Assembly (NCBI GenBank): GCA_022822725.1
Contig: JAJEAN010000007.1
Coordinates: 259,435 to 323,434 of the forward strand
Direction: 5' to 3'
Length of the DNA stretch: 64,000 nt
Source: Candidatus Latescibacterota bacterium
GTDB lineage: Bacteria > JAAXHH01
The notes below the pieces were generated by a model. The model was not told the origin of the DNA and ran no database searches. It was given only the letters and a program-made list of their open reading frames with translations. This document shows positions 1 through 64,000 of the stretch, piece by piece. Every line of letters begins with the position of its first letter. Position 1 is the stretch's first letter. A program made the translations under genes and the position numbers.

Positions 1-2
1 GA

Positions 3-1934
3 AGCGGCCCCCTGGCCGGCACCTTCAGGGTCGCGACGACACTGCAGTCCCAGTACGACCTGGAGGCGGGAAGCTACGACGAGACCGCGGCGGGACGGGG
101 AGGACGCCTGGAGGGGACGTTGAGCGGCGCGCTGCCCTGGTTCGGGGACCGTGGCGGCTATTTCCTTTCAGGCCAGATCCTGAGCGACGGGCACCATATC
201 CCCCACAACAGCCGTTCGCTGGCCACGGTGGCGGGCAACCTGGTATTCAAGCCCTATCCCCTCATGAAGCTGAAGATCAGCGGTCACTACTTCCGCCAGC
301 GCCATCTTCAGTATGACCACCGCAATCAGAATGGACTTTCATACGATTTCAACCCGGACGGGCTTCCGGAACGTCAGGCCGGCAGCCAGGCGCTCAACCT
401 GACCGTCAGCCAGAACATCAGTCCGCGGCTCTTCTATACCGCTCGGTTTTACAGGTATGCCACCAACAGCATACTGTTTCCCACCATGCTGGCGGACAGT
501 TACTGGTCGGAGTGGCCGGGTTATTCGGAGGACGATCTGGGCCAGTACAACGGATCAATCTACGAGTCCACCCAGTTGCCGTCCGATAAATACGAGGGAC
601 TGCCGTTTACGGAAGGCAGCGACTTCTTCCCGCTGTACCGCGACGCCCGATCGACCTATTACGGCGCCAGGGCTGACCTGAACGGGCAGGTCACCTACTG
701 GAGCCAGGTCCGGGCGGGGATCGAAGCGCAGTGGTACCGGCTGGACTGGAACGAACGGTCGTTCCTGCAGACCGTACCGCAGGGTCAGCGGTACACCGTC
801 AATCCGGTGGAGGGCGCCCTTTACTTTCAGAACAGGCTGGAGTTGAACCGGTTGATCGTGGACGCCGGGCTCCGGGTGGACTACCTGGACACGAGCCAGC
901 GGTTCTTCGTCGATCTCCCTTCGGGCCAGGCCGCGCAACGGGACAACTCGACCAAGATACGGCTGAGTCCCCGTCTGGGCGTATCCCACTCCTTCACGCC
1001 GAGGAGCCTGCTCCGGTTCAACTACGGCTACTTCTACCAGCCGCCGGAATTTCGACATGCCTATACGAACCTGCGGCGCGACTTCAGCGGCGATTCACCG
1101 CGCCTGGGGAATCCCGACCTGGCCCCCCAGAAGACCGTGGCTTACGAGTTCGGCCTCGAGCATATGCTCACCAGGGACGTCCGCGTCGGATTCACGGCAT
1201 CCTACAAGACCATCTCGAACCTGACTTCCACGGCGCAGGTCCAGTTTCCCGGCGGGATGTATTACATCTTCAACAACGCGGACTTCGGTTCCGTGCGCAG
1301 CATGGAGCTGATCGTGAAACGGGACGTGTCGCGCGTGGTTTCCGGTTCCTTCAACTACACCTATTCCATCGCCCGGGGAAGCGCGTCAACGCCCCAGGAG
1401 CGCGCGGATCAGGCCAGGCCGGCCGGCTCCGCCGATACCGCGGAAAGAGGCTATTTCCCGCTCGCCTTCGACCAGCGGCACACCCTGAAAGCCGTGGTGA
1501 ATGTGCTTGCGCCCGAGACGGTACAGCGGCGCATACTGGGCGTACCGCTTCGGGGGTGGGGTTTGTCCCTGGTCGGTTATTTCGGCAGCGGCCTGCCCTA
1601 CACGCCGACCAACGCCCTGCGCGAGCGAACGGAGATCGGGCGGAACCAGGCGCGCCTGCCGGCCTTCGCCAACGTCGACCTGCGCGTAAGGAAGCGCTTC
1701 AGGGCCGGCCGATACGCCTACACGTTGTTCTCGGAATTCCGGAACGTGTTCGACCGGCGGAACGTCGTGAGCGTTTACGCCAATACGGGCCGCCCGGGAG
1801 ACGACGGTTATACCCTTGAGTCGTTCACGGGCCGGTCGGAAGAGTTTGTCCGGCTGCGGCGCCTTCTAAGCCTTGATCCCCAGCAGTACGCTCCGCCACG
1901 GGAGATCCGGTTCGGTTTCGAAATCGGCTTCTGA
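3..1934 (+). CDS. TonB-dependent receptor, C-terminal part (5' end outside window)
   Basis: The reading frame is open to the left edge of the window, so only the last 643 residues are visible. They read as the beta-barrel of a TonB-dependent outer-membrane receptor: long alternating strands rich in Tyr, Phe and Arg, a late barrel segment with NVDLRVRKRF and FRNVFDRRNV, and a terminal aromatic residue (FEIGF), the usual barrel-assembly signal. The plug domain and TonB box must lie upstream. The substrate cannot be inferred from what is visible. The gene converges with the VOC gene, whose stop is 11 bp away. The TTG at 120 is an internal codon, not a start. Confidence 0.85.
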   Translation, partial: SGPLAGTFRVATTLQSQYDLEAGSYDETAAGRGGRLEGTLSGALPWFGDRGGYFLSGQILSDGHHIPHNSRSLATVAGNLVFKPYPLMKLKISGHYFRQRHLQYDHRNQNGLSYDFNPDGLPERQAGSQALNLTVSQNISPRLFYTARFYRYATNSILFPTMLADSYWSEWPGYSEDDLGQYNGSIYESTQLPSDKYEGLPFTEGSDFFPLYRDARSTYYGARADLNGQVTYWSQVRAGIEAQWYRLDWNERSFLQTVPQGQRYTVNPVEGALYFQNRLELNRLIVDAGLRVDYLDTSQRFFVDLPSGQAAQRDNSTKIRLSPRLGVSHSFTPRSLLRFNYGYFYQPPEFRHAYTNLRRDFSGDSPRLGNPDLAPQKTVAYEFGLEHMLTRDVRVGFTASYKTISNLTSTAQVQFPGGMYYIFNNADFGSVRSMELIVKRDVSRVVSGSFNYTYSIARGSASTPQERADQARPAGSADTAERGYFPLAFDQRHTLKAVVNVLAPETVQRRILGVPLRGWGLSLVGYFGSGLPYTPTNALRERTEIGRNQARLPAFANVDLRVRKRFRAGRYAYTLFSEFRNVFDRRNVVSVYANTGRPGDDGYTLESFTGRSEEFVRLRRLLSLDPQQYAPPREIRFGFEIGF

Positions 1935-1944
1935 AGTCCCGGTC

Positions 1945-2346
1945 TCAGAGTGGTTTCGCCCGTTGCACCAGTTGCAGCGGCGCGCCTTCCGGATCGCGGA
2001 AGAAGAGCAGTATGTTCTCCCCGGCCTTGACCGGCGGACCTTCCAGTTGTACCCCCTTCGATTCCAGCACGGAAACCGCTTCGTCCATGTCATCCACGTT
2101 GAAGGCGATGTGCACGTGGGAGGTCCGGATGTCGGAGAGTTCCGTGTCGTCGCCATCGGGCATGGCAATGATCTCGATGAAACAGGTTCCGGCGGGGTCC
2201 CGGACGAAGTAGAAATTCGCGTCGTTCCCGGGGTTGTTGAACTTGAGCGCGATTTCGAAGCCCAGTACGTCGCAGTACCACTTCGCCGCGGCGTCCGTGT
2301 CCCGGTAGGCCACGGCTACATGCTCCAGTGCGTTTATCTTTACCAA
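1945..2346 (-). CDS. VOC-family (glyoxalase/dioxygenase fold) protein
   Basis: A 133-residue single-domain vicinal-oxygen-chelate protein with two beta-alpha-beta-beta-beta modules. Candidate metal ligands are His9 (LEHVAVA), Glu58 (CFIEII) and His77/His79 (SHVHIAF). The fourth position, normally Glu in glyoxalase I, is Gln125 (PLQLVQ), so classical lactoylglutathione lyase activity is doubtful. The start is TTG at 2346, chosen because an AAGGAG Shine-Dalgarno lies about 8 nt upstream. It is downstream of, and co-directional with, the RNB exonuclease (gap 18 bp), so the two are probably co-transcribed. Substrate unknown. Confidence 0.8.
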   Translation of the reverse strand: MVKINALEHVAVAYRDTDAAAKWYCDVLGFEIALKFNNPGNDANFYFVRDPAGTCFIEIIAMPDGDDTELSDIRTSHVHIAFNVDDMDEAVSVLESKGVQLEGPPVKAGENILLFFRDPEGAPLQLVQRAKPL

Positions 2347-2364
2347 GGAAAAGCTCCTTCCTGT

Positions 2365-4395
2365 TCAGGAGTGATCTGTAACCTGCCGCAATCTCAGCGT
2401 TCCCGACCACGGGTCGATTGCGACGGGAGTCAACACGATTTCTTCACCCGGTGCAGGCCGGTCCTCCAACTTGACCGCCATGCGCGTTCCGAAATCCGGA
2501 AACTCGACCAGGACGTTCCGTTCCCGCACCTCGAGGACGATCGCCCTGACGAGGACGTCTCTCTGGTGCTTGAGGTGCTTGAGCAGCCAGTACCATTCCC
2601 GGCGGGCCTGGATCTTGTTCAGTATCCTGCTGCGTTCGAGGGCGGACAGTTCATCCATCATCTCGTCGGCGTCGTAGGCCGGGGGTCCATCCTTAAGGGC
2701 CGCCCGCAACTGCCGCTGAAGGACCAGGTCGGCGTATCGCCGGATCGGCGACGTGATCTGGCAGTAGGTGTCTACGCCCAGTGTGGCGTGCGGACGGGAA
2801 GTCAGGCTGAGTTCGAGAGGCTTCATTCTTCTCAGGACCAGGAAGCGCCAGACCGCGTCGTGCTCGGACTGCTCCAGGTCGCCCAGGTCGGTCTCGGCCT
2901 GGGTACGGTAAATCGCGGGCATGCCGCGGCCGGCCAGGTACGACGCCGCGGTCCGGTTGGCGAGGATCATCAGTTCCGACACAATGTGTTCGGACCGCGT
3001 GGAAGTGTCCCTGAGCACGATCCGGATGCGTTTCTCGCCGTCTACCTTGATCGAAACGACGCTGCGTTCCAGGTCGACCGCGCCCTGGTCGATGCGACGC
3101 TGGTAGAAGACGTCCACCGCCTGGTTCAGGATCTGCAGTACTTCGGCCCAGGGTTGCTCGATCGTCCCCAACAACCGGTTGGCTTCGTCGTAGGACAATC
3201 TCGCCCGGTTGACGATCAAGGTCGGCATGATCCGGGAATCCAGCAGCTCGAAGTCCGATGACAGCGTGAAGAAGAAACTGATGGCACAGCGCCTTTCGCC
3301 TTCGAGTAACGCACCGTGGTCCTGGGAGAGGCTGGCCGGCAGCATGGGGATGTGCCGCTCCGGCAGGTAGAGGGACGACATCCTTTCCCGTGCCGCGGCG
3401 TCCAGGACCGAATCCCGGGGCACGAGGTCCGCCACGTCGGTGATATGCACGCCGATCCGGTAGCCGTCCTCGGTCCGTTCCGCGGACAGGGCGTCGTCTA
3501 TATCCTGCGTGGTCGCATCGTCTATCGACAGGATCGGCAACCCGGTCAGGTCTTCCCGGCCGGATTCGGTGGACCGGCAGGCCGCGGCGAATTCAAGTAC
3601 CTCGTCGGAAAACTCGGTCGGAATCTCGTAACGCAGCAGATCGAGGTTTTCGTCTTCGTCCCAGAACCCCTTGCGTACCATGACCTCGAAGACGGACCGC
3701 TGCGGATCGCCGCCCGCCAGGGAGGGCATTTCCTTCAGCAGGACCCGCACCTGGTCGATCGCGGCGCACTCATCGCCCTGAATGACGTACTCCCGAAGGT
3801 GGGACAGCCACCGCTTCTGGCGGTTCGTGAGGGATTGGAGGTCCTGTTGCATGTCGTCCGCGAGCCAGCGTTCAAACCCTTCCCGCTCGGCGTCCACGGC
3901 GTGCTGCCGGGCCTCTTTGTCCAGTATGCTTCTGACCTGTTCGGAGGTGCGGGACGTGAATCCGTTGTCCCGTTCGCAGAAGTACAGGCACCGTCGGCTC
4001 AGGTGCAACTGCATGGCCGCCCGCTGTTCGTCCGAGCCGGGTTCGCCCCAGTACAGTTCTCCGATGTCTTCCGAGGTGAATACGGTGGGGTCGTCCTTGA
4101 GGATCTCCCAGACCTCTTCAAGGTCGAAGGAAAGGGCCTGCTCCTCGATTTTCCGCCGGACGGCCAGCATCTCCGACAGGTCGCGGACCCGGATATCGGT
4201 ATACCGCACGATGGGGTCCGTCGAGATGTCCATGACCCGATTGGCGGAGGTCGCCACCTTGAGTTTCTTCCTGGAAACCGCCTGCAGCATGCCGATCTGA
4301 ATGTCCCCGCGATGACGGAAGATGATCAGGTCGCCGATATGCACGGAGCGCTCGTTCCTATCGGATTCCAGCCGTTTGAACACGCGTGTTTTCAT
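2365..4395 (-). CDS. RNB-domain 3'-5' exoribonuclease (RNase II/R family)
   Basis: About 676 residues. The RNB catalytic core is clear near residues 286-305: LSIDDATTQDIDDAL carries the cluster of Asp residues that bind the two Mg ions in RNase II and RNase R, followed by the conserved GVHITDVAD and LPERHIPMLP segments. The protein degrades single-stranded RNA processively. The N-terminal ~250 residues replace the canonical cold-shock domains with a less conserved region; the C-terminus has a short S1-like stretch (VRERNVLVEFPDFGTRMAV). The open frame extends to 4467, but ATG 4395 has an AGGA box and gives the family-like N-terminus MKTRVFKR. Closest in layout to the short RNase II-type proteins of cyanobacteria and plastids. 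Confidence 0.88.
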   Translation of the reverse strand: MKTRVFKRLESDRNERSVHIGDLIIFRHRGDIQIGMLQAVSRKKLKVATSANRVMDISTDPIVRYTDIRVRDLSEMLAVRRKIEEQALSFDLEEVWEILKDDPTVFTSEDIGELYWGEPGSDEQRAAMQLHLSRRCLYFCERDNGFTSRTSEQVRSILDKEARQHAVDAEREGFERWLADDMQQDLQSLTNRQKRWLSHLREYVIQGDECAAIDQVRVLLKEMPSLAGGDPQRSVFEVMVRKGFWDEDENLDLLRYEIPTEFSDEVLEFAAACRSTESGREDLTGLPILSIDDATTQDIDDALSAERTEDGYRIGVHITDVADLVPRDSVLDAAARERMSSLYLPERHIPMLPASLSQDHGALLEGERRCAISFFFTLSSDFELLDSRIMPTLIVNRARLSYDEANRLLGTIEQPWAEVLQILNQAVDVFYQRRIDQGAVDLERSVVSIKVDGEKRIRIVLRDTSTRSEHIVSELMILANRTAASYLAGRGMPAIYRTQAETDLGDLEQSEHDAVWRFLVLRRMKPLELSLTSRPHATLGVDTYCQITSPIRRYADLVLQRQLRAALKDGPPAYDADEMMDELSALERSRILNKIQARREWYWLLKHLKHQRDVLVRAIVLEVRERNVLVEFPDFGTRMAVKLEDRPAPGEEIVLTPVAIDPWSGTLRLRQVTDHS

Positions 4396-4510
4396 GCGTT
4401 TATCCTGTGTCCGGGCCCGGTCAAAGTCAAGCGATTTCACGGGCGGCGGGTATACGGTTGACTTCATCCCGGCGATGGGATATCATGCCGATAGCCGGGT
4501 GCGAGGGCGC

Positions 4511-4570
4511 GGGACACCGGCGATTCGTAAGGGACACCGGCGATTCGAAAGGGACCAGGGCGATTCGAAA
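4511..4570 (+). repeat. 20-bp tandem repeat, three copies
   Basis: Three 20-bp units starting at 4511, 4531 and 4551. The first two differ at one base and the third at two or three. The array ends directly at the Shine-Dalgarno of the MBL hydrolase. See the finding on tandem duplications. Confidence 0.9.
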
Positions 4571-4579
4571 GGAAAGAGG

Positions 4580-5218
4580 ATGATATTCGAACAGATACAG
4601 AACGGGGGCGACCGGAACTTCGGTTACCTGGTGGCCGACGGGAAAACACGGAAGGCGGCGGCGGTCGACCCCTCCTACCGGCCCGAATACTACATACGGC
4701 GCGCGGGCGAACTGGACGTGGAACTGGCCTGCATCATCTGCACGCATTCCCATCATGACCACGTGAACGGCAACGACCACCTGATCGAGGAACTGGGCCT
4801 CGACGTGGTGATGTACCGGGACGCAGAGTACTTCTATGATATCGAAGTGGCCGATGGGGATATCTTCAGGCTGGGTGAGCTCGAACTGTCCGTGATCCAT
4901 ACGCCCGGACACTGCGAGGACGGCATGTGCCTGCTGGCGGAAGACAAGCTGATTACCGGGGATACGCTTTTCGTGGGCAAGGTGGGCGGCACGGCCACCG
5001 CAGATGAAGCGCGGAAGGAATACGACAGCCTGAGGCGCCTGATGGAACTGGATGACGGAATCGGGGTCTACCCGGGCCATGACTTCGGGGTAAAGCCATC
5101 TTCGACCATCGGTTACGAGCGTAATCACAACCCGTTTATCCAGCAGCCCACTTTTGAGGATTTCCTGCATCTCAAGGAAAACTGGACCGCCTACAAGTTG
5201 CAGCACAACATCCCGTAG
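4580..5218 (+). CDS. MBL-fold metallo-hydrolase, glyoxalase II-like
   Basis: A 212-residue metallo-beta-lactamase-fold hydrolase. The metal-binding signature THSHHDH lies at residues 55-61, with further ligands His111 (HTPGH), Asp128 (ITGDTLF) and His167 (YPGHDFG), the full binuclear set of hydroxyacylglutathione hydrolases and relatives. Probable role: hydrolysis of a thioester or persulfide-type substrate. It lacks the C-terminal helical domain of classical GloB, so it resembles the shorter GloB2/YcbL type. ATG 4580 is preferred over upstream in-frame codons because GGAAAGAGG precedes it immediately and the domain starts here. The upstream extension would translate the tandem repeat. Confidence 0.88.
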   Translation: MIFEQIQNGGDRNFGYLVADGKTRKAAAVDPSYRPEYYIRRAGELDVELACIICTHSHHDHVNGNDHLIEELGLDVVMYRDAEYFYDIEVADGDIFRLGELELSVIHTPGHCEDGMCLLAEDKLITGDTLFVGKVGGTATADEARKEYDSLRRLMELDDGIGVYPGHDFGVKPSSTIGYERNHNPFIQQPTFEDFLHLKENWTAYKLQHNIP

Positions 5219-5252
5219 ATCACCGCTCGACAGGGATCGCCCCCGATCAGGA

Positions 5253-6485
5253 TCACCGCACCCGTTCCAGCGACGATGCGACCTTCCGCACGGCGCCGGC
5301 CACGTCGTCCATATCCCCATCGGTGTATTGTTCGTTGAAGGAGAGCATCACGAGTTGGCCGAGTAGTTCGCGGGTTCTCGGACACAGCTCGTCCGCCTGC
5401 TCGAAGGTACGGTCCGTGTACGGGCTGAAGAAGGGGAAACGGGAGTTCCCGTAAGTCCGGTGTTCCGCGAGCGCCGCCGAACACTGGAATATCGGGTCGC
5501 CGATATAACCGGCGCTCGCGCCGATTCCTTCGGCGTTCAGCGCCCGGGCGAAGGTCTCGTTCGAATGCCCGGTGACCCGCATCGGATACGACCAGTAACT
5601 GTGCGTTGCACCCGGCGTAACCGGCGCAGGCACGATGCCGTCGAGGTCCTTGATCCCTTCGGACAGCCGCCCGCCAAGCCGGTTCCTCGATGCGACGACC
5701 CGGCCGACTTTTTCCAGTTGGGCCAGCCCCACCGCGGAATGGAGTTCCGTGATACGGCAGTTCATGCCCAGCGGTCCATACATGCGCGACCCCGCCCGAT
5801 CCCGGTCGTAGTGCTTGTCCGCGAAGCTCCTCATGCAGCGGCCCAGGGCGTCGTCGTTCGTGATGGTCATGCCGCCGTCCCCGGTGGTCATGTGCTTCGA
5901 CTGCTGGAAACTGAAGCAGCCGATGTCCCCGAAGGTACCCAGCAGCCGCCCCCGGTAACGCGTAAGGTGAGCCTGGCAGCAGTCCTCGATGAGCGGTATC
6001 CCCTTGCGGCGTGAAATCTCCGCCAGGGCCTCCATCCGGCAGGCGTTGCCGAAGAGGTGTATGGCGATGATCGCCCGCGTCCGTGGCGTGATGAGCCGTT
6101 CGACGTCATTGGGGTCCACGGTAAGCGTCTCCGGATCCGTGTCCGCGAAGACCGGCACGGCGTTCTGGTACAGGATCGGGATGATTGTGCCCAGGTCGGT
6201 GATCGCGCTCGTGATGATCTCATCCCCGGGTTCCGGGTTTACCGCGCCGACGGCGACATGCAGGGCCGCGGTTCCCGACGTGGATCCGATGGCGTGCTGC
6301 GCACCGTAGGTCTCGGCGAAACGGCTTTCGAAAAGCGGGGTGAGCTCGCCGCCCCAGCGAAAGAGGTTCTGGGACCGCAACGCCTTCGTGACGAGTTCTA
6401 TTTCTTCGTCACCGAATGGTGTCCGGGCGGGAAATGGGCGGGATTCCGTATCCCGGTAGGGCGACCCGCCGTGGAGGGCCAGCAT
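5253..6485 (-). CDS. DegT/DnrJ/EryC1/StrS-family PLP aminotransferase
   Basis: 410 residues with the fold-type I PLP layout of sugar aminotransferases. The PLP-phosphate loop is at STSGTAALH (residues 68-76), the Asp that contacts the pyridine nitrogen is in IEDCCQAH (about 166-173), and the Schiff-base lysine is Lys197 in FQQSKHMTTGDGG. Such enzymes usually aminate nucleotide-linked keto-sugars. No sugar-nucleotide genes are adjacent, so the substrate is open. The start is ATG 6485 with a GGGAGG Shine-Dalgarno 6 nt upstream. It converges with the MBL gene and lies downstream of the GNAT gene on the same strand. Confidence 0.9.
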   Translation of the reverse strand: MLALHGGSPYRDTESRPFPARTPFGDEEIELVTKALRSQNLFRWGGELTPLFESRFAETYGAQHAIGSTSGTAALHVAVGAVNPEPGDEIITSAITDLGTIIPILYQNAVPVFADTDPETLTVDPNDVERLITPRTRAIIAIHLFGNACRMEALAEISRRKGIPLIEDCCQAHLTRYRGRLLGTFGDIGCFSFQQSKHMTTGDGGMTITNDDALGRCMRSFADKHYDRDRAGSRMYGPLGMNCRITELHSAVGLAQLEKVGRVVASRNRLGGRLSEGIKDLDGIVPAPVTPGATHSYWSYPMRVTGHSNETFARALNAEGIGASAGYIGDPIFQCSAALAEHRTYGNSRFPFFSPYTDRTFEQADELCPRTRELLGQLVMLSFNEQYTDGDMDDVAGAVRKVASSLERVR

Positions 6486-6504
6486 GAAAGCCTCCCTGGC
6501 TTGC

Positions 6505-6533
6505 GGCCCGTCCCGATACCGACGGGCCTTTTT
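6505..6533 (+). terminator. Stem-loop with T-run, terminator-like on the + strand
   Basis: An 8-bp perfect stem (GGCCCGTC / GACGGGCC, 8-nt loop) is followed by TTTTT on the + strand. No + strand gene ends near it. On the - strand it lies between the GNAT stop and the DegT start without a following U-tract. Its orientation therefore does not match the flanking genes. It may stop antisense transcription or be a structured leader. Confidence 0.4.
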
Positions 6534-6575
6534 GGCTGCACTGAACGCCGATCCCGCATCGTGATCGCGAAAAGG

Positions 6576-7190
6576 TTACAGGTCCACCCGGTACCGGCAC
6601 TTCCACTTCGTGTCCCAGCTGTAAAGTGGATCGCTCGGGGGAATCGGGACGGTCTCCACCAGCGTGGAACCGATGATCTCGCAGGTCCTTCTGGACGCTA
6701 CGTTGTCGGGATTGCAGGTGATCCAGAGCGGGTTGATTCCGTGTGCCCGGGCGAGCGGCAGGATGAGCAGGCAACTGCGCGCGGCCAGCCGGCGGCCTCG
6801 AAAGGGCGGGTCCACGGAGTATCCGATATGACCGGCGTACTTTTCGATGTGCTCCGTGTGGCCGATGCGTAGGGACAACCTGCCCATCACGGTGTCCGGC
6901 CCACTCGGTCCGTCGAGTCCGACCGGTCCGCCAGGCCCTTCCTGCCCGTCGAGTCCGACCGGTCCGCCAGGTACTTCCGGTCCGTCGAGTCCGACCGTTC
7001 CGGGCGCCCGCACCATGTCGAAGATGTACTCGGGAACGATGCCGCGCCGCGCGTCGTCCTGCAGCGTCCCGTGGAGCCGCAACAGCAGATCACCGTCCAC
7101 GAGCACGCCCGGGTCGCGGAACTGAAACGGTACGTCCTCGACCCTGGATCGGTTCCTGAGGGTGGCAATTAACAGACTGAAGTGTTTCAT
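6576..7190 (-). CDS. GNAT-family N-acetyltransferase with a repeat-encoded Gly/Pro insert
   Basis: A 204-residue GNAT protein. The acetyl-CoA binding region is HIGYSVDPPFRGRRLAARS, with the usual R/Q-x-x-G/A-like turn in modified form, followed by LWITCNPDNVASRRTCE, which corresponds to beta5/alpha4 of the fold. Between the N-terminal half and this core lies an insert built of a 12-residue repeat (GLDGPEVPGGPV, GLDGQEGPGGPV, GLDGPSGP) encoded by a 36-bp DNA tandem repeat. Homologues would be expected to lack it. The start at ATG 7190 gives the domain-like MKHFSLL; longer in-frame starts would overlap ahcY deeply. Acceptor substrate unknown. It follows ahcY on the same strand (gap 65 bp). Confidence 0.8.
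   Translation of the reverse strand: MKHFSLLIATLRNRSRVEDVPFQFRDPGVLVDGDLLLRLHGTLQDDARRGIVPEYIFDMVRAPGTVGLDGPEVPGGPVGLDGQEGPGGPVGLDGPSGPDTVMGRLSLRIGHTEHIEKYAGHIGYSVDPPFRGRRLAARSCLLILPLARAHGINPLWITCNPDNVASRRTCEIIGSTLVETVPIPPSDPLYSWDTKWKCRYRVDL
6911..6990. repeat. 36-bp in-frame tandem repeat inside the GNAT gene
   Basis: The motif CGTCGAGTCCGACCG recurs with a period of 36 bp (copies begin at 6911, 6947 and 6983). The unit is a multiple of three, so the frame is kept, and it encodes a collagen-like Gly/Pro-rich 12-mer. Confidence 0.9.
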
Positions 7191-7255
7191 CGAGATGGGT
7201 GGACATCCCCCGCGGCTTTCCGGGGAAGGCTGATGGTCCACGCCCCTCGCGCCCG

Positions 7256-8698
7256 TCAGTATCGATAGTGATCGGGTTTGTAGGGGCCTTCGATGGGAAC
7301 GCCGATGTAATCCGCCTGGTTCCGGGACAGCCTTGTAAGCTTCACGCCCAGTTTGCTCAGATGAAGCCTGGCCACCTCCTCGTCCAGGTGTTTCGGCAAG
7401 GTCGTCACTCCGGTTTCGTGTTCGTTGAGCCGCAGGTCGATCTGCGCGATCACCTGGTTGGTGAAGGAACTGGACATGACAAAGGAAGGATGGCCGGTGG
7501 CGCATCCCAGGTTTACCAGTCTCCCCTCCGCGAGCAGGAAAACGGCGTGACCGTCGGGAAATACGAACTTGTCCACCTGGGGCTTGATGGGCTGTCTCAC
7601 GATGCCCGGATATTCGTTCAGCGCGTCCACCTGGATTTCGTTGTCGAAGTGCCCGATGTTGCAGACAATGGCCTGGTCCTGCATCTGTTCCATGTGTTCG
7701 ACGCGGATGATGTCCCGGTTCCCCGTTGTCGTAACGAAGATCTGGCCCTGGTCCAGCACGTCTTCGATGGTGGTCACCTCGTAACCTTCCATGGCGGCCT
7801 GAAGCGCGCAGATGGGGTCGATCTCCGTGATCACCACACGCGCGCCGAATCCCCGCATCGACTGGGCGCACCCCTTGCCCACGTCGCCGTATCCGCAGAC
7901 GACGACGGTCTTCCCGGCGACCATGACGTCGAGGGCGCGCTTGAGACCGTCCGCGAGGGATTCGCGGCAGCCGTAGAGATTGTCAAACTTGGACTTGGTC
8001 ACCGAATCGTTGACGTTGATGGCCGGGAACAGAAGCTTGCCTTCATCCATCATCTGGTAAAGCCGGTGGACGCCCGTGGTCGTTTCTTCTGAGACGCCGC
8101 GTATGTTCGCGCTCATGTCGTGCCAGAATTGCGGGTTCCGGTCCAGTTGCCGACGGAGTATTTCGTTGATGATCTGCAGCTCCCGGTTGTCCGTGGGTTC
8201 ATCCAGTATGGCCGGGTCGTCCTCGGCCTCCACGCCACGGTGGATGAGGAGCGTGGCATCGCCGCCGTCGTCCACGATCTGTGTGGGGCCGGTCTCGCCT
8301 TCGAAGGTCAACGCCTGCAGGGTGCAGGCCCAGTATTCCTCCAGGCTTTCCCCCTTCCACGCGAAGACGGGAACACCGTCGTCCGCGATGGCGGCTGCCG
8401 CGTGATCCTGGGTCGAGAAGATGTTGCAGGAGGCCCATCGAATGTCGGCGCCCAGGGCCCTGAGTGTCTGGATGAGCACGGCGGTCTGTATCGTCATGTG
8501 GAGGGAACCCATGATACGCGTGTCCCGCAACGGCTGTTCGCGGCCGTATTTCTCTCGGACGGCCATCAGCCCGGGCATCTCCTGTTCGGCGATGGCGATT
8601 TCACGGTGGCCCAGTTCCGCCTCGGCCAGGTCGGCCACCTTGTAAGGCAGGCCGGAATAGTCGGGCAATTCGATGGTGGTCGGCAGTTCCTGCGACAT
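7256..8698 (-). CDS. ahcY: S-adenosylhomocysteine hydrolase
   Basis: 480 residues, full length for the family. Splits S-adenosylhomocysteine into adenosine and homocysteine and so keeps methyltransferases running. Visible signatures: [20 protein letters not shown] in the substrate domain, [22 protein letters not shown] with the catalytic Lys/Asp pair, the NAD-binding loop [12 protein letters not shown], and the C-terminal KPDHYRY whose Lys/Tyr reach the partner subunit's NAD. ATG 8698 has an AAGGAG Shine-Dalgarno 9 nt upstream; the longer frame to 8749 lacks one. A sigma-70-like promoter lies at 8767-8795. mtnP, another enzyme of the SAM by-product cycle, is elsewhere in the window. Confidence 0.97.
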
Positions 8699-8766
8699 GT
8701 ATATACACTCCTTGATTCCGTTTTTGGGTCTGCAGTCCATTAAATCCATGCTGAAAATCGCCCTTT

Positions 8767-8795
8767 ATTATACGAGGTAGACTTCCTGAATGCAA
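8767..8795 (-). promoter_or_regulatory. Sigma-70-like promoter of ahcY
   Basis: On the - strand, TTGCAT is separated from a perfect TATAAT by 17 bp. It lies about 70 nt upstream of the ahcY start. No SAH-riboswitch-like structure was recognised in the leader. Confidence 0.6.
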
Positions 8796-8881
8796 CAACC
8801 ACGTTAGCCGGCGGCGGGCGGTTGCGGCGTCCACCGGGAACCATGCCGCCTTCCCGGCACCCGGCGCCGGTCAAAAACCCC

Positions 8882-8910
8882 TTGATCACGCTTCCGGTGC
8901 GTCTTATAGT
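8882..8910 (+). promoter_or_regulatory. Sigma-70-like promoter upstream of the Trm112-like gene
   Basis: TTGATC, 17-bp spacer, TATAGT. It leaves a leader of about 110 nt before the ATG at 9025 and is divergent from the ahcY promoter 90 bp away. Confidence 0.5.
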
Positions 8911-9024
8911 CTGTCCCAACCACGACCTTTCAACGCGCGGGTCGTCCAGGGACAGTCGGCCCGGCGACCCGAGGCATAGGACGCCTGGACGCGGCACCGC
9001 ATGCCATCGGACGCGGAGTAAAGC

Positions 9025-9291
9025 ATGATCGACCAGGAATTGCTGGACATACTGGCCTGCCCGGAAACCAAAGAGAAGGTGCTTCTCGCATCCGATTCCG
9101 AGGTCGCATCCATCAACGAGATGATCAGGGCGGGCAATCTCGTCAACCGGGGCGGCGAGAAGGTGACGGAACCCATCGACGGCGGGCTGGTACGGGCCGA
9201 CGGCAAGTTCCTCTATCCCATCCGGGAAGAGATCCCCATCATGCTGATCGACGAAGCGATACCCCTTGCCGCCGAGGCGGACTCATCCTGA
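9025..9291 (+). CDS. Trm112-like zinc-ribbon family protein
   Basis: 88 residues. N-terminal LLDILACPETKEKV and C-terminal YPIREEIPIMLIDEA match the Trm112/YcaR family. In eukaryotes Trm112 is the activating subunit of several methyltransferases; bacterial members are small and often uncharacterised. The first metal-ligand position (ACPE) is present, but the paired Cys two residues later is missing, and the rest of a zinc knuckle is not evident. GGAG lies 6 nt before the ATG. Probably co-transcribed with the following transporter (gap 58 bp). Confidence 0.8.
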   Translation: MIDQELLDILACPETKEKVLLASDSEVASINEMIRAGNLVNRGGEKVTEPIDGGLVRADGKFLYPIREEIPIMLIDEAIPLAAEADSS

Positions 9292-9349
9292 ACGGCGCCG
9301 CACGGTGCCGAACCGGCAGTCTCGACTAAAACCCCGTACAGGCATCCGC

Positions 9350-10705
9350 ATGTCCCGTGATTACGACCCTTACGCGCTACTCCCCGAACATGTGAGAAAA
9401 CCGCCCGCCGACCGCTGGTCGACGATCCGCCAGTTGGGACCGGGCCTGCTGTTGACCGGTTCCATCGTGGGTTCCGGCGAACTCATCGCCACCACGCGGC
9501 TTGGTGCCGAGGTCGGCTTCGTCGTGCTGTGGCTCATTCTCCTTAGCTGTGCCGTCAAGGTACCGGTCCAGAGTGAACTTGGCCGCCACGCCATCGCCAC
9601 GGGGCAGACGACCTTCGTCGCCTTCAACAAGGTGCCCGGTCCGCGGTTCCGGGTTACCTGGCTCGTGTGGGGCAGCCTGCTGCTTCTGCTCTGGAGCACC
9701 ATGCAGGTAGGCGGGATATTCGGTACGATGAGCCTGTCGCTTGACCTGATCTTTCCGTTCTTCGGCAACACGGCCTGGCTGATCATACTCACCCTGGTCG
9801 GCATGGGACTCGGCCTCGTGGGGCAGTACATGACGCTGGAACGGATGACAACCATCCTGGTGGCCCTGTTTACGTTCACCACGTTGGCCAGCGCGCTGCT
9901 CCTGTTCTGGACCCCCTACGCCGTTTCGCCCCAGGCACTGCTGGACGGGTTGCGCTTCGCCCTCCCGGCGGACGGCGCCGTGACGGCATTCGCGGTTTTC
10001 GGTATCACCGGCGTAGGCGCCTCCGAACTGTTGCTTTACCCATACTGGTGCGTGGAAAAGGGCTACGCCCGGTCGGCGGGACCCCGAGACGGAAGCGCGG
10101 CCTGGCGTGAACGTGCCCTGGGATGGATCAGTGTGATGAAGAAGGACGTGTGGCTGTGCATGGTCATCTACACGCTGGCAACGCTCGCCTTCTTCTTCCT
10201 TGGCGCGGCCGTACTCCATGCGCAGGGCATGGTGCCGGAGGGATTCGGCACCGTGCAGATCCTCTCGGGCATGTACACCGAAACGCTGGGTAACTGGGCG
10301 TTCTACCTGTTCGCCGTAGGTGCCTTCGTGGTGCTTTTCTCGACGTATTTCGTAACCATCGTGGGCCAGTCGCGCATGCTGGCGGACGCCCTTTCGGTGC
10401 TGGGTTTCGTAACCTATGCACGGCCCAACGACAGGCAGCGTGTCGTGCGGGTGATCGGCGTCCTGCTGCCCCTGGTCTACCTCGTGCTCTACGTCCTGTG
10501 GTCCGCACCGGTCACCATGGTGATCATCGGCGGACTGATGCAGACGATCCTCCTGCCGGCTATCGGTTGGGCGGCGCTCTACTTCAGCCGGACCACGGCG
10601 AGGGAAGCGGGCGTACCGCCGTCCAGGACCCTGCAGGCCGCACTGACGGCCGCCACGCTGATCATGGCGGCATTCGCGATCTACGCGGTGTGGGTAAGGT
10701 TTTAG
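9350..10705 (+). CDS. Nramp-family (SLC11-like) transporter, non-canonical metal site
   Basis: 451 residues with about eleven hydrophobic helices, an inner-membrane protein of the LeuT fold. The first helix reads GPGLLLTGSIVGSGELIATT, and the sixth-helix region is AVFGITGVGASELLLYPYW. True Mn/Fe Nramp carriers bind metal with DPGN in helix 1 and MPH in helix 6. Neither motif is present, so the transported ion or solute is uncertain; Glu residues in GSGE and GASE lie at the corresponding unwound segments. The start ATG 9350 begins the conserved N-terminus; codons from 9266 overlap the preceding gene. Confidence 0.8.
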   Translation: MSRDYDPYALLPEHVRKPPADRWSTIRQLGPGLLLTGSIVGSGELIATTRLGAEVGFVVLWLILLSCAVKVPVQSELGRHAIATGQTTFVAFNKVPGPRFRVTWLVWGSLLLLLWSTMQVGGIFGTMSLSLDLIFPFFGNTAWLIILTLVGMGLGLVGQYMTLERMTTILVALFTFTTLASALLLFWTPYAVSPQALLDGLRFALPADGAVTAFAVFGITGVGASELLLYPYWCVEKGYARSAGPRDGSAAWRERALGWISVMKKDVWLCMVIYTLATLAFFFLGAAVLHAQGMVPEGFGTVQILSGMYTETLGNWAFYLFAVGAFVVLFSTYFVTIVGQSRMLADALSVLGFVTYARPNDRQRVVRVIGVLLPLVYLVLYVLWSAPVTMVIIGGLMQTILLPAIGWAALYFSRTTAREAGVPPSRTLQAALTAATLIMAAFAIYAVWVRF

Positions 10706-10779
10706 GCCGGGCGTCCATGAGGCCGGGCCGGATTTCTCATCGCGGTCGCATCGCGGGCACGGCCCGATCCGTTACGATC

Positions 10780-10840
10780 CGATCAAACCAGACCCGATTG
10801 CCGATCCCGGACGCTGCCCGATCAAACCAGTCCCGATTCC
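10780..10840. repeat. Direct repeat, about 20 bp, two copies 39 bp apart
   Basis: CGATCAAACCAG followed by A/T and CCCGATT occurs at about 10780 and again at about 10819. The second copy spans the stop codon of the Hyu fusion gene (10822-10824, - strand). Confidence 0.65.
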
Positions 10841-13800
10841 CTGTCGCGTGAAAGGCTGTCCTGGTCGCGGAATTCGGGCGGTCCGTAGCCACCCCCTCCG
10901 GCGGACAGGGCGATGATGTGGTCTCCGGGGAGAATCGGCACTTCGGTTTCTTTCGATTTCAGCATCCGCTCCCTGCCGTTGGATACCACCCTGTATCTGT
11001 GCGGTTGTCCCGGCGCGCCGCCGAAGAGCCCGAAGGGCGGGTTGAGCACGCCGTCGCCCGCCATGTTCAGTTTCGCCGGTTCATCCCCCTCGTAGACCAT
11101 TTCGAATACCGCGCCGAGTCCGCCCCGCCAGGTACCGTCGCCGCCGGAACCCGGCCGCAGGTCGTTCCGCACGATCTTGAAGGGGAAGCGCTCCTCGGTG
11201 ATCTCCACGCTGGGGCTCCGGATCGCCCCGGCCACGTTTACCTCACCCACGCAGGACCAGCCGTCGTATCCCCGGGAGGCCCCTCCGCCGCCCCGGCCGA
11301 AGAAGAAATGCCAGATGAAGCGGTTGCCCGTGCGCGGATTGCGCCCGGTGATGGCGAAACGAAGCCTGCGGGAGAACCCCGCGTTCACGGCGTCAGGGGC
11401 AACGGGCGCCAGCGCCTTGAAGACGGCCTCAACGATCTCTTCCCCGCAGTGGTTGGTGCTCATGCAGACCGGCGCCGGCGGATTCGGGTTCACGATCAGC
11501 CCCTTTGGCGCGATCACCTTCACCGGCCGCATGGATCCCTCGTTCTTGGGCACGTCGGACGGCGCCATGTACATGATGGCCACATGGGCCAGCGACCGCG
11601 TGTTGGCATAGGCGCTGTTGATGAATCCGGTGACCTGTGGACTCGATTCGCTCAGATCGATGGTCATGTGGTCGTCCTGGACGGTGACCTTTGCCCGTAT
11701 GGGGATCGACTCGGCGTCGAACCCGTCGTCGTCCAGCAGCGTTTCCCCGAAGTACACGCCGTCCTTCCAGCCGCTGATGAGTTGCCGGATACGCCGTTCC
11801 GCGCTGTCCAGGATGGCTTCGACGGACATCATCAGGCCGTCGGCGCCGTAATCCTCCAGGAGCGTCTGTAGCCGGCGGGCGGCGATCTGTACCGATCCGA
11901 TCTGGGCGTGCAGGTCTCCGGTGAAGTTCTCCGGGTGGCGCACGTTGACCGCCAGCATATGCAACAGGTCCTCCCGCGGACGGCCGCTTTCATACAGCCT
12001 CACGGGAGGTATGCGCAGGCCCTCGTGGTACAGTTCGCTGGCCGAGGGGTTGTATCCGCCGTGGGTTCCTCCGCCGATGTCGCTGTGATGGGCCCGGTTG
12101 ACGGCGAAGAACAGCAGGATCCCGTCGCGGAACACGGGGTAGATCGCCGTGATGTCCGGCAGGTGGCTGCCGCCAAAATAGGGGTCGTTCAGAATGAACA
12201 GGTCGCCTTCGTTGATATCTTCGCCAAAGTATTCGCAAACCGCTTCTACCGAAGGAGGAAGGGCGCTGATATGCACGGGGATCCCTTCGCCCTGTGCCAC
12301 GAGTTGTCCCCTTGCGTCGAGGATCGCGGTGGAGAAATCCCGGCTGGAGTTCAGGATCTGTGACATGGAAGTGCGGATCATGGCGTCGGCCATCTCACGG
12401 GCGATCGATTCCAGGCGGTGGGCCACGACCGAGTGGGTAATCGGGTCCGATGCCGTCGATGCCGTCGATGCCGGTTCCCGAGACGCGGCCGAAGGCGATT
12501 CCGATGCGGTCGGTGTCGGTTCCGATGCGGCCGACGCCGGGTTCGACCTGACCAGGTCCGCGTCTTGCGCTTCCGGGGCCACGGCCGAAATAGCCAGGAC
12601 CATGCCCCCGTAGGGATCGACTTCGAGGCGGTCGCCTTCTTCCACGAGCACAGTGGTGAAATCGGATTCGACGATGGCCGGCCCTTCAATGGCGGTACCG
12701 GGTTCGAGGTCGTCCGCCGCGTAGACGGCGGCCTCGGTCCACGTCCCGGTGAATATGCGGCGTTTGCCTTTTCCGGCATCCGGGGTAGATCCGGTTCCCT
12801 CTTTACCGGGCAGGAGAACGGATGGCAGCTTCCCCGTAACCGTTGCCCTCAGCGTGACCAGGCGGATCTCCTGGTCGAGTTGATGGTAGGAGTACAGGGT
12901 CTGGTACCGTTCGTGAAAGAGCGATGCCCACGCGCGCCGTATCGCATCGTCGCCCATCGCGAGGTCCGGGATGCTCACATTGACTTCGTAGATCTGGTCC
13001 AGGTACCGCATGTCTGCCGTGAACCGGATGGTGATGTTTTCGTCACCAAGCCCCTGTTGCCTGAGCTGCGCGACGCCCTGCTCCGCCATGTGATCCGTCA
13101 GCCGTCTCACCTCGTCGAGGTCGACGACGTCCAGGCTGGCCGTAAACGACTGGGCAAAATCGTACCTGAGGTCTGAGGCAAGCATGCCGTACGCCGAAAG
13201 CACCGGCGCGGCCGACGGAAGATGGATCCTGCCTATGCCCGTCTTGCGGGCGACCTTGCCCACGTGAAGCCCTGCCGCGCCGCCGAAGGCCAGCAGGGAG
13301 AAGTTCCGGGGATCTCCGCCGCGGCGTACGGTCAGCAGCCGAATGCCCTCGGCCATGGCCGTAGTCACGACATCGAGCACTCCGAGGGCCGCTTCCTCCA
13401 GCGAAAGGCCCAGGGGGCCGGCAATGCAATTCTCGACGGACGCTGCCGCCCGGTCCTGGTGCAAGCGGGTGCGTCCGCCGAGGAAATTCCCTGGGTCGAG
13501 GTATCCTAAAACCAGGTTCGCGTCGGTAACCGTGGGTTGTTCTCCGCCGCGGCCGTAACAGGCCGGTCCCGGATCGGCCCCGGCGCTCTGGGGCCCCACG
13601 TGCAGGGTTCCCCCGTCGTCCACCCGCGCGATGCTGCCGCCGCCCGCCCCCAGCGTGTGGAGATCGATCATCGGTACGGCGATCTTCCATCCTCCCTCGT
13701 AATGTTCGCCCGATACCTGGGGATCGCCGCCTTCGATCACCGAGATGTCCGTACTCGTGCCGCCCATGTCGAATCCGATAAGTTCGGTTTCGCCAATCAG

Positions 13801-14667
13801 CCGGCCGTAGGCCACTGCTCCGCTGACGCCGCCGGCCGGCCCGGAGAGTATGGCTTGCACGGCCTGCCGTGCTGCAGCATCCAGCGGGGTTACTCCACCG
13901 TTCGACGTCATGGTGAGCATCTCTTTTTCGAGCCCCAGGTCCGAGGTCTCCTCCTGCATACGCCTCAGATACCTGGCGTAGACCGGTCCCACGTAGGCGT
14001 TGACGGCCGTGGTGCTCAGTCGGTCGTATTCCTTGATCTGAGGCAGGATCTCCGAGGAGAGCGACAGGTAAAGACCGGGATGCCGCTCCCTGATGCGTTC
14101 ACCCACGAGCCGCTCGTGAACCGGGTTCAGGTAGGAAAATATGAGGCAGACGGCCACGGATTCCACGCCGGCCCCGACAAGCTCGTCCAGTATTTCATCG
14201 AGCACCCCGGCATCTACGGGCGCCTCCACGGTGCCGTCCCCTCGGATTCGTTCTTCGAGGGTGCGCCGCAGCGGCCGGGGAACCAGCGGTTCAACGGGCG
14301 TCATCCGGAGATTGTACCGGTCTTCCTTCAATCCTTCCCGCAGCGCAAGCAGGTCCCGGAAGCCTTCCGTGGTGATCAGGCCGACCCGGGCCCCTTTGCG
14401 TTCCAGGAGCGTGTTGGTGGCGACGGTCGTGCCGTGGATGAACAGGCGGGTCCGGGCCAACAGTTCGGCGGCGGGAAGGCCATAGGCCTCCCCGATGTCC
14501 CGGAGTCCGTTCATAACCGCATCGGAAGGTGCGTGCGGGGTCGAAGCCGTCTTGAAATAACGCGGCGCGGAATCGCCTTCCGCCACGACGAAATCCGTAA
14601 ACGTCCCGCCGACGTCTACGCCTATGGAAAAGCGAAGCGGCGCGGCGTCGCCCGACAGGTTGTTCAT
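10822..14667 (-). CDS. Fused hydantoinase/oxoprolinase HyuA-HyuB protein
   Basis: 1281 residues, about the size of eukaryotic 5-oxoprolinase. The N-terminal part (about 1-690) is HyuA-like, with the ATP-binding GVDVGGTFTDF near residue 16, THGTT-like FIHGTTVATNTLLERKGA and GFDMGGTSTDISV. The C-terminal part (about 745-1281) is HyuB-like: ILNSSRDFSTAILD, LNDPYFGGSHLPD, AHHSDIGG and GGGGYGPP. The halves are joined by an Ala/Ser/Thr/Pro-rich linker (about 700-742) encoded by DNA repeats. Likely reaction: ATP-dependent opening of 5-oxoproline or a hydantoin. In bacteria the two halves are more often separate genes. ATG 14667 has GGAG 7 nt upstream. Confidence 0.9.
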   Translation of the reverse strand: MNNLSGDAAPLRFSIGVDVGGTFTDFVVAEGDSAPRYFKTASTPHAPSDAVMNGLRDIGEAYGLPAAELLARTRLFIHGTTVATNTLLERKGARVGLITTEGFRDLLALREGLKEDRYNLRMTPVEPLVPRPLRRTLEERIRGDGTVEAPVDAGVLDEILDELVGAGVESVAVCLIFSYLNPVHERLVGERIRERHPGLYLSLSSEILPQIKEYDRLSTTAVNAYVGPVYARYLRRMQEETSDLGLEKEMLTMTSNGGVTPLDAAARQAVQAILSGPAGGVSGAVAYGRLIGETELIGFDMGGTSTDISVIEGGDPQVSGEHYEGGWKIAVPMIDLHTLGAGGGSIARVDDGGTLHVGPQSAGADPGPACYGRGGEQPTVTDANLVLGYLDPGNFLGGRTRLHQDRAAASVENCIAGPLGLSLEEAALGVLDVVTTAMAEGIRLLTVRRGGDPRNFSLLAFGGAAGLHVGKVARKTGIGRIHLPSAAPVLSAYGMLASDLRYDFAQSFTASLDVVDLDEVRRLTDHMAEQGVAQLRQQGLGDENITIRFTADMRYLDQIYEVNVSIPDLAMGDDAIRRAWASLFHERYQTLYSYHQLDQEIRLVTLRATVTGKLPSVLLPGKEGTGSTPDAGKGKRRIFTGTWTEAAVYAADDLEPGTAIEGPAIVESDFTTVLVEEGDRLEVDPYGGMVLAISAVAPEAQDADLVRSNPASAASEPTPTASESPSAASREPASTASTASDPITHSVVAHRLESIAREMADAMIRTSMSQILNSSRDFSTAILDARGQLVAQGEGIPVHISALPPSVEAVCEYFGEDINEGDLFILNDPYFGGSHLPDITAIYPVFRDGILLFFAVNRAHHSDIGGGTHGGYNPSASELYHEGLRIPPVRLYESGRPREDLLHMLAVNVRHPENFTGDLHAQIGSVQIAARRLQTLLEDYGADGLMMSVEAILDSAERRIRQLISGWKDGVYFGETLLDDDGFDAESIPIRAKVTVQDDHMTIDLSESSPQVTGFINSAYANTRSLAHVAIMYMAPSDVPKNEGSMRPVKVIAPKGLIVNPNPPAPVCMSTNHCGEEIVEAVFKALAPVAPDAVNAGFSRRLRFAITGRNPRTGNRFIWHFFFGRGGGGASRGYDGWSCVGEVNVAGAIRSPSVEITEERFPFKIVRNDLRPGSGGDGTWRGGLGAVFEMVYEGDEPAKLNMAGDGVLNPPFGLFGGAPGQPHRYRVVSNGRERMLKSKETEVPILPGDHIIALSAGGGGYGPPEFRDQDSLSRDRESGLV
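12450..12545. repeat. Imperfect 9-bp and 18-21-bp repeats encoding the HyuA-HyuB linker
   Basis: GATGCCGTC occurs in tandem near 12458-12475, and TTCCGATGCGG-type units recur near 12500-12530. They encode alternating Ala, Ser, Thr and Pro between the two catalytic domains. Confidence 0.6.
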
Positions 14668-14691
14668 TGTGGTTCTCCAGACCGGTCTATA

Positions 14692-14720
14692 TTGACGAAT
14701 TACGACGGGCGGCCTATACT
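14692..14720 (+). promoter_or_regulatory. Sigma-70-like promoter of the carbonic anhydrase gene
   Basis: TTGACG, 17-bp spacer, TATACT. It sits in the divergent region between the Hyu fusion gene and the carbonic anhydrase, about 80 nt before the latter's start. Confidence 0.65.
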
Positions 14721-14798
14721 ATGGCCAGCAGGCAGGCAAGTACGGGACTGCACGCAATGGCGACTTGAGATCGCTCACATTTCCAATAGAGGAAACAA

Positions 14799-15398
14799 TT
14801 GGTCAGAAACATGAATCCAGACCGCATTTTCGAGAAAAACGCCCATTGGATCAAGAGAAAACTAAGTGCCGACCCCGGTTATCTCGAGCGGCTGTCGCGG
14901 CAACAGCGGCCCGAAATCCTATACATCGGATGTTCGGACAGCAGGGTGATGCCAGAGGCCTTTATGGGGGCCGGACCGGGAGAGGTTTTCGTACATCGAA
15001 ACGTGGGCAACCTGGTGTCTCCCGGGGATCCGAACACCCGGTCAGCCGTCATCTACGGCGTCGATCATCTGAACGTCGGGCATATCGTAGTGTGCGGACA
15101 CTATGACTGCGGCGCGGTCAAGACGGTGATGCAGTCGGATGAACTCGGCCCACTTGAGCCCTGGCTGCAGAACCTGAGAACAATCCGGCAACGCCACGAA
15201 ACCGAACTGGAAACCATCCCGGATTTCACGGACCGGTGCGACCGCCTGGTCGAGTTTAGCGTCCACGCCCAGTGTGCCAACGTTCTTTCGTTTTCAGAGG
15301 TACAGAAGGCAATGGAAGAAACCGGGCTTCAAGTGCACGGCTGGGTCTTCGACCCGCGCAACGGCAGGATCGTGGACCTGGACGTCGGAAGCGGATAA
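14799..15398 (+). CDS. Beta-class carbonic anhydrase
   Basis: 199 residues from TTG 14799 or 195 from ATG 14811. AGAGGA lies 5 nt before the TTG and is too far from the ATG, so TTG is favoured. Zinc ligands of the beta class are visible: Cys in IGCSDSRV, with the Asp-Arg dyad in the same motif, and His and Cys in CGHYDCGAV. Interconverts CO2 and bicarbonate in the cytoplasm. It stands alone with its own promoter. Two perfect 36-bp tandem copies begin 3 nt after its stop. Confidence 0.95.
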   Translation: MVRNMNPDRIFEKNAHWIKRKLSADPGYLERLSRQQRPEILYIGCSDSRVMPEAFMGAGPGEVFVHRNVGNLVSPGDPNTRSAVIYGVDHLNVGHIVVCGHYDCGAVKTVMQSDELGPLEPWLQNLRTIRQRHETELETIPDFTDRCDRLVEFSVHAQCANVLSFSEVQKAMEETGLQVHGWVFDPRNGRIVDLDVGSG

Positions 15399-15400
15399 CA

Positions 15401-15472
15401 GCGTTCTCTACGGACGCGGGTCAAGCCGGACGAATGGCGTTCTCTACGGACGCGGGTCAAGCCGGACGAATG
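15401..15472. repeat. Perfect 36-bp tandem duplication behind the carbonic anhydrase stop
   Basis: Two identical 36-bp units (15401-15436 and 15437-15472) start two bases after the TAA of the carbonic anhydrase gene and end before the convergent D-aminoacylase stop. Confidence 0.95.
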
Positions 15473-15496
15473 GCGTGCGGGCATCCCCGCAGGTAC

Positions 15497-17194
15497 TCAG
15501 GCCGATCCCGCCTGCTTGCGCAATACCCTGCCCGGTAGCGCGCCGGTGTGTTCTCCCTTGTCTATGACGACCGCTCCGTTTACCAGGACGCTTTCGATGC
15601 CCTGTGCGTACTGATGGGGGTTCATGAAGTCTGCCCGGTCGATGACCGTGTCCGGATCGAACACCACGAGATCGGCGACCAGGCCCACGTCTATTCTGCC
15701 GCGGTCGGCGAGTCCCAGGCGCATGGCCGGCTGGCCGGTCATCTTGTGCACGGCCGTGGGCAGGTCGAACAGTCCCTCTTCACGACAGTACTTGCCGAGT
15801 ATCCTGGGAAAGGTTCCGTAGTACCGGGGATGGGGCGAAGTTTCGCTCAACGGGCCAGAGACGGCGGCGGCCCCGCCGTCCGAGGCGACCATGACCAGCG
15901 GATGGGCCAGAACGGAAGTGATCTCCTCCTCGCTCATGCCGAACCCGACCATGCCCACGCTTCCGTGCTCCGCGATGAGCAGTTCCCGCACGAACTCGAA
16001 CGGGTCCTGACCGCTTCGCGCGACGATCTCCGATACCCGGCGGCCCACGTAGTCCTGGTTCTCCGCCCTGCCGACCGAGGTGATCATGACGGCGCTCCAG
16101 TCTCCCAGCATGGCCACTTTGTCGACGGCCGCCCGTTTCATGGCGGGCAAGACCTCCGGTGACTGGAGACGGCCGACGAACGCCTCGGCTCCGCCCGCAC
16201 GGAAGCGGGTGGGAAACAGGTTCTGCAGCGTCGTGGCGTAGGCGATGTAGGGATACCGGTCGAGGGTGATGTCCATCCCCTCGTCGATCGCCTGTTCAAT
16301 CATGTCGAAGCATACCGCGACCTTGTCCCGGTTTCGCCTGCCCGAAGCCTTGAAGTGGGCGATCTGGAGCGCGATCTCGGCTTTCCGTGCGGTGCTGATG
16401 GCTTCGCTTACGGCTTCTACGAGGAAATCGTCCTCGTTGCGCATGTGGGTCGCGTAGAACCCGCTGTAGCCCGCCGCCACCCGGCCGAGCTCGGCGATCT
16501 CATCCTCATCGGCGAAACTTCCGGGCGTGTATTCGAGCCCGGACGAAAGGCCCCAGGCGCCTTCCGACATGGCCTGGTCCACGAGGTCCTTCATCGCATC
16601 GACCTGGCGCGCGCCGGCCGGCACGTTCTCGTACCCCACAACGTATCCGCGGATGGTGCCCTGGCCCGCGAGCGACATGAAATTGAGACCGATGCCCTGC
16701 TGATCCAGAGTATCGAAAAAGCCCGTGAAATCCTTCCATCCTATGTCCACGCCGTAACGCCGTCCGTAGCCGTCCTGCAGCGATCTGAGCCGCGCGTCCG
16801 TCAGCGGGGCCAGCGAAGAACCGTCCTGACCGGCAACCTCCGTGGTCACGCCCTGCCGGATCTTGCTTTCGGCCCGGGGATCGACCAGGAGCGAGAGGTC
16901 GGTGTGGGAATGGATGTCGATGAATCCGGGGCAGACGATCTTGCCTGAGGCGTCTATCGTATTACTGCCGGTACCCTCGACCGGACCGATCTGGACGATC
17001 CGGTCTCCCGCGATGGCAATGTCGGCGACCACCGGTGCGGCGCCCGTCCCGTCGATCACCTGTCCCCCTCTGATGACCACGTCGTAACGCTGGGCGATCG
17101 CGCAGCCGTCCAGCATCGTCGACAGACCGCCGACGGCCGCGCCGGCGCCCGCCAGCCCGGTTCTCCTGAGAAAGTTGCGTCTGGACCAGTCCAT
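15497..17194 (-). CDS. N-acyl-D-amino-acid deacylase (D-aminoacylase), Tat-exported
   Basis: 565 residues. The N-terminus has a twin-arginine signal (SRRNFLRR, then a hydrophobic Ala/Gly stretch to about residue 33). The motif LDGC at 28-31 is a weak lipobox candidate, so membrane anchoring is possible. The amidohydrolase core shows HxH (FIDIHSHTDL, His95 and His97), EVAGQDGSS, SSGLEYTPG, THMRNEDD and IAHFKASG, all typical of D-aminoacylases and related N-acyl-D-glutamate deacylases. It probably releases D-amino acids from N-acyl derivatives in the periplasm. The gene starts 16 bp after hisF on the same strand, so it is probably the third gene of a hisH-hisF transcript, an unusual partner. 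Confidence 0.88.
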   Translation of the reverse strand: MDWSRRNFLRRTGLAGAGAAVGGLSTMLDGCAIAQRYDVVIRGGQVIDGTGAAPVVADIAIAGDRIVQIGPVEGTGSNTIDASGKIVCPGFIDIHSHTDLSLLVDPRAESKIRQGVTTEVAGQDGSSLAPLTDARLRSLQDGYGRRYGVDIGWKDFTGFFDTLDQQGIGLNFMSLAGQGTIRGYVVGYENVPAGARQVDAMKDLVDQAMSEGAWGLSSGLEYTPGSFADEDEIAELGRVAAGYSGFYATHMRNEDDFLVEAVSEAISTARKAEIALQIAHFKASGRRNRDKVAVCFDMIEQAIDEGMDITLDRYPYIAYATTLQNLFPTRFRAGGAEAFVGRLQSPEVLPAMKRAAVDKVAMLGDWSAVMITSVGRAENQDYVGRRVSEIVARSGQDPFEFVRELLIAEHGSVGMVGFGMSEEEITSVLAHPLVMVASDGGAAAVSGPLSETSPHPRYYGTFPRILGKYCREEGLFDLPTAVHKMTGQPAMRLGLADRGRIDVGLVADLVVFDPDTVIDRADFMNPHQYAQGIESVLVNGAVVIDKGEHTGALPGRVLRKQAGSA

Positions 17195-17210
17195 GATTGC
17201 GCTCTTTTCG

Positions 17211-17987
17211 TTAATGGGTCAACCGGATCTTCAGGCCCCGGTCGTGAAGGTGCTGCTTGATGGAATCCACCGAGTAGTGGCCGTAGTGCAGCATGGAGGC
17301 CACAAGGGCCGCATCGGCCCCTCCTTCCGTAAGGGCGTCGTACAGGTGCTCCGGCCTGCCTCCGCCGCCGGAGGCGATGACCGGGATGCCCACGTTGTCG
17401 GCGATCATCCGCGTGAGTTTCAACTCGTAGCCTTCGAGCGTGCCGTCCGCGTCGATGGAGTTGACGACGATCTCGCCAGCCCCGAGGGCCTCGCCGCGGC
17501 GTGCCCATTCGAGGGCGTCCATGCCGGTGGCGTGCCGGCCTCCGTGGGTCACGATCTCGTAGCCCGACGGCATCGAGCCGTCGCCGGCCGCCCTGATGTC
17601 CATGGAAAGTACCACGGCCTGGACCCCGAAGGCGTCGGCCGCCTCGGTGATGACCCCGGGATTCCCGACGGCCGCCGTGTTGAGGTTCACCTTTTCCGCG
17701 CCGGCTTCCAGCACCTTCCTGCAGTCGTCGGCCGACCGGAGTCCGCCGCCCACCGAGAAGGGAATGAAAACCTGCCTGGCTACCTCCTCCACCACGTCGA
17801 TCATGATGCCGCGCTGGTCGCTGGATGCCGTGATGTCGTAGAAGACGAGTTCGTCCAGGCCGGCCTCGTAATACCGCCGTGCCGCGGAGACCGGATCGCC
17901 GATGTCCTTCGTGTCGACGAACCGGACGCTCTTGACCAGGCGGCCGTCGCGTACGTCCAGGCAGGAAATGAGCCGTTTGCTCAGCAT
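17211..17987 (-). CDS. hisF: Imidazole glycerol phosphate synthase, cyclase subunit
   Basis: 258 residues, complete (beta/alpha)8 barrel. Catalytic Asp residues are in ISCLDVRDG (near residue 11) and SIDADGT (near 130). Phosphate-binding segments FSVGGGLRS and [13 protein letters not shown] are present. With HisH it converts PRFAR plus ammonia to imidazole glycerol phosphate and AICAR. The start at 17987 gives the conserved MLSKRLI and overlaps the hisH stop by 7 nt, consistent with translational coupling. An alternative ATG at 18002 adds five residues. The other his genes are not in the window. Confidence 0.93.
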
Positions 17988-18601
17988 GTATGCCCGTCCC
18001 AACGCGCGAACTCACCGAGCATCTTCAGTCCCACGGGGCCGCTCTTCTCCACGTGGAACTGGGCCGCCACGATATTGCGCCGGCCGATGACGGACGCGAA
18101 CTCCACGCCGTACCGGCTTCTCGCCAGCACGTCCCGCTCATCGCCGGGGACGGGATAGTAAGCGTGTACGAAGTAGACTTCATCACCCGGCCGTACGTGG
18201 CGGAGCACGGGGTGCTCGCGGCCGACCTCGAGTGCGTTCCACCCCATGTGCGGCACCTTGAGGGCGTCATCGTCCGGCCGGAACCGGAGGCACTGGCCAC
18301 CGATCAGGTCCAGGCACGGCAGATCGGTTTCCTCGGAACCGGTCAGCAGGACCTGGCATCCCACGCAGATTCCCAGTATCGGCGTTCCCTGTCCGGCGGC
18401 CGATTTGAGCGCTTTGTCGAGCCCCCGTTCCCGGAGCGTTTCCAGGGCGGAGTGGGCGTGTCCCACCCCGGGAAAGACGATACGCTCCGCCCGGACCAGT
18501 TCTTCCGAGTCCGACGTGATCACCGAAGCCACGCCCAGGTGATCCAGCGCTCTTTTGACCGAGGTCTGATTGCCGGCGTCGTAGTCAACGATGTGAATCA
18601 T
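17981..18601 (-). CDS. hisH: Imidazole glycerol phosphate synthase, glutamine amidotransferase subunit
   Basis: 206 residues, class I glutamine amidotransferase. The nucleophile Cys is in GICVGCQVL, and the His-Glu pair is in FHVEKSG, where most homologues have FHPEKS. The N-terminal IVDYDAGN is the HisH hallmark. It supplies ammonia to HisF through the barrel tunnel. ATG 18601 is chosen because [11 protein letters not shown] is the natural N-terminus; the open frame to 18670 adds a basic, non-conserved stretch. A promoter is predicted at 18687-18715. Confidence 0.93.
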
Positions 18602-18686
18602 TAAAATGGGATCATTTGAACGTACGTTCTTCGAGGTTGTGAGGCGGGAACGTAGACGATTCCGGCGCATGCTCGCCGCATGTCCC

Positions 18687-18715
18687 TAGTAATCCGATTG
18701 CGCCTGTTTTGTCAA
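18687..18715 (-). promoter_or_regulatory. Promoter of the hisH-hisF-deacylase transcript
   Basis: On the - strand, a perfect TTGACA, 17-bp spacer, TTACTA, about 85 nt upstream of hisH. It is divergent from the M24 gene promoter at 18771. Confidence 0.55.
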
Positions 18716-18770
18716 GGGAAAGATGGCTCCGCGGGGCAGGTCAGGACGAACCTGGAAGATGATTCGGTCG

Positions 18771-18799
18771 TTGACATCTCCGGGTAGCGTTTCTATACT
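18771..18799 (+). promoter_or_regulatory. Promoter of the M24 peptidase-like gene
   Basis: A perfect TTGACA, 17-bp spacer and TATACT, about 100 nt before the ATG at 18898. One of the best consensus promoters in the window. Confidence 0.7.
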
Positions 18800-18897
18800 G
18801 GCCAGGTGCTTCCACGCGACGCCGCAGTCGCACAGGATCGGAGGCGCAAACAGCGGACACATCGCACAGAACCCCATCCTGCGGAATCGAATCCCAG

Positions 18898-20157
18898 ATG
18901 CTCTTCAATGCCGAACGAGCCAGGGCGTATATGCGGGATCGCGGACTCGACGGACTGATCGCGACCTCACCCGTGAATATCACCTATTTCACGGACTACT
19001 TCATCTGGATCGACGGACTCATGAAGGCGTACATGGTCCGACCCGGCGCATCGGCGGACCTGTCGCAGGGATACGCCTTGTTTCCGCTCGATGGCGAACC
19101 CGCGCTGGCGGTGACCGGAACGATGCTGGCCGTCAATGGCGTCGACCTGTGGGTGAAGGACCTGCGGGTCAGCGGTAATACCGGTCTCGACTGGTCCCTG
19201 CCGCCGAGGCCGCTGTCCGATCGAATGGACCGCATCTACCACCTCCTGAAGGGCGCGCCGGACTACGCCACGACCACCCAGGCGCTCGTCGGAGCCCTGA
19301 GCGACCGGGGCCTCGCCGCGGGGACGCTGGGTGTGGAAGCCGACGGCATGACCGCAGACCGGTACCGGCAACTGAAGGAAGCGCTGCCTGAAGCCCGGCT
19401 GCTCGACTGCTCCAACCTCGTCCGGCTGCTTCGCATGGTCAAGACCCGGGACGAGATCGACCGGCTCACCCAGGCGGCCGAGATCAGCGAAAAAGCGGCC
19501 ATGACGGCCATGGAACAGGCGAAGCCGGGAGACAACGTGCAGGAGGTCATTCACCGGTTCAGGGCGGAACTCGGTGCCCGGGGGGCGGACCTGGACCACT
19601 TCGCCTTCGGGGTCCACGGGCTCGGTATCGCGACGGAACCGGACTTCGTCCTGGGTGATTCCGACGTAGAGTACGTGGACTGGGGATGCCGGTTCCGGTC
19701 CTGCTATTCGGACACCGGGACCACCTTCGCCATGAAGCCGCTGTCGGACGACATGCAGGTCCGGTTCGACTTATTGCGGGCGTCCATGGATGCCGGCCTG
19801 GACGCGATTCGGCCCGGCGTCAAATCCTCGGCGGTACAGGCGGCCATGCAGGAGGTCGTCGACGAAGCGGGGCTCTCCATGTACCCCCATGGCCACGGTG
19901 TCGGCATGGAAGTGCGGGACTACCCCGTCCTGGCGCCGGACAACGGCCTGCGGATCTCCGATGACTGTATCGACGTACCATCGGATCTGCCCATTGAGGA
20001 AGACATGGTGCTCAACGTGGAAGCGCCGCTGAGTCTGGCCGGGGTCGGATCCCTGCACCTGGAACAGTCCGTCGTCGTGACGGCGAGCGGATCCCGTCCC
20101 CTCACGGAGCAGCGTCGGGACGGGCCGGTGTTTCCCAGGGGCGCTTCGGAGCAGTAA
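18898..20157 (+). CDS. M24-family (Xaa-Pro dipeptidase-like) metallopeptidase
   Basis: 419 residues: an N-terminal creatinase-like domain and a C-terminal pita-bread fold. All five metal-ligand positions can be placed: Asp in YVDWGC, Asp in YSDTGTTF, His in PHGHGVGMEV, Glu in MVLNVEAPL and Glu in HLEQSVVV. It is therefore likely an active di-metal enzyme cleaving an Xaa-Pro or related amide. The start lacks a strong Shine-Dalgarno. The two enolase-superfamily genes follow co-directionally (gap 29 bp to the first), which suggests a shared role in small-molecule catabolism, though no substrate can be named. Confidence 0.88.
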   Translation: MLFNAERARAYMRDRGLDGLIATSPVNITYFTDYFIWIDGLMKAYMVRPGASADLSQGYALFPLDGEPALAVTGTMLAVNGVDLWVKDLRVSGNTGLDWSLPPRPLSDRMDRIYHLLKGAPDYATTTQALVGALSDRGLAAGTLGVEADGMTADRYRQLKEALPEARLLDCSNLVRLLRMVKTRDEIDRLTQAAEISEKAAMTAMEQAKPGDNVQEVIHRFRAELGARGADLDHFAFGVHGLGIATEPDFVLGDSDVEYVDWGCRFRSCYSDTGTTFAMKPLSDDMQVRFDLLRASMDAGLDAIRPGVKSSAVQAAMQEVVDEAGLSMYPHGHGVGMEVRDYPVLAPDNGLRISDDCIDVPSDLPIEEDMVLNVEAPLSLAGVGSLHLEQSVVVTASGSRPLTEQRRDGPVFPRGASEQ

Positions 20158-20186
20158 GAGAAGATCAGAGTCGGCGTCAACATCCT

Positions 20187-21254
20187 ATGCAAATTACCCG
20201 CATCACACTGCACCAACCTGTAGGACTGCTACGCCTTGTGACCGACGAAGGGCTCGAAGGACACTGTACCGGGGTTACCTTCCCGGGCGCCGACGTTGGT
20301 CTGGTAGCGCCCATCCTGGTGGGTACGAACCCCCTGGACCGTGAACGGACCTGGTGGGTCCTGCGGGACCTGGACGAAGGACTGCCGTCAGCTTTACACG
20401 CCGGGATCGACGTCGCCCTCTGGGACCTCTCCGCGAAGATCGCCGGTCGGCCGCTCTTCCGGCACCTGGGCGGATTCAGGGACCGGGTTCCGGTCTGTCG
20501 GGTCGGCACCGCAGAAGGCACCACTAGCGTTACGGGCGCCTCCACTGGCGCTACGGGCGCCTCCGGCCCGGGGATCGTCAAGGAAGCGAAAGACGCGCAA
20601 CAGGCCGGATTCAAGGCCTACCGATTCGGCATGGCGGTGGACGAAAACGCCCTCGTCCAGGAAAACACCTTCGTCCACTTGATGCGCGAAGTGCGGGTGG
20701 CCGCTGGGCCGGATTTCCCTCTGATATTCGACGGCAGGGCCCGGTGCGAGGTCGACGAGGCTATCAGGATCGGCAAGACGCTCGACGAGGAGGACTATTT
20801 CTATTTCGACCGTCCCCGTCCCAGCAACGACCACACGGGCGGGAAGCAGGTGGCCGGCGAAATCGATACGCCGACCAGCGCGGAAGTCAGCAGCCCCATC
20901 GAGGCGTCCCGGGTCATGACGGTCCAGTCCGCGGACCATATCCGAAGCAGCGTGCAAAGCGCCGGCGGGATCACGGACGTATTGAAGGCCGCCCGCTGCG
21001 CCGAGGCGTTCGGCGCGTACTGCCATCTGGACGGTGCCGGGATCAGCGACTGCTTCGCGCACGTGCATCTCGCGGGCGCGCTCAGAAACACACCATTCCT
21101 CGAGATGTCGGGTCAAGAGGTCGCGCTGCCGTTCGTCCTGAACCCGGTACAGATCGAAGACGGCTTCGTCCATTTGCCCGATTCGCCGGGCCTCGGTATG
21201 GAAATCGACCTGGATACCGCCGGGGACATGACCTCGGAACTGATCGAAGCCTGA
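20187..21254 (+). CDS. Enolase-superfamily protein (mandelate racemase/muconate lactonizing-like), divergent active site
   Basis: 355 residues. The N-terminal capping domain is short and the barrel begins near SALHAGIDVALWDLSAKIAGRPL, a family signature. The expected metal ligands are altered: the first is Asp in LIFDGRARCE, but the second, usually Glu in an EEP motif, reads YFDRPRP. The third is unclear around SVQSAGGITD. The usual KxK acid/base pair is replaced by YRFGM. Either a different chemistry or a non-catalytic role is possible. Residues near 112-126 (Thr/Gly/Ala/Ser) are encoded by a 21-bp tandem repeat and form an insert between the capping and barrel regions. Confidence 0.8.
   Translation: MQITRITLHQPVGLLRLVTDEGLEGHCTGVTFPGADVGLVAPILVGTNPLDRERTWWVLRDLDEGLPSALHAGIDVALWDLSAKIAGRPLFRHLGGFRDRVPVCRVGTAEGTTSVTGASTGATGASGPGIVKEAKDAQQAGFKAYRFGMAVDENALVQENTFVHLMREVRVAAGPDFPLIFDGRARCEVDEAIRIGKTLDEEDYFYFDRPRPSNDHTGGKQVAGEIDTPTSAEVSSPIEASRVMTVQSADHIRSSVQSAGGITDVLKAARCAEAFGAYCHLDGAGISDCFAHVHLAGALRNTPFLEMSGQEVALPFVLNPVQIEDGFVHLPDSPGLGMEIDLDTAGDMTSELIEA
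20523..20564. repeat. 21-bp in-frame tandem repeat within the enolase-superfamily gene
   Basis: Two 21-bp units (20523-20543 and 20544-20564) sharing TACGGGCGCCTCC. They encode the Thr/Gly/Ala/Ser insert; 21 bp keeps the frame. Confidence 0.85.
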
Positions 21255-21256
21255 AA

Positions 21257-21314
21257 CGGCGCGGCCGGTTGAACATCGGCGCAGCCGTCTGAAGGTCGGC
21301 GCAGCCGTCTGAAC
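21257..21314. repeat. 20-bp tandem repeat between the two enolase-superfamily genes
   Basis: Units begin at 21257, 21277 and 21297 (the last 18 bp long) and share CGGCGCAGCCGTCTGAA. The array starts 2 nt after the TGA of the upstream gene. Confidence 0.92.
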
Positions 21315-21325
21315 AAGGAACCCTC

Positions 21326-22525
21326 ATGCAGATCCGGGACGTCAAGTGCTACGTGCTGAAGGATGAACCCGAAACGCGCCGGGAGTGCAGTGCGGACCGG
21401 GGCAGCATGGCGCCTGTGCCACCGGGTATCTCAGGATTGTTTACCCATGACCAGGGGTTCGGCGCCGGTGCGCCCGACGGATACACTTTCACCGGGGACG
21501 CCCCCGAACCGAAGTACCGGCTGGTAGTCCGCCTCGTGACGGACGGAGATCTGGACGCCTATGCCGACTACGGCACGGGTTTCGATCCCCGGGAACTGGA
21601 GTGGCAGGGCCGCCAGTTCCTGGCCCGGTACGCCCACATGCTCATTGGCGTGGACGCCTTCGACCGGGAATACGTGTGGCAGCGGCTGTGGATGGCCCAG
21701 CGCTTCATGTACACGGGAAGAGGCTTGCTGGATACGGTCGACCGGATGTTGTGGGACCTGGCGAGCCGGAGTGCCCGCCTACCCATCTACAAACTGCTCG
21801 GTGCGTGCCGGGAAAGCGTGCCCGCTTACTGCAACGTGGGCGGCCGCACCATCGACGACCTGGTGGCCCACGCGGTGCAACGCGTGGAAGAGGAGGGATT
21901 CATCGGCTGCAAGGATCATTCCTACCGGGGTGTAAAAGCCAACGGGGAAATGGCCGTGAAACTGCGGGACGCGCTCGGTGACGACATCATGCTCTTTCAC
22001 GATCCCGTCGAGTCGTACACCTATGAAGAAGCCGTGAAAATCGGACGCATCATGGAGAAGTGCCGGTACCGGTGGATCGAGGAGCCCTTGCAGGACTACG
22101 ACATCATGGGGCTGAAAAAGCTGTGCGCCACCCTCGACCTCCCGGTCCTGACCCTGGAATGGATCGGTGCCATCGGTGGTCAGCCGTACAACACGGCGCC
22201 GTACCTGGCCATGCAGGCCGCCGATATCGTAAGGCAGCGGGGCATCGGCATTACCGGGCAGATCAAGCAGGCCCAGTTGGCCGAGAGTTTCGGCGTGGAG
22301 GTACATGGAGGCGATCACCACGTCATCCTGGCCATCGGGAACGACCCCGTCTTCGAAGCGTACATGGGGTTACAACCACGTCCACCGGTAGAGGAACTCG
22401 ACTGCCGGGGCACACTCGTCGTGGAAGACGGCGCCATGTCGATCGCCTGGAGCGACCGTCCCGCGCCAGAACCGGACTGGGACGAGATGGCGCGGAGCGC
22501 GGTTGCGGTTATGGGAACCAGGTGA
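21326..22525 (+). CDS. Enolase-superfamily dehydratase/racemase (mandelate racemase-like)
   Basis: 399 residues with a canonical set of active-site motifs: Asp in LFHDPVES, Glu in RWIEEPLQD, Glu in TLEWIG, and a barrel-end His in EVHGGDHH that fits the general base/acid of mandelate racemase-type sugar-acid dehydratases. The lid region MLWDLASRSARLPIYKLLG is typical. Likely substrate class: an acid sugar or hydroxy acid. AAGGA lies 6 nt before the ATG. It is the last gene before the AT-rich island; its stop is about 30 bp from a sharp fall in GC. Confidence 0.88.
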   Translation: MQIRDVKCYVLKDEPETRRECSADRGSMAPVPPGISGLFTHDQGFGAGAPDGYTFTGDAPEPKYRLVVRLVTDGDLDAYADYGTGFDPRELEWQGRQFLARYAHMLIGVDAFDREYVWQRLWMAQRFMYTGRGLLDTVDRMLWDLASRSARLPIYKLLGACRESVPAYCNVGGRTIDDLVAHAVQRVEEEGFIGCKDHSYRGVKANGEMAVKLRDALGDDIMLFHDPVESYTYEEAVKIGRIMEKCRYRWIEEPLQDYDIMGLKKLCATLDLPVLTLEWIGAIGGQPYNTAPYLAMQAADIVRQRGIGITGQIKQAQLAESFGVEVHGGDHHVILAIGNDPVFEAYMGLQPRPPVEELDCRGTLVVEDGAMSIAWSDRPAPEPDWDEMARSAVAVMGTR

Positions 22526-22555
22526 TTGATTGCTCAAAGTGCGGTCATAGTGTAT

Positions 22556-22573
22556 TGAGATTGGCGAATCTCA
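22556..22573. other. Perfect 7-bp stem-loop at the left edge of the AT-rich island
   Basis: TGAGATT, four-base loop GGCG, AATCTCA. It has no following T-run and so is a poor terminator. It marks the transition from 60%-type GC to the AT-richer segment. Confidence 0.35.
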
Positions 22574-22601
22574 GAATCGATAGACTTCGACCATCACCGG
22601 A

Positions 22602-23752
22602 ATGCTGCTGTTTGGGGTGAATCCCGATGAGGTATCGCTCAATAAGCATCTGTGCTTAAATTCCATATCGGGGCGATGTCAGCACAAGAGATCCGTACCA
22701 TTAGTTACCCAACGTGGCCACGGATTCGCTTTTTATAGGAGAGTAGCACAGAGTGACGGTAAGGAGACAAACACCGGACTCGGACTTTCGGATGTCGAGG
22801 CATTCGTAGGCTTGGTTGACCATGGTTTATTCTGTGAAAAACTACCGCCATGCCTTACGTCTGAAGGGCTTTCAGACCAAGTACCTGACGTTCTTCATGA
22901 TCTTACCATAGAAGATAACGAAAAGGAATTGATAATGAGATGACCCGGAAGGGATACTATCGTTTTCACCGGTATATTGACGATTACACCTTTTATGCTA
23001 AAACCCACGACGAGGCTGAACAGTTTATCCATGATCTTGGAATGCAACTGCGCGAATACGAGCTTTTTCTGAACGGGAGTAAGACTGAAATCTTACCGTT
23101 GCCACTTCCAATCAGTGAAGAATGGGTTCGAGAATTAACCAATTTCGGGTTGCCTGCGAAAGGCAAGACAGTTCACTTCAAGACTGTTCGTTCACTTCTA
23201 GACCTGGCACTGAAACTAGCACATGGAGCGGGGACCTACGCAGATTTGAATCACGCCTTTAAAATGGTCCCTCAGACACTCGATAGTCGAGCGAAGCGCC
23301 TCTTCGTTCAGGAGAGTGTTAACTTAGCACTTATTTATCCGTATCTTGCTCCTATCTTAGACGAGCACGTGTTCGACAGGCATCGCTATGATGGGATCGA
23401 GAAAGTCATTCTTGAATTCTCTAAACAACTCCTAACGATTGGAATTCAAAGGATTTTACCAGATGCCATCGCCCATGCACTGTACTACTCGCTCAAACAT
23501 CGCCTTCAATTGACTACACCTGCGGAGAAGCTTCTAGAGATAATCAAGATAGATGACTGTATTTCAGATGTGTTACTACTGGAATATGTAAAACGTTACA
23601 GAGTTGATAACACCCGGAATGCGATACGGAAACGTACGAATATGCTGAAAGGTATGGACAGTCAAGAGAAGGACCGCTTTTGGCTTCTGATTTATCAAGT
23701 GTGGGACACGAATACATTAAGAGACGAAGCCAATCGTATTTGGCCGAGTTGA
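22602..23752 (+). pseudogene. Broken reverse transcriptase, probably of the defence-associated (UG/Abi-like) group
   Basis: Two adjoining frames look like the ends of one gene. The first (22602-22943) carries an N-terminal RT-like stretch, GLFCEKLPPCLTSEGLSDQVP. The second (22940-23752, 270 residues) opens with RYIDDYTFYAKTHDEAEQF, the YxDD catalytic loop, then LNGSKTEILPLP and a long helical C-terminal region like those of UG/Abi RTs. The fingers and palm motifs expected between them, roughly 200 residues including the first catalytic Asp, are absent, and the frame shifts at the junction (ATGA overlap). Internal deletion is the simplest explanation. No polymerase activity is expected. Base composition is clearly AT-richer than its neighbours, a sign of transfer. 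Confidence 0.65.
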
Positions 23753-23783
23753 AACAAAAGCGATTTAGCTTTGTAAGAATCTG

Positions 23784-23936
23784 ATGGATTTTCGTAAAAT
23801 CAAAATCAGTGAAAACAAACAATGTTCCATGTTGATCGACTACTCCGGTTCTTTTCGGGTGGTGCACGACAACGAGGTTTACATATACTTAGGATTGGTC
23901 AAGATTTATGCAAATAGGTACATGAAAGGTAGTTAA
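23784..23936 (+). CDS. Small ORF in the island, function unknown
   Basis: 50 residues from ATG 23784 to TAA 23936, beginning MDFRKIKISENKQ and ending NRYMKGS. The composition (Lys, Ile, Glu, Tyr) is protein-like rather than random. It lies 31 bp behind the reverse transcriptase remnant and before the MNT/HEPN pair. No Shine-Dalgarno is evident. It may be a fragment of a larger lost gene. The remainder of 23753-24035 shows nothing else recognisable. Confidence 0.3.
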   Translation: MDFRKIKISENKQCSMLIDYSGSFRVVHDNEVYIYLGLVKIYANRYMKGS

Positions 23937-24035
23937 CAGAAAATTGAAATAAGAGTGTTTCAATTGCCCGATTTGATTGGGGAAGGCGAAGAGTGTAACG
24001 GATTACCCCCAAACAAATGATGATAGAGAGACACT

Positions 24036-24362
24036 ATGAACAAAGGTAAGCTCGACCCGCAAATCTTGGACGAAATCATCCGACGCGTTGTAGAGGTGGC
24101 GGAGCCGGAGAAGATAATCCTATTCGGGTCTGCCGCCCGCGGCGAGATGAACCGGCACAGCGATGTCGATCTGCTTGTTGTCAAAGAAGGTATGCACAGG
24201 CGGGACCTGGCCGGTCGAATATACGAAAACCTCTGGGGTGTAGGCGCCGCAGTAGACGTGGTGGTGGTGACGCCCGGCGATATGGAGCGATATGGAAACA
24301 GCCACGCGTTGGTCCTGAAGCCTGCATTGAAGGAAGGTCGGGTGGTGTATGAAGCGGCCTGA
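24036..24362 (+). CDS. MNT-type nucleotidyltransferase antitoxin
   Basis: 108 residues, minimal nucleotidyltransferase. The active-site signature ILFGSAARGE near residue 30 is followed by SDVDLLVV, whose two Asp residues bind metal. In HEPN/MNT (type VII) modules such a protein neutralises the partner HEPN RNase by AMPylation of a Tyr near its active site. It overlaps the HEPN gene by 14 nt, so the two are translationally coupled. GAGAG precedes the ATG. GC is closer to the chromosomal average than in the preceding RT remnant. Confidence 0.88.
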   Translation: MNKGKLDPQILDEIIRRVVEVAEPEKIILFGSAARGEMNRHSDVDLLVVKEGMHRRDLAGRIYENLWGVGAAVDVVVVTPGDMERYGNSHALVLKPALKEGRVVYEAA

Positions 24363-24744
24363 ACGATTGCCTTCAGACAACCCGCGCGAATGGTTGAATC
24401 GCGCTCAAAGCAATCTGGGCCTGGACAAGAGCCTTGTTCCCCATATCTACCTGGAGGATTACTGCTTCAACGCCCAGCAGGCAGCGGAGAAGGCCATCAA
24501 GGCAGTGATGGTTCTGCGAGGTATCGAGTTTCCGTATATACATGACTTGACCCGCTTGATGTCGATGCTTGAAGCCAGCGGAGAGACCATTCCTGATCCA
24601 GTTCGTCGAGCCGCGGTACTCACGCGCTTTGCAGCACAGACACGATATCCCAGCGTGGAAGAACCAGTTACCAAGCAAGAGTACACCGAGGCCATCGCTA
24701 TCGCAGAAGCCGTTCTCCACTGGGCGGAGGATCGCATCCAATGA
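24349..24744 (+). CDS. HEPN-domain protein, probable RNase toxin of an HEPN/MNT pair
   Basis: 131 residues, all-helical HEPN domain. The signature segment DYCFNAQQAAEKAIKAVM near residue 40 and FPYIHDLTRL near 63 are typical of the family that pairs with MNT proteins. RFAAQTRYP near residue 93 provides the conserved Arg and the Tyr that can be modified by the partner. In characterised pairs this protein cleaves RNA or tRNA unless AMPylated. The start overlaps the MNT stop. Activity here is inferred from the family. Confidence 0.85.
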   Translation: MKRPERLPSDNPREWLNRAQSNLGLDKSLVPHIYLEDYCFNAQQAAEKAIKAVMVLRGIEFPYIHDLTRLMSMLEASGETIPDPVRRAAVLTRFAAQTRYPSVEEPVTKQEYTEAIAIAEAVLHWAEDRIQ

Positions 24745-24822
24745 TCTCACGTAAGTACAAGTGCCTCTTCGAAATCAGCTCTAGCAAAAGACCAATCAAC
24801 CACGTCAGAATGTGGAGCGAAC

Positions 24823-25833
24823 ATGTCTGAAACCATACGATGGGGCATTCTTGGAACCGGGAAGATCGCCCACAAATTCGCCGAAGCGCTCTCGTTCGTT
24901 CCGGATGCCGAACTGTCGGCCGTCGGGTCCCGGGCTCAGGGGACGGCGGACGCTTTCGGCGACGAGTTCGTGGTGCCCCGTAGACACGCATCTTACCTGT
25001 CCCTGGCGGAAGATCCGGAGATCGATGCGATCTACGTATCCTCGCCGCATCCCATGCACTGCCGGGACACGCTGCTCTGCCTGAACGCGGACAAGCCCGT
25101 GCTCTGCGAGAAACCCTTCGCCCTCAACGCATCGGAAGCAGAAGCCATGATCCGGTGCGCGCGGCAGCGGGGTCTTTTCCTCATGGAGGCCATGTGGACG
25201 CGGTTCCTGCCGGCCATCGCGCAGGTACGGGAGTGGCTCGCCGATGGTGCCATAGGCGAAGTACGCAATATGATGGCCGATTTCGGGTTCCGCGCGGATT
25301 TCAATCCAGAGGGCCGCCTGCTGAATCCCGAACTGGGCGGGGGTGCCCTCCTGGACATCGGTGTATACATTGTATCTATGGCTTCCATGGTATACGGGAA
25401 ACACCCGGACCGGGTCGCGGCGTTGGCGGATATCGGCGCGACCGGGGTCGATGAGCAGACCACCATGGCCTTTCGCTACGACTCGGGCGCCATGGCCGCG
25501 CTGACCTGCGCGGTCCGGACCAACACGTCCGGCGCCGTGACCATCCACGGGACGCAGGGAAATATACGAATCCCGTCAGCGTTCTATGACACCTATACCG
25601 CAACGCTGAACGCCGACGGCGAGGAACCGGTAACGGTGGAGCCGCCGCGCGTGGAGAACGGATTCAAGTACGAAATCGAGGAAGCGGGGCGATGCCTGCG
25701 GGAAGGGTTGCTCGAGACGCCCGCGCTCCCGCTGGACGAGACGCTGGCCATCATGAAGACGCTGGACGCAGTCCGGAACGAAATCGGGTTGAAGTATCCA
25801 ATGGAGGAGCACCCATGGAGTACGGCAACATAG
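24823..25833 (+). CDS. Gfo/Idh/MocA-family NAD(P)-dependent oxidoreductase
   Basis: 336 residues. The Rossmann N-terminus has GILGTGKIAHKFAEAL, and the family signature is VLCEKPFALN, which contains the catalytic Lys near residue 95. The C-terminal half forms the sheet that covers the substrate (LGGGALLDIGVY). Overall closest in feel to the dihydrodiol/glucose-fructose oxidoreductase-like branch (MEAMWTRFLPA). GGAG lies 6 nt before the ATG. Its last 19 nt overlap the aldo/keto reductase start, so the two form an operon with the following binding protein, suggesting sugar or polyol oxidation. Confidence 0.9.
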   Translation: MSETIRWGILGTGKIAHKFAEALSFVPDAELSAVGSRAQGTADAFGDEFVVPRRHASYLSLAEDPEIDAIYVSSPHPMHCRDTLLCLNADKPVLCEKPFALNASEAEAMIRCARQRGLFLMEAMWTRFLPAIAQVREWLADGAIGEVRNMMADFGFRADFNPEGRLLNPELGGGALLDIGVYIVSMASMVYGKHPDRVAALADIGATGVDEQTTMAFRYDSGAMAALTCAVRTNTSGAVTIHGTQGNIRIPSAFYDTYTATLNADGEEPVTVEPPRVENGFKYEIEEAGRCLREGLLETPALPLDETLAIMKTLDAVRNEIGLKYPMEEHPWSTAT

Positions 25834-26792
25834 CAAACGTCGACAAGCCCGTATCGCGCCTGGTTCAGGGCACGATCATGCTGAGTACCGCCGAGGAGGA
25901 ATACAGTTTCGACCTGCTGGACCAAGTGTACGACGCGGGTATCAACACCTTCGACAGCGCCCACCTGTACGGCGGCGGCGAATGCGAACGCGCGCTGGGC
26001 CGGTGGATCGAGGACCGGGGCCTGCGCAACGAAGTCGTCATCCTCACCAAGTGCTGCCACATGAATGCGGAACGGGCGCGGGTGACACCCTATGACATAT
26101 CATCGGATCTGCACGACTCTCTGGCTCGCCTGAAAACGGACTACGTGGACCTCTACCTCCTGCATCGCGATGACGTAAGGGTTCCCGTCTCCCCGATCAT
26201 GGATACGCTCAATCAGTACATCAGCGCGGGCAACCTGGGCGTGATCGGCGGTTCCAACTGGACCCACGACAGGATCGAAAGGGCGAACCTGTACGCCGCC
26301 ACCAGCGGACAGCAACCTTTCACCGTGAGCAGCCCGAATTTCAGTCTGGCCGAACAGGCCGAACCGCCCTGGCGGGGATGTATCAGCATCAGCGGGAAGG
26401 ACGGGGCCGACGCGCGGTCGTGGTACCAGGAAAACCAGATGCCGCTGTTTACCTGGTCCAGCATCGCCAGCGGGTTCTTTTCCGGCCGGGTAAACCGCGA
26501 CAATTACGAAGCCCTGGCAGAACAGGGTCTCTTCGACGAAAGTTCGGTACGGGCCTACTGCACGGACGATAACTTCGAACGGTTGGACCGTGTCGAGGAA
26601 CTTGCGGGCGAAAAGGACCTGTCCATACCCCAGGTCGCCCTGGCCTACGTGCTCAGCCAGCCGCTCAACATCTTCGCCTTAGTCGGCGCCAGAAACGGCG
26701 ATGAAATCAAAGCCAACCTGCAAGCGCTTCAGACGAAGCTGACGGCTGATGAGATGGCCTGGCTGAACCTGGAACGGTCGGAGCGGTCCTGA
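25815..26792 (+). CDS. Aldo/keto reductase family protein
   Basis: 325 residues. The AKR catalytic tetrad is present: Asp and Tyr in TFDSAHLYGGG, Lys in VILTKCCH, His in LYLLHRDD. The NADP-binding end includes FTWSSIASGFFSGR and VGARNGDEI. The frame is open from 25692, but ATG 25815 is preceded by GGAGGAG and starts at the domain, overlapping the upstream oxidoreductase by 19 nt. It reduces an aldehyde or ketone, or works in reverse; substrate not identifiable. Followed after 16 bp by the binding-protein gene. Confidence 0.9.
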   Translation: MEYGNIANVDKPVSRLVQGTIMLSTAEEEYSFDLLDQVYDAGINTFDSAHLYGGGECERALGRWIEDRGLRNEVVILTKCCHMNAERARVTPYDISSDLHDSLARLKTDYVDLYLLHRDDVRVPVSPIMDTLNQYISAGNLGVIGGSNWTHDRIERANLYAATSGQQPFTVSSPNFSLAEQAEPPWRGCISISGKDGADARSWYQENQMPLFTWSSIASGFFSGRVNRDNYEALAEQGLFDESSVRAYCTDDNFERLDRVEELAGEKDLSIPQVALAYVLSQPLNIFALVGARNGDEIKANLQALQTKLTADEMAWLNLERSERS

Positions 26793-26808
26793 CTCGAGGA
26801 ATACTCCA

Positions 26809-28470
26809 ATGAGAACTGCAACCATATCGATCACGGTGTTGAGCCTGTTTCTGCTCGGGCTTGCGGCATACACGGGTGTCCCGGACGCCCAGGTGCGCAA
26901 CGCCGTCGGCCGGATCATGCCCGCCGACGCGGCGCCACTCGACCGGCAGGTTTTTCGCTTTCTGAACGACGAGCCGACCAACCTGGACATCGGCGTGGCC
27001 ATCTACGAGGTGGGCGGCATCGTATTCCTCTTCGAACGCCTCACCATGCTGGACCACAACAACCGCGTGATCCCCGGTGCGGCCACCCGTTGGACGGCCA
27101 ACGAGGACCAGACGAAGTGGACCTTCCACATGCGGCCCGGCGCCCGGTGGAGCGACGGCCGGCCTGTGACGGCCCACGATTTCGAGTACAGCTACAAGCG
27201 CATGCTGGATCCGGCGTCGGGCAGCGGCTACGCCTTCTTCTACTACAACATCAAGGGCGCCAGGGAATTCAACACCGGACAGACCGGCGACCCGGATGCG
27301 GTCGGCGTGTACGCGGTGGACGACATGACCCTCGTGATCGAGACCGACGGCCCCTGCCCGTATCTGCCCATGATCGCCGCCTTCTTCACCTCGATCCCGG
27401 TCCCCCGCTGGCAGGTCGAGCGGTTCGGCCCCCGCTGGGCGTCGGACGAGAACGTCGTCAGCAACTCGTCCTACAAGGTGGAAAACTGGCGGATCGGAGA
27501 GCGCCTCACGCTCACACTGGATGCATTCTACAACGGTCCGATCAAGGGGTATTTCTCCGAGATCCACTCCATGTTCAGGAACCGGGCAAACACCGGACTG
27601 CTTTCCTACGAGAACGACGAACTGGACCTGGTTCAGATCGACGTGCGCGACCTCAGCCGGATCGAAGCGGACCCGGTACTGGGCGGCCAGTTGCACAAGT
27701 ACATGGATTTCAACGCGCTCTATCTCTTCTTCCGGACGCGCGAAGGCGTGTTCAGCGACCACAGGGTGCGAAAGGCCATCAGCCACGCCATCGACCGGAA
27801 CGCGCTCTGCAACATCGTGCTCCGGGGCACCGCCCTCCCCGCGTACACCATGCTGCCTCCGGGTTTTCCGGGTTATTCGGGGGATGAACTGAAAGACGTG
27901 CAGCGGTACGATCCGGACCTGGCGCGGCAACTATTGGCCGAAGCGGGTTATCCGGACGGACGGGGGTTCCCCTCCGTGGACATCTGGCTGCGCAACGATC
28001 CGAACCGCATCATGGCCGCCGAGGCCGTTTCGGGCATGCTGTCCAACAACCTGGGTCTGAAGGTAGGCGTGCGGAACATGGAACCCCGGGTCTACAGCGA
28101 GGCCATGGCCCAGTACCGGATCGACCTCAGCCTGATTCCCTTCCAGTACGATTTCCCCGATCCACACAACCTCCTGGGCATGGTCTGGCACTCGCAGCCC
28201 GTAGGCGCGGGTCGGCATGACTGGATGAACGAGGAATTCGACCGGCTTGTCGACGATGCGGCCCGGGAAACCAACGCGGAGCGGCGGTTGGAGATGTACG
28301 CCGAGGCGGAACGGGTCCTGGTCGAGGACGTGGGCGGCGTGTTCCTCTATCACGACTACTTCCTGCAGCTCCGCAAACCCTGGCTGGCGGGCTGGCAACA
28401 GGACTCCACGGGCCAGGAACCCTTCTTCATCGACAATTCCACGATTACGGATCTGTATATACGTCGGTAG
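26809..28470 (+). CDS. Extracytoplasmic peptide/oligosaccharide-binding protein (SBP family 5)
   Basis: 553 residues, OppA/DppA-like. An N-terminal hydrophobic signal sequence (about residues 5-22) targets it to the periplasm. Family landmarks are WTFHMRPGARWSDGRPVTAHDFEYSYKR (residues about 104-131, read in parts), the ARQLLAEAGYPDGRGFP lobe and DFPDPHNLL near 450. It binds a ligand for an ABC importer, but no permease or ATPase gene is in the window. A paralogue lies at 40255. GAGGAA precedes the ATG. The genes upstream suggest the ligand is oxidised by the Gfo/Idh and AKR enzymes, which is inference. Confidence 0.9.
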   Translation: MRTATISITVLSLFLLGLAAYTGVPDAQVRNAVGRIMPADAAPLDRQVFRFLNDEPTNLDIGVAIYEVGGIVFLFERLTMLDHNNRVIPGAATRWTANEDQTKWTFHMRPGARWSDGRPVTAHDFEYSYKRMLDPASGSGYAFFYYNIKGAREFNTGQTGDPDAVGVYAVDDMTLVIETDGPCPYLPMIAAFFTSIPVPRWQVERFGPRWASDENVVSNSSYKVENWRIGERLTLTLDAFYNGPIKGYFSEIHSMFRNRANTGLLSYENDELDLVQIDVRDLSRIEADPVLGGQLHKYMDFNALYLFFRTREGVFSDHRVRKAISHAIDRNALCNIVLRGTALPAYTMLPPGFPGYSGDELKDVQRYDPDLARQLLAEAGYPDGRGFPSVDIWLRNDPNRIMAAEAVSGMLSNNLGLKVGVRNMEPRVYSEAMAQYRIDLSLIPFQYDFPDPHNLLGMVWHSQPVGAGRHDWMNEEFDRLVDDAARETNAERRLEMYAEAERVLVEDVGGVFLYHDYFLQLRKPWLAGWQQDSTGQEPFFIDNSTITDLYIRR

Positions 28471-28683
28471 GGCGTTCTTTCTGGACGTAAGTTTTGTAAA
28501 TCCGCATCCTTCTTCGAAGTCTTTCAGCATCTCATCGTCCGCCCCCGGAAGATATGGCAGGGGATACGCTCCTCTGCGGCCTTCCTGATTGCCGGACGCG
28601 CACTTGCCAACACGTCCCCACCCAACGCGTGGATAATCCGCATCCTCGTATCCGCCCGGGTGCCGTGCCGATGTCGCTACCTC

Positions 28684-28754
28684 TTGACTCGGTGATTCCG
28701 GAACGATATATTCAGTATAAAATTGGGACCGTATTAATTACATGTAAATTGGGA
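28684..28754 (+). promoter_or_regulatory. higBA promoter and possible operator
   Basis: TTGACT (28684-28689), 17-bp spacer, TATATT (28707-28712). Just downstream, AAATTGGGA occurs at 28720-28728 and 28746-28754, a direct repeat 26 bp apart, with a near-palindrome around ACATGT between them. This is a plausible site for autorepression by the HigA-like protein. The rest of 28471-28815 shows no gene. Confidence 0.55.
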
Positions 28755-28815
28755 ACATTTGCAATGGTCACAGAAACTGTCGCTAGAAGTAACACTCAGC
28801 AGTTTCGGGAACTTC

Positions 28816-29109
28816 ATGCGCATTATAGCAAAAAAGACACTTAGAGCGTTCTGGAACCGTCATCCTGATGCTGAGCGACCTTTACTCGCCTGGTACAGGG
28901 AAGTTAAATCGGAGGACTGGGAAACACCTGCCAGGATCAAGGAAAAGTACGGAAAAGCCAGTATCATAGGTGGGAATCGAGTGGTCTTCGATATCAAAGG
29001 CAACAGCTATCGCTTAGTGGCAGAGGTCGATTACCCTCATCGAACGGTACGAATAAGGTTTATCGGGACGCACGATCAATATGCCGGGATAGACGCGAAA
29101 AGGATATAG
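28816..29109 (+). CDS. higB: HigB-family mRNA interferase toxin
   Basis: 97 residues, the usual HigB length. MRIIAKKTLRAFW, AWYREVKSEDWETPARIKEKYG and VVFDIKGNSYRLVAEV followed by IRFIGTHDQYAGID match the HigB subgroup of RelE-fold toxins that cut mRNA on the ribosome. The start at 28816 gives the conserved N-terminus; the longer frame from 28759 adds non-conserved residues. It precedes its antitoxin gene by 2 nt, the toxin-first order typical of hig loci. Confidence 0.92.
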   Translation: MRIIAKKTLRAFWNRHPDAERPLLAWYREVKSEDWETPARIKEKYGKASIIGGNRVVFDIKGNSYRLVAEVDYPHRTVRIRFIGTHDQYAGIDAKRI

Positions 29110-29111
29110 AT

Positions 29112-30323
29112 ATGGCCGATATAAAACCCATCCGAACGGAGGCGGATTACGAACGGGCCCTGGCCCGTGTTGACGAACTCATGGGCAGCGAATACGGTAG
29201 CCCGGAAGGGGATGAACTGGACGTTCTGGTCACGCTCGTCGAGTCCTGGGAGGACGAGCACTATCCCATGGGGTTTCCGGAACCTCACGAGGCGATCCGG
29301 TTCAGAATGGAGCAGGCGGGATTGCGGCCTCGCGACCTGATTCCAATCATTGGAAGCCGCTCGAAGGTTTCCGAGGTGCTGTCCGGCAAGCGAGCCATCA
29401 CCATGACCATGGCCCGGGCGCTGCACGAGCATCTTGGGGTTCCGGCCGATGTGTTGCTCAGTAAACAGGGAACGGAGTCATTCGGATCACCGGCGGATAT
29501 CGACCCGATGCGTTACCCTGTCAGGAAGATGGCGAAACTGGGCTGGATCAAGGAAGGTGCTGAATCAGAATTCAATACCGGGAAACAGATCGCCGAAATG
29601 ATCCACAAAGCAGGCGATGACTCGGCGCCAGCAACGTATCTGGTGAACGATTCGCAGCGGGTGAACGCGAAAACGGATCCCTACGCGCTTCAGGCCTGGT
29701 GCTGGAGGGTCACGGCACTCGCCAACGCCAGAGCTATGCCTTCAGACTACGTTCCGGGGACCGTCACCCTCGAGTTGTTACGGGAGGCTGCCCATCTGAG
29801 CACCTCGGAAAAGGGACCGTTGCTCGTCCGGGATTACCTGGGCGACCGCGGCATTACGCTCGAGGTGGTACCGCATCTACCCAGGACGTATCTTGACGGT
29901 GCGGTCCTTCGTCTTGGCGATGGACGACCAGTGATCGGTCTTACGCTTCGTTACGACCGCCTCGACAGTTTCTGGTTCGGTCTACTGCACGAACTCGCCC
30001 ATATCGGGCTTCATCTCGATCAAGGCAGAGGCGAGTTTTTTGTTGATGATTTCACGCTCCGGGGGAGCGGGCTAGCCAGTGAAGAATCCCACGAACTGGA
30101 GGCCGACAGATGGGCTGAGGAGGCTCTGATCCCAAGTGAGATTTGGGAAACGAGCGCGGCGCGCAGGTCGCCGTCGGCTCTGGACGTACTAAATCTAGCC
30201 TCTGAGTTGCGGATCCATCCCGCAATCGTTGCGGGCCGGGTACGTTACGAGCGGAGGAATGCCCGGTTGCTCTCGCAATTCACTGGGAATGGGGCTGTGC
30301 GAAGGCAGTTTGATGGGGTTTGA
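29112..30323 (+). CDS. HigA-like antitoxin fused to an ImmA/IrrE metallopeptidase domain
   Basis: 403 residues, four times the length of a simple HigA. The first ~125 residues are HigA-like, with an XRE helix-turn-helix around IRFRMEQAGLRPRDLIPIIGSRSKVSEVLSGKRAITM (residues about 74-110, read in parts). The C-terminal half carries an ImmA/IrrE-type zinc site, LLHELAHIGLHL near residue 293 (HExxH), with a downstream ELEADRWAEEALIP that supplies the third ligand. Known relatives of this domain cleave repressors. Here the protease may cut its own HTH part or another regulator. It likely neutralises HigB and represses the operon. Confidence 0.88.
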   Translation: MADIKPIRTEADYERALARVDELMGSEYGSPEGDELDVLVTLVESWEDEHYPMGFPEPHEAIRFRMEQAGLRPRDLIPIIGSRSKVSEVLSGKRAITMTMARALHEHLGVPADVLLSKQGTESFGSPADIDPMRYPVRKMAKLGWIKEGAESEFNTGKQIAEMIHKAGDDSAPATYLVNDSQRVNAKTDPYALQAWCWRVTALANARAMPSDYVPGTVTLELLREAAHLSTSEKGPLLVRDYLGDRGITLEVVPHLPRTYLDGAVLRLGDGRPVIGLTLRYDRLDSFWFGLLHELAHIGLHLDQGRGEFFVDDFTLRGSGLASEESHELEADRWAEEALIPSEIWETSAARRSPSALDVLNLASELRIHPAIVAGRVRYERRNARLLSQFTGNGAVRRQFDGV

Positions 30324-30394
30324 GATGACCATGATCGGCGCTGGGAGGTTTCTGTCGTTATAGGCATTCACCAATAGGTTGATGTATGGTACGA

Positions 30395-31864
30395 TCATGC
30401 TTCTCCTTCCTCAGAACGGAGATGCCGTTCGATGTCCTCGTCGTCCAAATGTTGCTTCAGACTGCCGGGATCGTCCATGCCTTGCTGCAAATCACTTTGA
30501 TTGGGGACCATTCGAAATTCAGTGTCAGACGAATCAACTGGAGGTCGGTCTGCTACTCTGATTCCGTAGACCTTCTCCAGATCCTCCCAGAACCGCGGAT
30601 AAGTCTTCCCCACCACGTCCGGGTCGAGGATGTTCAGGTTCCCAAGGCGGGTACCCAGCACGGCGAAGCTCATGGCCATGCGGTGGTCGTGGTAGGTTTC
30701 GATAGCGACCGTTTCCGAAGTGTCTCCGGCCCCGGCCCCGGCCCTTGACGGGATTTCTCCAACCTCGATGAAATCGGCACCGGTCTCCACGTCCACACCG
30801 ATCTTTCTCAATTCCGTCGCGGGACATTCGATCCGGTCGCATTCCTTGTGCTTCAGCGTGCCGATTCCCGTTATCCTGGTCGTACCGGGTATCAATGGTG
30901 CGATGGCGATCAGGGTCAATGCCGCGTCCGGGATGTCTTCGCAGTCAATCCCGTCTTCCACCGGCGGTAAGCGGCCATCCTGCGGCCCTTCGATGACGGT
31001 CCTCTCGCCGTTCAGTTGAACACGCGCCCCAAGGCTTTCGCAAATGTAAAGAAAGCGGATATCCCCTTGCCGGGATTGGGCGCCGAGATTTTCGAAGACG
31101 ACCCTTCCGCCGTGAATGAGTGTGAGCGCAGCGAAGTAGGAGGCGGCCGAGGCGTCCCCTTCCACCTTGCGGGCACCGGATTTATACTGCTGCGGACGCA
31201 CGATGAACTTCCGGTAGTCCTCGTTATCCACCTCGACGCCGAATTTACGCATTTCATTGAGCGTAATGTCGACATAAGGTCTGCTGACGAGTTCTCCCTG
31301 CACGTTGATCTCGAGACCGTCGGGTATCCGTGGGGCGATCTGCAGCAGGGCGGAGAAGAACTGGCTGGAGACATCCCCTTGCATCCGGACCGAATGGCCG
31401 AACGATTCGGGGCCTCGGATGGATACCGGGAGGCACCCGCCGTCTGAGGACACCGTACTTCCCCCCAGTTGCTCCACGGCTTCGAGCAGGGGAAGGTTCG
31501 GCCTTTCATTCAGGCTGCCTCGTCCGGCCAGCCTGGTCTCTTCGTTTCTCAAGGCGGATAGGGCAATCAGGAACCGGGCCGAAGTGCCACTGAGTCCGAG
31601 GTTGAGGGCAACAGCTCCTTCTGTGAATCCCCCGCCTCGTCCTTTCACGGTCATCCGCCGATAGTCTTCGCTCGTTTTGATGGCAATTCCAAGTTCGCCC
31701 AGACATGCCACCATCTCCCGCGTATCGTCACAGTCACAGGGCGTGGCGATTTCGGTCGTTCCATCGGCGAGTGCGGCGAGCACCAGGTTCCGCAGCGTGA
31801 TCGATTTGCTTCCTGGCAGTTCGATATTGAAATCAACGTTATTACTAATCGTATTAATATGCAT
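30395..31864 (-). CDS. aroA: 3-phosphoshikimate 1-carboxyvinyltransferase (EPSP synthase)
   Basis: 489 residues, about 60 longer than usual. The N-terminal LPGSKSITLRN and the C-terminal YHDHRMAMSFAV, plus KVEGDASAASYF, identify it. It joins PEP and shikimate-3-phosphate in the pathway to aromatic amino acids. Two oddities: the segment usually LFLGNAGTAMRPL reads LNLGLSGTSARFL (residues 87-99), altering the Asn, Ala and Pro near the PEP/glyphosate site, and the last ~45 residues form an acidic tail absent from typical AroA. An Ala/Gly insert (SRAGAGAGD) is encoded by a 6-bp CCGGCC-type repeat near 30726. There is no clear Shine-Dalgarno at ATG 31864. Confidence 0.9.
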   Translation of the reverse strand: MHINTISNNVDFNIELPGSKSITLRNLVLAALADGTTEIATPCDCDDTREMVACLGELGIAIKTSEDYRRMTVKGRGGGFTEGAVALNLGLSGTSARFLIALSALRNEETRLAGRGSLNERPNLPLLEAVEQLGGSTVSSDGGCLPVSIRGPESFGHSVRMQGDVSSQFFSALLQIAPRIPDGLEINVQGELVSRPYVDITLNEMRKFGVEVDNEDYRKFIVRPQQYKSGARKVEGDASAASYFAALTLIHGGRVVFENLGAQSRQGDIRFLYICESLGARVQLNGERTVIEGPQDGRLPPVEDGIDCEDIPDAALTLIAIAPLIPGTTRITGIGTLKHKECDRIECPATELRKIGVDVETGADFIEVGEIPSRAGAGAGDTSETVAIETYHDHRMAMSFAVLGTRLGNLNILDPDVVGKTYPRFWEDLEKVYGIRVADRPPVDSSDTEFRMVPNQSDLQQGMDDPGSLKQHLDDEDIERHLRSEEGEA

Positions 31865-31936
31865 AGTGTTATTATGATTAGTTATGATACGCTTAGCACT
31901 CTTTGATTGTCCTTACATATCCTGCACAATCTAAGG

Positions 31937-32701
31937 CTACACGCATCCCTCGTATGCCCTTCCCGATACCAGGTCATATTCAGGCTTGTTGCCGCTTCCG
32001 ATGTACTTCGACCGAGCGTCCATGTACGCGACGGTCAGGCCGATGCGCCGGTCGTCGCTCGTATTGGCGTCCGTCCGGTGAAGCGCCAGGCTGTGGTGGA
32101 ACGAACAGCTCCCGGCCCTGAGCGGAACGGCCACTTCCCGCTCGTATCCGACTTGCGCGTCCTCGACGCGGAAGTCCTCGAGATGTTTGTGCTCGATCAC
32201 CCCGTTCTTGTGGGAACCGGATATGAACCGCATGCACCCGTTGTCCTCGGTAGCCTCGTCCAGGGCGATCCAGCAGATGACGAGGTTGGGCGGATCGATA
32301 TTCGTCCAGTATGCCGAATCCTGGTGGGGCGGTTTCGCCGAACCCACCCGCGGCGGTTTGCAGAGGGTCTGATCCACGTAGATTTTGAGATCCGGGCCAA
32401 TAAGGCTTCGAACCACGCCGAGTATTTTCGGATGGCGGGCCAGTTCAATGAAAACCGGATCGTACTTAGTCAGATTCCAGATCTTGCGCACGTTATTGAA
32501 TCGCACGGGATCAGGATCCACTACGCCCTGCGCTACCCGAGGTTCGATCTGAACGTACTCGGCCGGAAATTCGACTACCTCGTTTCCTATATCTTCGAGA
32601 CGTTGATGGAGCGATTTGACCTCCAGGGGCGTCAGGAGATCCTCATAGGGAAGAAAACCCTGCTCATTGAACTGGTCGACCTGTGCCTGCGTCAGCGACA
32701 C
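31937..32701 (-). CDS. Phytanoyl-CoA dioxygenase (PhyH)-family protein
   Basis: 254 residues, Fe(II)/2-oxoglutarate oxygenase of the PhyH superfamily. The facial triad is HQD in KPPHQDSAYW (near residue 125) and the distal His in LALHRTDANTSDDRR (near 208), with Arg for 2-oxoglutarate in the same segment. It probably hydroxylates a small organic substrate using O2. The start is GTG 32701, chosen for a strong GAAGGAGGT box about 6 nt upstream. It follows the SGNH hydrolase by 12 bp on the same strand, and aroA lies 72 bp downstream. Confidence 0.87.
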   Translation of the reverse strand: MSLTQAQVDQFNEQGFLPYEDLLTPLEVKSLHQRLEDIGNEVVEFPAEYVQIEPRVAQGVVDPDPVRFNNVRKIWNLTKYDPVFIELARHPKILGVVRSLIGPDLKIYVDQTLCKPPRVGSAKPPHQDSAYWTNIDPPNLVICWIALDEATEDNGCMRFISGSHKNGVIEHKHLEDFRVEDAQVGYEREVAVPLRAGSCSFHHSLALHRTDANTSDDRRIGLTVAYMDARSKYIGSGNKPEYDLVSGRAYEGCV

Positions 32702-32713
32702 CGCTTACCTCCT

Positions 32714-33310
32714 TCAGGATGCGTGGAACCACCACTCGGACCAGGCGAGTACGAGTTCCGCGAGCGCGGCGTAACCGCCTTCGCCTGGATGAATACGGTC
32801 GTTAAGGACTGCTTCGTTACGCCAGACTTCGCCGGCGTGCAGGTCATGGATTATCTCCAGATACGGGACGCCGGATCTACCGGCGATCTCGCCGATAAGT
32901 TCCGAGATTTCCACCCTTCGGCTGTGTTCGTCTTCGTCGACACCGGGCGGCGGACCGATCATCAACGTGGGAAACCGCGAACGCGCGCAGGTCAGGATTT
33001 CTTCGGCATTGGCCTCGGTCTCGGCTCGTTCCACCCGCTTCTTCCCATCTATGATCCAGCAGTCGTTCGCCCCGAAACCAAAAACCACCCGGCCGTCATG
33101 CGGTATCAAGCGCCTGGCTTCCACTTCCTGTTCCCAGCGCCGGAGCACGTCGACACTCGTATCGCCGCGGATGCCGAGGTTGTAGCAGGTGATGGCGGTC
33201 TCGCCGGACCTTGATGCGGCACACGCGCGTCCCGGCCATCCGAGATAGGCGGGATCGCCGGTTCCATTCACGTAGGAATCACCAATGAAGTATATACGTA
33301 CATCTTCCAT
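32714..33310 (-). CDS. SGNH/GDSL-family hydrolase
   Basis: 198 residues, a minimal SGNH fold. Block I is FIGDSYVNGTGD with the nucleophile Ser near residue 12. Block III is GFGANDC with the oxyanion Asn. Block V is DRIHPGEGGY with the catalytic Asp/His pair. No signal peptide, so cytoplasmic. It acts as an esterase or lipase-like enzyme on an unknown ester. GGAGGA lies about 11 nt before the ATG. Probably co-transcribed with the PhyH gene behind it. Confidence 0.88.
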   Translation of the reverse strand: MEDVRIYFIGDSYVNGTGDPAYLGWPGRACAASRSGETAITCYNLGIRGDTSVDVLRRWEQEVEARRLIPHDGRVVFGFGANDCWIIDGKKRVERAETEANAEEILTCARSRFPTLMIGPPPGVDEDEHSRRVEISELIGEIAGRSGVPYLEIIHDLHAGEVWRNEAVLNDRIHPGEGGYAALAELVLAWSEWWFHAS

Positions 33311-33390
33311 GTGCTTATCTATCCTCCACGCCGATCCATTCAGCCTGCGGGTCTGTCCAATGTCTCTGTTCTGTCATCCGATCTGTTCAT

Positions 33391-33434
33391 CCGGTCTGTC
33401 CGTTTCCACCGGTCTGTCCGTCTCCACCGGTCCG
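33391..33434. repeat. 18-bp tandem repeat, two and a fraction copies
   Basis: Units at 33391-33408 and 33409-33426 share CCGGTCTGTCCGT and TCCA and differ at one base; a partial third follows. Confidence 0.85.
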
Positions 33435-33577
33435 ATCTCAACTTCGATTCCGCAACCTGACATGGAAGCCGGAAACGCCTTTAGCATACGAATTTTCCGT
33501 GTATTTATCAATTGCCATTTGCGTCATGGCATGGAAAATTGGTAGAGAATGGTACAGGGCGGAATGCCGTGGAATAT

Positions 33578-33649
33578 GCGGTATACACGGTATTCACGGT
33601 ATTCACGGTATACACGGTGATCACGGTTTATGCGGTAATCACGGTATAC
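33578..33649. repeat. 9-bp tandem repeat, eight copies, upstream of the MDR dehydrogenase
   Basis: Eight consecutive 9-bp units of the form A/G-CGGT followed by four variable bases (ACGGTATTC, ACGGTATAC, ACGGTGATC and so on). Several contain the palindrome GTATAC. The array ends 38 bp before the ATG at 33688. Confidence 0.9.
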
Positions 33650-33687
33650 GTCGAATGGCCTACTGATCTTTTGCGGGGTATGCAACC

Positions 33688-34695
33688 ATGCGCGCGTACG
33701 TCATAGACCATAACCAGCTTCGCGTGACCGATCTGGCGGAACCGGGGGAACCCGGACCAGGCGAGGCGCTGGTGAGGGTTCGGGCCGTATCGCTCAACTA
33801 CCGGGACCTCATGGTTGCCAGGGGCCGGTACGGAAAACCCTTCGAGGGCAGTTTCGTCGCCGGGTCCGACATGGCGGGCGACGTGTTGACGACAGGACAG
33901 GGCGTAACCGGAATCCGGCCGGGCGACCGGGTCGTGAACGCGCCGTTCCTGCGCTGGCCTGCCGGAAGACTCACGCCCGATCGGATGAAGACCCTGGTTG
34001 GCGCGGGCGGTGTAAACGGCGTGCTGTGCGAGCAAGTGCTCTATCCCGCGGACGCCCTGGTTTCCATGCCGACCCACTTTTCCTACCATGAAGGCGCGAC
34101 ACTGCCCATCGCCGGACTGACCGCCTGGGCTTCGGTCGTATCGCAGGGCCGATTGCAGGCCGGAGAGTGGGTCCTGCTGCACGGTACGGGTGGAGTTTCC
34201 GTGTTCGCCGCACAATTATCTAAACTCACTGGGGCGCAAGCGTTATTGACCACATCATCAGAAGAGAAAGCCCGTCGGATGAAGGACGATTTCGGCGTGC
34301 TGGAGACCTTCGATTACCGGAACGAAGGCTGGCCGGACCAGGTCCGGTCCTTCACCGGAGGCGAGGGGGTCGACCTGGTCGTGGACGTGGCGGGCGGCCA
34401 GACTTTCGCGAAGTCCCTGAAAGCCTGCGCGCTGCACGCCCGGATATCCCTCGTGGGCATCCTGGACGGCTTCGAGACGCGGCTCAATCCCTTCGATATT
34501 ATCGGAAGGCAGATCCAGGTCCGTGGCATCTACACCTCCTCCACCGAAGACCTGCGGGACCTGGCCCGGGCCTGCGAAGCGTCGGGACTCAGGCCCTGTA
34601 TCGACCGCGTATTCCCTTTCGATGAAGTGCCCGAGGCCTACGACTACCTCGAATCCCAGCGGCATATCGGCAAGATTGTGTGCACTTTGCCCTGA
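33688..34695 (+). CDS. Zinc-free medium-chain dehydrogenase/reductase (quinone oxidoreductase-like)
   Basis: 335 residues, MDR superfamily. The N-terminal GroES-like half contains VSLNYRDLMVARGRY and SDMAGDVLTTG. The cofactor domain has VLLHGTGGVSVFAAQLSK, in the place of the usual GxGxxG. The catalytic and structural zinc Cys/His ligands of alcohol dehydrogenases are missing, so it belongs with the NADPH-dependent reductases acting on quinones or enones. The 9-bp repeat array in its leader may affect expression. It converges with the NDH2-SelD gene (gap 8 bp). Confidence 0.88.
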   Translation: MRAYVIDHNQLRVTDLAEPGEPGPGEALVRVRAVSLNYRDLMVARGRYGKPFEGSFVAGSDMAGDVLTTGQGVTGIRPGDRVVNAPFLRWPAGRLTPDRMKTLVGAGGVNGVLCEQVLYPADALVSMPTHFSYHEGATLPIAGLTAWASVVSQGRLQAGEWVLLHGTGGVSVFAAQLSKLTGAQALLTTSSEEKARRMKDDFGVLETFDYRNEGWPDQVRSFTGGEGVDLVVDVAGGQTFAKSLKACALHARISLVGILDGFETRLNPFDIIGRQIQVRGIYTSSTEDLRDLARACEASGLRPCIDRVFPFDEVPEAYDYLESQRHIGKIVCTLP

Positions 34696-34703
34696 GACTC
34701 CAG

Positions 34704-37001
34704 TCAAAGGACTTTAAGGTGCCTTTTCCGGTCGGTCACCCGTCCAATGCAGGCCGCCTGCGTGTATCCGGCATCCCGCAGTTTCGCGACGACTTCGTCG
34801 ATACCAGCAGCAGGCACGCCGGCCAGTAATCCGCCCGAGGTCTGCGGGTCGAAGAGGAGGGCGTTCCGCCTGTCGAATACGCCTGACTCCGCCGTGTTCA
34901 CCGCGTCTCGCCCTGACTCCACCTGCCACCTCTTCTGCAGATGTTCCCTGTTGGACGGCGCCAGAGTACTTTCCACGCCGGCGGCCACACAATCCGCCGC
35001 GCCGGCATAAAGCGGTATCCGGTCGATTTCAAGCTCCGCGCCCATGTCGCTGGCCTCGAGCATCTCGACCAGGTGGCCCGCCAGACCGAATCCGGTCACG
35101 TCGGTGACGGCCGGTATGCCGGCCTGCGAAAGGACCCGCGCCGCCTCGGCGTTGGACCGCAACATGCCCTCGAAGACTTCGTCGACCCAGCTTCCCCTGG
35201 CCTTTAGGTGCATGTCCGCCGCCAGGATGACCCCCGTACCAAGGGGCTTGGTCAGGATAAGCCCGTCACCAGGACGCAATCCACCCTTCCTGAATACGGT
35301 GTCGTTGCCGGTCAGGCCGTTCATGGTCACGCTGACGGCCGTCTCCGACCCTTCGCTCGTATGCCCGCCGAGGAGGGTGACGCCGAGGCGCCGGGCCTCT
35401 TCCGCGATCCCGCCCATGAGCTGTCTCAAGTCGTTCGCCACGAGAGGCTTTTCCGCGTAGGGCAGCGTGACCGTAACCAGTGCGGAGTGGGGTTCGGCCC
35501 CCATGGCGTACAGATCGGACGCGGAATGGACCAGGGCGATACGGCCGAACAAGTGCAGATCGCCGGTAAAGGCCCGAAATCCGTCCACGGTCTGTACCAG
35601 CGACCGGTCCGAAGGGATCTCCAATAGCGCCGCGTCGTCGGCGTCGTGCAATCCGATACGAACGTCCTCCCGCTTGAATACCTCCAATTCGTCGAGTACG
35701 CCGGTGAGCACGGTCGAACCGACTTTGGCGCCACACCCGGCGCAGCGCATGGCGGATACTTCCAGGCCTCCATCGGCTTCTTCACCGGTTGAATGCGTGT
35801 CGCGAGTGGGTGGGGTATCGCGCACGGGCGGCGCATCGCCTGACGGGGCCATGGGCGGCAGCAGCGCCGGTTCGAACTTTCGCATCCAACGCCGGTCGAT
35901 CCAGTCCTTCAGCCGCCACACCCAGGGGCCGTGGAAGGAGGCGCGGCGCCGGCTCGCGACGGCATTCCGCGTCCCGGTCATGAGCAGCGCGAGCGCCGAT
36001 GACTGGGGTCTGTAGGGAACCAGGGACCGGTGCTCGAGCCATGCATGGAGGTTTCGGGCCAGCACCGGCCCCTCCCGGACCGCGTAGACCCCCGATTTGG
36101 GCAGGGAACGGGAGGGAAATTCGATACAGTCGCCCGCCGCGAAGACGTTGTCGTAACCTATGGCCTGCAGGGTGGGACGGACCCGGATGAAACCGGCATC
36201 GCTGGTCTCCAGGTTCGTTTCCTTCAACAGACCGGGCGGCGCTCCGCCCGTTGCCCAGAGCAGGAAGTCGCAGGGCAGGGACGGATGACCTTCGAAATGG
36301 ACGCCCGTCTCATCCACGCCCGCGACCCGCAGTCCGGTAAGGCAGGCGATTCCTTTTTCCTCGAGGTACCGCCCAATGATCCTGGCAACCCGGGGACGGT
36401 GGCCAGCCAGCAGATTCGTCTGCGCATCCACGAGGCTGATCTGGACGGGCGCGAATCGCTCGCCCCATCTCGAGTGTATGGCGAAGGCCAGTTCCACGCC
36501 CGCCGCGCCGCCTCCCGCGATGACGATCCGCAACGGCCGGCCGTCGGTCCGGTAGTTTTCCTCGAACTGGTGAACTCGCTTCAGCAGAAGACCGAGCGGC
36601 CTCGTGGGCACGGCGTGTTTCCGCACACCCGGAGTATCCATCCCCCTGGGAATCGAACCGATGTTGATCGACAGGGCATCGTAGGCGAGGGGAGGTCGAT
36701 TGTCGTCGAAGTACACCTGCTGGAGGGCAGGATCGAGGCCGGCCACCCGGGCCCGAACGAACCGGATGCCCGCCCAGGTGCACAGTGGTCTCAATTCCAT
36801 TTCCATCTCATCGGGCCGGTACAGGCCGGCCAGGCAACCGGGCAGCATGCCGGAATAGCAGACGGTGGATTCGTCCGAGATGAGCGTGACGCGAATGCCG
36901 CCCAGGGCCTTCTTCATGGCCAGCATGCGGATGACCTGTACGTGGGAATGGCCGCCGCCGACCAGTACGAGGTCTTTTGTGAAAGGGATGGTCTGGTTCA
37001 T
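34704..37001 (-). CDS. selD: NDH2-like FAD oxidoreductase fused to selenophosphate synthetase
   Basis: 765 residues. Residues about 1-365 form a type II NADH dehydrogenase-like flavoprotein (LVLVGGGHSHVQV, IVIAGGGAAGVELA, VFAAGDCIEF). Residues about 405-765 are SelD: MRCAGCGAKVG with the catalytic Cys and Lys, LHDADDAALL, TLLGGHTSEGSETAV and DVTGFGLAGHL. SelD makes selenophosphate from selenide and ATP for selenocysteine or selenouridine. The flavoprotein may reduce selenium to selenide for its partner; such fusions are known in some cyanobacteria and algae. The inter-domain linker is encoded by an 18-bp repeat. ATG 37001 is preferred because the extension to 37121 is repeat-encoded. Confidence 0.92.
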   Translation of the reverse strand: MNQTIPFTKDLVLVGGGHSHVQVIRMLAMKKALGGIRVTLISDESTVCYSGMLPGCLAGLYRPDEMEMELRPLCTWAGIRFVRARVAGLDPALQQVYFDDNRPPLAYDALSINIGSIPRGMDTPGVRKHAVPTRPLGLLLKRVHQFEENYRTDGRPLRIVIAGGGAAGVELAFAIHSRWGERFAPVQISLVDAQTNLLAGHRPRVARIIGRYLEEKGIACLTGLRVAGVDETGVHFEGHPSLPCDFLLWATGGAPPGLLKETNLETSDAGFIRVRPTLQAIGYDNVFAAGDCIEFPSRSLPKSGVYAVREGPVLARNLHAWLEHRSLVPYRPQSSALALLMTGTRNAVASRRRASFHGPWVWRLKDWIDRRWMRKFEPALLPPMAPSGDAPPVRDTPPTRDTHSTGEEADGGLEVSAMRCAGCGAKVGSTVLTGVLDELEVFKREDVRIGLHDADDAALLEIPSDRSLVQTVDGFRAFTGDLHLFGRIALVHSASDLYAMGAEPHSALVTVTLPYAEKPLVANDLRQLMGGIAEEARRLGVTLLGGHTSEGSETAVSVTMNGLTGNDTVFRKGGLRPGDGLILTKPLGTGVILAADMHLKARGSWVDEVFEGMLRSNAEAARVLSQAGIPAVTDVTGFGLAGHLVEMLEASDMGAELEIDRIPLYAGAADCVAAGVESTLAPSNREHLQKRWQVESGRDAVNTAESGVFDRRNALLFDPQTSGGLLAGVPAAGIDEVVAKLRDAGYTQAACIGRVTDRKRHLKVL
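35797..35850. repeat. 18-bp imperfect repeat at the domain junction of NDH2-SelD
   Basis: Three degenerate 18-bp units (35797, 35815, 35833) encode the linker PSGDAPPVRDTPPTRDTHS between the flavoprotein and SelD domains. Confidence 0.7.
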
Positions 37002-37311
37002 GTTTATTTCGACTTTTTTCCGCGCCCGCCCACTACCGGCGACCGCCCGTCCACTACCGGCGACCGCGAGGGAATGGAATATACATGGCGTGGCCGTGCG
37101 GCCAAAGACCATATTGTCCACGAGATTCCTCTGGCCGATGATCGAAAATCCCGGCTATGCGGGGTAGATAAAGCAACCTTACCGACCTTGACACACGCAG
37201 TAGATTATCCTGACGAAGCGGCCTTTGCCGTACAAGATGAACCGCGTTCGAATCGTTCCGGAGCACACTCATCTTCCAGGTAGTTTACACAACTTCCAAT
37301 AAGGAGTATCG
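37002..37311. other. Divergent leader between NDH2-SelD and the 37312 gene
   Basis: 310 bp. Holds a 21-bp duplication at 37031-37067 near the SelD side. A TTGACA occurs at 37188 without a well-placed -10 box. No gene or RNA was recognised; a GTTCGAA near 37253 is not part of a tRNA fold. Confidence 0.5.
37031..37067. repeat. 21-bp tandem duplication upstream of NDH2-SelD
   Basis: CACTACCGGCGACCGC occurs at 37031 and 37052, period 21 bp, about 30-65 bp upstream of the fusion gene's start. Confidence 0.85.
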
Positions 37312-37845
37312 ATGGCTTTCAACATCAGGAAACGGGGCAAGTTGACCTATTATTACCACGGCGAAAACCCGGTGCTGTCGGCCCTGGTGACCGAGGAGCA
37401 GCCGGACGGCGACCTGAAGATCTACTTCGCCGGTCTCACGGGCGGCTATTCGGCCCAGGGCGTGCTGGAGCGCGAGGAACTGGTGTCGATGGAGCCGGAC
37501 GAGGAGATTCCGCTCGTCTTTCAAAGCTGGGAGAAGTGGCTGATTGATGCCGGTCTGTGCAAGTCGCTGCGGGAAGTCGACTTCATCGAAGTGCACGCCT
37601 TCGGGTGCCAGCCCAAATCGCCGAATCCGCTTGTGGACCCGGTGGGTTACGCCGCGGAGCAGGATCGGCTTAAGGAAGCCTACGCACGGGCGTACAGCGG
37701 CTTCTTCAGGGATTACCTGCCGGAGAACGGCGTGCCGTGCCGTTTTACGGTCCATCTCGTAGACGTCCCCGACAAGGCTGCGTCATACGAGTTCTACTCT
37801 ACGGCCCTGTGGCAGCGGTCGCTCCAGTCCGGTTCGTCCGATTGA
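37312..37845 (+). CDS. Conserved-looking protein of unknown function
   Basis: 177 residues, not recognised. Soluble, no signal peptide or membrane helix. It starts MAFNIRKRGKLTYYYHGENPVLSALV, with beta-rich character up to about residue 70 (IYFAGLTGGYSAQGV), then helical (FQSWEKWLIDAGLCKSL, YAAEQDRLKEAYARAYSGFF), ending with a mixed segment. AAGGAG lies 6 nt before the ATG, a strong translation signal, and codon use matches its neighbours, so it is a real gene. It is divergent from NDH2-SelD and precedes the RraA-sulfatase cluster by 166 bp. Confidence 0.7.
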   Translation: MAFNIRKRGKLTYYYHGENPVLSALVTEEQPDGDLKIYFAGLTGGYSAQGVLEREELVSMEPDEEIPLVFQSWEKWLIDAGLCKSLREVDFIEVHAFGCQPKSPNPLVDPVGYAAEQDRLKEAYARAYSGFFRDYLPENGVPCRFTVHLVDVPDKAASYEFYSTALWQRSLQSGSSD

Positions 37846-38011
37846 CGGGTGTAGATCCGGCCCGCCGGACCGATAACCGGCTTGACACCCTGTCGAATCA
37901 GGACCATATTCACCGGGTTCATTCCACCTGTTTGACGGGCCGATCAGTCTGACCGATCAGGCGGTCTGATTTCCCACCTCTTCTCCGCACGCACCCCGGA
38001 AGGAGCGATGC

Positions 38012-38764
38012 ATGTCCGAGCGGTCCGCGCAAGATGCGTTGGAAGCGCTGAAACAGTTCGATACGCCCTCGATTACGAACGTCGTGGCGACCTACCCGAC
38101 CCACCCCCTCTGCCTGGGCCTGTACAATCCATGGTCGGAGAACTGGTACACCGATCAGACGATCAAGTGCATCTATCCCGAACTCGGGCGCACCGTGGGC
38201 TATGCCGTGACCTGCGTATTCGGCCTGCCCGAACCGGGCTTCAAGAACCTCTCTTTCATTGATATCATAGACGCGCTGGACGCGTCTCCCCGTCCGACGA
38301 TACTCGTGATCCAGCAGAAATTCCCGCCCGGGATCGCCGGCAAGGTGGGGCTGGCCGGCGGCAACATGGCTTCGGCCTCCAAGGCGGTGGGATGTGTCGG
38401 TATGGTATCCAACGGGCCTTCCCGGGATGTCGACGAGATCCGGCCCATGGCATTCCAGTACCTGTTGAGCGGCGTGACCCCGGGCCACGGGGACATGGCG
38501 GTGCATGCCGTAAACGTGCCCGTTTCCGTGGGCGGGATGGACGTTGCGCCGGGTGAGATCATCCACATGGACGAGAACGGCGCCTGCAAGTTTCCGGCAA
38601 GCAAGTTAGACGCAGTCCTCGAAAACGCCACGGCCCTGGCGGCCGAGGAGGAAGTGCGGATCACCGCCTTCCAGAACGCACAATCCGCTGACGAGGTCAA
38701 GGCCATCCTGGGCGGCCACAGCTACGGCAAGCAGGACATTGACAAGAAAGATCAATCCAAATGA
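38012..38764 (+). CDS. RraA-like family protein
   Basis: 250 residues. The swivelling fold of the RraA/HMG-aldolase family is seen in DTPSITNVV, GKVGLAGGNMASASKAVGCVGMVSNGPSRDVDEI and VNVPVSVGGMDVAPGEIIHMDENG. The family's DGxxRD active-site motif reads NGPSRD, keeping the Arg and the final Asp. Members are metal-dependent class II aldolases or decarboxylases for hydroxy-oxo acids; others regulate RNase E. In this catabolic setting an aldolase role is more likely. AAGGAG precedes the ATG. Its stop overlaps the first sulfatase start (ATGA), so it heads the cluster. Confidence 0.85.
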   Translation: MSERSAQDALEALKQFDTPSITNVVATYPTHPLCLGLYNPWSENWYTDQTIKCIYPELGRTVGYAVTCVFGLPEPGFKNLSFIDIIDALDASPRPTILVIQQKFPPGIAGKVGLAGGNMASASKAVGCVGMVSNGPSRDVDEIRPMAFQYLLSGVTPGHGDMAVHAVNVPVSVGGMDVAPGEIIHMDENGACKFPASKLDAVLENATALAAEEEVRITAFQNAQSADEVKAILGGHSYGKQDIDKKDQSK

Positions 38765-40242
38765 AATGCGTTTTCATCGTACTGGACACCGTCCGACGGG
38801 ACTACCTGACCGCCTACGGTAACGACTGGGTACATACGCCGGCCCTCGACCGCCTGGCCGAACGGGGCGTCGTCTTCGACAACCACTGGGTAGGATCGCT
38901 GCCCTGCATGCCGGCGCGCCGCGAATTCATGACCGGCCGGTACAACTTCATCTACCGGGGCTGGGGCCCCATCGAGCCCTACGACGACACGCTGCCGGGC
39001 GAGCTGCGGAAAAACGACGTCTTCACCCACCTGCTCACCGACCACTACCACTATTTCGAGCTTGGCGGAGAGAACTACCATACGGCGTTCAACACCTGGG
39101 ACTTCTTCCGCGGCCAGGAGAACGACTGGTGGGCGTCTCACGTGGACCGCATGGCGCTGCCCGACCACCTGGGCCAGCTCACCCAGCAGAACTTCGGCAA
39201 CCGCAAGCTGCAGCAGCGCGAGGAGGATTTCTCCGGACCGAAGACCGCCCAGGCGGCCATCGAGTGGCTGAAGACGAACCGGACGGCAGACGACTGGTTC
39301 CTGCAGGTAGAGATCTTCGATCCCCACGAACCTTTCTACTGCACCGAGAAGTACCGGGCCATGTACGGAAACGATTACGACGGCCCCTTCTTCGACTGGC
39401 CGAGTTACGACGAAGTGCACGAATCGCCCGAGGCCGTCGAGCACGTCCGGAAGTGCTACGCCGGACTGCTCACGATGACGGACCACTGGGTCGGCAGGAT
39501 ATTCGACACGCTGGACGACCTGGGACTGTGGGACGACACGCTGGTCGTATTCACCACGGACCACGGCACCATGCTGGCCGAGCACGACTTCTGGATGAAG
39601 AACATCATGCCGCTGTACAACGAGATCGTCCGGATACCGCTGATCGCGAGCCTGCCTGGCAACGAGCGGGCGGGCTCGCGCACGGGCGTGCTTACGCAGA
39701 CCATCGACCTGATGCCGACTTTTCTAGACTACTTCGGGGTCGAGCAGCCGCCCCACGTCCAGGGACATTCGTTGCGGCAGATGCTGGACGGCGCAGGCGG
39801 TCGAACGGACGCCATTTTCGGATACTTCGGCATGGCGATGAACATCACCGACGGACGTCACGTGTACATGCGCAACCCGGTCAACGAGGACGCGGGACCG
39901 CTTTACGCGTACACGGCCATGCCCACGGGCGGCTTGAACCGCTGGTACCCCCGGGAGGTGTACGACCGGGTGGAAACGGGCCGTTATTTCGGCCACACGT
40001 ACAACCTGCCGCTGTACAAGATCCCCACGGAGGGCAAGGTCCCGCGGCACCATCCCGACGAGGCGTCCTACGCGGGCCGGAACCAGCTTTTCGACGTTGT
40101 CGCCGATCCCGCTCAGCAGCATCCGGTCAACGACCCAGAACGGGAAGGCCATTTCACAGAAAGGATCGCGCGGCACCTCGAAGCCTGCGAGGCCATGCCG
40201 GAACAGTTCACCCGCCTGGGTATCGATCCACCCGCAGCTTAG
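38761..40242 (+). CDS. Sulfatase (formylglycine type), CMPAR variant
   Basis: 493 residues, alkaline-phosphatase superfamily sulfatase. The motif converted to formylglycine is CMPAR within GSLPCMPARREFMTGR (near residue 50), a C-x-P-x-R sequence with Ala instead of the usual Ser. Metal-ligand segments are VFIVLDTVRRDYL near residue 10 and FTTDHGTMLAEHDFWMKN near 260. No signal peptide, so probably cytoplasmic unless imported otherwise. It removes sulfate from an organic ester. The start overlaps the RraA-like stop by 4 nt; a binding-protein gene follows 12 bp later. Confidence 0.92.
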   Translation: MKCVFIVLDTVRRDYLTAYGNDWVHTPALDRLAERGVVFDNHWVGSLPCMPARREFMTGRYNFIYRGWGPIEPYDDTLPGELRKNDVFTHLLTDHYHYFELGGENYHTAFNTWDFFRGQENDWWASHVDRMALPDHLGQLTQQNFGNRKLQQREEDFSGPKTAQAAIEWLKTNRTADDWFLQVEIFDPHEPFYCTEKYRAMYGNDYDGPFFDWPSYDEVHESPEAVEHVRKCYAGLLTMTDHWVGRIFDTLDDLGLWDDTLVVFTTDHGTMLAEHDFWMKNIMPLYNEIVRIPLIASLPGNERAGSRTGVLTQTIDLMPTFLDYFGVEQPPHVQGHSLRQMLDGAGGRTDAIFGYFGMAMNITDGRHVYMRNPVNEDAGPLYAYTAMPTGGLNRWYPREVYDRVETGRYFGHTYNLPLYKIPTEGKVPRHHPDEASYAGRNQLFDVVADPAQQHPVNDPEREGHFTERIARHLEACEAMPEQFTRLGIDPPAA

Positions 40243-40254
40243 GATGGAAAGATC

Positions 40255-42051
40255 ATGATTAAGACCCGAATCCTGCGACGTTTCCCCGCGACGCTCCTGC
40301 CCGTCTTCGCGCTGTTGTTCGTACATTGCGGCGGCCAACCGGCGACGGACGATCCCGATGAAAGCGTTCCCGAGCTGTTCTTCGGCCAGACCGTGGAAAT
40401 GAAGGAAGCGGCCCACGCCGCGCTGATGGAGCGGCTCCCCGATGACGCCGCGCCCCTGGAGTACCAGGTGTTCCGGTACATGGCCGCCGAACCCAAGAGC
40501 ATGGACCAGGGCGTCTCGATCTACGTGGCCGGCGGCAGCGAATTCCACTTCGAGCGGCTCGTCATGTTCGGGCTGAACGGCGAGCTTCTTCCCGGAGCGG
40601 CAAATTCGTGGGAAACCACCGAAGACGGGAAGACGTGGACCTTTCACCTGCGCCGGGACGCGCGGTGGAGCGACGGCCGGCCCGTAACGGCCCATGATTT
40701 CGAATTCACCTTCAAGCGGTTTCTCCATCCCGACGCAGGCAATGTCTACGCCTTTCTCTATTACGACATCAAGGGCGCCCGGGCATACAACCAGCGGGAA
40801 ACGGACGACGTGGACACCGTGGGCGTCCGGGCGCTGGACGACTACACCCTGGTCATCGAGACGGAGCAGTCCTGCGCCTTCCTGCCTCACATCACCGCCT
40901 ACCTGACGTCCGCGCCCGCTCCGCCCTGGCAGGTGGAGAAGTACGGGGACCAGTGGGCCCTCGCCGGCACCTGCCTGACCAACGGACCTTTCCAGCTCGA
41001 GACGTGGAAAACGGGCCAGTACATGACGTTCGGCCTGAATCCCCACTACTCGGGTCCCAATCCCGGCCATCTCCGCCAGATCGTCCGGATCTTCAACGCC
41101 ATGGTCGGATCGGCCAGCGCGGCGAACGACATGGGGCTGCTGCCCTATGAGAACGACGAAATCGACGTGATCGACATCAGCCCCATGGTCTACGGCGGCC
41201 TGCGCAACGACCCGGAGTGGAACGAACGGGCGTGGTCTTACGATCAATTCACGACGGTCTACCTGTTCTTCCGGACGCGCGAGCCCCCCTTCGACAACCT
41301 CAAGGTCCGCCAGGCCTTCGCCCACGCCATCGACCAGGAGTCGCTGAACGAGACGATTCTCCAGGATATGATGATTCCCGCCTACACCATGCTGCCGCTC
41401 CATTTCCCAGGCTACGTCGGCGACAAGTACCAGGACCACCAGCGGTTCGACGTGGACCTCGCCCGGCAGCTGCTCACCGAGGCCGGCTATCCGGATGGCA
41501 GGGGTTTCCCTCGGATGGATCTCTGGCTCGCCGACGCGACGCCCGCCTCCGCCATCAGCCAGGCGGCCCAGGCGATCCAGGAGATGCTGAAGGAGAACCT
41601 GAACATCCAGATCGATATCCGGAACACGGAAGGCGCGGCGTACCGTTCTGCCATGTACAACTGGGAATTCCCCATGAGCATCGTCGGGTTCAATTACGAC
41701 TTCCCCGATCCCCACAGCATGCTGGGCATCATCTGGCGTTCCCAGCCCAGGGGATACACGCGCCACGACTGGCTGAACCCGGCCTTCGACCGGCTGATCG
41801 ACGCGGCCGCCGGAGAGTTGAACCCCGAGGCGCGCATGGCGATGTACGACGAAGCCGAGGGGATTCTCGCCTCCGAGGCCGGAGCCGTCTTCCTTTGGCA
41901 CGTCAAGGCCTATCAGTTGCGCAAGCCCTGGCTCAAGGGGTTCCGGGAAGACCGGTGGGGCAACTTTCCCAATTACCGGAACGCAAACACGTATTACGAC
42001 CTTTACATCGGTGAAGAGGCCGTGAACAGCGACCGGCGCATTGACTACTGA
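40255..42051 (+). CDS. Extracytoplasmic peptide/oligosaccharide-binding protein (SBP family 5), second copy
   Basis: 598 residues, paralogue of the protein at 26809; both share the order WTFHLRRDARWSDGRP, VTAHDFEF and YPDGRGFP blocks and DFPDPHSMLGI. A signal sequence (hydrophobic stretch about residues 10-24) ends in FVHCGGQ, an imperfect lipobox, so a lipoprotein is possible. Residues about 25-70 are an acidic spacer. It presumably captures the substrate that the sulfatases act on. No permease or ATPase gene is adjacent, so it must share a transporter encoded elsewhere. GGAAAG lies just before the ATG. Confidence 0.9.
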   Translation: MIKTRILRRFPATLLPVFALLFVHCGGQPATDDPDESVPELFFGQTVEMKEAAHAALMERLPDDAAPLEYQVFRYMAAEPKSMDQGVSIYVAGGSEFHFERLVMFGLNGELLPGAANSWETTEDGKTWTFHLRRDARWSDGRPVTAHDFEFTFKRFLHPDAGNVYAFLYYDIKGARAYNQRETDDVDTVGVRALDDYTLVIETEQSCAFLPHITAYLTSAPAPPWQVEKYGDQWALAGTCLTNGPFQLETWKTGQYMTFGLNPHYSGPNPGHLRQIVRIFNAMVGSASAANDMGLLPYENDEIDVIDISPMVYGGLRNDPEWNERAWSYDQFTTVYLFFRTREPPFDNLKVRQAFAHAIDQESLNETILQDMMIPAYTMLPLHFPGYVGDKYQDHQRFDVDLARQLLTEAGYPDGRGFPRMDLWLADATPASAISQAAQAIQEMLKENLNIQIDIRNTEGAAYRSAMYNWEFPMSIVGFNYDFPDPHSMLGIIWRSQPRGYTRHDWLNPAFDRLIDAAAGELNPEARMAMYDEAEGILASEAGAVFLWHVKAYQLRKPWLKGFREDRWGNFPNYRNANTYYDLYIGEEAVNSDRRIDY

Positions 42052-42142
42052 GAACTCAGTGCAATTTCGCGCTTTGACCGCAGGATCGACTATTGAGGCG
42101 CCCGGACGATGGACGCGCCTAGACCGAAGGATCGATTACCCA
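42031..42142. repeat. Degenerate 45-46-bp periodic repeat across the binding-protein stop codon
   Basis: GACCG-like units with GAT/ATTGACTA at 42031, 42076 and 42122. The first contains the TGA of the binding-protein gene and the third ends just before the PhyH gene start. More diverged than other arrays. Confidence 0.5.
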
Positions 42143-42143
42143 C

Positions 42144-42968
42144 ATGGATGACGGACACCGGTACACCGCGATGACCGACGCGCAGCGGGAACACTTCGAC
42201 CAGTACGGCTACCTGGTCATCGAAGACGCGCTGCCTCCCGCGGTCGTCGCCGAATTGAATGCGGCGGTCGATGAAGTTTACGGCCGGGCCCGGAATGAAG
42301 GTTCGCTGCGGAACGACGGGCAGCTCAACCTGCGGAACTGCATCGTGGCCCATGACGATTTCCTGCAACTGCTGGACTGGCCGTCGACCGTCCCCCTGGC
42401 ATGGGGCGCGCTGAATTGGAACATCCAGATGATCACTTCCCACCTCATCGTGCTGCCCTCCGGTCCGGAACCCACGGAGGAGGCCAGGCGCGGTCACGGC
42501 ATGCACCGCGACGGCGGCACGTCCTTCGTGGAAATGCAGGAACCCCATCCCCGGATCCTGTTAAAGATCGCCTACGTGCTCAGCGACCAGACGGATCCCG
42601 CCTCCGGTGCCACCTCCCTGGTGCCCGGCAGCAACCGGATCACCGGCCAGCCGCCTACGGACCCGGCGACCGGCTGGCCCTACGGCGCCATCCAGATGAA
42701 CCTCCCTGCCGGCAGCGCCTTCATGTTCGAACAGCGTACCTTTCACAGCATCGGCGCCAACTGGTGTGGCCACGACCGCCGGACCATCTTCATGGGCTAC
42801 GCATACCGCTGGGTCAAGCCCATGGATTACATCCAGATGCCGAAGTCCCTCGTGGACCGCTGCTCTCCGTTGCAGAAACAGCTGATCGGCGAAGTGGGAG
42901 ACGCCATCAGCTACTATCTGCCGGAAGACGAGGACGTGCCGTTGAAGGCGCTCCTCGCGGAGAAGTGA
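42144..42968 (+). CDS. Phytanoyl-CoA dioxygenase (PhyH)-family protein
   Basis: 274 residues. The Fe(II) triad is HRD in GHGMHRDGGTSF (near residue 120) and the distal His in TFHSIGANWCGHDRR (near 197), with Arg in the same segment for 2-oxoglutarate. N-terminal FDQYGYLVIEDALPPAVVAEL is the common PhyH entry helix and strand. Probably hydroxylates a substrate within the sulfatase pathway, for example before or after desulfation. It sits between the second binding protein and the second sulfatase in one direction. Confidence 0.88.
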   Translation: MDDGHRYTAMTDAQREHFDQYGYLVIEDALPPAVVAELNAAVDEVYGRARNEGSLRNDGQLNLRNCIVAHDDFLQLLDWPSTVPLAWGALNWNIQMITSHLIVLPSGPEPTEEARRGHGMHRDGGTSFVEMQEPHPRILLKIAYVLSDQTDPASGATSLVPGSNRITGQPPTDPATGWPYGAIQMNLPAGSAFMFEQRTFHSIGANWCGHDRRTIFMGYAYRWVKPMDYIQMPKSLVDRCSPLQKQLIGEVGDAISYYLPEDEDVPLKALLAEK

Positions 42969-42977
42969 GACCCGCGC

Positions 42978-44327
42978 ATGGCCAATACCCTCCTGCTCAT
43001 CTCTGACGAGCACAACCCCTTCTATTCCTCGGTATACGGCCATCCCTTCGTCCGGACCCCCGCCATGGATCGACTTGCGGGGAACGGGGTCGTCTACGAC
43101 GGCGCCTACTGCCCTTCGCCCCTGTGCACACCCAGTCGGTCCGCCTTCATGTCGGGGCGCAGGGTGCACGAGATCCAGGCCTATTCCAACTGCGTCCTCG
43201 CCGTCGAACCGGACATACCCACCTACGGCCGCGTCCTGGCTGAACAGGACGTCTACTCCGTGCACGTGGGCAAAACGCACGTTTTCGCGCCGAGTAGTGA
43301 ACTGGGTTTCCGCGAGACGCGTCTCGGCGGCATGGATCGGGGCGCGGGCGACCCGGAAATCGGCCGCCGGCCATTCCGGATCAGGCAGGCCGCCGCGGAA
43401 AGGGCTGCCCAATTCGGCGTGAAAGCAGCGCATCTCCGCCTCGACCTGGATCGCGTCGATGCCGCCATAGACTGGTTGACGCACGCCGCGCCTACGCTGG
43501 AGCAGCCCTGGACGCTCACGGTTAATATCATCCATCCCCATTTCCCCCACTACACCTCGCAGGAGCTGTGGGATCTCTATCCCCAGGGCGGCGATCTGCC
43601 GGAATACGGGGCCAACGAGGAAACGGCCGGCCATCCGCGCGCCCGTGAAGTGCGCGAACATTTCCAGACGGACCGGTTCACCGAGGACCAGGTACGTGGC
43701 CAGCGAAGGGGTTACCTCGCCTGCGTGACCTTCGTGGACCGGCAACTGGCGCGCCTGGTCGAGGCGCTGAAAGAAGCGCGGCTGTACGACGATACCAATG
43801 TCATATACACGTCGGACCACGGGGAGATGCTCGGGAAGTTCGGCATGTGGTGGAAATGTTCCCTCTACGAAGACGCGAGCCGCATTCCCTGCATCGCTGC
43901 GGGGCCCGACTTTGAAGCCGGGATCCGGGTCTCGACGCCGGTGGATCTGCACGACGTGCAAGCGAGCCTGTTCGCATCGACAGGCGCCGACCGGCCGCCG
44001 GACTGGGTGGGCCGGCCCTTGCAGCATGTGCCCGCGGCCGATGATCAGCGCGTCGTGTTCTCGGAATACCATGGCCACGGAATCCGACATAGCGCCTTCA
44101 TGGTCCGAAAAGGGAAATGGAAATACATGCATCACGTGGACGCGCCGCATCAGCTGTTCGACCTCGACCAGGATCCCGATGAGTTGCGGAACGTCTACTC
44201 CGCGTTCCCCCGGGTGGCCGCGGACCTGGAAAGGGAACTCCGTTCGATCTGCGATCCCGAGGCGGAGGACGATCGCGCGGACCGGTTCATCGAGGCGCAG
44301 CTCGCGTCCATGGCGTCTGGCGACTGA
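42978..44327 (+). CDS. Sulfatase (formylglycine type), CTPSR variant
   Basis: 449 residues. The canonical motif CTPSR lies in SPLCTPSRSAFMSGR near residue 50, preceded by LLISDEHNPFYSSVYG with the first metal ligands. HVGKTHVF (near 95), NIIHPHFPHYTSQ and YTSDHGEMLGKFGMWWKCSLYEDASRIP complete the active site. The pattern resembles choline-sulfatase-like arylsulfatases. No signal peptide. The C-terminus is followed by an 18-bp tandem repeat that contains the stop codon. Confidence 0.93.
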   Translation: MANTLLLISDEHNPFYSSVYGHPFVRTPAMDRLAGNGVVYDGAYCPSPLCTPSRSAFMSGRRVHEIQAYSNCVLAVEPDIPTYGRVLAEQDVYSVHVGKTHVFAPSSELGFRETRLGGMDRGAGDPEIGRRPFRIRQAAAERAAQFGVKAAHLRLDLDRVDAAIDWLTHAAPTLEQPWTLTVNIIHPHFPHYTSQELWDLYPQGGDLPEYGANEETAGHPRAREVREHFQTDRFTEDQVRGQRRGYLACVTFVDRQLARLVEALKEARLYDDTNVIYTSDHGEMLGKFGMWWKCSLYEDASRIPCIAAGPDFEAGIRVSTPVDLHDVQASLFASTGADRPPDWVGRPLQHVPAADDQRVVFSEYHGHGIRHSAFMVRKGKWKYMHHVDAPHQLFDLDQDPDELRNVYSAFPRVAADLERELRSICDPEAEDDRADRFIEAQLASMASGD

Positions 44328-44378
44328 ATGCCGGCCGCCGTCTGAATGCCGGCCGCCGACCGAATGCCGACCGACAAC
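44325..44378. repeat. 18-bp tandem repeat starting with the sulfatase stop codon
   Basis: Units at 44325, 44343 and 44361. The first begins with the TGA stop of the upstream sulfatase, so the duplicated unit includes the stop and repeats it in frame at 44343. Confidence 0.92.
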
Positions 44379-44391
44379 CCGCCGGTGTGAT

Positions 44392-45804
44392 ATGAGCGAG
44401 AATAGATTGCTGGGCATCACCGTCCTGGCCGACTTCATCCTCAACGAAGGGGTGGACGCCGTGCTGGACAACCTCGTCGACCGGGCGGGCGCCACGGCCG
44501 TGGCCGTCAATCCCACGGTGACTGCACCGTCCGGGGAAGGGATCGGTTCCTTCCAGCCGCCCAGTGACGCCGGCAGCAGTCCCCGCCTTTTCGATCGGCC
44601 GCTGTGGGGGCGGCGCTCGCTCTGGGTCCGGAGCGCACCGAGCTATAAGCCACGACGGTCCTATTATGCCGATTCCCCGTACAAACCCCGTGAACCCAAC
44701 GAACTGACGGACGCCCACGGCGACCTGATCGAACGGTTCATCGACGCGGCGCTGGACCGCGGGCTCGAGGTCTATCTGCAGCTGAGCGGCGCGACGCCGC
44801 CGGGACTGAAGGACGATGACCGGCCGAGACGGCCCGACGGGCAGTTGCCGGACCGCATGGCCGACACGGGCTGCCTCGCCAGCGAGGGGATCCGGGCTTA
44901 CATCGCCGCCTACGTGCGGGACCTGCTCGAACAGTATCCCCAGGTAACCGGCTTTCGGCCGGACTGGCCGGAGTACCCCTGTTACAAGCTGGACGAGGCC
45001 TTCCAGGATTTCAATCCCCAGGTGGCGCGCTGGGCATCGGCCAACCGGTTCGACTACGGGGCCATCCACCGGGACGTGCGGGCGGCCTACGACTACCTGC
45101 ACGGACGGCTTGAAAACCGGGACCTGCTCGACCTGAGCGGACCTTGCCGGGGCGCGGCGACGCTGGCTACCGTCTTCCGGTCCTTTCCCGGTATCGTGCA
45201 ATGGTTGCGCTTGAAATCCGCCCTGTCCAACGACCTGCTGCGGCACTGGAGGTCCGTGATCACGACGCACGGCGGTCCCGGGAAGAAGCTGTCGGCCAAC
45301 GCCTTCATGACGCCCCTCACTCTGTGGACCGGCTTCGATTTCCGCAGCGCGCCGGATATCTGCGACGCGGTATCCCCCAAGCTGTATACCATGCACTGGT
45401 CGGTCATGGTGGAATTCTGGGGGCGGAGGCTGCTCGAACACAATCCCGGCCTGGACGAAGGGCTGCTCGTGCGGGCGCTTGCCCACCTGTTCGACCTGGG
45501 CGATGAGATCACCGCCACCCGCATCGATCAATACGGGTATCCCGGCCCCGATGAACCCCATCCTATTCCCGACGACGCGCAACGGCGGCGGATCGGGCAG
45601 GTCTGTGCCGATGTGAACGGCCGGGCGCTGGTCACTCCCCTCATGCACGGATACGGCCCGCACTACGATTTCGTCCGGCGTTTCCGCCTGGTGGCGGAGA
45701 GTCCGGCCGATGGCGTATGGATCAACCGGTACGGCTACCTCAGCGACGGCAAACTGGACGCGGTGGGCCGCATCTGGCGGCAGTCCCGGCGGCAGTCCCG
45801 ATGA
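44392..45804 (+). CDS. Unrecognised enzyme-like protein, possible TIM-barrel glycoside hydrolase relative
   Basis: 470 residues. Not assigned to a family with certainty. The layout is like a TIM-barrel hydrolase: ITVLADFI at the start, DRGLEVYLQLSGATPPG (near residue 125), VTGFRPDWPEYPCY with acidic and aromatic residues (near 190), SPKLYTMHWSVMVEFW (near 330) and GVWINRYGYL near the end. Acidic residues at strand ends, such as DWPEY, are candidate catalytic positions. No signal peptide. ATG 44392 follows the repeat array; the open frame back to 43798 is a shadow of the sulfatase. The last residues RQSRRQSR come from a 12-bp duplication. Context suggests glycoside cleavage alongside desulfation. 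Confidence 0.7.
   Translation: MSENRLLGITVLADFILNEGVDAVLDNLVDRAGATAVAVNPTVTAPSGEGIGSFQPPSDAGSSPRLFDRPLWGRRSLWVRSAPSYKPRRSYYADSPYKPREPNELTDAHGDLIERFIDAALDRGLEVYLQLSGATPPGLKDDDRPRRPDGQLPDRMADTGCLASEGIRAYIAAYVRDLLEQYPQVTGFRPDWPEYPCYKLDEAFQDFNPQVARWASANRFDYGAIHRDVRAAYDYLHGRLENRDLLDLSGPCRGAATLATVFRSFPGIVQWLRLKSALSNDLLRHWRSVITTHGGPGKKLSANAFMTPLTLWTGFDFRSAPDICDAVSPKLYTMHWSVMVEFWGRRLLEHNPGLDEGLLVRALAHLFDLGDEITATRIDQYGYPGPDEPHPIPDDAQRRRIGQVCADVNGRALVTPLMHGYGPHYDFVRRFRLVAESPADGVWINRYGYLSDGKLDAVGRIWRQSRRQSR
45778..45801. repeat. 12-bp tandem duplication immediately before a stop codon
   Basis: CGGCAGTCCCGG then CGGCAGTCCCGA, followed directly by TGA, the stop of the preceding gene. It lengthens the protein by one RQSR unit. 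Confidence 0.8.
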
Positions 45805-45874
45805 GCGCCGGCGTTTCCCAACGGACATTTCACGAGGTCGGCCGCATCTTGTGCCACCTCCAGGCAGAAAACCT

Positions 45875-47401
45875 ATGACCCGTCCCAACATCCTCTTCGT
45901 CATGACGGACCAGCAGCGCTTCGATACGATCGCCGCGCTGGGCAACGAGCACATTTACACCCCCAACCTGGACCGTCTCGTGCGCCGGGGCGTGTCGTTT
46001 ACCCGTGGCTACTCGACCTGTCCCGTGTGCGTAGCGGCGCGGACGACCATCCGCACGGGCTGTGACCCGCCCACGACCCGCGTATTCAGCAACGGCCGGT
46101 CCGCGCCCGTGCCCGGCCAGGCCGATACGCTCGAGGAGCGGTGCGGAGACTATCTCGCACGCACGCTTTCGGCAGCGGGTTACCGGACCTTCGGCGTGGG
46201 GAAGTTCCATACCTTCCCGTGGAACGAGGACGTGGGCTATGCGTCCCAGCTTCACAGCGAGGAACTCTACGGCAGCCCGGAGCAGCGACGCGGAGACGCC
46301 TACTCGGGCTGGATCGCCCGCGAGCACCCGGAATTCGACTATATCGAGGCGCTCATGGGGGAGCGGACCGAAATGTACTACATGCCCCAGGTGAGCCCGC
46401 TGCCCGCTCACCTGACCGTAGAGTCCTGGGCCGCGGACCGTGCGATCGAAGCGCTTGGCGCGGCCGACGACCGGCCCTATTTCGGTTTCGTTTCCTTCAT
46501 CGGCCCCCATCCACCCTTCGCGCCGCCCGTGCCCTTCAACCGGATCTACGACCCCGACCGCATGCCGGGTCCGGTGCGCGGGGATCTCTCGGTGGACCAC
46601 CTGGACGAACAGATTCCCTTCATGAACCGGATCATCTGGGCGGATGAAATAAACGACGCGCAGACCCGCGTCCTCAAGGCCCGGTATTACGGAGAAATCA
46701 CCTACATCGACGATTGCCTGGGCCGGTTACTGGACGCCGTCGAGGCCCGCGAGGATGCCGGCAACACGCTCATCTGCTTCTTCTCGGACCACGGCGACCA
46801 CCTCGGAGATCATACCGCGTGGCAGAAGGAGAGTTTCTTCGACGTCTCCGCCCGTGTGCCCTTCCTGGTAAGCTGGCCCGACCGTCTGCCCAGGGACGTT
46901 CGACGAGACGACCTGGTCTGCCTTACCGATCTCTTCGCCATCGCTACCCACGCCGCCGGCCGGACTCAGGCACGCGACGGGGTGGACGTGCTCGGCGTGC
47001 TGGAAGGCACGGCCGCGCCCAGGGAAACCCTCTTCGGGTATTACGGCGAACCGGGGACGGACCGGTTCAAAATCATGGTACGAAGCGGCGATTGGAAGTA
47101 TATTTACTTTGCGAACGGCGGCAGGGAGCAGCTGTTCAACACGGCCGAAGACCCGGCCGAATTGGAGAACCGGGCCGCGTATGACCGGGATGTCGCCGAC
47201 GACCTGGTCCGTCGCGGTGTGCAGGCTTGCGGACATCCGGGTGCGTCCGACGCCCTGGATGGCGACAGGCTGCGTTCCTTTCCCTACTCGAAGTGGGCGG
47301 CCTCCCGCGTCTACCAGTTCGACCGGTCGCGCGGCGTTCGGGGGTTTCCCGGTCATCCGCGCGATGTGCTGGATCCGTGGATCCGGCGCGGCCGGCGATA
47401 G
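45875..47401 (+). CDS. Sulfatase (formylglycine type), CVAAR variant
   Basis: 508 residues. The metal-binding start is NILFVMTDQQRFDTIAALGN. The modified motif reads CPVCVAARTTIRTG, that is C-V-A-A-R, fitting the relaxed C-x-(P/A)-x-R pattern accepted by the radical-SAM maturases. VGKFHTFPWNEDVGY, FVSFIGPHPPFAPP and FFSDHGDHLGDHTAWQKESFFD complete the site. No signal peptide. The start ATG 45875 is where the domain begins; the open frame to 45710 overlaps the preceding gene. The maturase gene follows after 63 bp, so this enzyme is probably its direct client. Confidence 0.92.
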   Translation: MTRPNILFVMTDQQRFDTIAALGNEHIYTPNLDRLVRRGVSFTRGYSTCPVCVAARTTIRTGCDPPTTRVFSNGRSAPVPGQADTLEERCGDYLARTLSAAGYRTFGVGKFHTFPWNEDVGYASQLHSEELYGSPEQRRGDAYSGWIAREHPEFDYIEALMGERTEMYYMPQVSPLPAHLTVESWAADRAIEALGAADDRPYFGFVSFIGPHPPFAPPVPFNRIYDPDRMPGPVRGDLSVDHLDEQIPFMNRIIWADEINDAQTRVLKARYYGEITYIDDCLGRLLDAVEAREDAGNTLICFFSDHGDHLGDHTAWQKESFFDVSARVPFLVSWPDRLPRDVRRDDLVCLTDLFAIATHAAGRTQARDGVDVLGVLEGTAAPRETLFGYYGEPGTDRFKIMVRSGDWKYIYFANGGREQLFNTAEDPAELENRAAYDRDVADDLVRRGVQACGHPGASDALDGDRLRSFPYSKWAASRVYQFDRSRGVRGFPGHPRDVLDPWIRRGRR

Positions 47402-47464
47402 CCCCGGACATCCCGGGATAACGACATTCAGAACGGTCCTGACGGTCCGCGGCAAGAGACCAAC

Positions 47465-48811
47465 ATGAACCCAGTCGACGCAACGACCGCAGTCCCGGCA
47501 TCGTCCATGCCCTCGGCCGGAGGAGATCCGGTCCCGGTCCCGGCGTTTCACGTGATGATGAAACCCCGGGGGGCCATCTGCAATCTCGACTGCAAATACT
47601 GCTACTTCCTCGCCAAGGAGGATCTGTATCCGGGCAGCGGGTTCCGCATGTCCGACGACCTGCTCGAGGAGTACATCCGGCAGTACATCGAAGCCCAGCA
47701 GGTGCCGGAAGTCACTTTCGCCTGGCAGGGCGGCGAGCCCACCCTCATGGGGCTCGAGTTCTTTCAAAAAGCCGTCGAACTCCAGAAGAAATACCAGAAA
47801 CCCGATACACGGATCTTCAACTCCCTGCAGACCAACGGCACGCTCCTCGACGCGGACTGGTGCCGTTTCTTCCACGAAAACGACTTCCTGATCGGCCTGA
47901 GCCTGGACGGACCCCGGGCGCTGCATGACGCCTACCGGGTCGACAAGGGCGGCAAGCCGACCTTCGACACGGTGATGGGTGCGGCGGAGATGATGCAGGC
48001 AAGCGCGGTTGAGTTCAACATCCTGACGACGGTCCACGCGGCAAACGCGGAACATCCAGTCGAAGTATACCGCTTCATGCGGGACGTGGTGAAGACGCGG
48101 TTCATGCAGTTCATCCCCATCGTGGAACGGGACAACCACACCGGGTACCAGGAAGGCACCGAGGTGACGAAGCGGTCGGTGACGGGGAAACAATACGGCC
48201 GGTTCCTGATCCGGATTTTCGACGAATGGGTGCGCCGGGACGTGGGGAAAATGTACGTGCAGATCTTCGACGTATCGCTCGCCGCCTGGTCCGGCCAGAG
48301 CCCCGGGCTGTGTATCTTCATGGAGACCTGCGGCGATGCCCTGGCCCTGGAGCACAACGGGGATCTCTACGCCTGCGATCACTACGTGGAGCCGGACTAC
48401 TTCCTGGGCAATATCACCGAGATCCCCATGATGGAGATGGTCCTGTCCGAGCAGCAACGGGCCTTCGGGCAGGCCAAGCTGGAAACGCTGCCGCAGTACT
48501 GCCTGTCATGCGACGTGCGGTTCATCTGCAACGGGGGCTGTCCGAAGAACCGTATCATCACGACGCCCGACGGCGAACCGGGCCTGAACTACCTGTGCGA
48601 GGGGTACAAGGCCTTCTTCCACCACATAGACGGCCCCATGCGGTTCATGGCCAACGAACTGCGCCACAGGCGGGCTCCCGCCAACGTAATGACGTACATC
48701 CGCCGGCAGGAAACGGAACGCAGGCTGCGGCAGGCGTTCAAATCTGCGGGGAGAAACGACCCGTGTCCGTGCGGAAGCAGGTTGAAGTACAAGCGTTGCC
48801 ACGGCAGGTAG
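47465..48811 (+). CDS. Anaerobic-type sulfatase maturase (radical SAM), with C-terminal SEC-C motif
   Basis: 448 residues. The radical SAM cluster is CNLDCKYCYF near residue 40, followed by WQGGEPTLMG. SPASM-type Cys clusters follow: LYACDHYV, CLSCDVRFICNGGCPKNR. This is the anSME/AslB architecture that turns the sulfatase Cys or Ser into formylglycine without oxygen. The final ~20 residues, NDPCPCGSRLKYKRCHG, are a SEC-C zinc motif not part of the core enzyme, perhaps helping it bind nascent sulfatase or the Sec machinery. Last gene of the cluster; a tandem repeat starts 6 nt after its stop. Confidence 0.95.
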   Translation: MNPVDATTAVPASSMPSAGGDPVPVPAFHVMMKPRGAICNLDCKYCYFLAKEDLYPGSGFRMSDDLLEEYIRQYIEAQQVPEVTFAWQGGEPTLMGLEFFQKAVELQKKYQKPDTRIFNSLQTNGTLLDADWCRFFHENDFLIGLSLDGPRALHDAYRVDKGGKPTFDTVMGAAEMMQASAVEFNILTTVHAANAEHPVEVYRFMRDVVKTRFMQFIPIVERDNHTGYQEGTEVTKRSVTGKQYGRFLIRIFDEWVRRDVGKMYVQIFDVSLAAWSGQSPGLCIFMETCGDALALEHNGDLYACDHYVEPDYFLGNITEIPMMEMVLSEQQRAFGQAKLETLPQYCLSCDVRFICNGGCPKNRIITTPDGEPGLNYLCEGYKAFFHHIDGPMRFMANELRHRRAPANVMTYIRRQETERRLRQAFKSAGRNDPCPCGSRLKYKRCHGR

Positions 48812-48816
48812 GCCTG

Positions 48817-48897
48817 CGACCGGCCCGCCGCGCACCAGACCTTCGACCGGCTCGCTGCGCACCAGACCTTCGACCGGCCCGCCGCGCACCTCACCGG
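48817..48897. repeat. 27-bp tandem repeat behind the maturase stop
   Basis: Units at 48817, 48844 and 48871 (third diverging at its end) share CGACCGG, GCGCACCAGACCTT. It begins five bases after the maturase TAG and reaches to about 10 bp from the convergent GPP34 stop. Confidence 0.9.
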
Positions 48898-48907
48898 CGC
48901 TCGATCC

Positions 48908-49561
48908 TCACATATAGTAGCCGCGTTCCACCGCAAGGGTGAGGGACATTTCGATGTCCGAGATCGCCCTGGACATGGCCTGGCCGATGAGGTCCAGCTT
49001 GCGCACCTGATCGATGCGATCGGCGGCCTGGGAGAGTTCCCGCGCGGACAGGATCTCTTTGAAGAGGTTGCACGCGTGGGCGAGGTTGATGATCACGACG
49101 TCGCGCGGGCTGGGGATTTTATCGCTGAACAGCACTTCCATGATACGGAGTTTGACTTCACGCTCGGCCGTTCCATCGATGACCGGATAGCGCCGCGACC
49201 GGAACACCCACAGGAACTGGCCTTCCTCCCTTTTCAGAATACCCCGTTCGACGAGCCGGTCGATGGCCGTCTCCCGGATGTCGTCGGCGCGGTCGACGAC
49301 GTGCTCGATCCAGTACCGGGCCCCGTGCGTTTCGGATGACGCCGCAATATCCGCGAGCACGGGGTCGAGGAGATTGTCTTCCAGGGGATTCGAGTCCATG
49401 AGGACCAGCTTGTCGACATCGGTGTCGATTCGGTTTTCGAGGGCGAGGTCCATCAACACGCCACCGGCAAGACCGTAACGTACCAGACGGTCGGGCACGC
49501 CCACGAATTTCCCGTCGTCGTCGAGCATGAGCAGCATGATCTCTTCCGCGAATCTTAACAT
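48908..49561 (-). CDS. GPP34 (GOLPH3-like) family phosphoprotein
   Basis: 217 residues, all-helical. MLRFAEEIMLLMLDDDGKFVG, RYGLAGGVLMDLALENRIDTD and VERGILKREEG match bacterial relatives of the eukaryotic Golgi phosphoprotein 3, which binds PI4P and retains glycosyltransferases. The bacterial role is not established. GGGGAG precedes two adjacent ATGs; the second (49561) has the better 5-nt spacing, and 49564 adds one Met. The frame extends to 49654 without further start signals. It stands alone and converges with the sulfatase cluster. Confidence 0.82.
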   Translation of the reverse strand: MLRFAEEIMLLMLDDDGKFVGVPDRLVRYGLAGGVLMDLALENRIDTDVDKLVLMDSNPLEDNLLDPVLADIAASSETHGARYWIEHVVDRADDIRETAIDRLVERGILKREEGQFLWVFRSRRYPVIDGTAEREVKLRIMEVLFSDKIPSPRDVVIINLAHACNLFKEILSARELSQAADRIDQVRKLDLIGQAMSRAISDIEMSLTLAVERGYYM

Positions 49562-49744
49562 CATCTCTCCCCGGTCGTTGTTCGAAGTTCGTGTGTGCCG
49601 CTGGTGTCCCCGCCATCCGGAGGAATACGGTATGAACCAATAATAACCAACCACCCTTTATTTTACAATATGAAACTATAATACGTGTTCAATTTCGTGC
49701 CCGGTGTCAAGGGAATAAAGCGACTCCGGGACGGCGGTGTCGCT

Positions 49745-52117
49745 TCAGAAATGACGCGCGAGTTCCACGCCCCAGTAAGGCGGTTCGTTGACGAAACCGG
49801 TCAGGTTGTTGAAATCGATTCCGCCGGTCAGCGATACGTCATCGAATACGTTCCGGCCGACCAGGGATATCTCCGTCCCGCTTTTGCCCACCAGATAGGA
49901 AAGGCGCACGCCGCATTCCAGCAGCCGGTCGTCCTGGAATTCCACGGATTCGTAGAGAAAGAAGCGTACCGAGCTGCGGTAGGCCAGGTCGGCGGAGGCA
50001 ACGAGAAAGGAACCGCCGGGAAGGGCTACCGGATAGCTCAGGGTCGCATCCGCGATCCACCTGGGCGCCTGGGGCAGCCCGTTGCCGTCGATCAGGACTG
50101 TGCCGGGCTCCGGCCCCGGTGGATCCAGCACGGTGCACGGCGCGCCGCAAGGCTGCACGGCGAGTTCCCTGTCGTCGATCCGGGTATGATTGTAACTCAG
50201 GCCGCCCGAGATCTGCATGCCACCCGGCGGCGCGAGGGCCACCTCCGCCTCGAACCCCCGTCCCAGGGTTCTGTCCGCGTTGACCAGCCGGTTGAAGTTG
50301 GTCTCGCCGCCCACGGCGGTGAGTTGCTGGTTCCGCAACCGGTAGTGAAACGCGGCCACGTCGAGGTGGAGCCGCCCGTCCCACAGGCGCAGTTTGGCCC
50401 CGCCTTCGATGGAGTTTATCGTTTCCGTCCCGGCTATGGAAACCTCGTCGCCGAAGAGCAGCCGGCCCTGGATACTCGGAGCGCGGAAACCCCGCGCGGC
50501 GCGCAGGTAGGTCTGGACAAGGGGTGACGCGGAATACCGCATGCTCAGGTCGCCGCTCCACGCGTTGTCGGCCGGATTGCGCCGGACGGGGCCGATCGTG
50601 CCGGCGCCGGTGACTGCGGGTGCCTCGTCCCGCCACGCCGAGTAGTCCTTCGCGTCGCGGGAAAACCGAAACCCTCCGGCGAGCTCCAACGCGTCTCCCA
50701 GGTGCAGAGTGGATGCGAGGAATGCGGCCCACACCCGGGCCTCCTGGTGCTGCCGCGTGAAACCGTCGGAGGTCCCGCCGGCGAGCGTATCGTAGTTGTA
50801 ATCCTCGATGTCCACCGATTCATTCAGGTAGTACATCCCGACCTGGTAGTCCAGGGGCCGGTGTTCCTGGCTCACCAGGCGTAATTCCTGGCTGATCTGG
50901 CGCAGGTAGGGGATGCCCCCCGATGTTTCGGACGGAAAAGGGATCGCCCCCGGTCCGCTGGGTGGGCTGAATACGGCGCCGAAGCCGCCGTCTACATCAC
51001 CACGGGCGAAGCTCTCGAGCCGTTCCATGCCGGTCAGGGACACGAGCTGGTGTGGGCCGATCAGGTAACGAAGTTCCACGGACATGCCGTGGGCGCGCAG
51101 TTCCTGCCTGTTAAGACCGTCGATTGCGATCCGGTCCCGGGTGAAACCTTCCACCAGGCCGCCGCGGACGGGTTCGATGGCGTTGGCGCGGAACGCCCGC
51201 GCGGAGCCGTCCAGGTCGCGGGCATGAAGCTTGACCAGCGATTCGAAATCCGGCGAGGGCTGCCAGCTCAACTGGAGGCGGCCGGCCAGTTCCCGGAACC
51301 CGGCAATGGCTTCATTCGGACCGTCGTATTCGTTTTCTACCCAATCGTCCCGTCGCTGCAGCAGCACCGAGAGCCGCGCCGAAAGGCCGTTGGATCCGAG
51401 CGGTCCCGATACCGCTCCCTCGAAAACGGCGTTGTTGAATCGTCCGTAACCCAGGCGGCCGAACCCTTCGAGTGCTTCTGTCGGACGCGCTGATTCCAGC
51501 TTGATGATGCCCGCCGGCGTGTTCCGGCCGAACAGGGTCCCCTGGGGGCCGCGCAGTACCTCGATCCGGTCCAGGTCGAAGGCGGGATAGCCCTTGAGCA
51601 TGACGTTTTCCAGCACGATGCCGTCATAGACCACGGAAACGGGTTGCGAGGCGTTCAGGTCGAAGTCCGTGTTGCCGAGGCCCCGAATGTAGATACGCGG
51701 AAAAACCCGGCCGTAGGAGGACTCCATCTGCAGGCTGGGCACCCGGTTCGAAAGGAATCGCAGGTCAGGGCCGGAAGCGCGAAGGGCGGTGGACTTCGCT
51801 TCCTGTATGGTGGACAGGGACAGCGGGACTTCGAAAGCGGGCTGTGCACGCTTGCGCGCCGTAACCACGATTTCCTCCATCACGAAGGTGGCCTCGTCGA
51901 GTGGACTCGTGCTTTCTGTGCCGGCCTGTTCGATTTGCCCGGGAGGTTCGGAGTGGTCCGGTCCTTCGTCCGCCGGACGATTGTCCTGCGCCGCGACCAC
52001 GCCGGCGGTGAACACGAGGGCCAGGTTCAGCATCGTCCACGTGCCGAAGGAGAGGGCCGCGTGCGTTGCGTGCCGCCGGGCGGTTTCGCGGGAAGTAATC
52101 GTTTTGTCTATACGCAT
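49745..52117 (-). CDS. TonB-dependent outer-membrane receptor
   Basis: 790 residues, complete. The N-terminal leader has a hydrophobic stretch ending AQDNRP (about residue 44). The TonB box and plug begin at EEIVVTARKR (near 82), with IYIRGLGNTDFD and VLRGPQGTLFGRNTPAG as standard plug motifs. The barrel ends with WGVELARHF, an aromatic terminus. Overall like the iron-siderophore/vitamin receptors common in alpha-proteobacteria and relatives. Substrate not identifiable. A promoter lies at 52195-52223, and the leader between them carries a 16-bp array that supplies the Shine-Dalgarno. Confidence 0.93.
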   Translation of the reverse strand: MRIDKTITSRETARRHATHAALSFGTWTMLNLALVFTAGVVAAQDNRPADEGPDHSEPPGQIEQAGTESTSPLDEATFVMEEIVVTARKRAQPAFEVPLSLSTIQEAKSTALRASGPDLRFLSNRVPSLQMESSYGRVFPRIYIRGLGNTDFDLNASQPVSVVYDGIVLENVMLKGYPAFDLDRIEVLRGPQGTLFGRNTPAGIIKLESARPTEALEGFGRLGYGRFNNAVFEGAVSGPLGSNGLSARLSVLLQRRDDWVENEYDGPNEAIAGFRELAGRLQLSWQPSPDFESLVKLHARDLDGSARAFRANAIEPVRGGLVEGFTRDRIAIDGLNRQELRAHGMSVELRYLIGPHQLVSLTGMERLESFARGDVDGGFGAVFSPPSGPGAIPFPSETSGGIPYLRQISQELRLVSQEHRPLDYQVGMYYLNESVDIEDYNYDTLAGGTSDGFTRQHQEARVWAAFLASTLHLGDALELAGGFRFSRDAKDYSAWRDEAPAVTGAGTIGPVRRNPADNAWSGDLSMRYSASPLVQTYLRAARGFRAPSIQGRLLFGDEVSIAGTETINSIEGGAKLRLWDGRLHLDVAAFHYRLRNQQLTAVGGETNFNRLVNADRTLGRGFEAEVALAPPGGMQISGGLSYNHTRIDDRELAVQPCGAPCTVLDPPGPEPGTVLIDGNGLPQAPRWIADATLSYPVALPGGSFLVASADLAYRSSVRFFLYESVEFQDDRLLECGVRLSYLVGKSGTEISLVGRNVFDDVSLTGGIDFNNLTGFVNEPPYWGVELARHF

Positions 52118-52124
52118 AGATTTC

Positions 52125-52186
52125 GCCTCGTGAGTACTTCACCTCGTGAGTACTTCGCCTCGTGAGTACTTCGCCTCGTGAGAACC
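52125..52186. repeat. 16-bp tandem repeat, nearly four copies, in the TonB receptor leader
   Basis: Units at 52125, 52141, 52157 and 52173 (last one partial). On the - strand each reads as GAAGTACTCACGAGGC-like; each holds an ACGAGG box, and the copy nearest the ATG provides the Shine-Dalgarno about 8 nt upstream. Confidence 0.92.
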
Positions 52187-52194
52187 GGATTGAA

Positions 52195-52223
52195 AATCTG
52201 GATGGTTCGGTACGTCCTGTCAA
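52195..52223 (-). promoter_or_regulatory. Promoter of the TonB receptor
   Basis: TTGACA, 17-bp spacer, CAGATT on the - strand. The predicted transcript would include the whole 16-bp repeat array. Confidence 0.5.
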
Positions 52224-52407
52224 GTCCAACGTCGCCAACCTGTCCAGGCCAACGTAGACAGCGGAACCATGACTGCGCTATACATGCGCCGAACATGCGC
52301 CGAACCTGCGCCGATGGGCGGGAACGCTCCTTCGAAATCGCTTGTTGCCAGGAGCGAACGCCGGTATTTTCCGGCACGACATACCCAACCCGCAACCCGG
52401 AGAAGAG

Positions 52408-53358
52408 ATGACGATGAAGACGACCCGCGCAATACCTTTACTTTGCATGGCGGCGTTCCTGGCTTTCCCGCAAGAATCAGCCGCACAGGATCAGGAAGAC
52501 GAAAGCCGCAAAGGTTTCTATTTCGGCCTGCAGGCCGGGGTATCCGTGCCCGGGGACTACGCGTCCACGCGAACGAATACGAGCAGTGTTCCCACGAACT
52601 GCGACCAATGGCTTCCCGGCGAGACGTTGAACGATGGGACCAGCGTTCCCCTCCCGTTGTCCGAATGCTCGACCCGCACGTTTCCGGCAAGCCCCAACCT
52701 GTTCGATCTGGGATCGGGGGTCCTGGCGGGCGTCCAGGCCGGATATGCCCTGAAGGCTCTGCGCATCGAGGTCGAGTTATTCAGAAGAGGTCAGAGCGGA
52801 GCGCTCCTGCCGCTGATCATTCCGGGCGACGAGAAACAGGCGGAATTCGTGGAACGCAGCGAGAAGATCAGCGATTTCCGGTCGGATCACCTTTTTGCCA
52901 ATCTCTATTACGACTTCAGCGGTATGCTGTCGCCTGGAGCGACGCCATACCTGGGCGCGGGTATCGGCATGGCCCGGCAGCAGTTCTTCTATTCGGCCGT
53001 GTCAGTCCGAACGAACGACCGGGAGAGAATGCGGCAACTGGGGCGCAACAGCCACGCGGCCGGCCTGGCATCGCTCGCCGATGAATCGTTGTCGGACAGG
53101 ATATTGGCCTTCCAGTTTCTCGCCGGCGTGGATTACGCGGCGGGCAGTCGTATGTCTGCCGGACTGAAACTGCGGTACGGAAGGACCGGTGAGTTTCTGG
53201 ACGGGGATAACCCCTGGAGGCTGCTGCGGGGGCATGAGTCCACCGTGGGGCCGACACCGGCAACGGGATACGATATGCCCGTTCACTACCAGATCACGGG
53301 AGATGCATCCTATTTCTGGGGTATATCGCTGGGATTCCGGTATTACATCGGACGGTAG
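52408..53358 (+). CDS. Outer-membrane beta-barrel protein
   Basis: 316 residues. A signal peptide (KTTRAIPLLCMAAFLAFPQESAAQ, to about residue 26, read in parts) is followed by alternating barrel strands: GFYFGLQAGVSVPG, VLAGVQAGYAL, LFANLYYDFSG, TPYLGAGIGMARQQF and the terminal SLGFRYYIGR. Similar in style to P44/Msp2 or OmpW-like small porin or adhesin families; function unassigned. ATG 52408 has GGAG 5 nt upstream; a second ATG at 52414 would start at MKTTR. Divergent from the TonB receptor. Confidence 0.82.
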   Translation: MTMKTTRAIPLLCMAAFLAFPQESAAQDQEDESRKGFYFGLQAGVSVPGDYASTRTNTSSVPTNCDQWLPGETLNDGTSVPLPLSECSTRTFPASPNLFDLGSGVLAGVQAGYALKALRIEVELFRRGQSGALLPLIIPGDEKQAEFVERSEKISDFRSDHLFANLYYDFSGMLSPGATPYLGAGIGMARQQFFYSAVSVRTNDRERMRQLGRNSHAAGLASLADESLSDRILAFQFLAGVDYAAGSRMSAGLKLRYGRTGEFLDGDNPWRLLRGHESTVGPTPATGYDMPVHYQITGDASYFWGISLGFRYYIGR

Positions 53359-53461
53359 GGGCGAACGGACGCAATGCCCGGCTGGGTTGGAAAGGTGAGT
53401 CGATAGCTAGCTATTGCTGTCGACGGCCAGACATTTTCACGGAAGAAAACCTGATTCCAAC

Positions 53462-53500
53462 AAAAAAACGGGCGCCGGAACAACTTGCTCCGGCGCCCGT
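53462..53500 (-). terminator. Rho-independent terminator of the cold-shock gene
   Basis: A perfect 12-bp GC-rich stem (ACGGGCGCCGGA / TCCGGCGCCCGT, 9-nt loop) is followed on the - strand by seven T residues. It lies about 30 nt behind the stop at 53528. On the + strand the same stem may slow transcription from the OM protein gene. Confidence 0.9.
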
Positions 53501-53527
53501 ATCATTTCGTCGGGGATTTATACCGCT

Positions 53528-53728
53528 TTACTGCTTTACGACGTTTGCGGCCTGGAATCCCTTGGGCCCTTCCGTGATATCGAACTCGACCGCGTCACCT
53601 TCCGACAGGGACTTGAATCCCTCTCCCTGGATCGCGGAGTAGTGGACGAAGACGTCATCGCCACCATCGTGCTCGATAAAACCGTAGCCCTTGTGGTCGT
53701 TGAACCACTTTACTTTACCGACTGCCAA
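53528..53728 (-). CDS. Cold-shock domain protein (CspA family)
   Basis: 66 residues, one OB-fold cold-shock domain. RNA-binding motifs RNP1 (KGYGFIEHD, near residue 13) and RNP2 (DVFVHYSAI, near 25) are intact. Acts as an RNA chaperone and possible antiterminator. It has its own promoter at 53853-53882, a leader of about 115 nt and a strong terminator, so it is a single-gene unit. Csp leaders often regulate expression by temperature-dependent folding; this one is of suitable length, but I did not derive a structure. Confidence 0.96.
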
Positions 53729-53852
53729 TATTGCTCACCACCTTTCAGGCATGTATAGATACATCTACAACGAAGTCCCTGTTCGACTTTCGACCCGCAT
53801 ATAGAAAAACGGCAGGACCGTTGGTTCTGATCCGTGCCGCATCGTTTTTTGT

Positions 53853-53882
53853 ATTATACGATCATGCAGGAGACAGAGACAA
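53853..53882 (-). promoter_or_regulatory. Promoter of the cold-shock gene
   Basis: TTGTCT, 18-bp spacer, perfect TATAAT on the - strand. The predicted leader before ATG 53728 is about 115 nt. Confidence 0.6.
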
Positions 53883-53985
53883 ATCCTGATAACCAATAAA
53901 TCATAACATCCGGAAAAGTCAACACTTTTTTATTGTCGTACAGATTGTTGCGACAGATCGATCACCCTTCGGCTTGCCCGCCCGT

Positions 53986-55635
53986 TTAGCCATCCACCTG
54001 CCTTACCCGAGCCTCCATCAGCAGCCAGGCATCGGGGTCGACCAGGACTTCGCGGGGTGCTGCGTCCAGTTTGAAGCGAAATTCGTGCGACCGCTCGCGA
54101 AGCTCGACCTGCCGGCGTTCCTGCCGGTCTCCCGCCACGAAGGCGAGGGTTACGGGCAGCCTGAAGGACTCCTGAGTCTGCGTCTGACGCAGATGTACCG
54201 ATACCTCGTCGCGCTGTTCGTCCCAGGACCAGGTCACCTCGACCACGGGGTGGCCCGCACGATAGATCCACTGGTCGAAGAACCACCCCAGGTCTTCTCC
54301 GAGCCGGGTCTCCATTACTGACTGGAAATCCCGGGTCAGCACGGTCTGGTCACGGAACCTGGCGTAGAAATCCCGAATGCCCTCGAAGAAGGCCTCGTCG
54401 CCCATCAGGCCCCTGAGCATGTGGAGCACCAGCCCGCCCTTGCTGTAGTTGTAGGCGTTCAGCAGATCGAACAGGTTGGTGATGCCCGGATTGTAAATGG
54501 GCGCAGGCGCGCGGCGGTTCGTGTCGATAACCCGGGATCGGCTTCGTGCCATCATTTCGTGAAACCGCTCGTCGCCGTCGGCTTCTTCAAAAAACAGGGC
54601 GCCGAAGTAGGTGGCGAACCCTTCACTGAGCCACAGGTGGTGCCAGTCGGATTCGGTCACCGAGTCGCCGAACCACTGGTGGGCGATTTCGTGGGCGACC
54701 ACGGCTTCGTTCCGCCTGGTGCCCGTTATGCTGTGTTCCGAAAAGAAGATGGCGCTGGCGTTTTCCATGCCGCCGAACCGTGTGGATGACTGCACCAGCG
54801 CGAGTTTCGCGTAGGGATAGGGTCCGATCAGCTCGGTGTAGAAGGCCAGCATGTCCGTGGACCGGTCAAAATCCGTTGTGCCCGCGTCCCGGTCGCCGGG
54901 GAACAGGTAGTACGAAACGGGGATCCCCCGCCAGGACCCCGGCCGGACGATGGAGAAACGGGCTGCTCCGACCACCATGCAGTACGTGGGAATGGGCGCG
55001 TCAGTCTTCCAGTGTGTTCGCTTGCGTTCCGGCGAGACGGCGGTCGACTCCAGCATCCGCCCATTGGCCACGACGTCGAAGGCCGCGGGCGCGGTGACGA
55101 TGAATTCGACCGTGGCCTTGTCATAGGGGTGGTCCACCCCGGGGAACCAGTGGCGCGCCCGGTTCGGCCAGTTGTCCGCGAAGACCGACCGGTCGCCGAA
55201 CTTGTTCGGCTGAATGAACAGCCCGTCCACGGGTTCGCCGCCATACGAGACAATCACCGTGACCGTGTCGCCCTCCGCGTAGCTTTCCTCGAATGTTACG
55301 CTCAGACGGTGGTCGCTGTGCGCAAAAGGCGCGCTCTTCCCGCCGACCGTAACCCGGTCCACGGTGAGTGGGCCCAGGTCGAGGGGCAGGACGTCCCGGC
55401 CGCCGGCCAGCATCTCCGCCAGGATCGTGGTCTCGCCCTGGATGGCCCGGCCTGTTTCGCCGATCTCCAGCTGGATCCGGTAATGGAGGATGTCCACGTC
55501 GTCCATGCGGGGGTATCCGTCGTTGGCCACGGCTGTGCCGGTGGTCAGGCCCAGAACGAGCAGCACTGCCACCGGAGTGTGGCCGAAGACGAGCAGCGCC
55601 GTCGCGGCGGTCCACTTGCTGATCTGTTTTTTCAA
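53986..55635 (-). CDS. M1-family zinc aminopeptidase, exported
   Basis: 549 residues. The exopeptidase motif GGMEN lies in RFGGMENASAIFF, and the zinc site HExxH is in VAHEIAHQWFGD with the third ligand Glu in LWLSEGFATYFG, all typical of M1 (gluzincin) enzymes. The C-terminal ERAP-like domain is absent, so it is a short M1 form. Start: TTG 55635, preceded by AAGGAGG at 8 nt. This gives a Lys-rich N-terminus and a hydrophobic signal peptide ending near TAVAND; upstream ATGs at 55695 and 55674 lack this. Trims N-terminal residues from peptides in the periplasm. Confidence 0.9.
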   Translation of the reverse strand: MKKQISKWTAATALLVFGHTPVAVLLVLGLTTGTAVANDGYPRMDDVDILHYRIQLEIGETGRAIQGETTILAEMLAGGRDVLPLDLGPLTVDRVTVGGKSAPFAHSDHRLSVTFEESYAEGDTVTVIVSYGGEPVDGLFIQPNKFGDRSVFADNWPNRARHWFPGVDHPYDKATVEFIVTAPAAFDVVANGRMLESTAVSPERKRTHWKTDAPIPTYCMVVGAARFSIVRPGSWRGIPVSYYLFPGDRDAGTTDFDRSTDMLAFYTELIGPYPYAKLALVQSSTRFGGMENASAIFFSEHSITGTRRNEAVVAHEIAHQWFGDSVTESDWHHLWLSEGFATYFGALFFEEADGDERFHEMMARSRSRVIDTNRRAPAPIYNPGITNLFDLLNAYNYSKGGLVLHMLRGLMGDEAFFEGIRDFYARFRDQTVLTRDFQSVMETRLGEDLGWFFDQWIYRAGHPVVEVTWSWDEQRDEVSVHLRQTQTQESFRLPVTLAFVAGDRQERRQVELRERSHEFRFKLDAAPREVLVDPDAWLLMEARVRQVDG

Positions 55636-55718
55636 GCTATGTTCCTCCTTGACACGTTCCGCGGTCCGTCCCATATATTCTCCGGACAATTCCACCTCAA
55701 TCGACAGAATGGACAGCC

Positions 55719-56498
55719 ATGGTCCGTCTGACCGCCGACGACATCCGATTTTTCGCCCGCGAAGGCTACCTGATCAAGCGCGGCGTCCTCGATCCAGTGC
55801 TGATGTCCCGGGGCAGGGAACGCATGTGGAACAACCTGCCGCCGCCCCTTGAGCGTGACAATCCCGAGACCTGGATCGGTCCTTTCCCCGAGCCGGTAGA
55901 CGACAAGTCATCCCACCGCCACAATTTCATGTGGAAGTACCGAAAACCGGGCGAGGAGGACTGGATGGTCCGCCTCCTTGCCACCGATCCTTCCGTGATG
56001 GGCATGGCGGAGCAGTTGCTCGGTGAAGGCAAGCTGGTCGAACCGGACCGGATCCGCGGTATTTACTGTGTCCTGCCCGAAGGCGATGCGCCGCCCCGTC
56101 CCATGGGTTGCCACGTGGACGCCCATCCCTTTCACGTCGGCGTCGTGGGGTATATCGACGACGTGGATCCCGGCGGTGGCGGATTCACCGTATGGCCGGG
56201 CAGCCACCGGGTTTTCTATCCGGATTTCACCCGGCGCTACCTTTTCGACAATACGCCTGAATACCTGGCCCACAGGGACGAAGTGAACCGGAAGCCCTGC
56301 ATGGACTGCCACGGCAAGGCCGGCGACATCGTGTTCTGGCACCACCGCATTGGCCACTCTGTCGGCCACAACCGTACCGGCCGGATCCGCCAGGCGGTCC
56401 TCTACGACTACAAGCGGGCCGACCTGGACGAGAACGCGCCTCCCGGCGACGACATGTGGGTGGACTGGCCCGGCGTCCGTGCCGTGCTGGCACCATGA
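55719..56498 (+). CDS. Phytanoyl-CoA dioxygenase (PhyH)-family protein
   Basis: 259 residues. The iron triad is HVD in GCHVDAHPFHVGVV (near residue 130) and the distal His in WHHRIGHSVGHNRTGRIRQ (near 212), with Arg for 2-oxoglutarate. N-terminal FAREGYLIKRGVLD is the usual entry. The third PhyH protein of the window, not closely similar to the others by eye. The last 46 bp, including the stop codon, are duplicated perfectly behind it. Divergent from the M1 gene and convergent with mtnP. Confidence 0.87.
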   Translation: MVRLTADDIRFFAREGYLIKRGVLDPVLMSRGRERMWNNLPPPLERDNPETWIGPFPEPVDDKSSHRHNFMWKYRKPGEEDWMVRLLATDPSVMGMAEQLLGEGKLVEPDRIRGIYCVLPEGDAPPRPMGCHVDAHPFHVGVVGYIDDVDPGGGGFTVWPGSHRVFYPDFTRRYLFDNTPEYLAHRDEVNRKPCMDCHGKAGDIVFWHHRIGHSVGHNRTGRIRQAVLYDYKRADLDENAPPGDDMWVDWPGVRAVLAP

Positions 56499-56542
56499 CA
56501 TGTGGGTGGACTGGCCCGGCGTCCGTGCCGTGCTGGCACCAT
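56451..56542. repeat. Perfect 46-bp tandem duplication of a gene's 3' end
   Basis: Units 56451-56496 and 56497-56542 are identical. The first encodes the last 15 residues of the PhyH protein and the first base of its stop. The second copy reads as an untranslated echo of the same C-terminus. Confidence 0.97.
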
Positions 56543-56560
56543 GACAAATCCAGATACACC

Positions 56561-57424
56561 CTACTCGAAATAGCGGCCCACGATCGGCCACAGCTTCTCC
56601 AGCGTGCCGGCGGGCACCGAGTCGCGGTCGGAAACGATGGCGTTGGCCAGCGCGTTGTGACAGCGGCATGTGCTGTCCAGCGGAATGGCCGGCACGACGT
56701 GGCGTATGACCTGGCGCGCGTGTTCCACGTTCGCGTGCAGATTCTCGATGATCATATCGACCGTGACGGAGTCGTGTTCCTCGTGCCAGCAGTCGTAGTC
56801 GGTGGAACACGCGATGGCGGCGTAGCAGATCTCCGCCTCCCGGGCCAGCTTGGCTTCCGGCGCCGCCGTCATGCCAATGACCGAAAACCCCCAGTTCCGG
56901 TAGACGTTCGACTCGGCTTTGGTCGAGAACTGGGGCCCTTCCATGCAGAGATAGGTGCCGCCGTCGTGCACGGTCAGCCCCGTCGATTCGGCGCCGCTGA
57001 CGAGCAACCGTCGCAGCGGTTCGCAAAACGGCTCGCCAAGGCCGACGTGCGCCACGAGGCCGTCGCCGAAAAAGCTCGTCGCGCGGTGCCGGGTATGGTC
57101 GTACAACTGGTCCGGTATGACGAAGTCCAGCGGACGTATGTGCTCCTGCAGGCTGCCCACGGCGCTGACAGAGAGAATCCACCGGACCCCAAGCGTCTTC
57201 AGCGCGAAGATGTTCGCCCGCACGTTGATTTCGGACGGCCCCAGGCGATGGCCCCGGCCGTGGCGGGCCAGGAATGCCACGCGCCGGCCCTCGAGGTTGC
57301 CGGTAACGATGGCGTCGCTGGGGTCTCCGAAGGGGGTGTCGGGCCGCACCTCCTCGAGATCCGTAAGCCCTTCCATTCCGTAGAACCCCGTGCCGCCGAT
57401 GACCGCGATCTGTGCTTCGGGCAT
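56561..57424 (-). CDS. mtnP: S-methyl-5'-thioadenosine phosphorylase
   Basis: 287 residues, trimeric MTAP type. The phosphate-binding IGGTGFYG is at the N-terminus, FLARHGRGHRLGPSEINVRANIFALK near residue 52 (read in parts), TYLCMEGPQFSTKAES near 158 and IGMTAAPEAKLARE near 185. The Asp of STDYDCWHEEHD identifies purine specificity for adenine. It splits methylthioadenosine for methionine salvage. A GGAGGA box lies 8 nt before the ATG. Convergent with the PhyH gene and divergent from the nuo operon. Confidence 0.94.
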   Translation of the reverse strand: MPEAQIAVIGGTGFYGMEGLTDLEEVRPDTPFGDPSDAIVTGNLEGRRVAFLARHGRGHRLGPSEINVRANIFALKTLGVRWILSVSAVGSLQEHIRPLDFVIPDQLYDHTRHRATSFFGDGLVAHVGLGEPFCEPLRRLLVSGAESTGLTVHDGGTYLCMEGPQFSTKAESNVYRNWGFSVIGMTAAPEAKLAREAEICYAAIACSTDYDCWHEEHDSVTVDMIIENLHANVEHARQVIRHVVPAIPLDSTCRCHNALANAIVSDRDSVPAGTLEKLWPIVGRYFE

Positions 57425-57780
57425 TGCCTGTTCCTCCTGGTGTTCCGTTGCGCGTCTCCGCGATGTCCCATGGAGCTCCCGCAGACCTGGTTCGGATCCC
57501 GTGCCGCGATGATCCGGCCGGGAAAACCGCCTGGAAAGGAATAAGATGAGAAAGCGCCGGGCGGGGCGTCAAGGAACATCTTCGAAGGTCATTCCACAGG
57601 TTCCATCCTGCGTGTTCCACGGGTACCGGCGCGGGTCGCCGGGTGGCCTCGGAAATAAAAATGATTAGTCCTTGACAACGCCCCCCGGCGGTATATCTTG
57701 ATCGGCGAGTTCAAGGATAGATGTACCAGGAAGCCGCGTTCCGTCGACTGATCTGTCTGTACACCCTGTAACTCGGTTCA
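57425..57780. other. Divergent leader between mtnP and nuoA
   Basis: 356 bp. It holds the mtnP Shine-Dalgarno at its left edge and the predicted nuo promoter at 57672-57699. No RNA gene or small ORF was supported in the rest. Confidence 0.6.
57672..57699 (+). promoter_or_regulatory. Promoter of the nuo operon
   Basis: A perfect TTGACA, 16-bp GC-rich spacer, TATCTT. It would give a leader of about 75 nt before nuoA. Confidence 0.55.
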
Positions 57781-58131
57781 ATGTCATACCTTCCCCTGAT
57801 CCTGCTCGTCATACTCGTACTGATCGTCGCGGCCGTAATCGTTACCCTTTCCTCTTTTATCGGTAGAAAAAAGACCAGCGCGTCCAAGCTCGCCCCTTAC
57901 GAATGCGGCGTTCCGCTGAAAGATTCCGCGCGAAAGAACTTTTCCGTCAAGTTCTACCTGATCGCCATACTTTTCATCCTTTTCGACGTGGAGATCATTT
58001 ACCTCTACCCATGGGCCGTCGTTTATGGCGATCTTCAGTTATACGGCGCCGCGGCCATGGGGGTGTTCTTCCTGCTGCTCGTCATTGGATTCCTGTACGA
58101 ATGGAAACGGGGAGCCCTGGAATGGGATTAG
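57781..58131 (+). CDS. nuoA: NADH-quinone oxidoreductase subunit A
   Basis: 116 residues, three transmembrane helices (about 5-25, 60-80, 88-108). The conserved YECGVPL and [14 protein letters not shown] identify NuoA, a membrane subunit near the quinone site of complex I. First gene of the operon; it overlaps nuoB by 10 nt. Confidence 0.96.
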
Positions 58132-58592
58132 AAGACCAGCTGCAGGAAAACGTCATGACCACCAAGGTCGACGCGATGGTCGGCTGGGCCCGGAAGAACT
58201 CGCTCTGGCCCATGCCCTTCGGCACCGCGTGCTGCGCCATCGAACTCATGGCGACCCTCGCCTCCCGATTCGACCTGGCCCGCTTCGGGGCCGAAGCCAT
58301 CCGGTTTTCCCCCCGCCAGTCCGATCTGCTGGTCGTTTCCGGGCGGGTATCCATCAAGATGATGCCCGTGTTGAAGAAGATCTACGACCAGATGCCGGAG
58401 CCCAAGTGGGTCATTTCCATGGGGGCCTGCGCCTCGTCGGGCGGCGTCTTCAATACCTATACGCTGGTCCAGGGCGTGGACCAGTACATCCCGGTGGACG
58501 TGTATATACCCGGTTGTCCACCCAGACCTGAGAACGTCATCCAGGCGTTGATTAAGATCCAGGAGAAAGTCGCCCAGGCTAAAGCAAACTGA
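58122..58592 (+). CDS. nuoB: NADH-quinone oxidoreductase subunit B
   Basis: 156 residues. Carries the terminal [4Fe-4S] cluster N2: Cys pair in FGTACCAIE, Cys in GACASSGG and Cys in PGCPPRPE. It hands electrons to quinone. ATG 58122 has GGGGAG 8 nt upstream and overlaps nuoA by 10 nt. The stop overlaps the pyrE start by one base (TGATG), indicating coupled translation. Confidence 0.96.
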
Positions 58593-59233
58593 TGAACAGA
58601 AAAACCATCGCAGAGCTTCTGCTCGACATCAAAGCCGTCACCATCAACGTCGAAGCGCCCTACCATTACAGTTCCGGTATCATCTCCCCGATATATTGCG
58701 ATAACAGGCTCATCATATCCTGCCTGGAAGAGCGCAAGGTGATCATCGACACCTTTCTCGAGATCATCGAAACGCTCGACACGGCCCCGGACGTCATCGC
58801 GGGTACGGCGACGGCCGCCATTCCCTTCGCCGCGTGGGTATCCAGCCGCCTGGATCTGCCGATGGTCTACGCGCGGTCCGGCCAGAAGGGATACGGCAAG
58901 GAACACCGGGTCGAAGGCATCCTGACAGCCGGCCAGAAGGTGCTGTTCACCGAAGACCTGGTCACCACGGGGGGAGGCGTCCTGAAGGCCGCCGAAGACG
59001 TGGTCAAATTCGACGTGGACGTAATCGGTGTGGTCACCATTTTCGAATACGGCCTGCCCGCCGCCACCGAGGGATTCCAGCATGCCGGCCTGCCGAAATG
59101 GAGCATGGCGGATTTCGTGACCGTCCTGGACGTCATGAGCGAACGGGGCGAGCTTACGGACGACGACCGGGAGATCGCCATGGACTGGCAGTCGGACCCG
59201 CGCGGCTGGGGCGGCAAGACGGGGTTCGAGTAA
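58592..59233 (+). CDS. pyrE: Orotate phosphoribosyltransferase, inserted in the nuo operon
   Basis: 213 residues. The PRPP-binding loop is VLFTEDLVTTGGGVLKAA (near residue 113), with SGIISPIYCDNR near 29 and the flexible loop SGQKGYGKEHRVEG near 100. Makes orotidine 5'-phosphate in pyrimidine synthesis. Placement between nuoB and nuoC with a one-base overlap upstream and zero gap downstream is unusual; it links a pyrimidine enzyme to respiratory chain expression. The C-terminal extension past residue 190 (DWQSDPRGWGGKTGFE) is longer than the minimal enzyme. Confidence 0.93.
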   Translation: MNRKTIAELLLDIKAVTINVEAPYHYSSGIISPIYCDNRLIISCLEERKVIIDTFLEIIETLDTAPDVIAGTATAAIPFAAWVSSRLDLPMVYARSGQKGYGKEHRVEGILTAGQKVLFTEDLVTTGGGVLKAAEDVVKFDVDVIGVVTIFEYGLPAATEGFQHAGLPKWSMADFVTVLDVMSERGELTDDDREIAMDWQSDPRGWGGKTGFE

Positions 59234-59791
59234 ATGGGGAATGAAGTGGAAAACCACGAGGAACACCGGGCCGAAGGCGTTGGTCAGCATGGACGGTCCG
59301 GATCCGAACCGGGCAACGTCACGACGCGCATCCGGGCCCGATACGGCGACGCGGCGGTTCGCGGCGGCAACGCGGTGGGGTGCGAAAGCGTCATCGCCGA
59401 GCGGGATACGCACCTTCCGTTCATGACCTTCCTCAAAGACGACCCGGAACTTTCCTTCGACTATCTCGTCGACGTGACCGCCGTGGACCGTTTGCAGCTG
59501 GACGAAGAAATCCGGTTCGCCGTGGTCTACCAGCTTTATTCCTATAAACACAACCGCCGGTTCAGCGTCAGTGTGCCCGTTCCGGAGGCGGACCCCTGGA
59601 TCGGATCGGTCGTGTCCGTCTGGCCGGGCGCCAACTGGCTGGAGCGTGAAGTGTACGACATGTACGGGATCGTCTTCGAAGGTCATCCGGACCTGCGAAG
59701 GATCCTGATGCCCGACGATTTCGGTTCCCACCCCTTGAGAAAAGACTATCCCCTGCACGGCAAGGGGGAACGGGACAACTTCGTATTCTAG
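59234..59791 (+). CDS. nuoC: NADH-quinone oxidoreductase subunit C
   Basis: 185 residues, 30-kDa subunit of the peripheral arm. The C-terminal signature EREVYDMYGIVFEGHPDLRRILMPDDF, followed by HPLRKDYPL, is clear (residues about 134-170, read in parts). The first ~30 residues are hydrophilic and not conserved. The ATG directly follows the pyrE stop. Confidence 0.95.
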   Translation: MGNEVENHEEHRAEGVGQHGRSGSEPGNVTTRIRARYGDAAVRGGNAVGCESVIAERDTHLPFMTFLKDDPELSFDYLVDVTAVDRLQLDEEIRFAVVYQLYSYKHNRRFSVSVPVPEADPWIGSVVSVWPGANWLEREVYDMYGIVFEGHPDLRRILMPDDFGSHPLRKDYPLHGKGERDNFVF

Positions 59792-59853
59792 CGTTCGTTC
59801 ATACATGACAGGACGGCCGGGTCGGACGGACCGGACCACTGGAAGCACGCAGC

Positions 59854-61116
59854 GTGAATACCACACCGATCGACAAGCTCGCCGAGGCGGACCTCGAGGA
59901 AATCCGAAATGAACGGGTGACCTTCGAGCGCACGCCCGACATGCCGACCGAGCACATGATCCTCAATTTCGGGCCCCAGCACCCGGCGACCCACGGGACG
60001 CTGCACATGGTGCTGGAACTGGATGGGGAGAAGGTCGCCGGCGCCACGCCGCATCTCGGCTACCTGCATACCGGATTCGAAAAGCTGGGCGAGTACCGGA
60101 GCTACAACCAGTTCGTCACGCTGACCGACCGGATGAACTACCTGTCTCCCCTGTGCAACAACATCGGCTATACCCACGCGGTCGAGAAGCTGATGAACAT
60201 CGAAATCACGCCGCGATGCCGGAGTATCCGGGTCGCCCTGGCGGAACTCTCCCGCCTCGCCGACCACCTGCTGTGCATCGGCACGGCCGCCCTCGATATC
60301 GGGGCCTTCACCGCCTTTCTGTACGGATTCCGGGCGAGGGAAGTGCTGTACGATCTGTTCGAGGCGGTGTGCGGCACGCGGCTGACCACCAGCTACACGC
60401 GTGTGGGCGGGCTCCTTCGCGACGTGCCGGACAACTTCGCGGAAATGGCCCGGGAATCCGTGGAGGAGACCCTGCGGGCCACCGCGGAGATCGACCGGCT
60501 CCTTACGCACAACCGCATCTGGCGCGACCGGACCGAGGGCGTGGGCGTCCTCTCGGCGGAAGACGCCGTGGCCTGGGGCGCCACGGGACCGGTGCTCAGG
60601 GCGTCCGGCGTCGAATGGGACATCCGGAAGAACGAACCCTACCTCGGGTACGAAACCTACGATTTCGACCTCCCCATCGGCCGCAACGGAGACGCGTACG
60701 ACCGCTACCTCGTGCGGATGGAGGAGATCAGGCAGAGCGCGCAGATCATTCACCAGGCCGTGGAGGACCTGCCCGCGGGACCGGTGAACGCCGACGAGGA
60801 GCACGCGGTGCTGCCCGAGAAATCGGAAGTGTACGAATCCATGGAATCGCTGATCTATCATTTCAAGATGACCATGGAAGGACACGGGCCGACGCCGCCG
60901 GTGGGCGAGGTGTACGCCGCCACCGAGGCGCCGAACGGAGAACTCGGGTTCTTCATCGTCAGCGACGGCAGCCGGGAACCCTACCGGATCCGCGTACGCC
61001 CGCCGTCATTCGTGAACTTTTCACTGTTCCCCATGCTGATCCGGGGGCATATGCTATCGGACGTGGTGGCGGTACTGGGCAGCCTGAACGTCATCGCCGG
61101 AGAACTGGACCGCTAG
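59854..61116 (+). CDS. nuoD: NADH-quinone oxidoreductase subunit D
   Basis: 420 residues, 49-kDa subunit. LNFGPQHPATHGTLH near residue 37 and GYLHTGFEKLGEYRSYNQ near 69 form the quinone-binding loop with its His and Tyr. RPPSFVNFS near the end is another hallmark. The start is GTG 59854 with a GGAAG box about 9 nt upstream; a later in-frame ATG would cut the N-terminal 30 residues, which are less conserved. Confidence 0.95.
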   Translation: MNTTPIDKLAEADLEEIRNERVTFERTPDMPTEHMILNFGPQHPATHGTLHMVLELDGEKVAGATPHLGYLHTGFEKLGEYRSYNQFVTLTDRMNYLSPLCNNIGYTHAVEKLMNIEITPRCRSIRVALAELSRLADHLLCIGTAALDIGAFTAFLYGFRAREVLYDLFEAVCGTRLTTSYTRVGGLLRDVPDNFAEMARESVEETLRATAEIDRLLTHNRIWRDRTEGVGVLSAEDAVAWGATGPVLRASGVEWDIRKNEPYLGYETYDFDLPIGRNGDAYDRYLVRMEEIRQSAQIIHQAVEDLPAGPVNADEEHAVLPEKSEVYESMESLIYHFKMTMEGHGPTPPVGEVYAATEAPNGELGFFIVSDGSREPYRIRVRPPSFVNFSLFPMLIRGHMLSDVVAVLGSLNVIAGELDR

Positions 61117-61117
61117 A

Positions 61118-61609
61118 TTGTCGACACCGCTAGAATTCACGGACGCGGCGCGGGAGCGCGCGGCGGAGATCCTGGGCCGCTATCCCGAGGAATACCGGAA
61201 GTCGGCCGTCGTACCGCTCCTCCATCTCGCGCAGGAAGAGTGGGGGTACGTCTCGCCCGAGGCCATGGCCTGCGTGGCCAGTCTGATCGGCTGCTCGCCC
61301 GTGAAGGTTGCGGAGATCGCGACCTTCTATCCCATGTTCAACAAGGAACCCGTGGGCGAAAACGTACTGGCGGTCTGCCATACGCTGCCCTGTGCGCTGA
61401 CCGGCTGCGCCGGCGTTTACGATCACCTCTCGAAAAAACTCGGCATTGGACTGGGCGAGACCACGGAGGACGGCCGGTTCACCCTGCGGAAATCGGAATG
61501 CCTCGCGGCCTGCGACCGGGGCCCCGTGCTCCTGGTCAACCGGCGCCTGCATACCCACGTTTCTCCGGAGAAGGTCGACGAGATTCTCGAAAATCTCGAT
61601 AAAGGATGA
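61118..61609 (+). CDS. nuoE: NADH-quinone oxidoreductase subunit E
   Basis: 163 residues, thioredoxin-like 24-kDa subunit with the [2Fe-2S] cluster N1a: CHTLPC and, about 40 residues later, CLAAC. The N-terminal helical bundle includes HLAQEEWGYVSPEAM. The start appears to be TTG 61118, one base after the nuoD stop; no ATG is available before the conserved region. The Shine-Dalgarno is weak, so it may depend on coupling to nuoD. Confidence 0.93.
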   Translation: MSTPLEFTDAARERAAEILGRYPEEYRKSAVVPLLHLAQEEWGYVSPEAMACVASLIGCSPVKVAEIATFYPMFNKEPVGENVLAVCHTLPCALTGCAGVYDHLSKKLGIGLGETTEDGRFTLRKSECLAACDRGPVLLVNRRLHTHVSPEKVDEILENLDKG

Positions 61610-61613
61610 GGTA

Positions 61614-62990
61614 ATGGCCGCACCGCTCGAAATCCTGACGGCGGACCCCACGGCTGGCGCCGACCCTGGCGACATGGACGCCTACATGGCCTGCGGCGGT
61701 TATGGTGCCGTACGGAAGGCGCTCAAGTCGATGAGCCAGGCCGAACTGATCGAGGAAATCAATGCCTCGGGGATCAAGGGCCGCGGAGGGGCCGGGTTCT
61801 CTACGGGCATGAAGTGGAACCTCTGCGCCGACCGGTTCCCCCGGTACCTGTGCGCCAACGCCGACGAAAGCGAACCCGGCAGCTTCAAGGACAGGCTCCT
61901 GCTGGAATCGAAGCCCCACCAGATCATCGAAGGCATGATCATCACCAGTTACGCCCTGGGGATCAACCTGGGCTACATCTATATCCGGGGCGAGTTCTTC
62001 CAGATCATCGACCAGATGGAAGCCGCTCTCGAGGATGCCCGGAGACACGGTTTCCTCGGCGCCAACATCCTGGATACGGGCTTCGACCTCGAGTTGTACG
62101 TCCATCCCGGGGCCGGGGCCTACATCTGCGGTGAAGAGACGGGACTAATCGAATCTCTCGAGGGCAACCGGCCCTACCCCCGGCTGAAACCGCCGTATTT
62201 TCCCGCCGCCATCGGCCTCTGGGGCCAGCCCACAATCGTCAACAACGTGGAGACCATGGCCCAGATCGCCACCATCGTCGATATGGGCGCGGAAACCTAC
62301 AAGGCCATCGGTTCGGAGGAGGATACGACCGGGCCGCGGCTCTTCGGCCTGTGCGGCCACGTGAAGAATCCCGGCATCTACGAGTACGATTCCGGTGTCA
62401 CGCTGAGGGAACTGATCTACGATGTGGCCGGCGGCATCCGGGACGGCAACCGGCTCAAAGGGGTCATTCCCGGCGGGATCTCGGCGCCGATCCTGACGCC
62501 GGAGGAAATCGATACCCCCATGGGGTTCGGCGCCCTGGGCAAGCTGGGGTCCATGGGCGGAACCGGCGGGATCATCGTGATGGACGAGACCACCAGCATG
62601 GTGGACGCCCTGCTCAATGCGTCTTCCTTCGCCGCCCATGAGTCCTGCGGCCAGTGCACGCCCTGCCGCGAAGGGGTGCCCTGGATGAACGACATCCTGC
62701 GGCGTATCCGCAACGGCCAGGGCAGGGATGAAGACCTGGACCTGCTGCTCGACATCTGCAAGCAGGTGCACGGCCACACCGTCTGCGTCTTCGGCCAGGC
62801 GCCGGGTGTCTGGCCCGTGCGCACCATACTCGTCAAGTACTGGCCCGAGTTCAGGGCCTGCATCGAACGGAAGGAACTGGTCGTGCCGCCCCTGGAGGAA
62901 TCCTACCTGCGGCCCGACCAGTACGAACACATTCCCCCCGTACCCGGCAATTTCCGGCTGAAGACCGATGAAGCCGACGCCGCCGGATGA
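61614..62990 (+). CDS. nuoF: NADH-quinone oxidoreductase subunit F
   Basis: 458 residues, 51-kDa NADH- and FMN-binding subunit. GRGGAGFSTGMKW near residue 55 is the nucleotide loop, ICGEETGLIESLEG near 170 is the FMN region, and the N3 [4Fe-4S] ligands are ESCGQCTPCREG near 345 and HTVC about 40 residues later. ATG 61614 has AAGGA 7 nt upstream; codons before it are a shadow of nuoE. Confidence 0.96.
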   Translation: MAAPLEILTADPTAGADPGDMDAYMACGGYGAVRKALKSMSQAELIEEINASGIKGRGGAGFSTGMKWNLCADRFPRYLCANADESEPGSFKDRLLLESKPHQIIEGMIITSYALGINLGYIYIRGEFFQIIDQMEAALEDARRHGFLGANILDTGFDLELYVHPGAGAYICGEETGLIESLEGNRPYPRLKPPYFPAAIGLWGQPTIVNNVETMAQIATIVDMGAETYKAIGSEEDTTGPRLFGLCGHVKNPGIYEYDSGVTLRELIYDVAGGIRDGNRLKGVIPGGISAPILTPEEIDTPMGFGALGKLGSMGGTGGIIVMDETTSMVDALLNASSFAAHESCGQCTPCREGVPWMNDILRRIRNGQGRDEDLDLLLDICKQVHGHTVCVFGQAPGVWPVRTILVKYWPEFRACIERKELVVPPLEESYLRPDQYEHIPPVPGNFRLKTDEADAAG

Positions 62991-62997
62991 GCGAATC

Positions 62998-64000
62998 ATG
63001 GCAACCATTACCATAGACGACCAGCAGTACACCGTGGAAGAAGGCCGCAACCTGATCGACGCGGCGGCGGACCTGGGCATCGACATCCCCCATTTCTGCT
63101 ATCATCCCGGCCTGGCGCCGGACGGCAACTGCCGGATGTGCCTGACCGAGATGGAGATACGGCCCGGTCAGTTCGGCATCGTCACCTCGTGCACGATACG
63201 GATCAAGGACGGGATGAACTTCCGGTTCAATTCCCCGGCGGTGCTGGACAACCGCAAGGGGGTCATGGAGTTCCTGCTCATCAACCACCCGCTGGACTGT
63301 CCCTGGTGCGACCAGGCCGGTGAGTGCAAGCTGCAGGACCATTCCTTCGACCACGGCCGGGGCCACAGCCGTTTCGTCGAGACCAAGCGCGTCCCGCCGA
63401 AGAAGGACCTGGGGCCGCACATCACGCTCTACACGACGCGCTGCATCCTGTGCCAGCGCTGCACCCGGTTCTGCGACGAGATCACGGGTACGTCGGAACT
63501 TGGCGTCGTCCAGATGGGCAGCAAGTCCGAGATCGCGACCTTCGAAGGCGTCCCCCTGGATAACAAAATGTCGGGGAACGTGGCGGACATCTGTCCCGTG
63601 GGTGCCCTGGTCACCAAGGACTTCCTCTACAAGCCCCGCATCTGGCATTATGAGAAGGTGGACACTTTCTGCCCGGGATGCGCCACGGGGTGCAACACCA
63701 CGCTGGAAGTCCTGCACCAGAAAATCTACCGGACCAAACCCCGGCACAACGAGGACGTGAACGGGTACTGGATGTGCGACGAAGGCCGGTTCTGCTACCA
63801 CGGCTGGCAGGACGCGGACCGGTTGAAAGCGCCGCTGAAGCGGGTGGATGGTGAATTGCGCCAGGTCACGTGGCCCGACGCCATGGATGCGGCCGTCGGC
63901 GGTATCCAGGCCGTCCTGGCGGTCGAAGGAGAAGCCGCCATGGGGGTGGTCGGATCGTCCATGGCGACCAACGAGGAGAACTACCTGCTGCGCAGGCTGG
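62998..64000 (+). CDS. nuoG: NADH-quinone oxidoreductase subunit G, N-terminal part (runs off window)
   Basis: 334 residues are visible and the frame is open at the right edge. The N-terminal ferredoxin domain has HFCYHP and GNCRMCL, then HPLDCPWCDQAGECKLQ, then the two-cluster segment RCILCQRCTRFCDE and CPVGALVTKD. FCPGCATGCN with a Cys about 30 residues later (YWMCDEGRF) is the extra cluster N7 found in many bacterial NuoG proteins at the entry of the molybdopterin-like domain. Starts at ATG 62998, 8 bp after nuoF. Confidence 0.95.
   Translation, partial: MATITIDDQQYTVEEGRNLIDAAADLGIDIPHFCYHPGLAPDGNCRMCLTEMEIRPGQFGIVTSCTIRIKDGMNFRFNSPAVLDNRKGVMEFLLINHPLDCPWCDQAGECKLQDHSFDHGRGHSRFVETKRVPPKKDLGPHITLYTTRCILCQRCTRFCDEITGTSELGVVQMGSKSEIATFEGVPLDNKMSGNVADICPVGALVTKDFLYKPRIWHYEKVDTFCPGCATGCNTTLEVLHQKIYRTKPRHNEDVNGYWMCDEGRFCYHGWQDADRLKAPLKRVDGELRQVTWPDAMDAAVGGIQAVLAVEGEAAMGVVGSSMATNEENYLLRRL

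Follow-up and report, generated by a model that had tools for sequence, protein, structure and literature searches.

The window, that is, the whole 64,000-nucleotide stretch of a Latescibacterota genome analyzed here, carries two overlapping ORFs in different frames of the plus strand, followed by an intact pair of antitoxin-like and toxin-like genes, all within the gap between a mandelate-racemase/enolase-like gene and a Gfo/Idh gene. A reading of the sequence alone, made without database searches, had described the two ORFs as the ends of a reverse transcriptase (RT) that had lost its catalytic middle. The features are the following.

22602-22943, plus strand: ORF 1 of the sequence-only reading (113 aa), of which only the second half belongs to drt4
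22940-23752, plus strand: ORF 2 of the same reading (270 aa), with an ATG that overlaps the ORF 1 stop (ATGA)
22756-22930, plus strand: 5' remnant of drt4 (residues 1-58), from pairwise alignment with the relatives L006 and G011 and from the Drt4 profile match of ORF 1
22926-22930, plus strand: deletion junction, with 517 nt missing and GAATT common to both aligned sides
22926-23784, plus strand: 3' remnant of drt4 (residue 230 to the end), from the Drt4 profile match (E 3.1e-67), the alignments and the frames
22513-24790 (ends approximate), no strand assigned: variable island, from comparison with the corresponding gaps of congeneric genomes
24036-24362, plus strand: intact MNT-type nucleotidyltransferase, antitoxin-like (NTP_transf_2, E 3e-12)
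24349-24744, plus strand: intact HEPN-domain protein, toxin-like (PF05168, E 1.7e-25)

Family assignment of the two reverse transcriptase pieces

For ORF 1 and ORF 2 alike, the top PADLOC profile is Drt4 (PDLC02178), with profile positions 12-47 matching residues 62-99 of ORF 1 (E 2e-5) and positions 231-488 of 506 matching residues 3-263 of ORF 2 (E 3.1e-67). ORF 2 scores 225.7 bits against this profile and 93.1 bits against Drt6, and its best NCBIfam model is the NCBI Drt4 model NF041749 (201.6 bits, below a curated cut-off of 450 bits that is set for the full protein). The Pfam signal is limited to RVT_1 in ORF 2 (E 4e-5), ORF 1 having no Pfam match. ORF 2 starts just upstream of the YIDDY loop, and the description of the locus as two RT pieces in different frames, the second opening immediately before this loop, was thus accurate. 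With regard to ORF 1, that description applies to the second half and fails for the first ~55 codons, which lie upstream of the drt4-homologous frame. The placement of the gene in the UG/Abi/DRT group rather than among group II introns was also correct (E 3.1e-67 for Drt4 versus 5.6e-5 for TIGR04416); a group II intron RT was rejected because the TIGR04416 score is 22.4 bits against a cut-off of 300.

A scan of one genome per species, covering 84,980 species, yielded four loci, each with one open gene of 515-516 codons: an intact drt4 encoding 516 residues in a Latescibacterota MAG (L006), and intact drt4 genes in a Gemmatimonadota MAG (L007) and in two Chloroflexi MAGs (L008 and L009). All four encode a complete RT core with what we take to be motifs A, B and C of these enzymes, and all four match nearly the entire PADLOC Drt4 profile with 463-508 bits, compared to 313-320 bits for Drt6, presumably the same as UG12 (507.7 versus 320.2 bits in the case of L006). 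DRT6, which is related to DRT4 according to a review (PMC13213688), is the best-scoring PADLOC family other than those named Drt4, and trails Drt4 by ~150-190 bits in the intact relatives. On these scores, the unlisted RT subgroup that the sequence-only reading had envisaged as a possibility is not supported. Because L006 slightly misses the NF041749 cut-off (433.9 bits, 16 below the threshold of 450), the intact relatives are somewhat divergent Drt4 proteins.

The solved structures that best match L006 by sequence are RTs, one of them labelled UG15 (E 6.5e-52). In the alignment with solved RTs, the motif A segment 'NADIS' stands opposite 'HTDIS' of L006, a segment that is absent from the window copy, and 'RYIDDYT' stands opposite motif C. 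We take UG15 and DRT4 to be one and the same, which is consistent with these structure matches. DRT4/UG15 (PADLOC PDLC02178 and PDLC03752; NCBIfam NF041749; PDB 21ou, 9vdo and 9ltm by sequence) is accordingly the best match both for the window pieces and for L006-L009. The likeness includes the conserved YIDDY loop and a predicted long helical C-terminus; the difference is that the window copy lacks residues 58-229, with motifs A and B, and contains two further frameshifts. The predicted model of L006 has a poor mean pLDDT of 45.7, derived from an alignment of only four rows, and shows helices across 294-470, a region in which pLDDT is 63-88 for most 10-residue blocks despite the poor overall confidence. 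This helical domain is kept in the window copy, ORF 2 being aligned with L006 up to residue 500.

Lesions and the fate of the surviving ORF

Both pieces align to L006 as a single full-length protein, with the palm motifs falling in the gap, which is the support that the sequence-only reading had asked for: the window covers residues 3-59 (65% identity) and 231-500 (74% identity) of L006 in a tblastn comparison, with 76% DNA identity in both parts (E 6e-36 and 4e-177). In the pairwise alignment, 517 nt of L006 (4470-4986), corresponding to residues 58-229, are missing from the window, including the DIS of motif A (residue 162) and motif B (QTNGLLIGPHPS, residue 209; QTNG). The gap is therefore real but comprises 172 residues, a third of the protein, not the ~200 that had been estimated, and since 517 is not divisible by three, it accounts for the frame change that had been noticed. 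The microhomology at the junction is weak, being restricted to GAATT, and the left copy in L006 reads AAATT, with one mismatch. The YIDDY loop (L006 residue 246) and the helical C-terminus are retained.

Two additional lesions had been missed, namely, 1-nt deletions between 22772 and 22773 and between about 23728 and 23729; beyond the latter, the true C-terminus, YLAELKQKRFSFVRI, continues in another frame up to a stop at 23782-23784. The start codon, ATG in the intact relatives, is ACG in the window; given the GTG one codon upstream, loss of the start is not proven. A four-sequence MAFFT alignment misplaces the 5' part of the window copy, and the 5' lesion and the junction were taken from the pairwise alignments. 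When motifs A, B and C were inspected in the window copy, YIDD alone was found to be kept, A and B being deleted. The incomplete RT core makes the window copy a pseudogene of the family rather than a functional member; judging from its sequence, the gene cannot give rise to a working polymerase. The suggestion that an antiphage RT gene had been inactivated was thus sound, and we consider it highly probable that the locus is a DRT4 (UG15) pseudogene, DRT4 being an antiphage system that consists of a single gene.

Compared with a decayed copy in a congener (G011, see below), dN/dS is 0.17 over 255 shared codons. The window branch accumulated 40 silent and 38 nonsilent changes and no stops (40 and 39 under a slightly different mask), that is, a nonsynonymous share of 38/78. 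The mean share in 2000 neutral simulations was 0.708, and none of the 2000 was as low as the window branch; ORF 2 is without a stop in 259 codons, as were 155 of the 2000 fully neutral runs of that branch length. The nonsynonymous share falls between constraint and neutrality, as expected for a gene under selection that died late, and we read drt4 as having been constrained for most of its history and having died recently.

The same observations bear on the possibility that ORF 2 is still translated and has been retained, catalytically inactive, as a helper, a decoy or an inhibitor of other DRTs, which we consider very unlikely; equally improbable is its more specific form, in which the product would be an inert DRT4 thumb/helical domain that, for example, poisons or tunes other DRTs or binds a phage protein. 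The 270 open codons, a nonsynonymous share under that of all 2000 neutral runs, the rarity of stop-free runs (just 155 of 2000) and the ATGA overlap with ORF 1 all speak for translation and retention, but the same signal is expected after recent gene death, and the ATGA is the ancestral Met codon out of frame, which also occurs in G011. Furthermore, the conserved C-terminal end has been lost through a 1-nt deletion, and the window's genome lacks a second gene copy to modulate, a search of that genome having found one drt4. An assembly artefact, whereby the gene of the organism would be intact and collapsed or mis-joined in the assembly, seems even less plausible: the assembly (9 contigs, 97.79% complete, 3.2% contamination) resembles a metagenome bin, a status that we infer, and the two 1-nt lesions could be assembly errors, but a 517-nt deletion is hardly explicable in this manner, the two sides of the junction share ~5 nt, too little to collapse, and long neighbouring ORFs are open, the longest in the window reaching 1281 aa. 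Finally, the notion of two unrelated ORFs that resemble halves of one RT, or of a naturally short RT family, draws little support from the weak (ORF 2) or missing (ORF 1) Pfam signal and is refuted by the matches of both pieces to the same Drt4 profile, in the same order, and by their joint coverage by one full-length relative.

A variable site with a second decayed copy

One of the 11 congeneric genomes, G011, contains drt4 at the same chromosomal site (C178:29886-31432), between the same two flanking genes. This copy is full length and is disrupted by five frame-changing indels (+1, -1, +1, -4 and +5). Because none of these is shared with the window, the alignments indicate that the two copies decayed independently. 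In the phylogenetic tree, the drt4 copies of the window and G011 form a group apart from L006-L009 (ultrafast bootstrap 93), which is consistent with a single arrival of drt4 and later losses. Exchange of drt4 between species may be another route; given that drt4 is missing from G005, which the enolase-like gene places as the nearest sister, either exchange or several losses are needed.

Neither the 10 remaining congeners nor four further genomes of the phylum yielded a drt4 in the Drt4 profile search. Matches to the profile were found in 4 of 16 phylum genomes, two of which (G005 and G007) represent other RTs and were rejected as drt4. The one in G005 is an intact UG20 RT elsewhere in the genome (529 aa, PADLOC E 1.3e-184; L052 850-2439, minus strand; G005:C1 about 1690981-1691538). 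The RT of G007 appears, from its YADD and layout, to be of the group II intron type. No intact drt4 was found in the 15 other genomes of the same phylum that were searched, where the single sister copy is likewise disrupted; the intact relatives that were found are those in L006-L009. With ORF 2 as the query, 3 of 191 genomes matched, including the window's own, the third (G111) weakly and over 47 residues; with L006, 7 of 143 genomes matched, five of them weakly (3e-8 or worse). A tblastn search of viral contigs revealed no drt4 relative. Carriage by phages was rejected, as the nine phage records that match all fall short of 80% coverage of L006 (the largest covers 37% at 27.5% identity), and so was a plasmid source, the one record among 219 matching plasmid records that covers 91% being too distant (28.5% identity).

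The genes that flank the site are nearly universal among the 12 genomes of the genus, the window's included: the mandelate-racemase/enolase-like gene is found in 11 (counted at a best match of at least 89%; that in G004 is only 32%) and the Gfo/Idh gene in all 12. The gap that they enclose was read in 11 of the 12 genomes, G004 being left out because its contig starts inside the Gfo/Idh gene; in G006 the gap spans two contigs. Its content differs from genome to genome. The flanking genes are separated by 31-74 bp, with the gap empty or nearly so, in G003, G007 and G009; G002, G008 and G006 carry a ribbon-helix-helix (RHH) and PIN pair (identified with Pfam in G002 and by likeness in G008 and G006); G001 and G010 carry an MNT gene and an interrupted HEPN gene; G005 carries an RHH gene, a cut PIN gene and an MNT-HEPN pair; and G011 and the window carry drt4 with MNT-HEPN, the HEPN gene of G011 being in two pieces. 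Thus, a single intergenic site holds small defence or toxin-antitoxin-like cargo that changes across the genus. The GC content of the gap in the window is 0.476, compared to 0.643 at 20001-22000, and the ORF lists for this gap in the window and in G001-G011 include no integrase-like gene.

The MNT-type gene of the window scores 31.9 bits with the MntA_antitoxin model, under the 60-bit cut-off. Synonymous divergence between the MNT-HEPN pairs of the window (24036-24744) and G005 is 0.022-0.026, far below the 0.157 of the neighbouring enolase-like gene, which suggests a recent exchange of the pair between the two species. Intact drt4 genes also occur beside toxin-antitoxin-like genes, namely, a FitA-like RHH and PIN pair in L006 and L007 (3502-4233; identified with Pfam in L006 only), and an MNT-type protein adjoins the drt4 of L008 (3552-3896). 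Elsewhere in the window, a gene for a HigB-type toxin (PF09907, E 7.6e-28) preceded by a small unnamed ORF (28554-29109) is possibly another toxin-antitoxin pair.

Ancestral function and loss

UG15 is listed as an RT class in one source (PMC8934634). According to two reviews, DRT4 is a single protein whose product, primed on a tyrosine and made with no template, is random single-stranded DNA; the phage protein ORF55 protects this product, which thereby becomes toxic (PMC13213688; PMC13314766). A limited search of the literature on DRT4 and on decayed DRT and defence genes yielded nothing on this locus.

By analogy, the ancestor of the window gene would have been an RT of ~516 residues that functioned as the single-gene antiphage system DRT4 (UG15). 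Under the published model, the enzyme would prime on its own tyrosine and synthesize random ssDNA, and shielding of this DNA by a phage DNA-binding protein would render it toxic, so that the infected cell would be stopped. The 517-nt deletion, which probably occurred between short similar sequences around GAATT, removed residues 58-229, so that motif A with its catalytic aspartate, the first of the enzyme, and motif B were lost and the reading frame changed; the two 1-nt deletions are additional damage. Lacking motif A, the window copy should be unable to carry out template-independent DNA synthesis, and the remaining 270-aa ORF is most likely inactive.

The locus is a defence gene of known type that was inactivated recently and lies at a small variable site; other bacteria hold intact copies. 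The DRT4 gene was lost by two independent routes from the same position in related species, next to toxin-antitoxin-like genes that are themselves gained and lost there. The locus fits the general picture of fast gain and loss of defence genes, to which it adds no new system.
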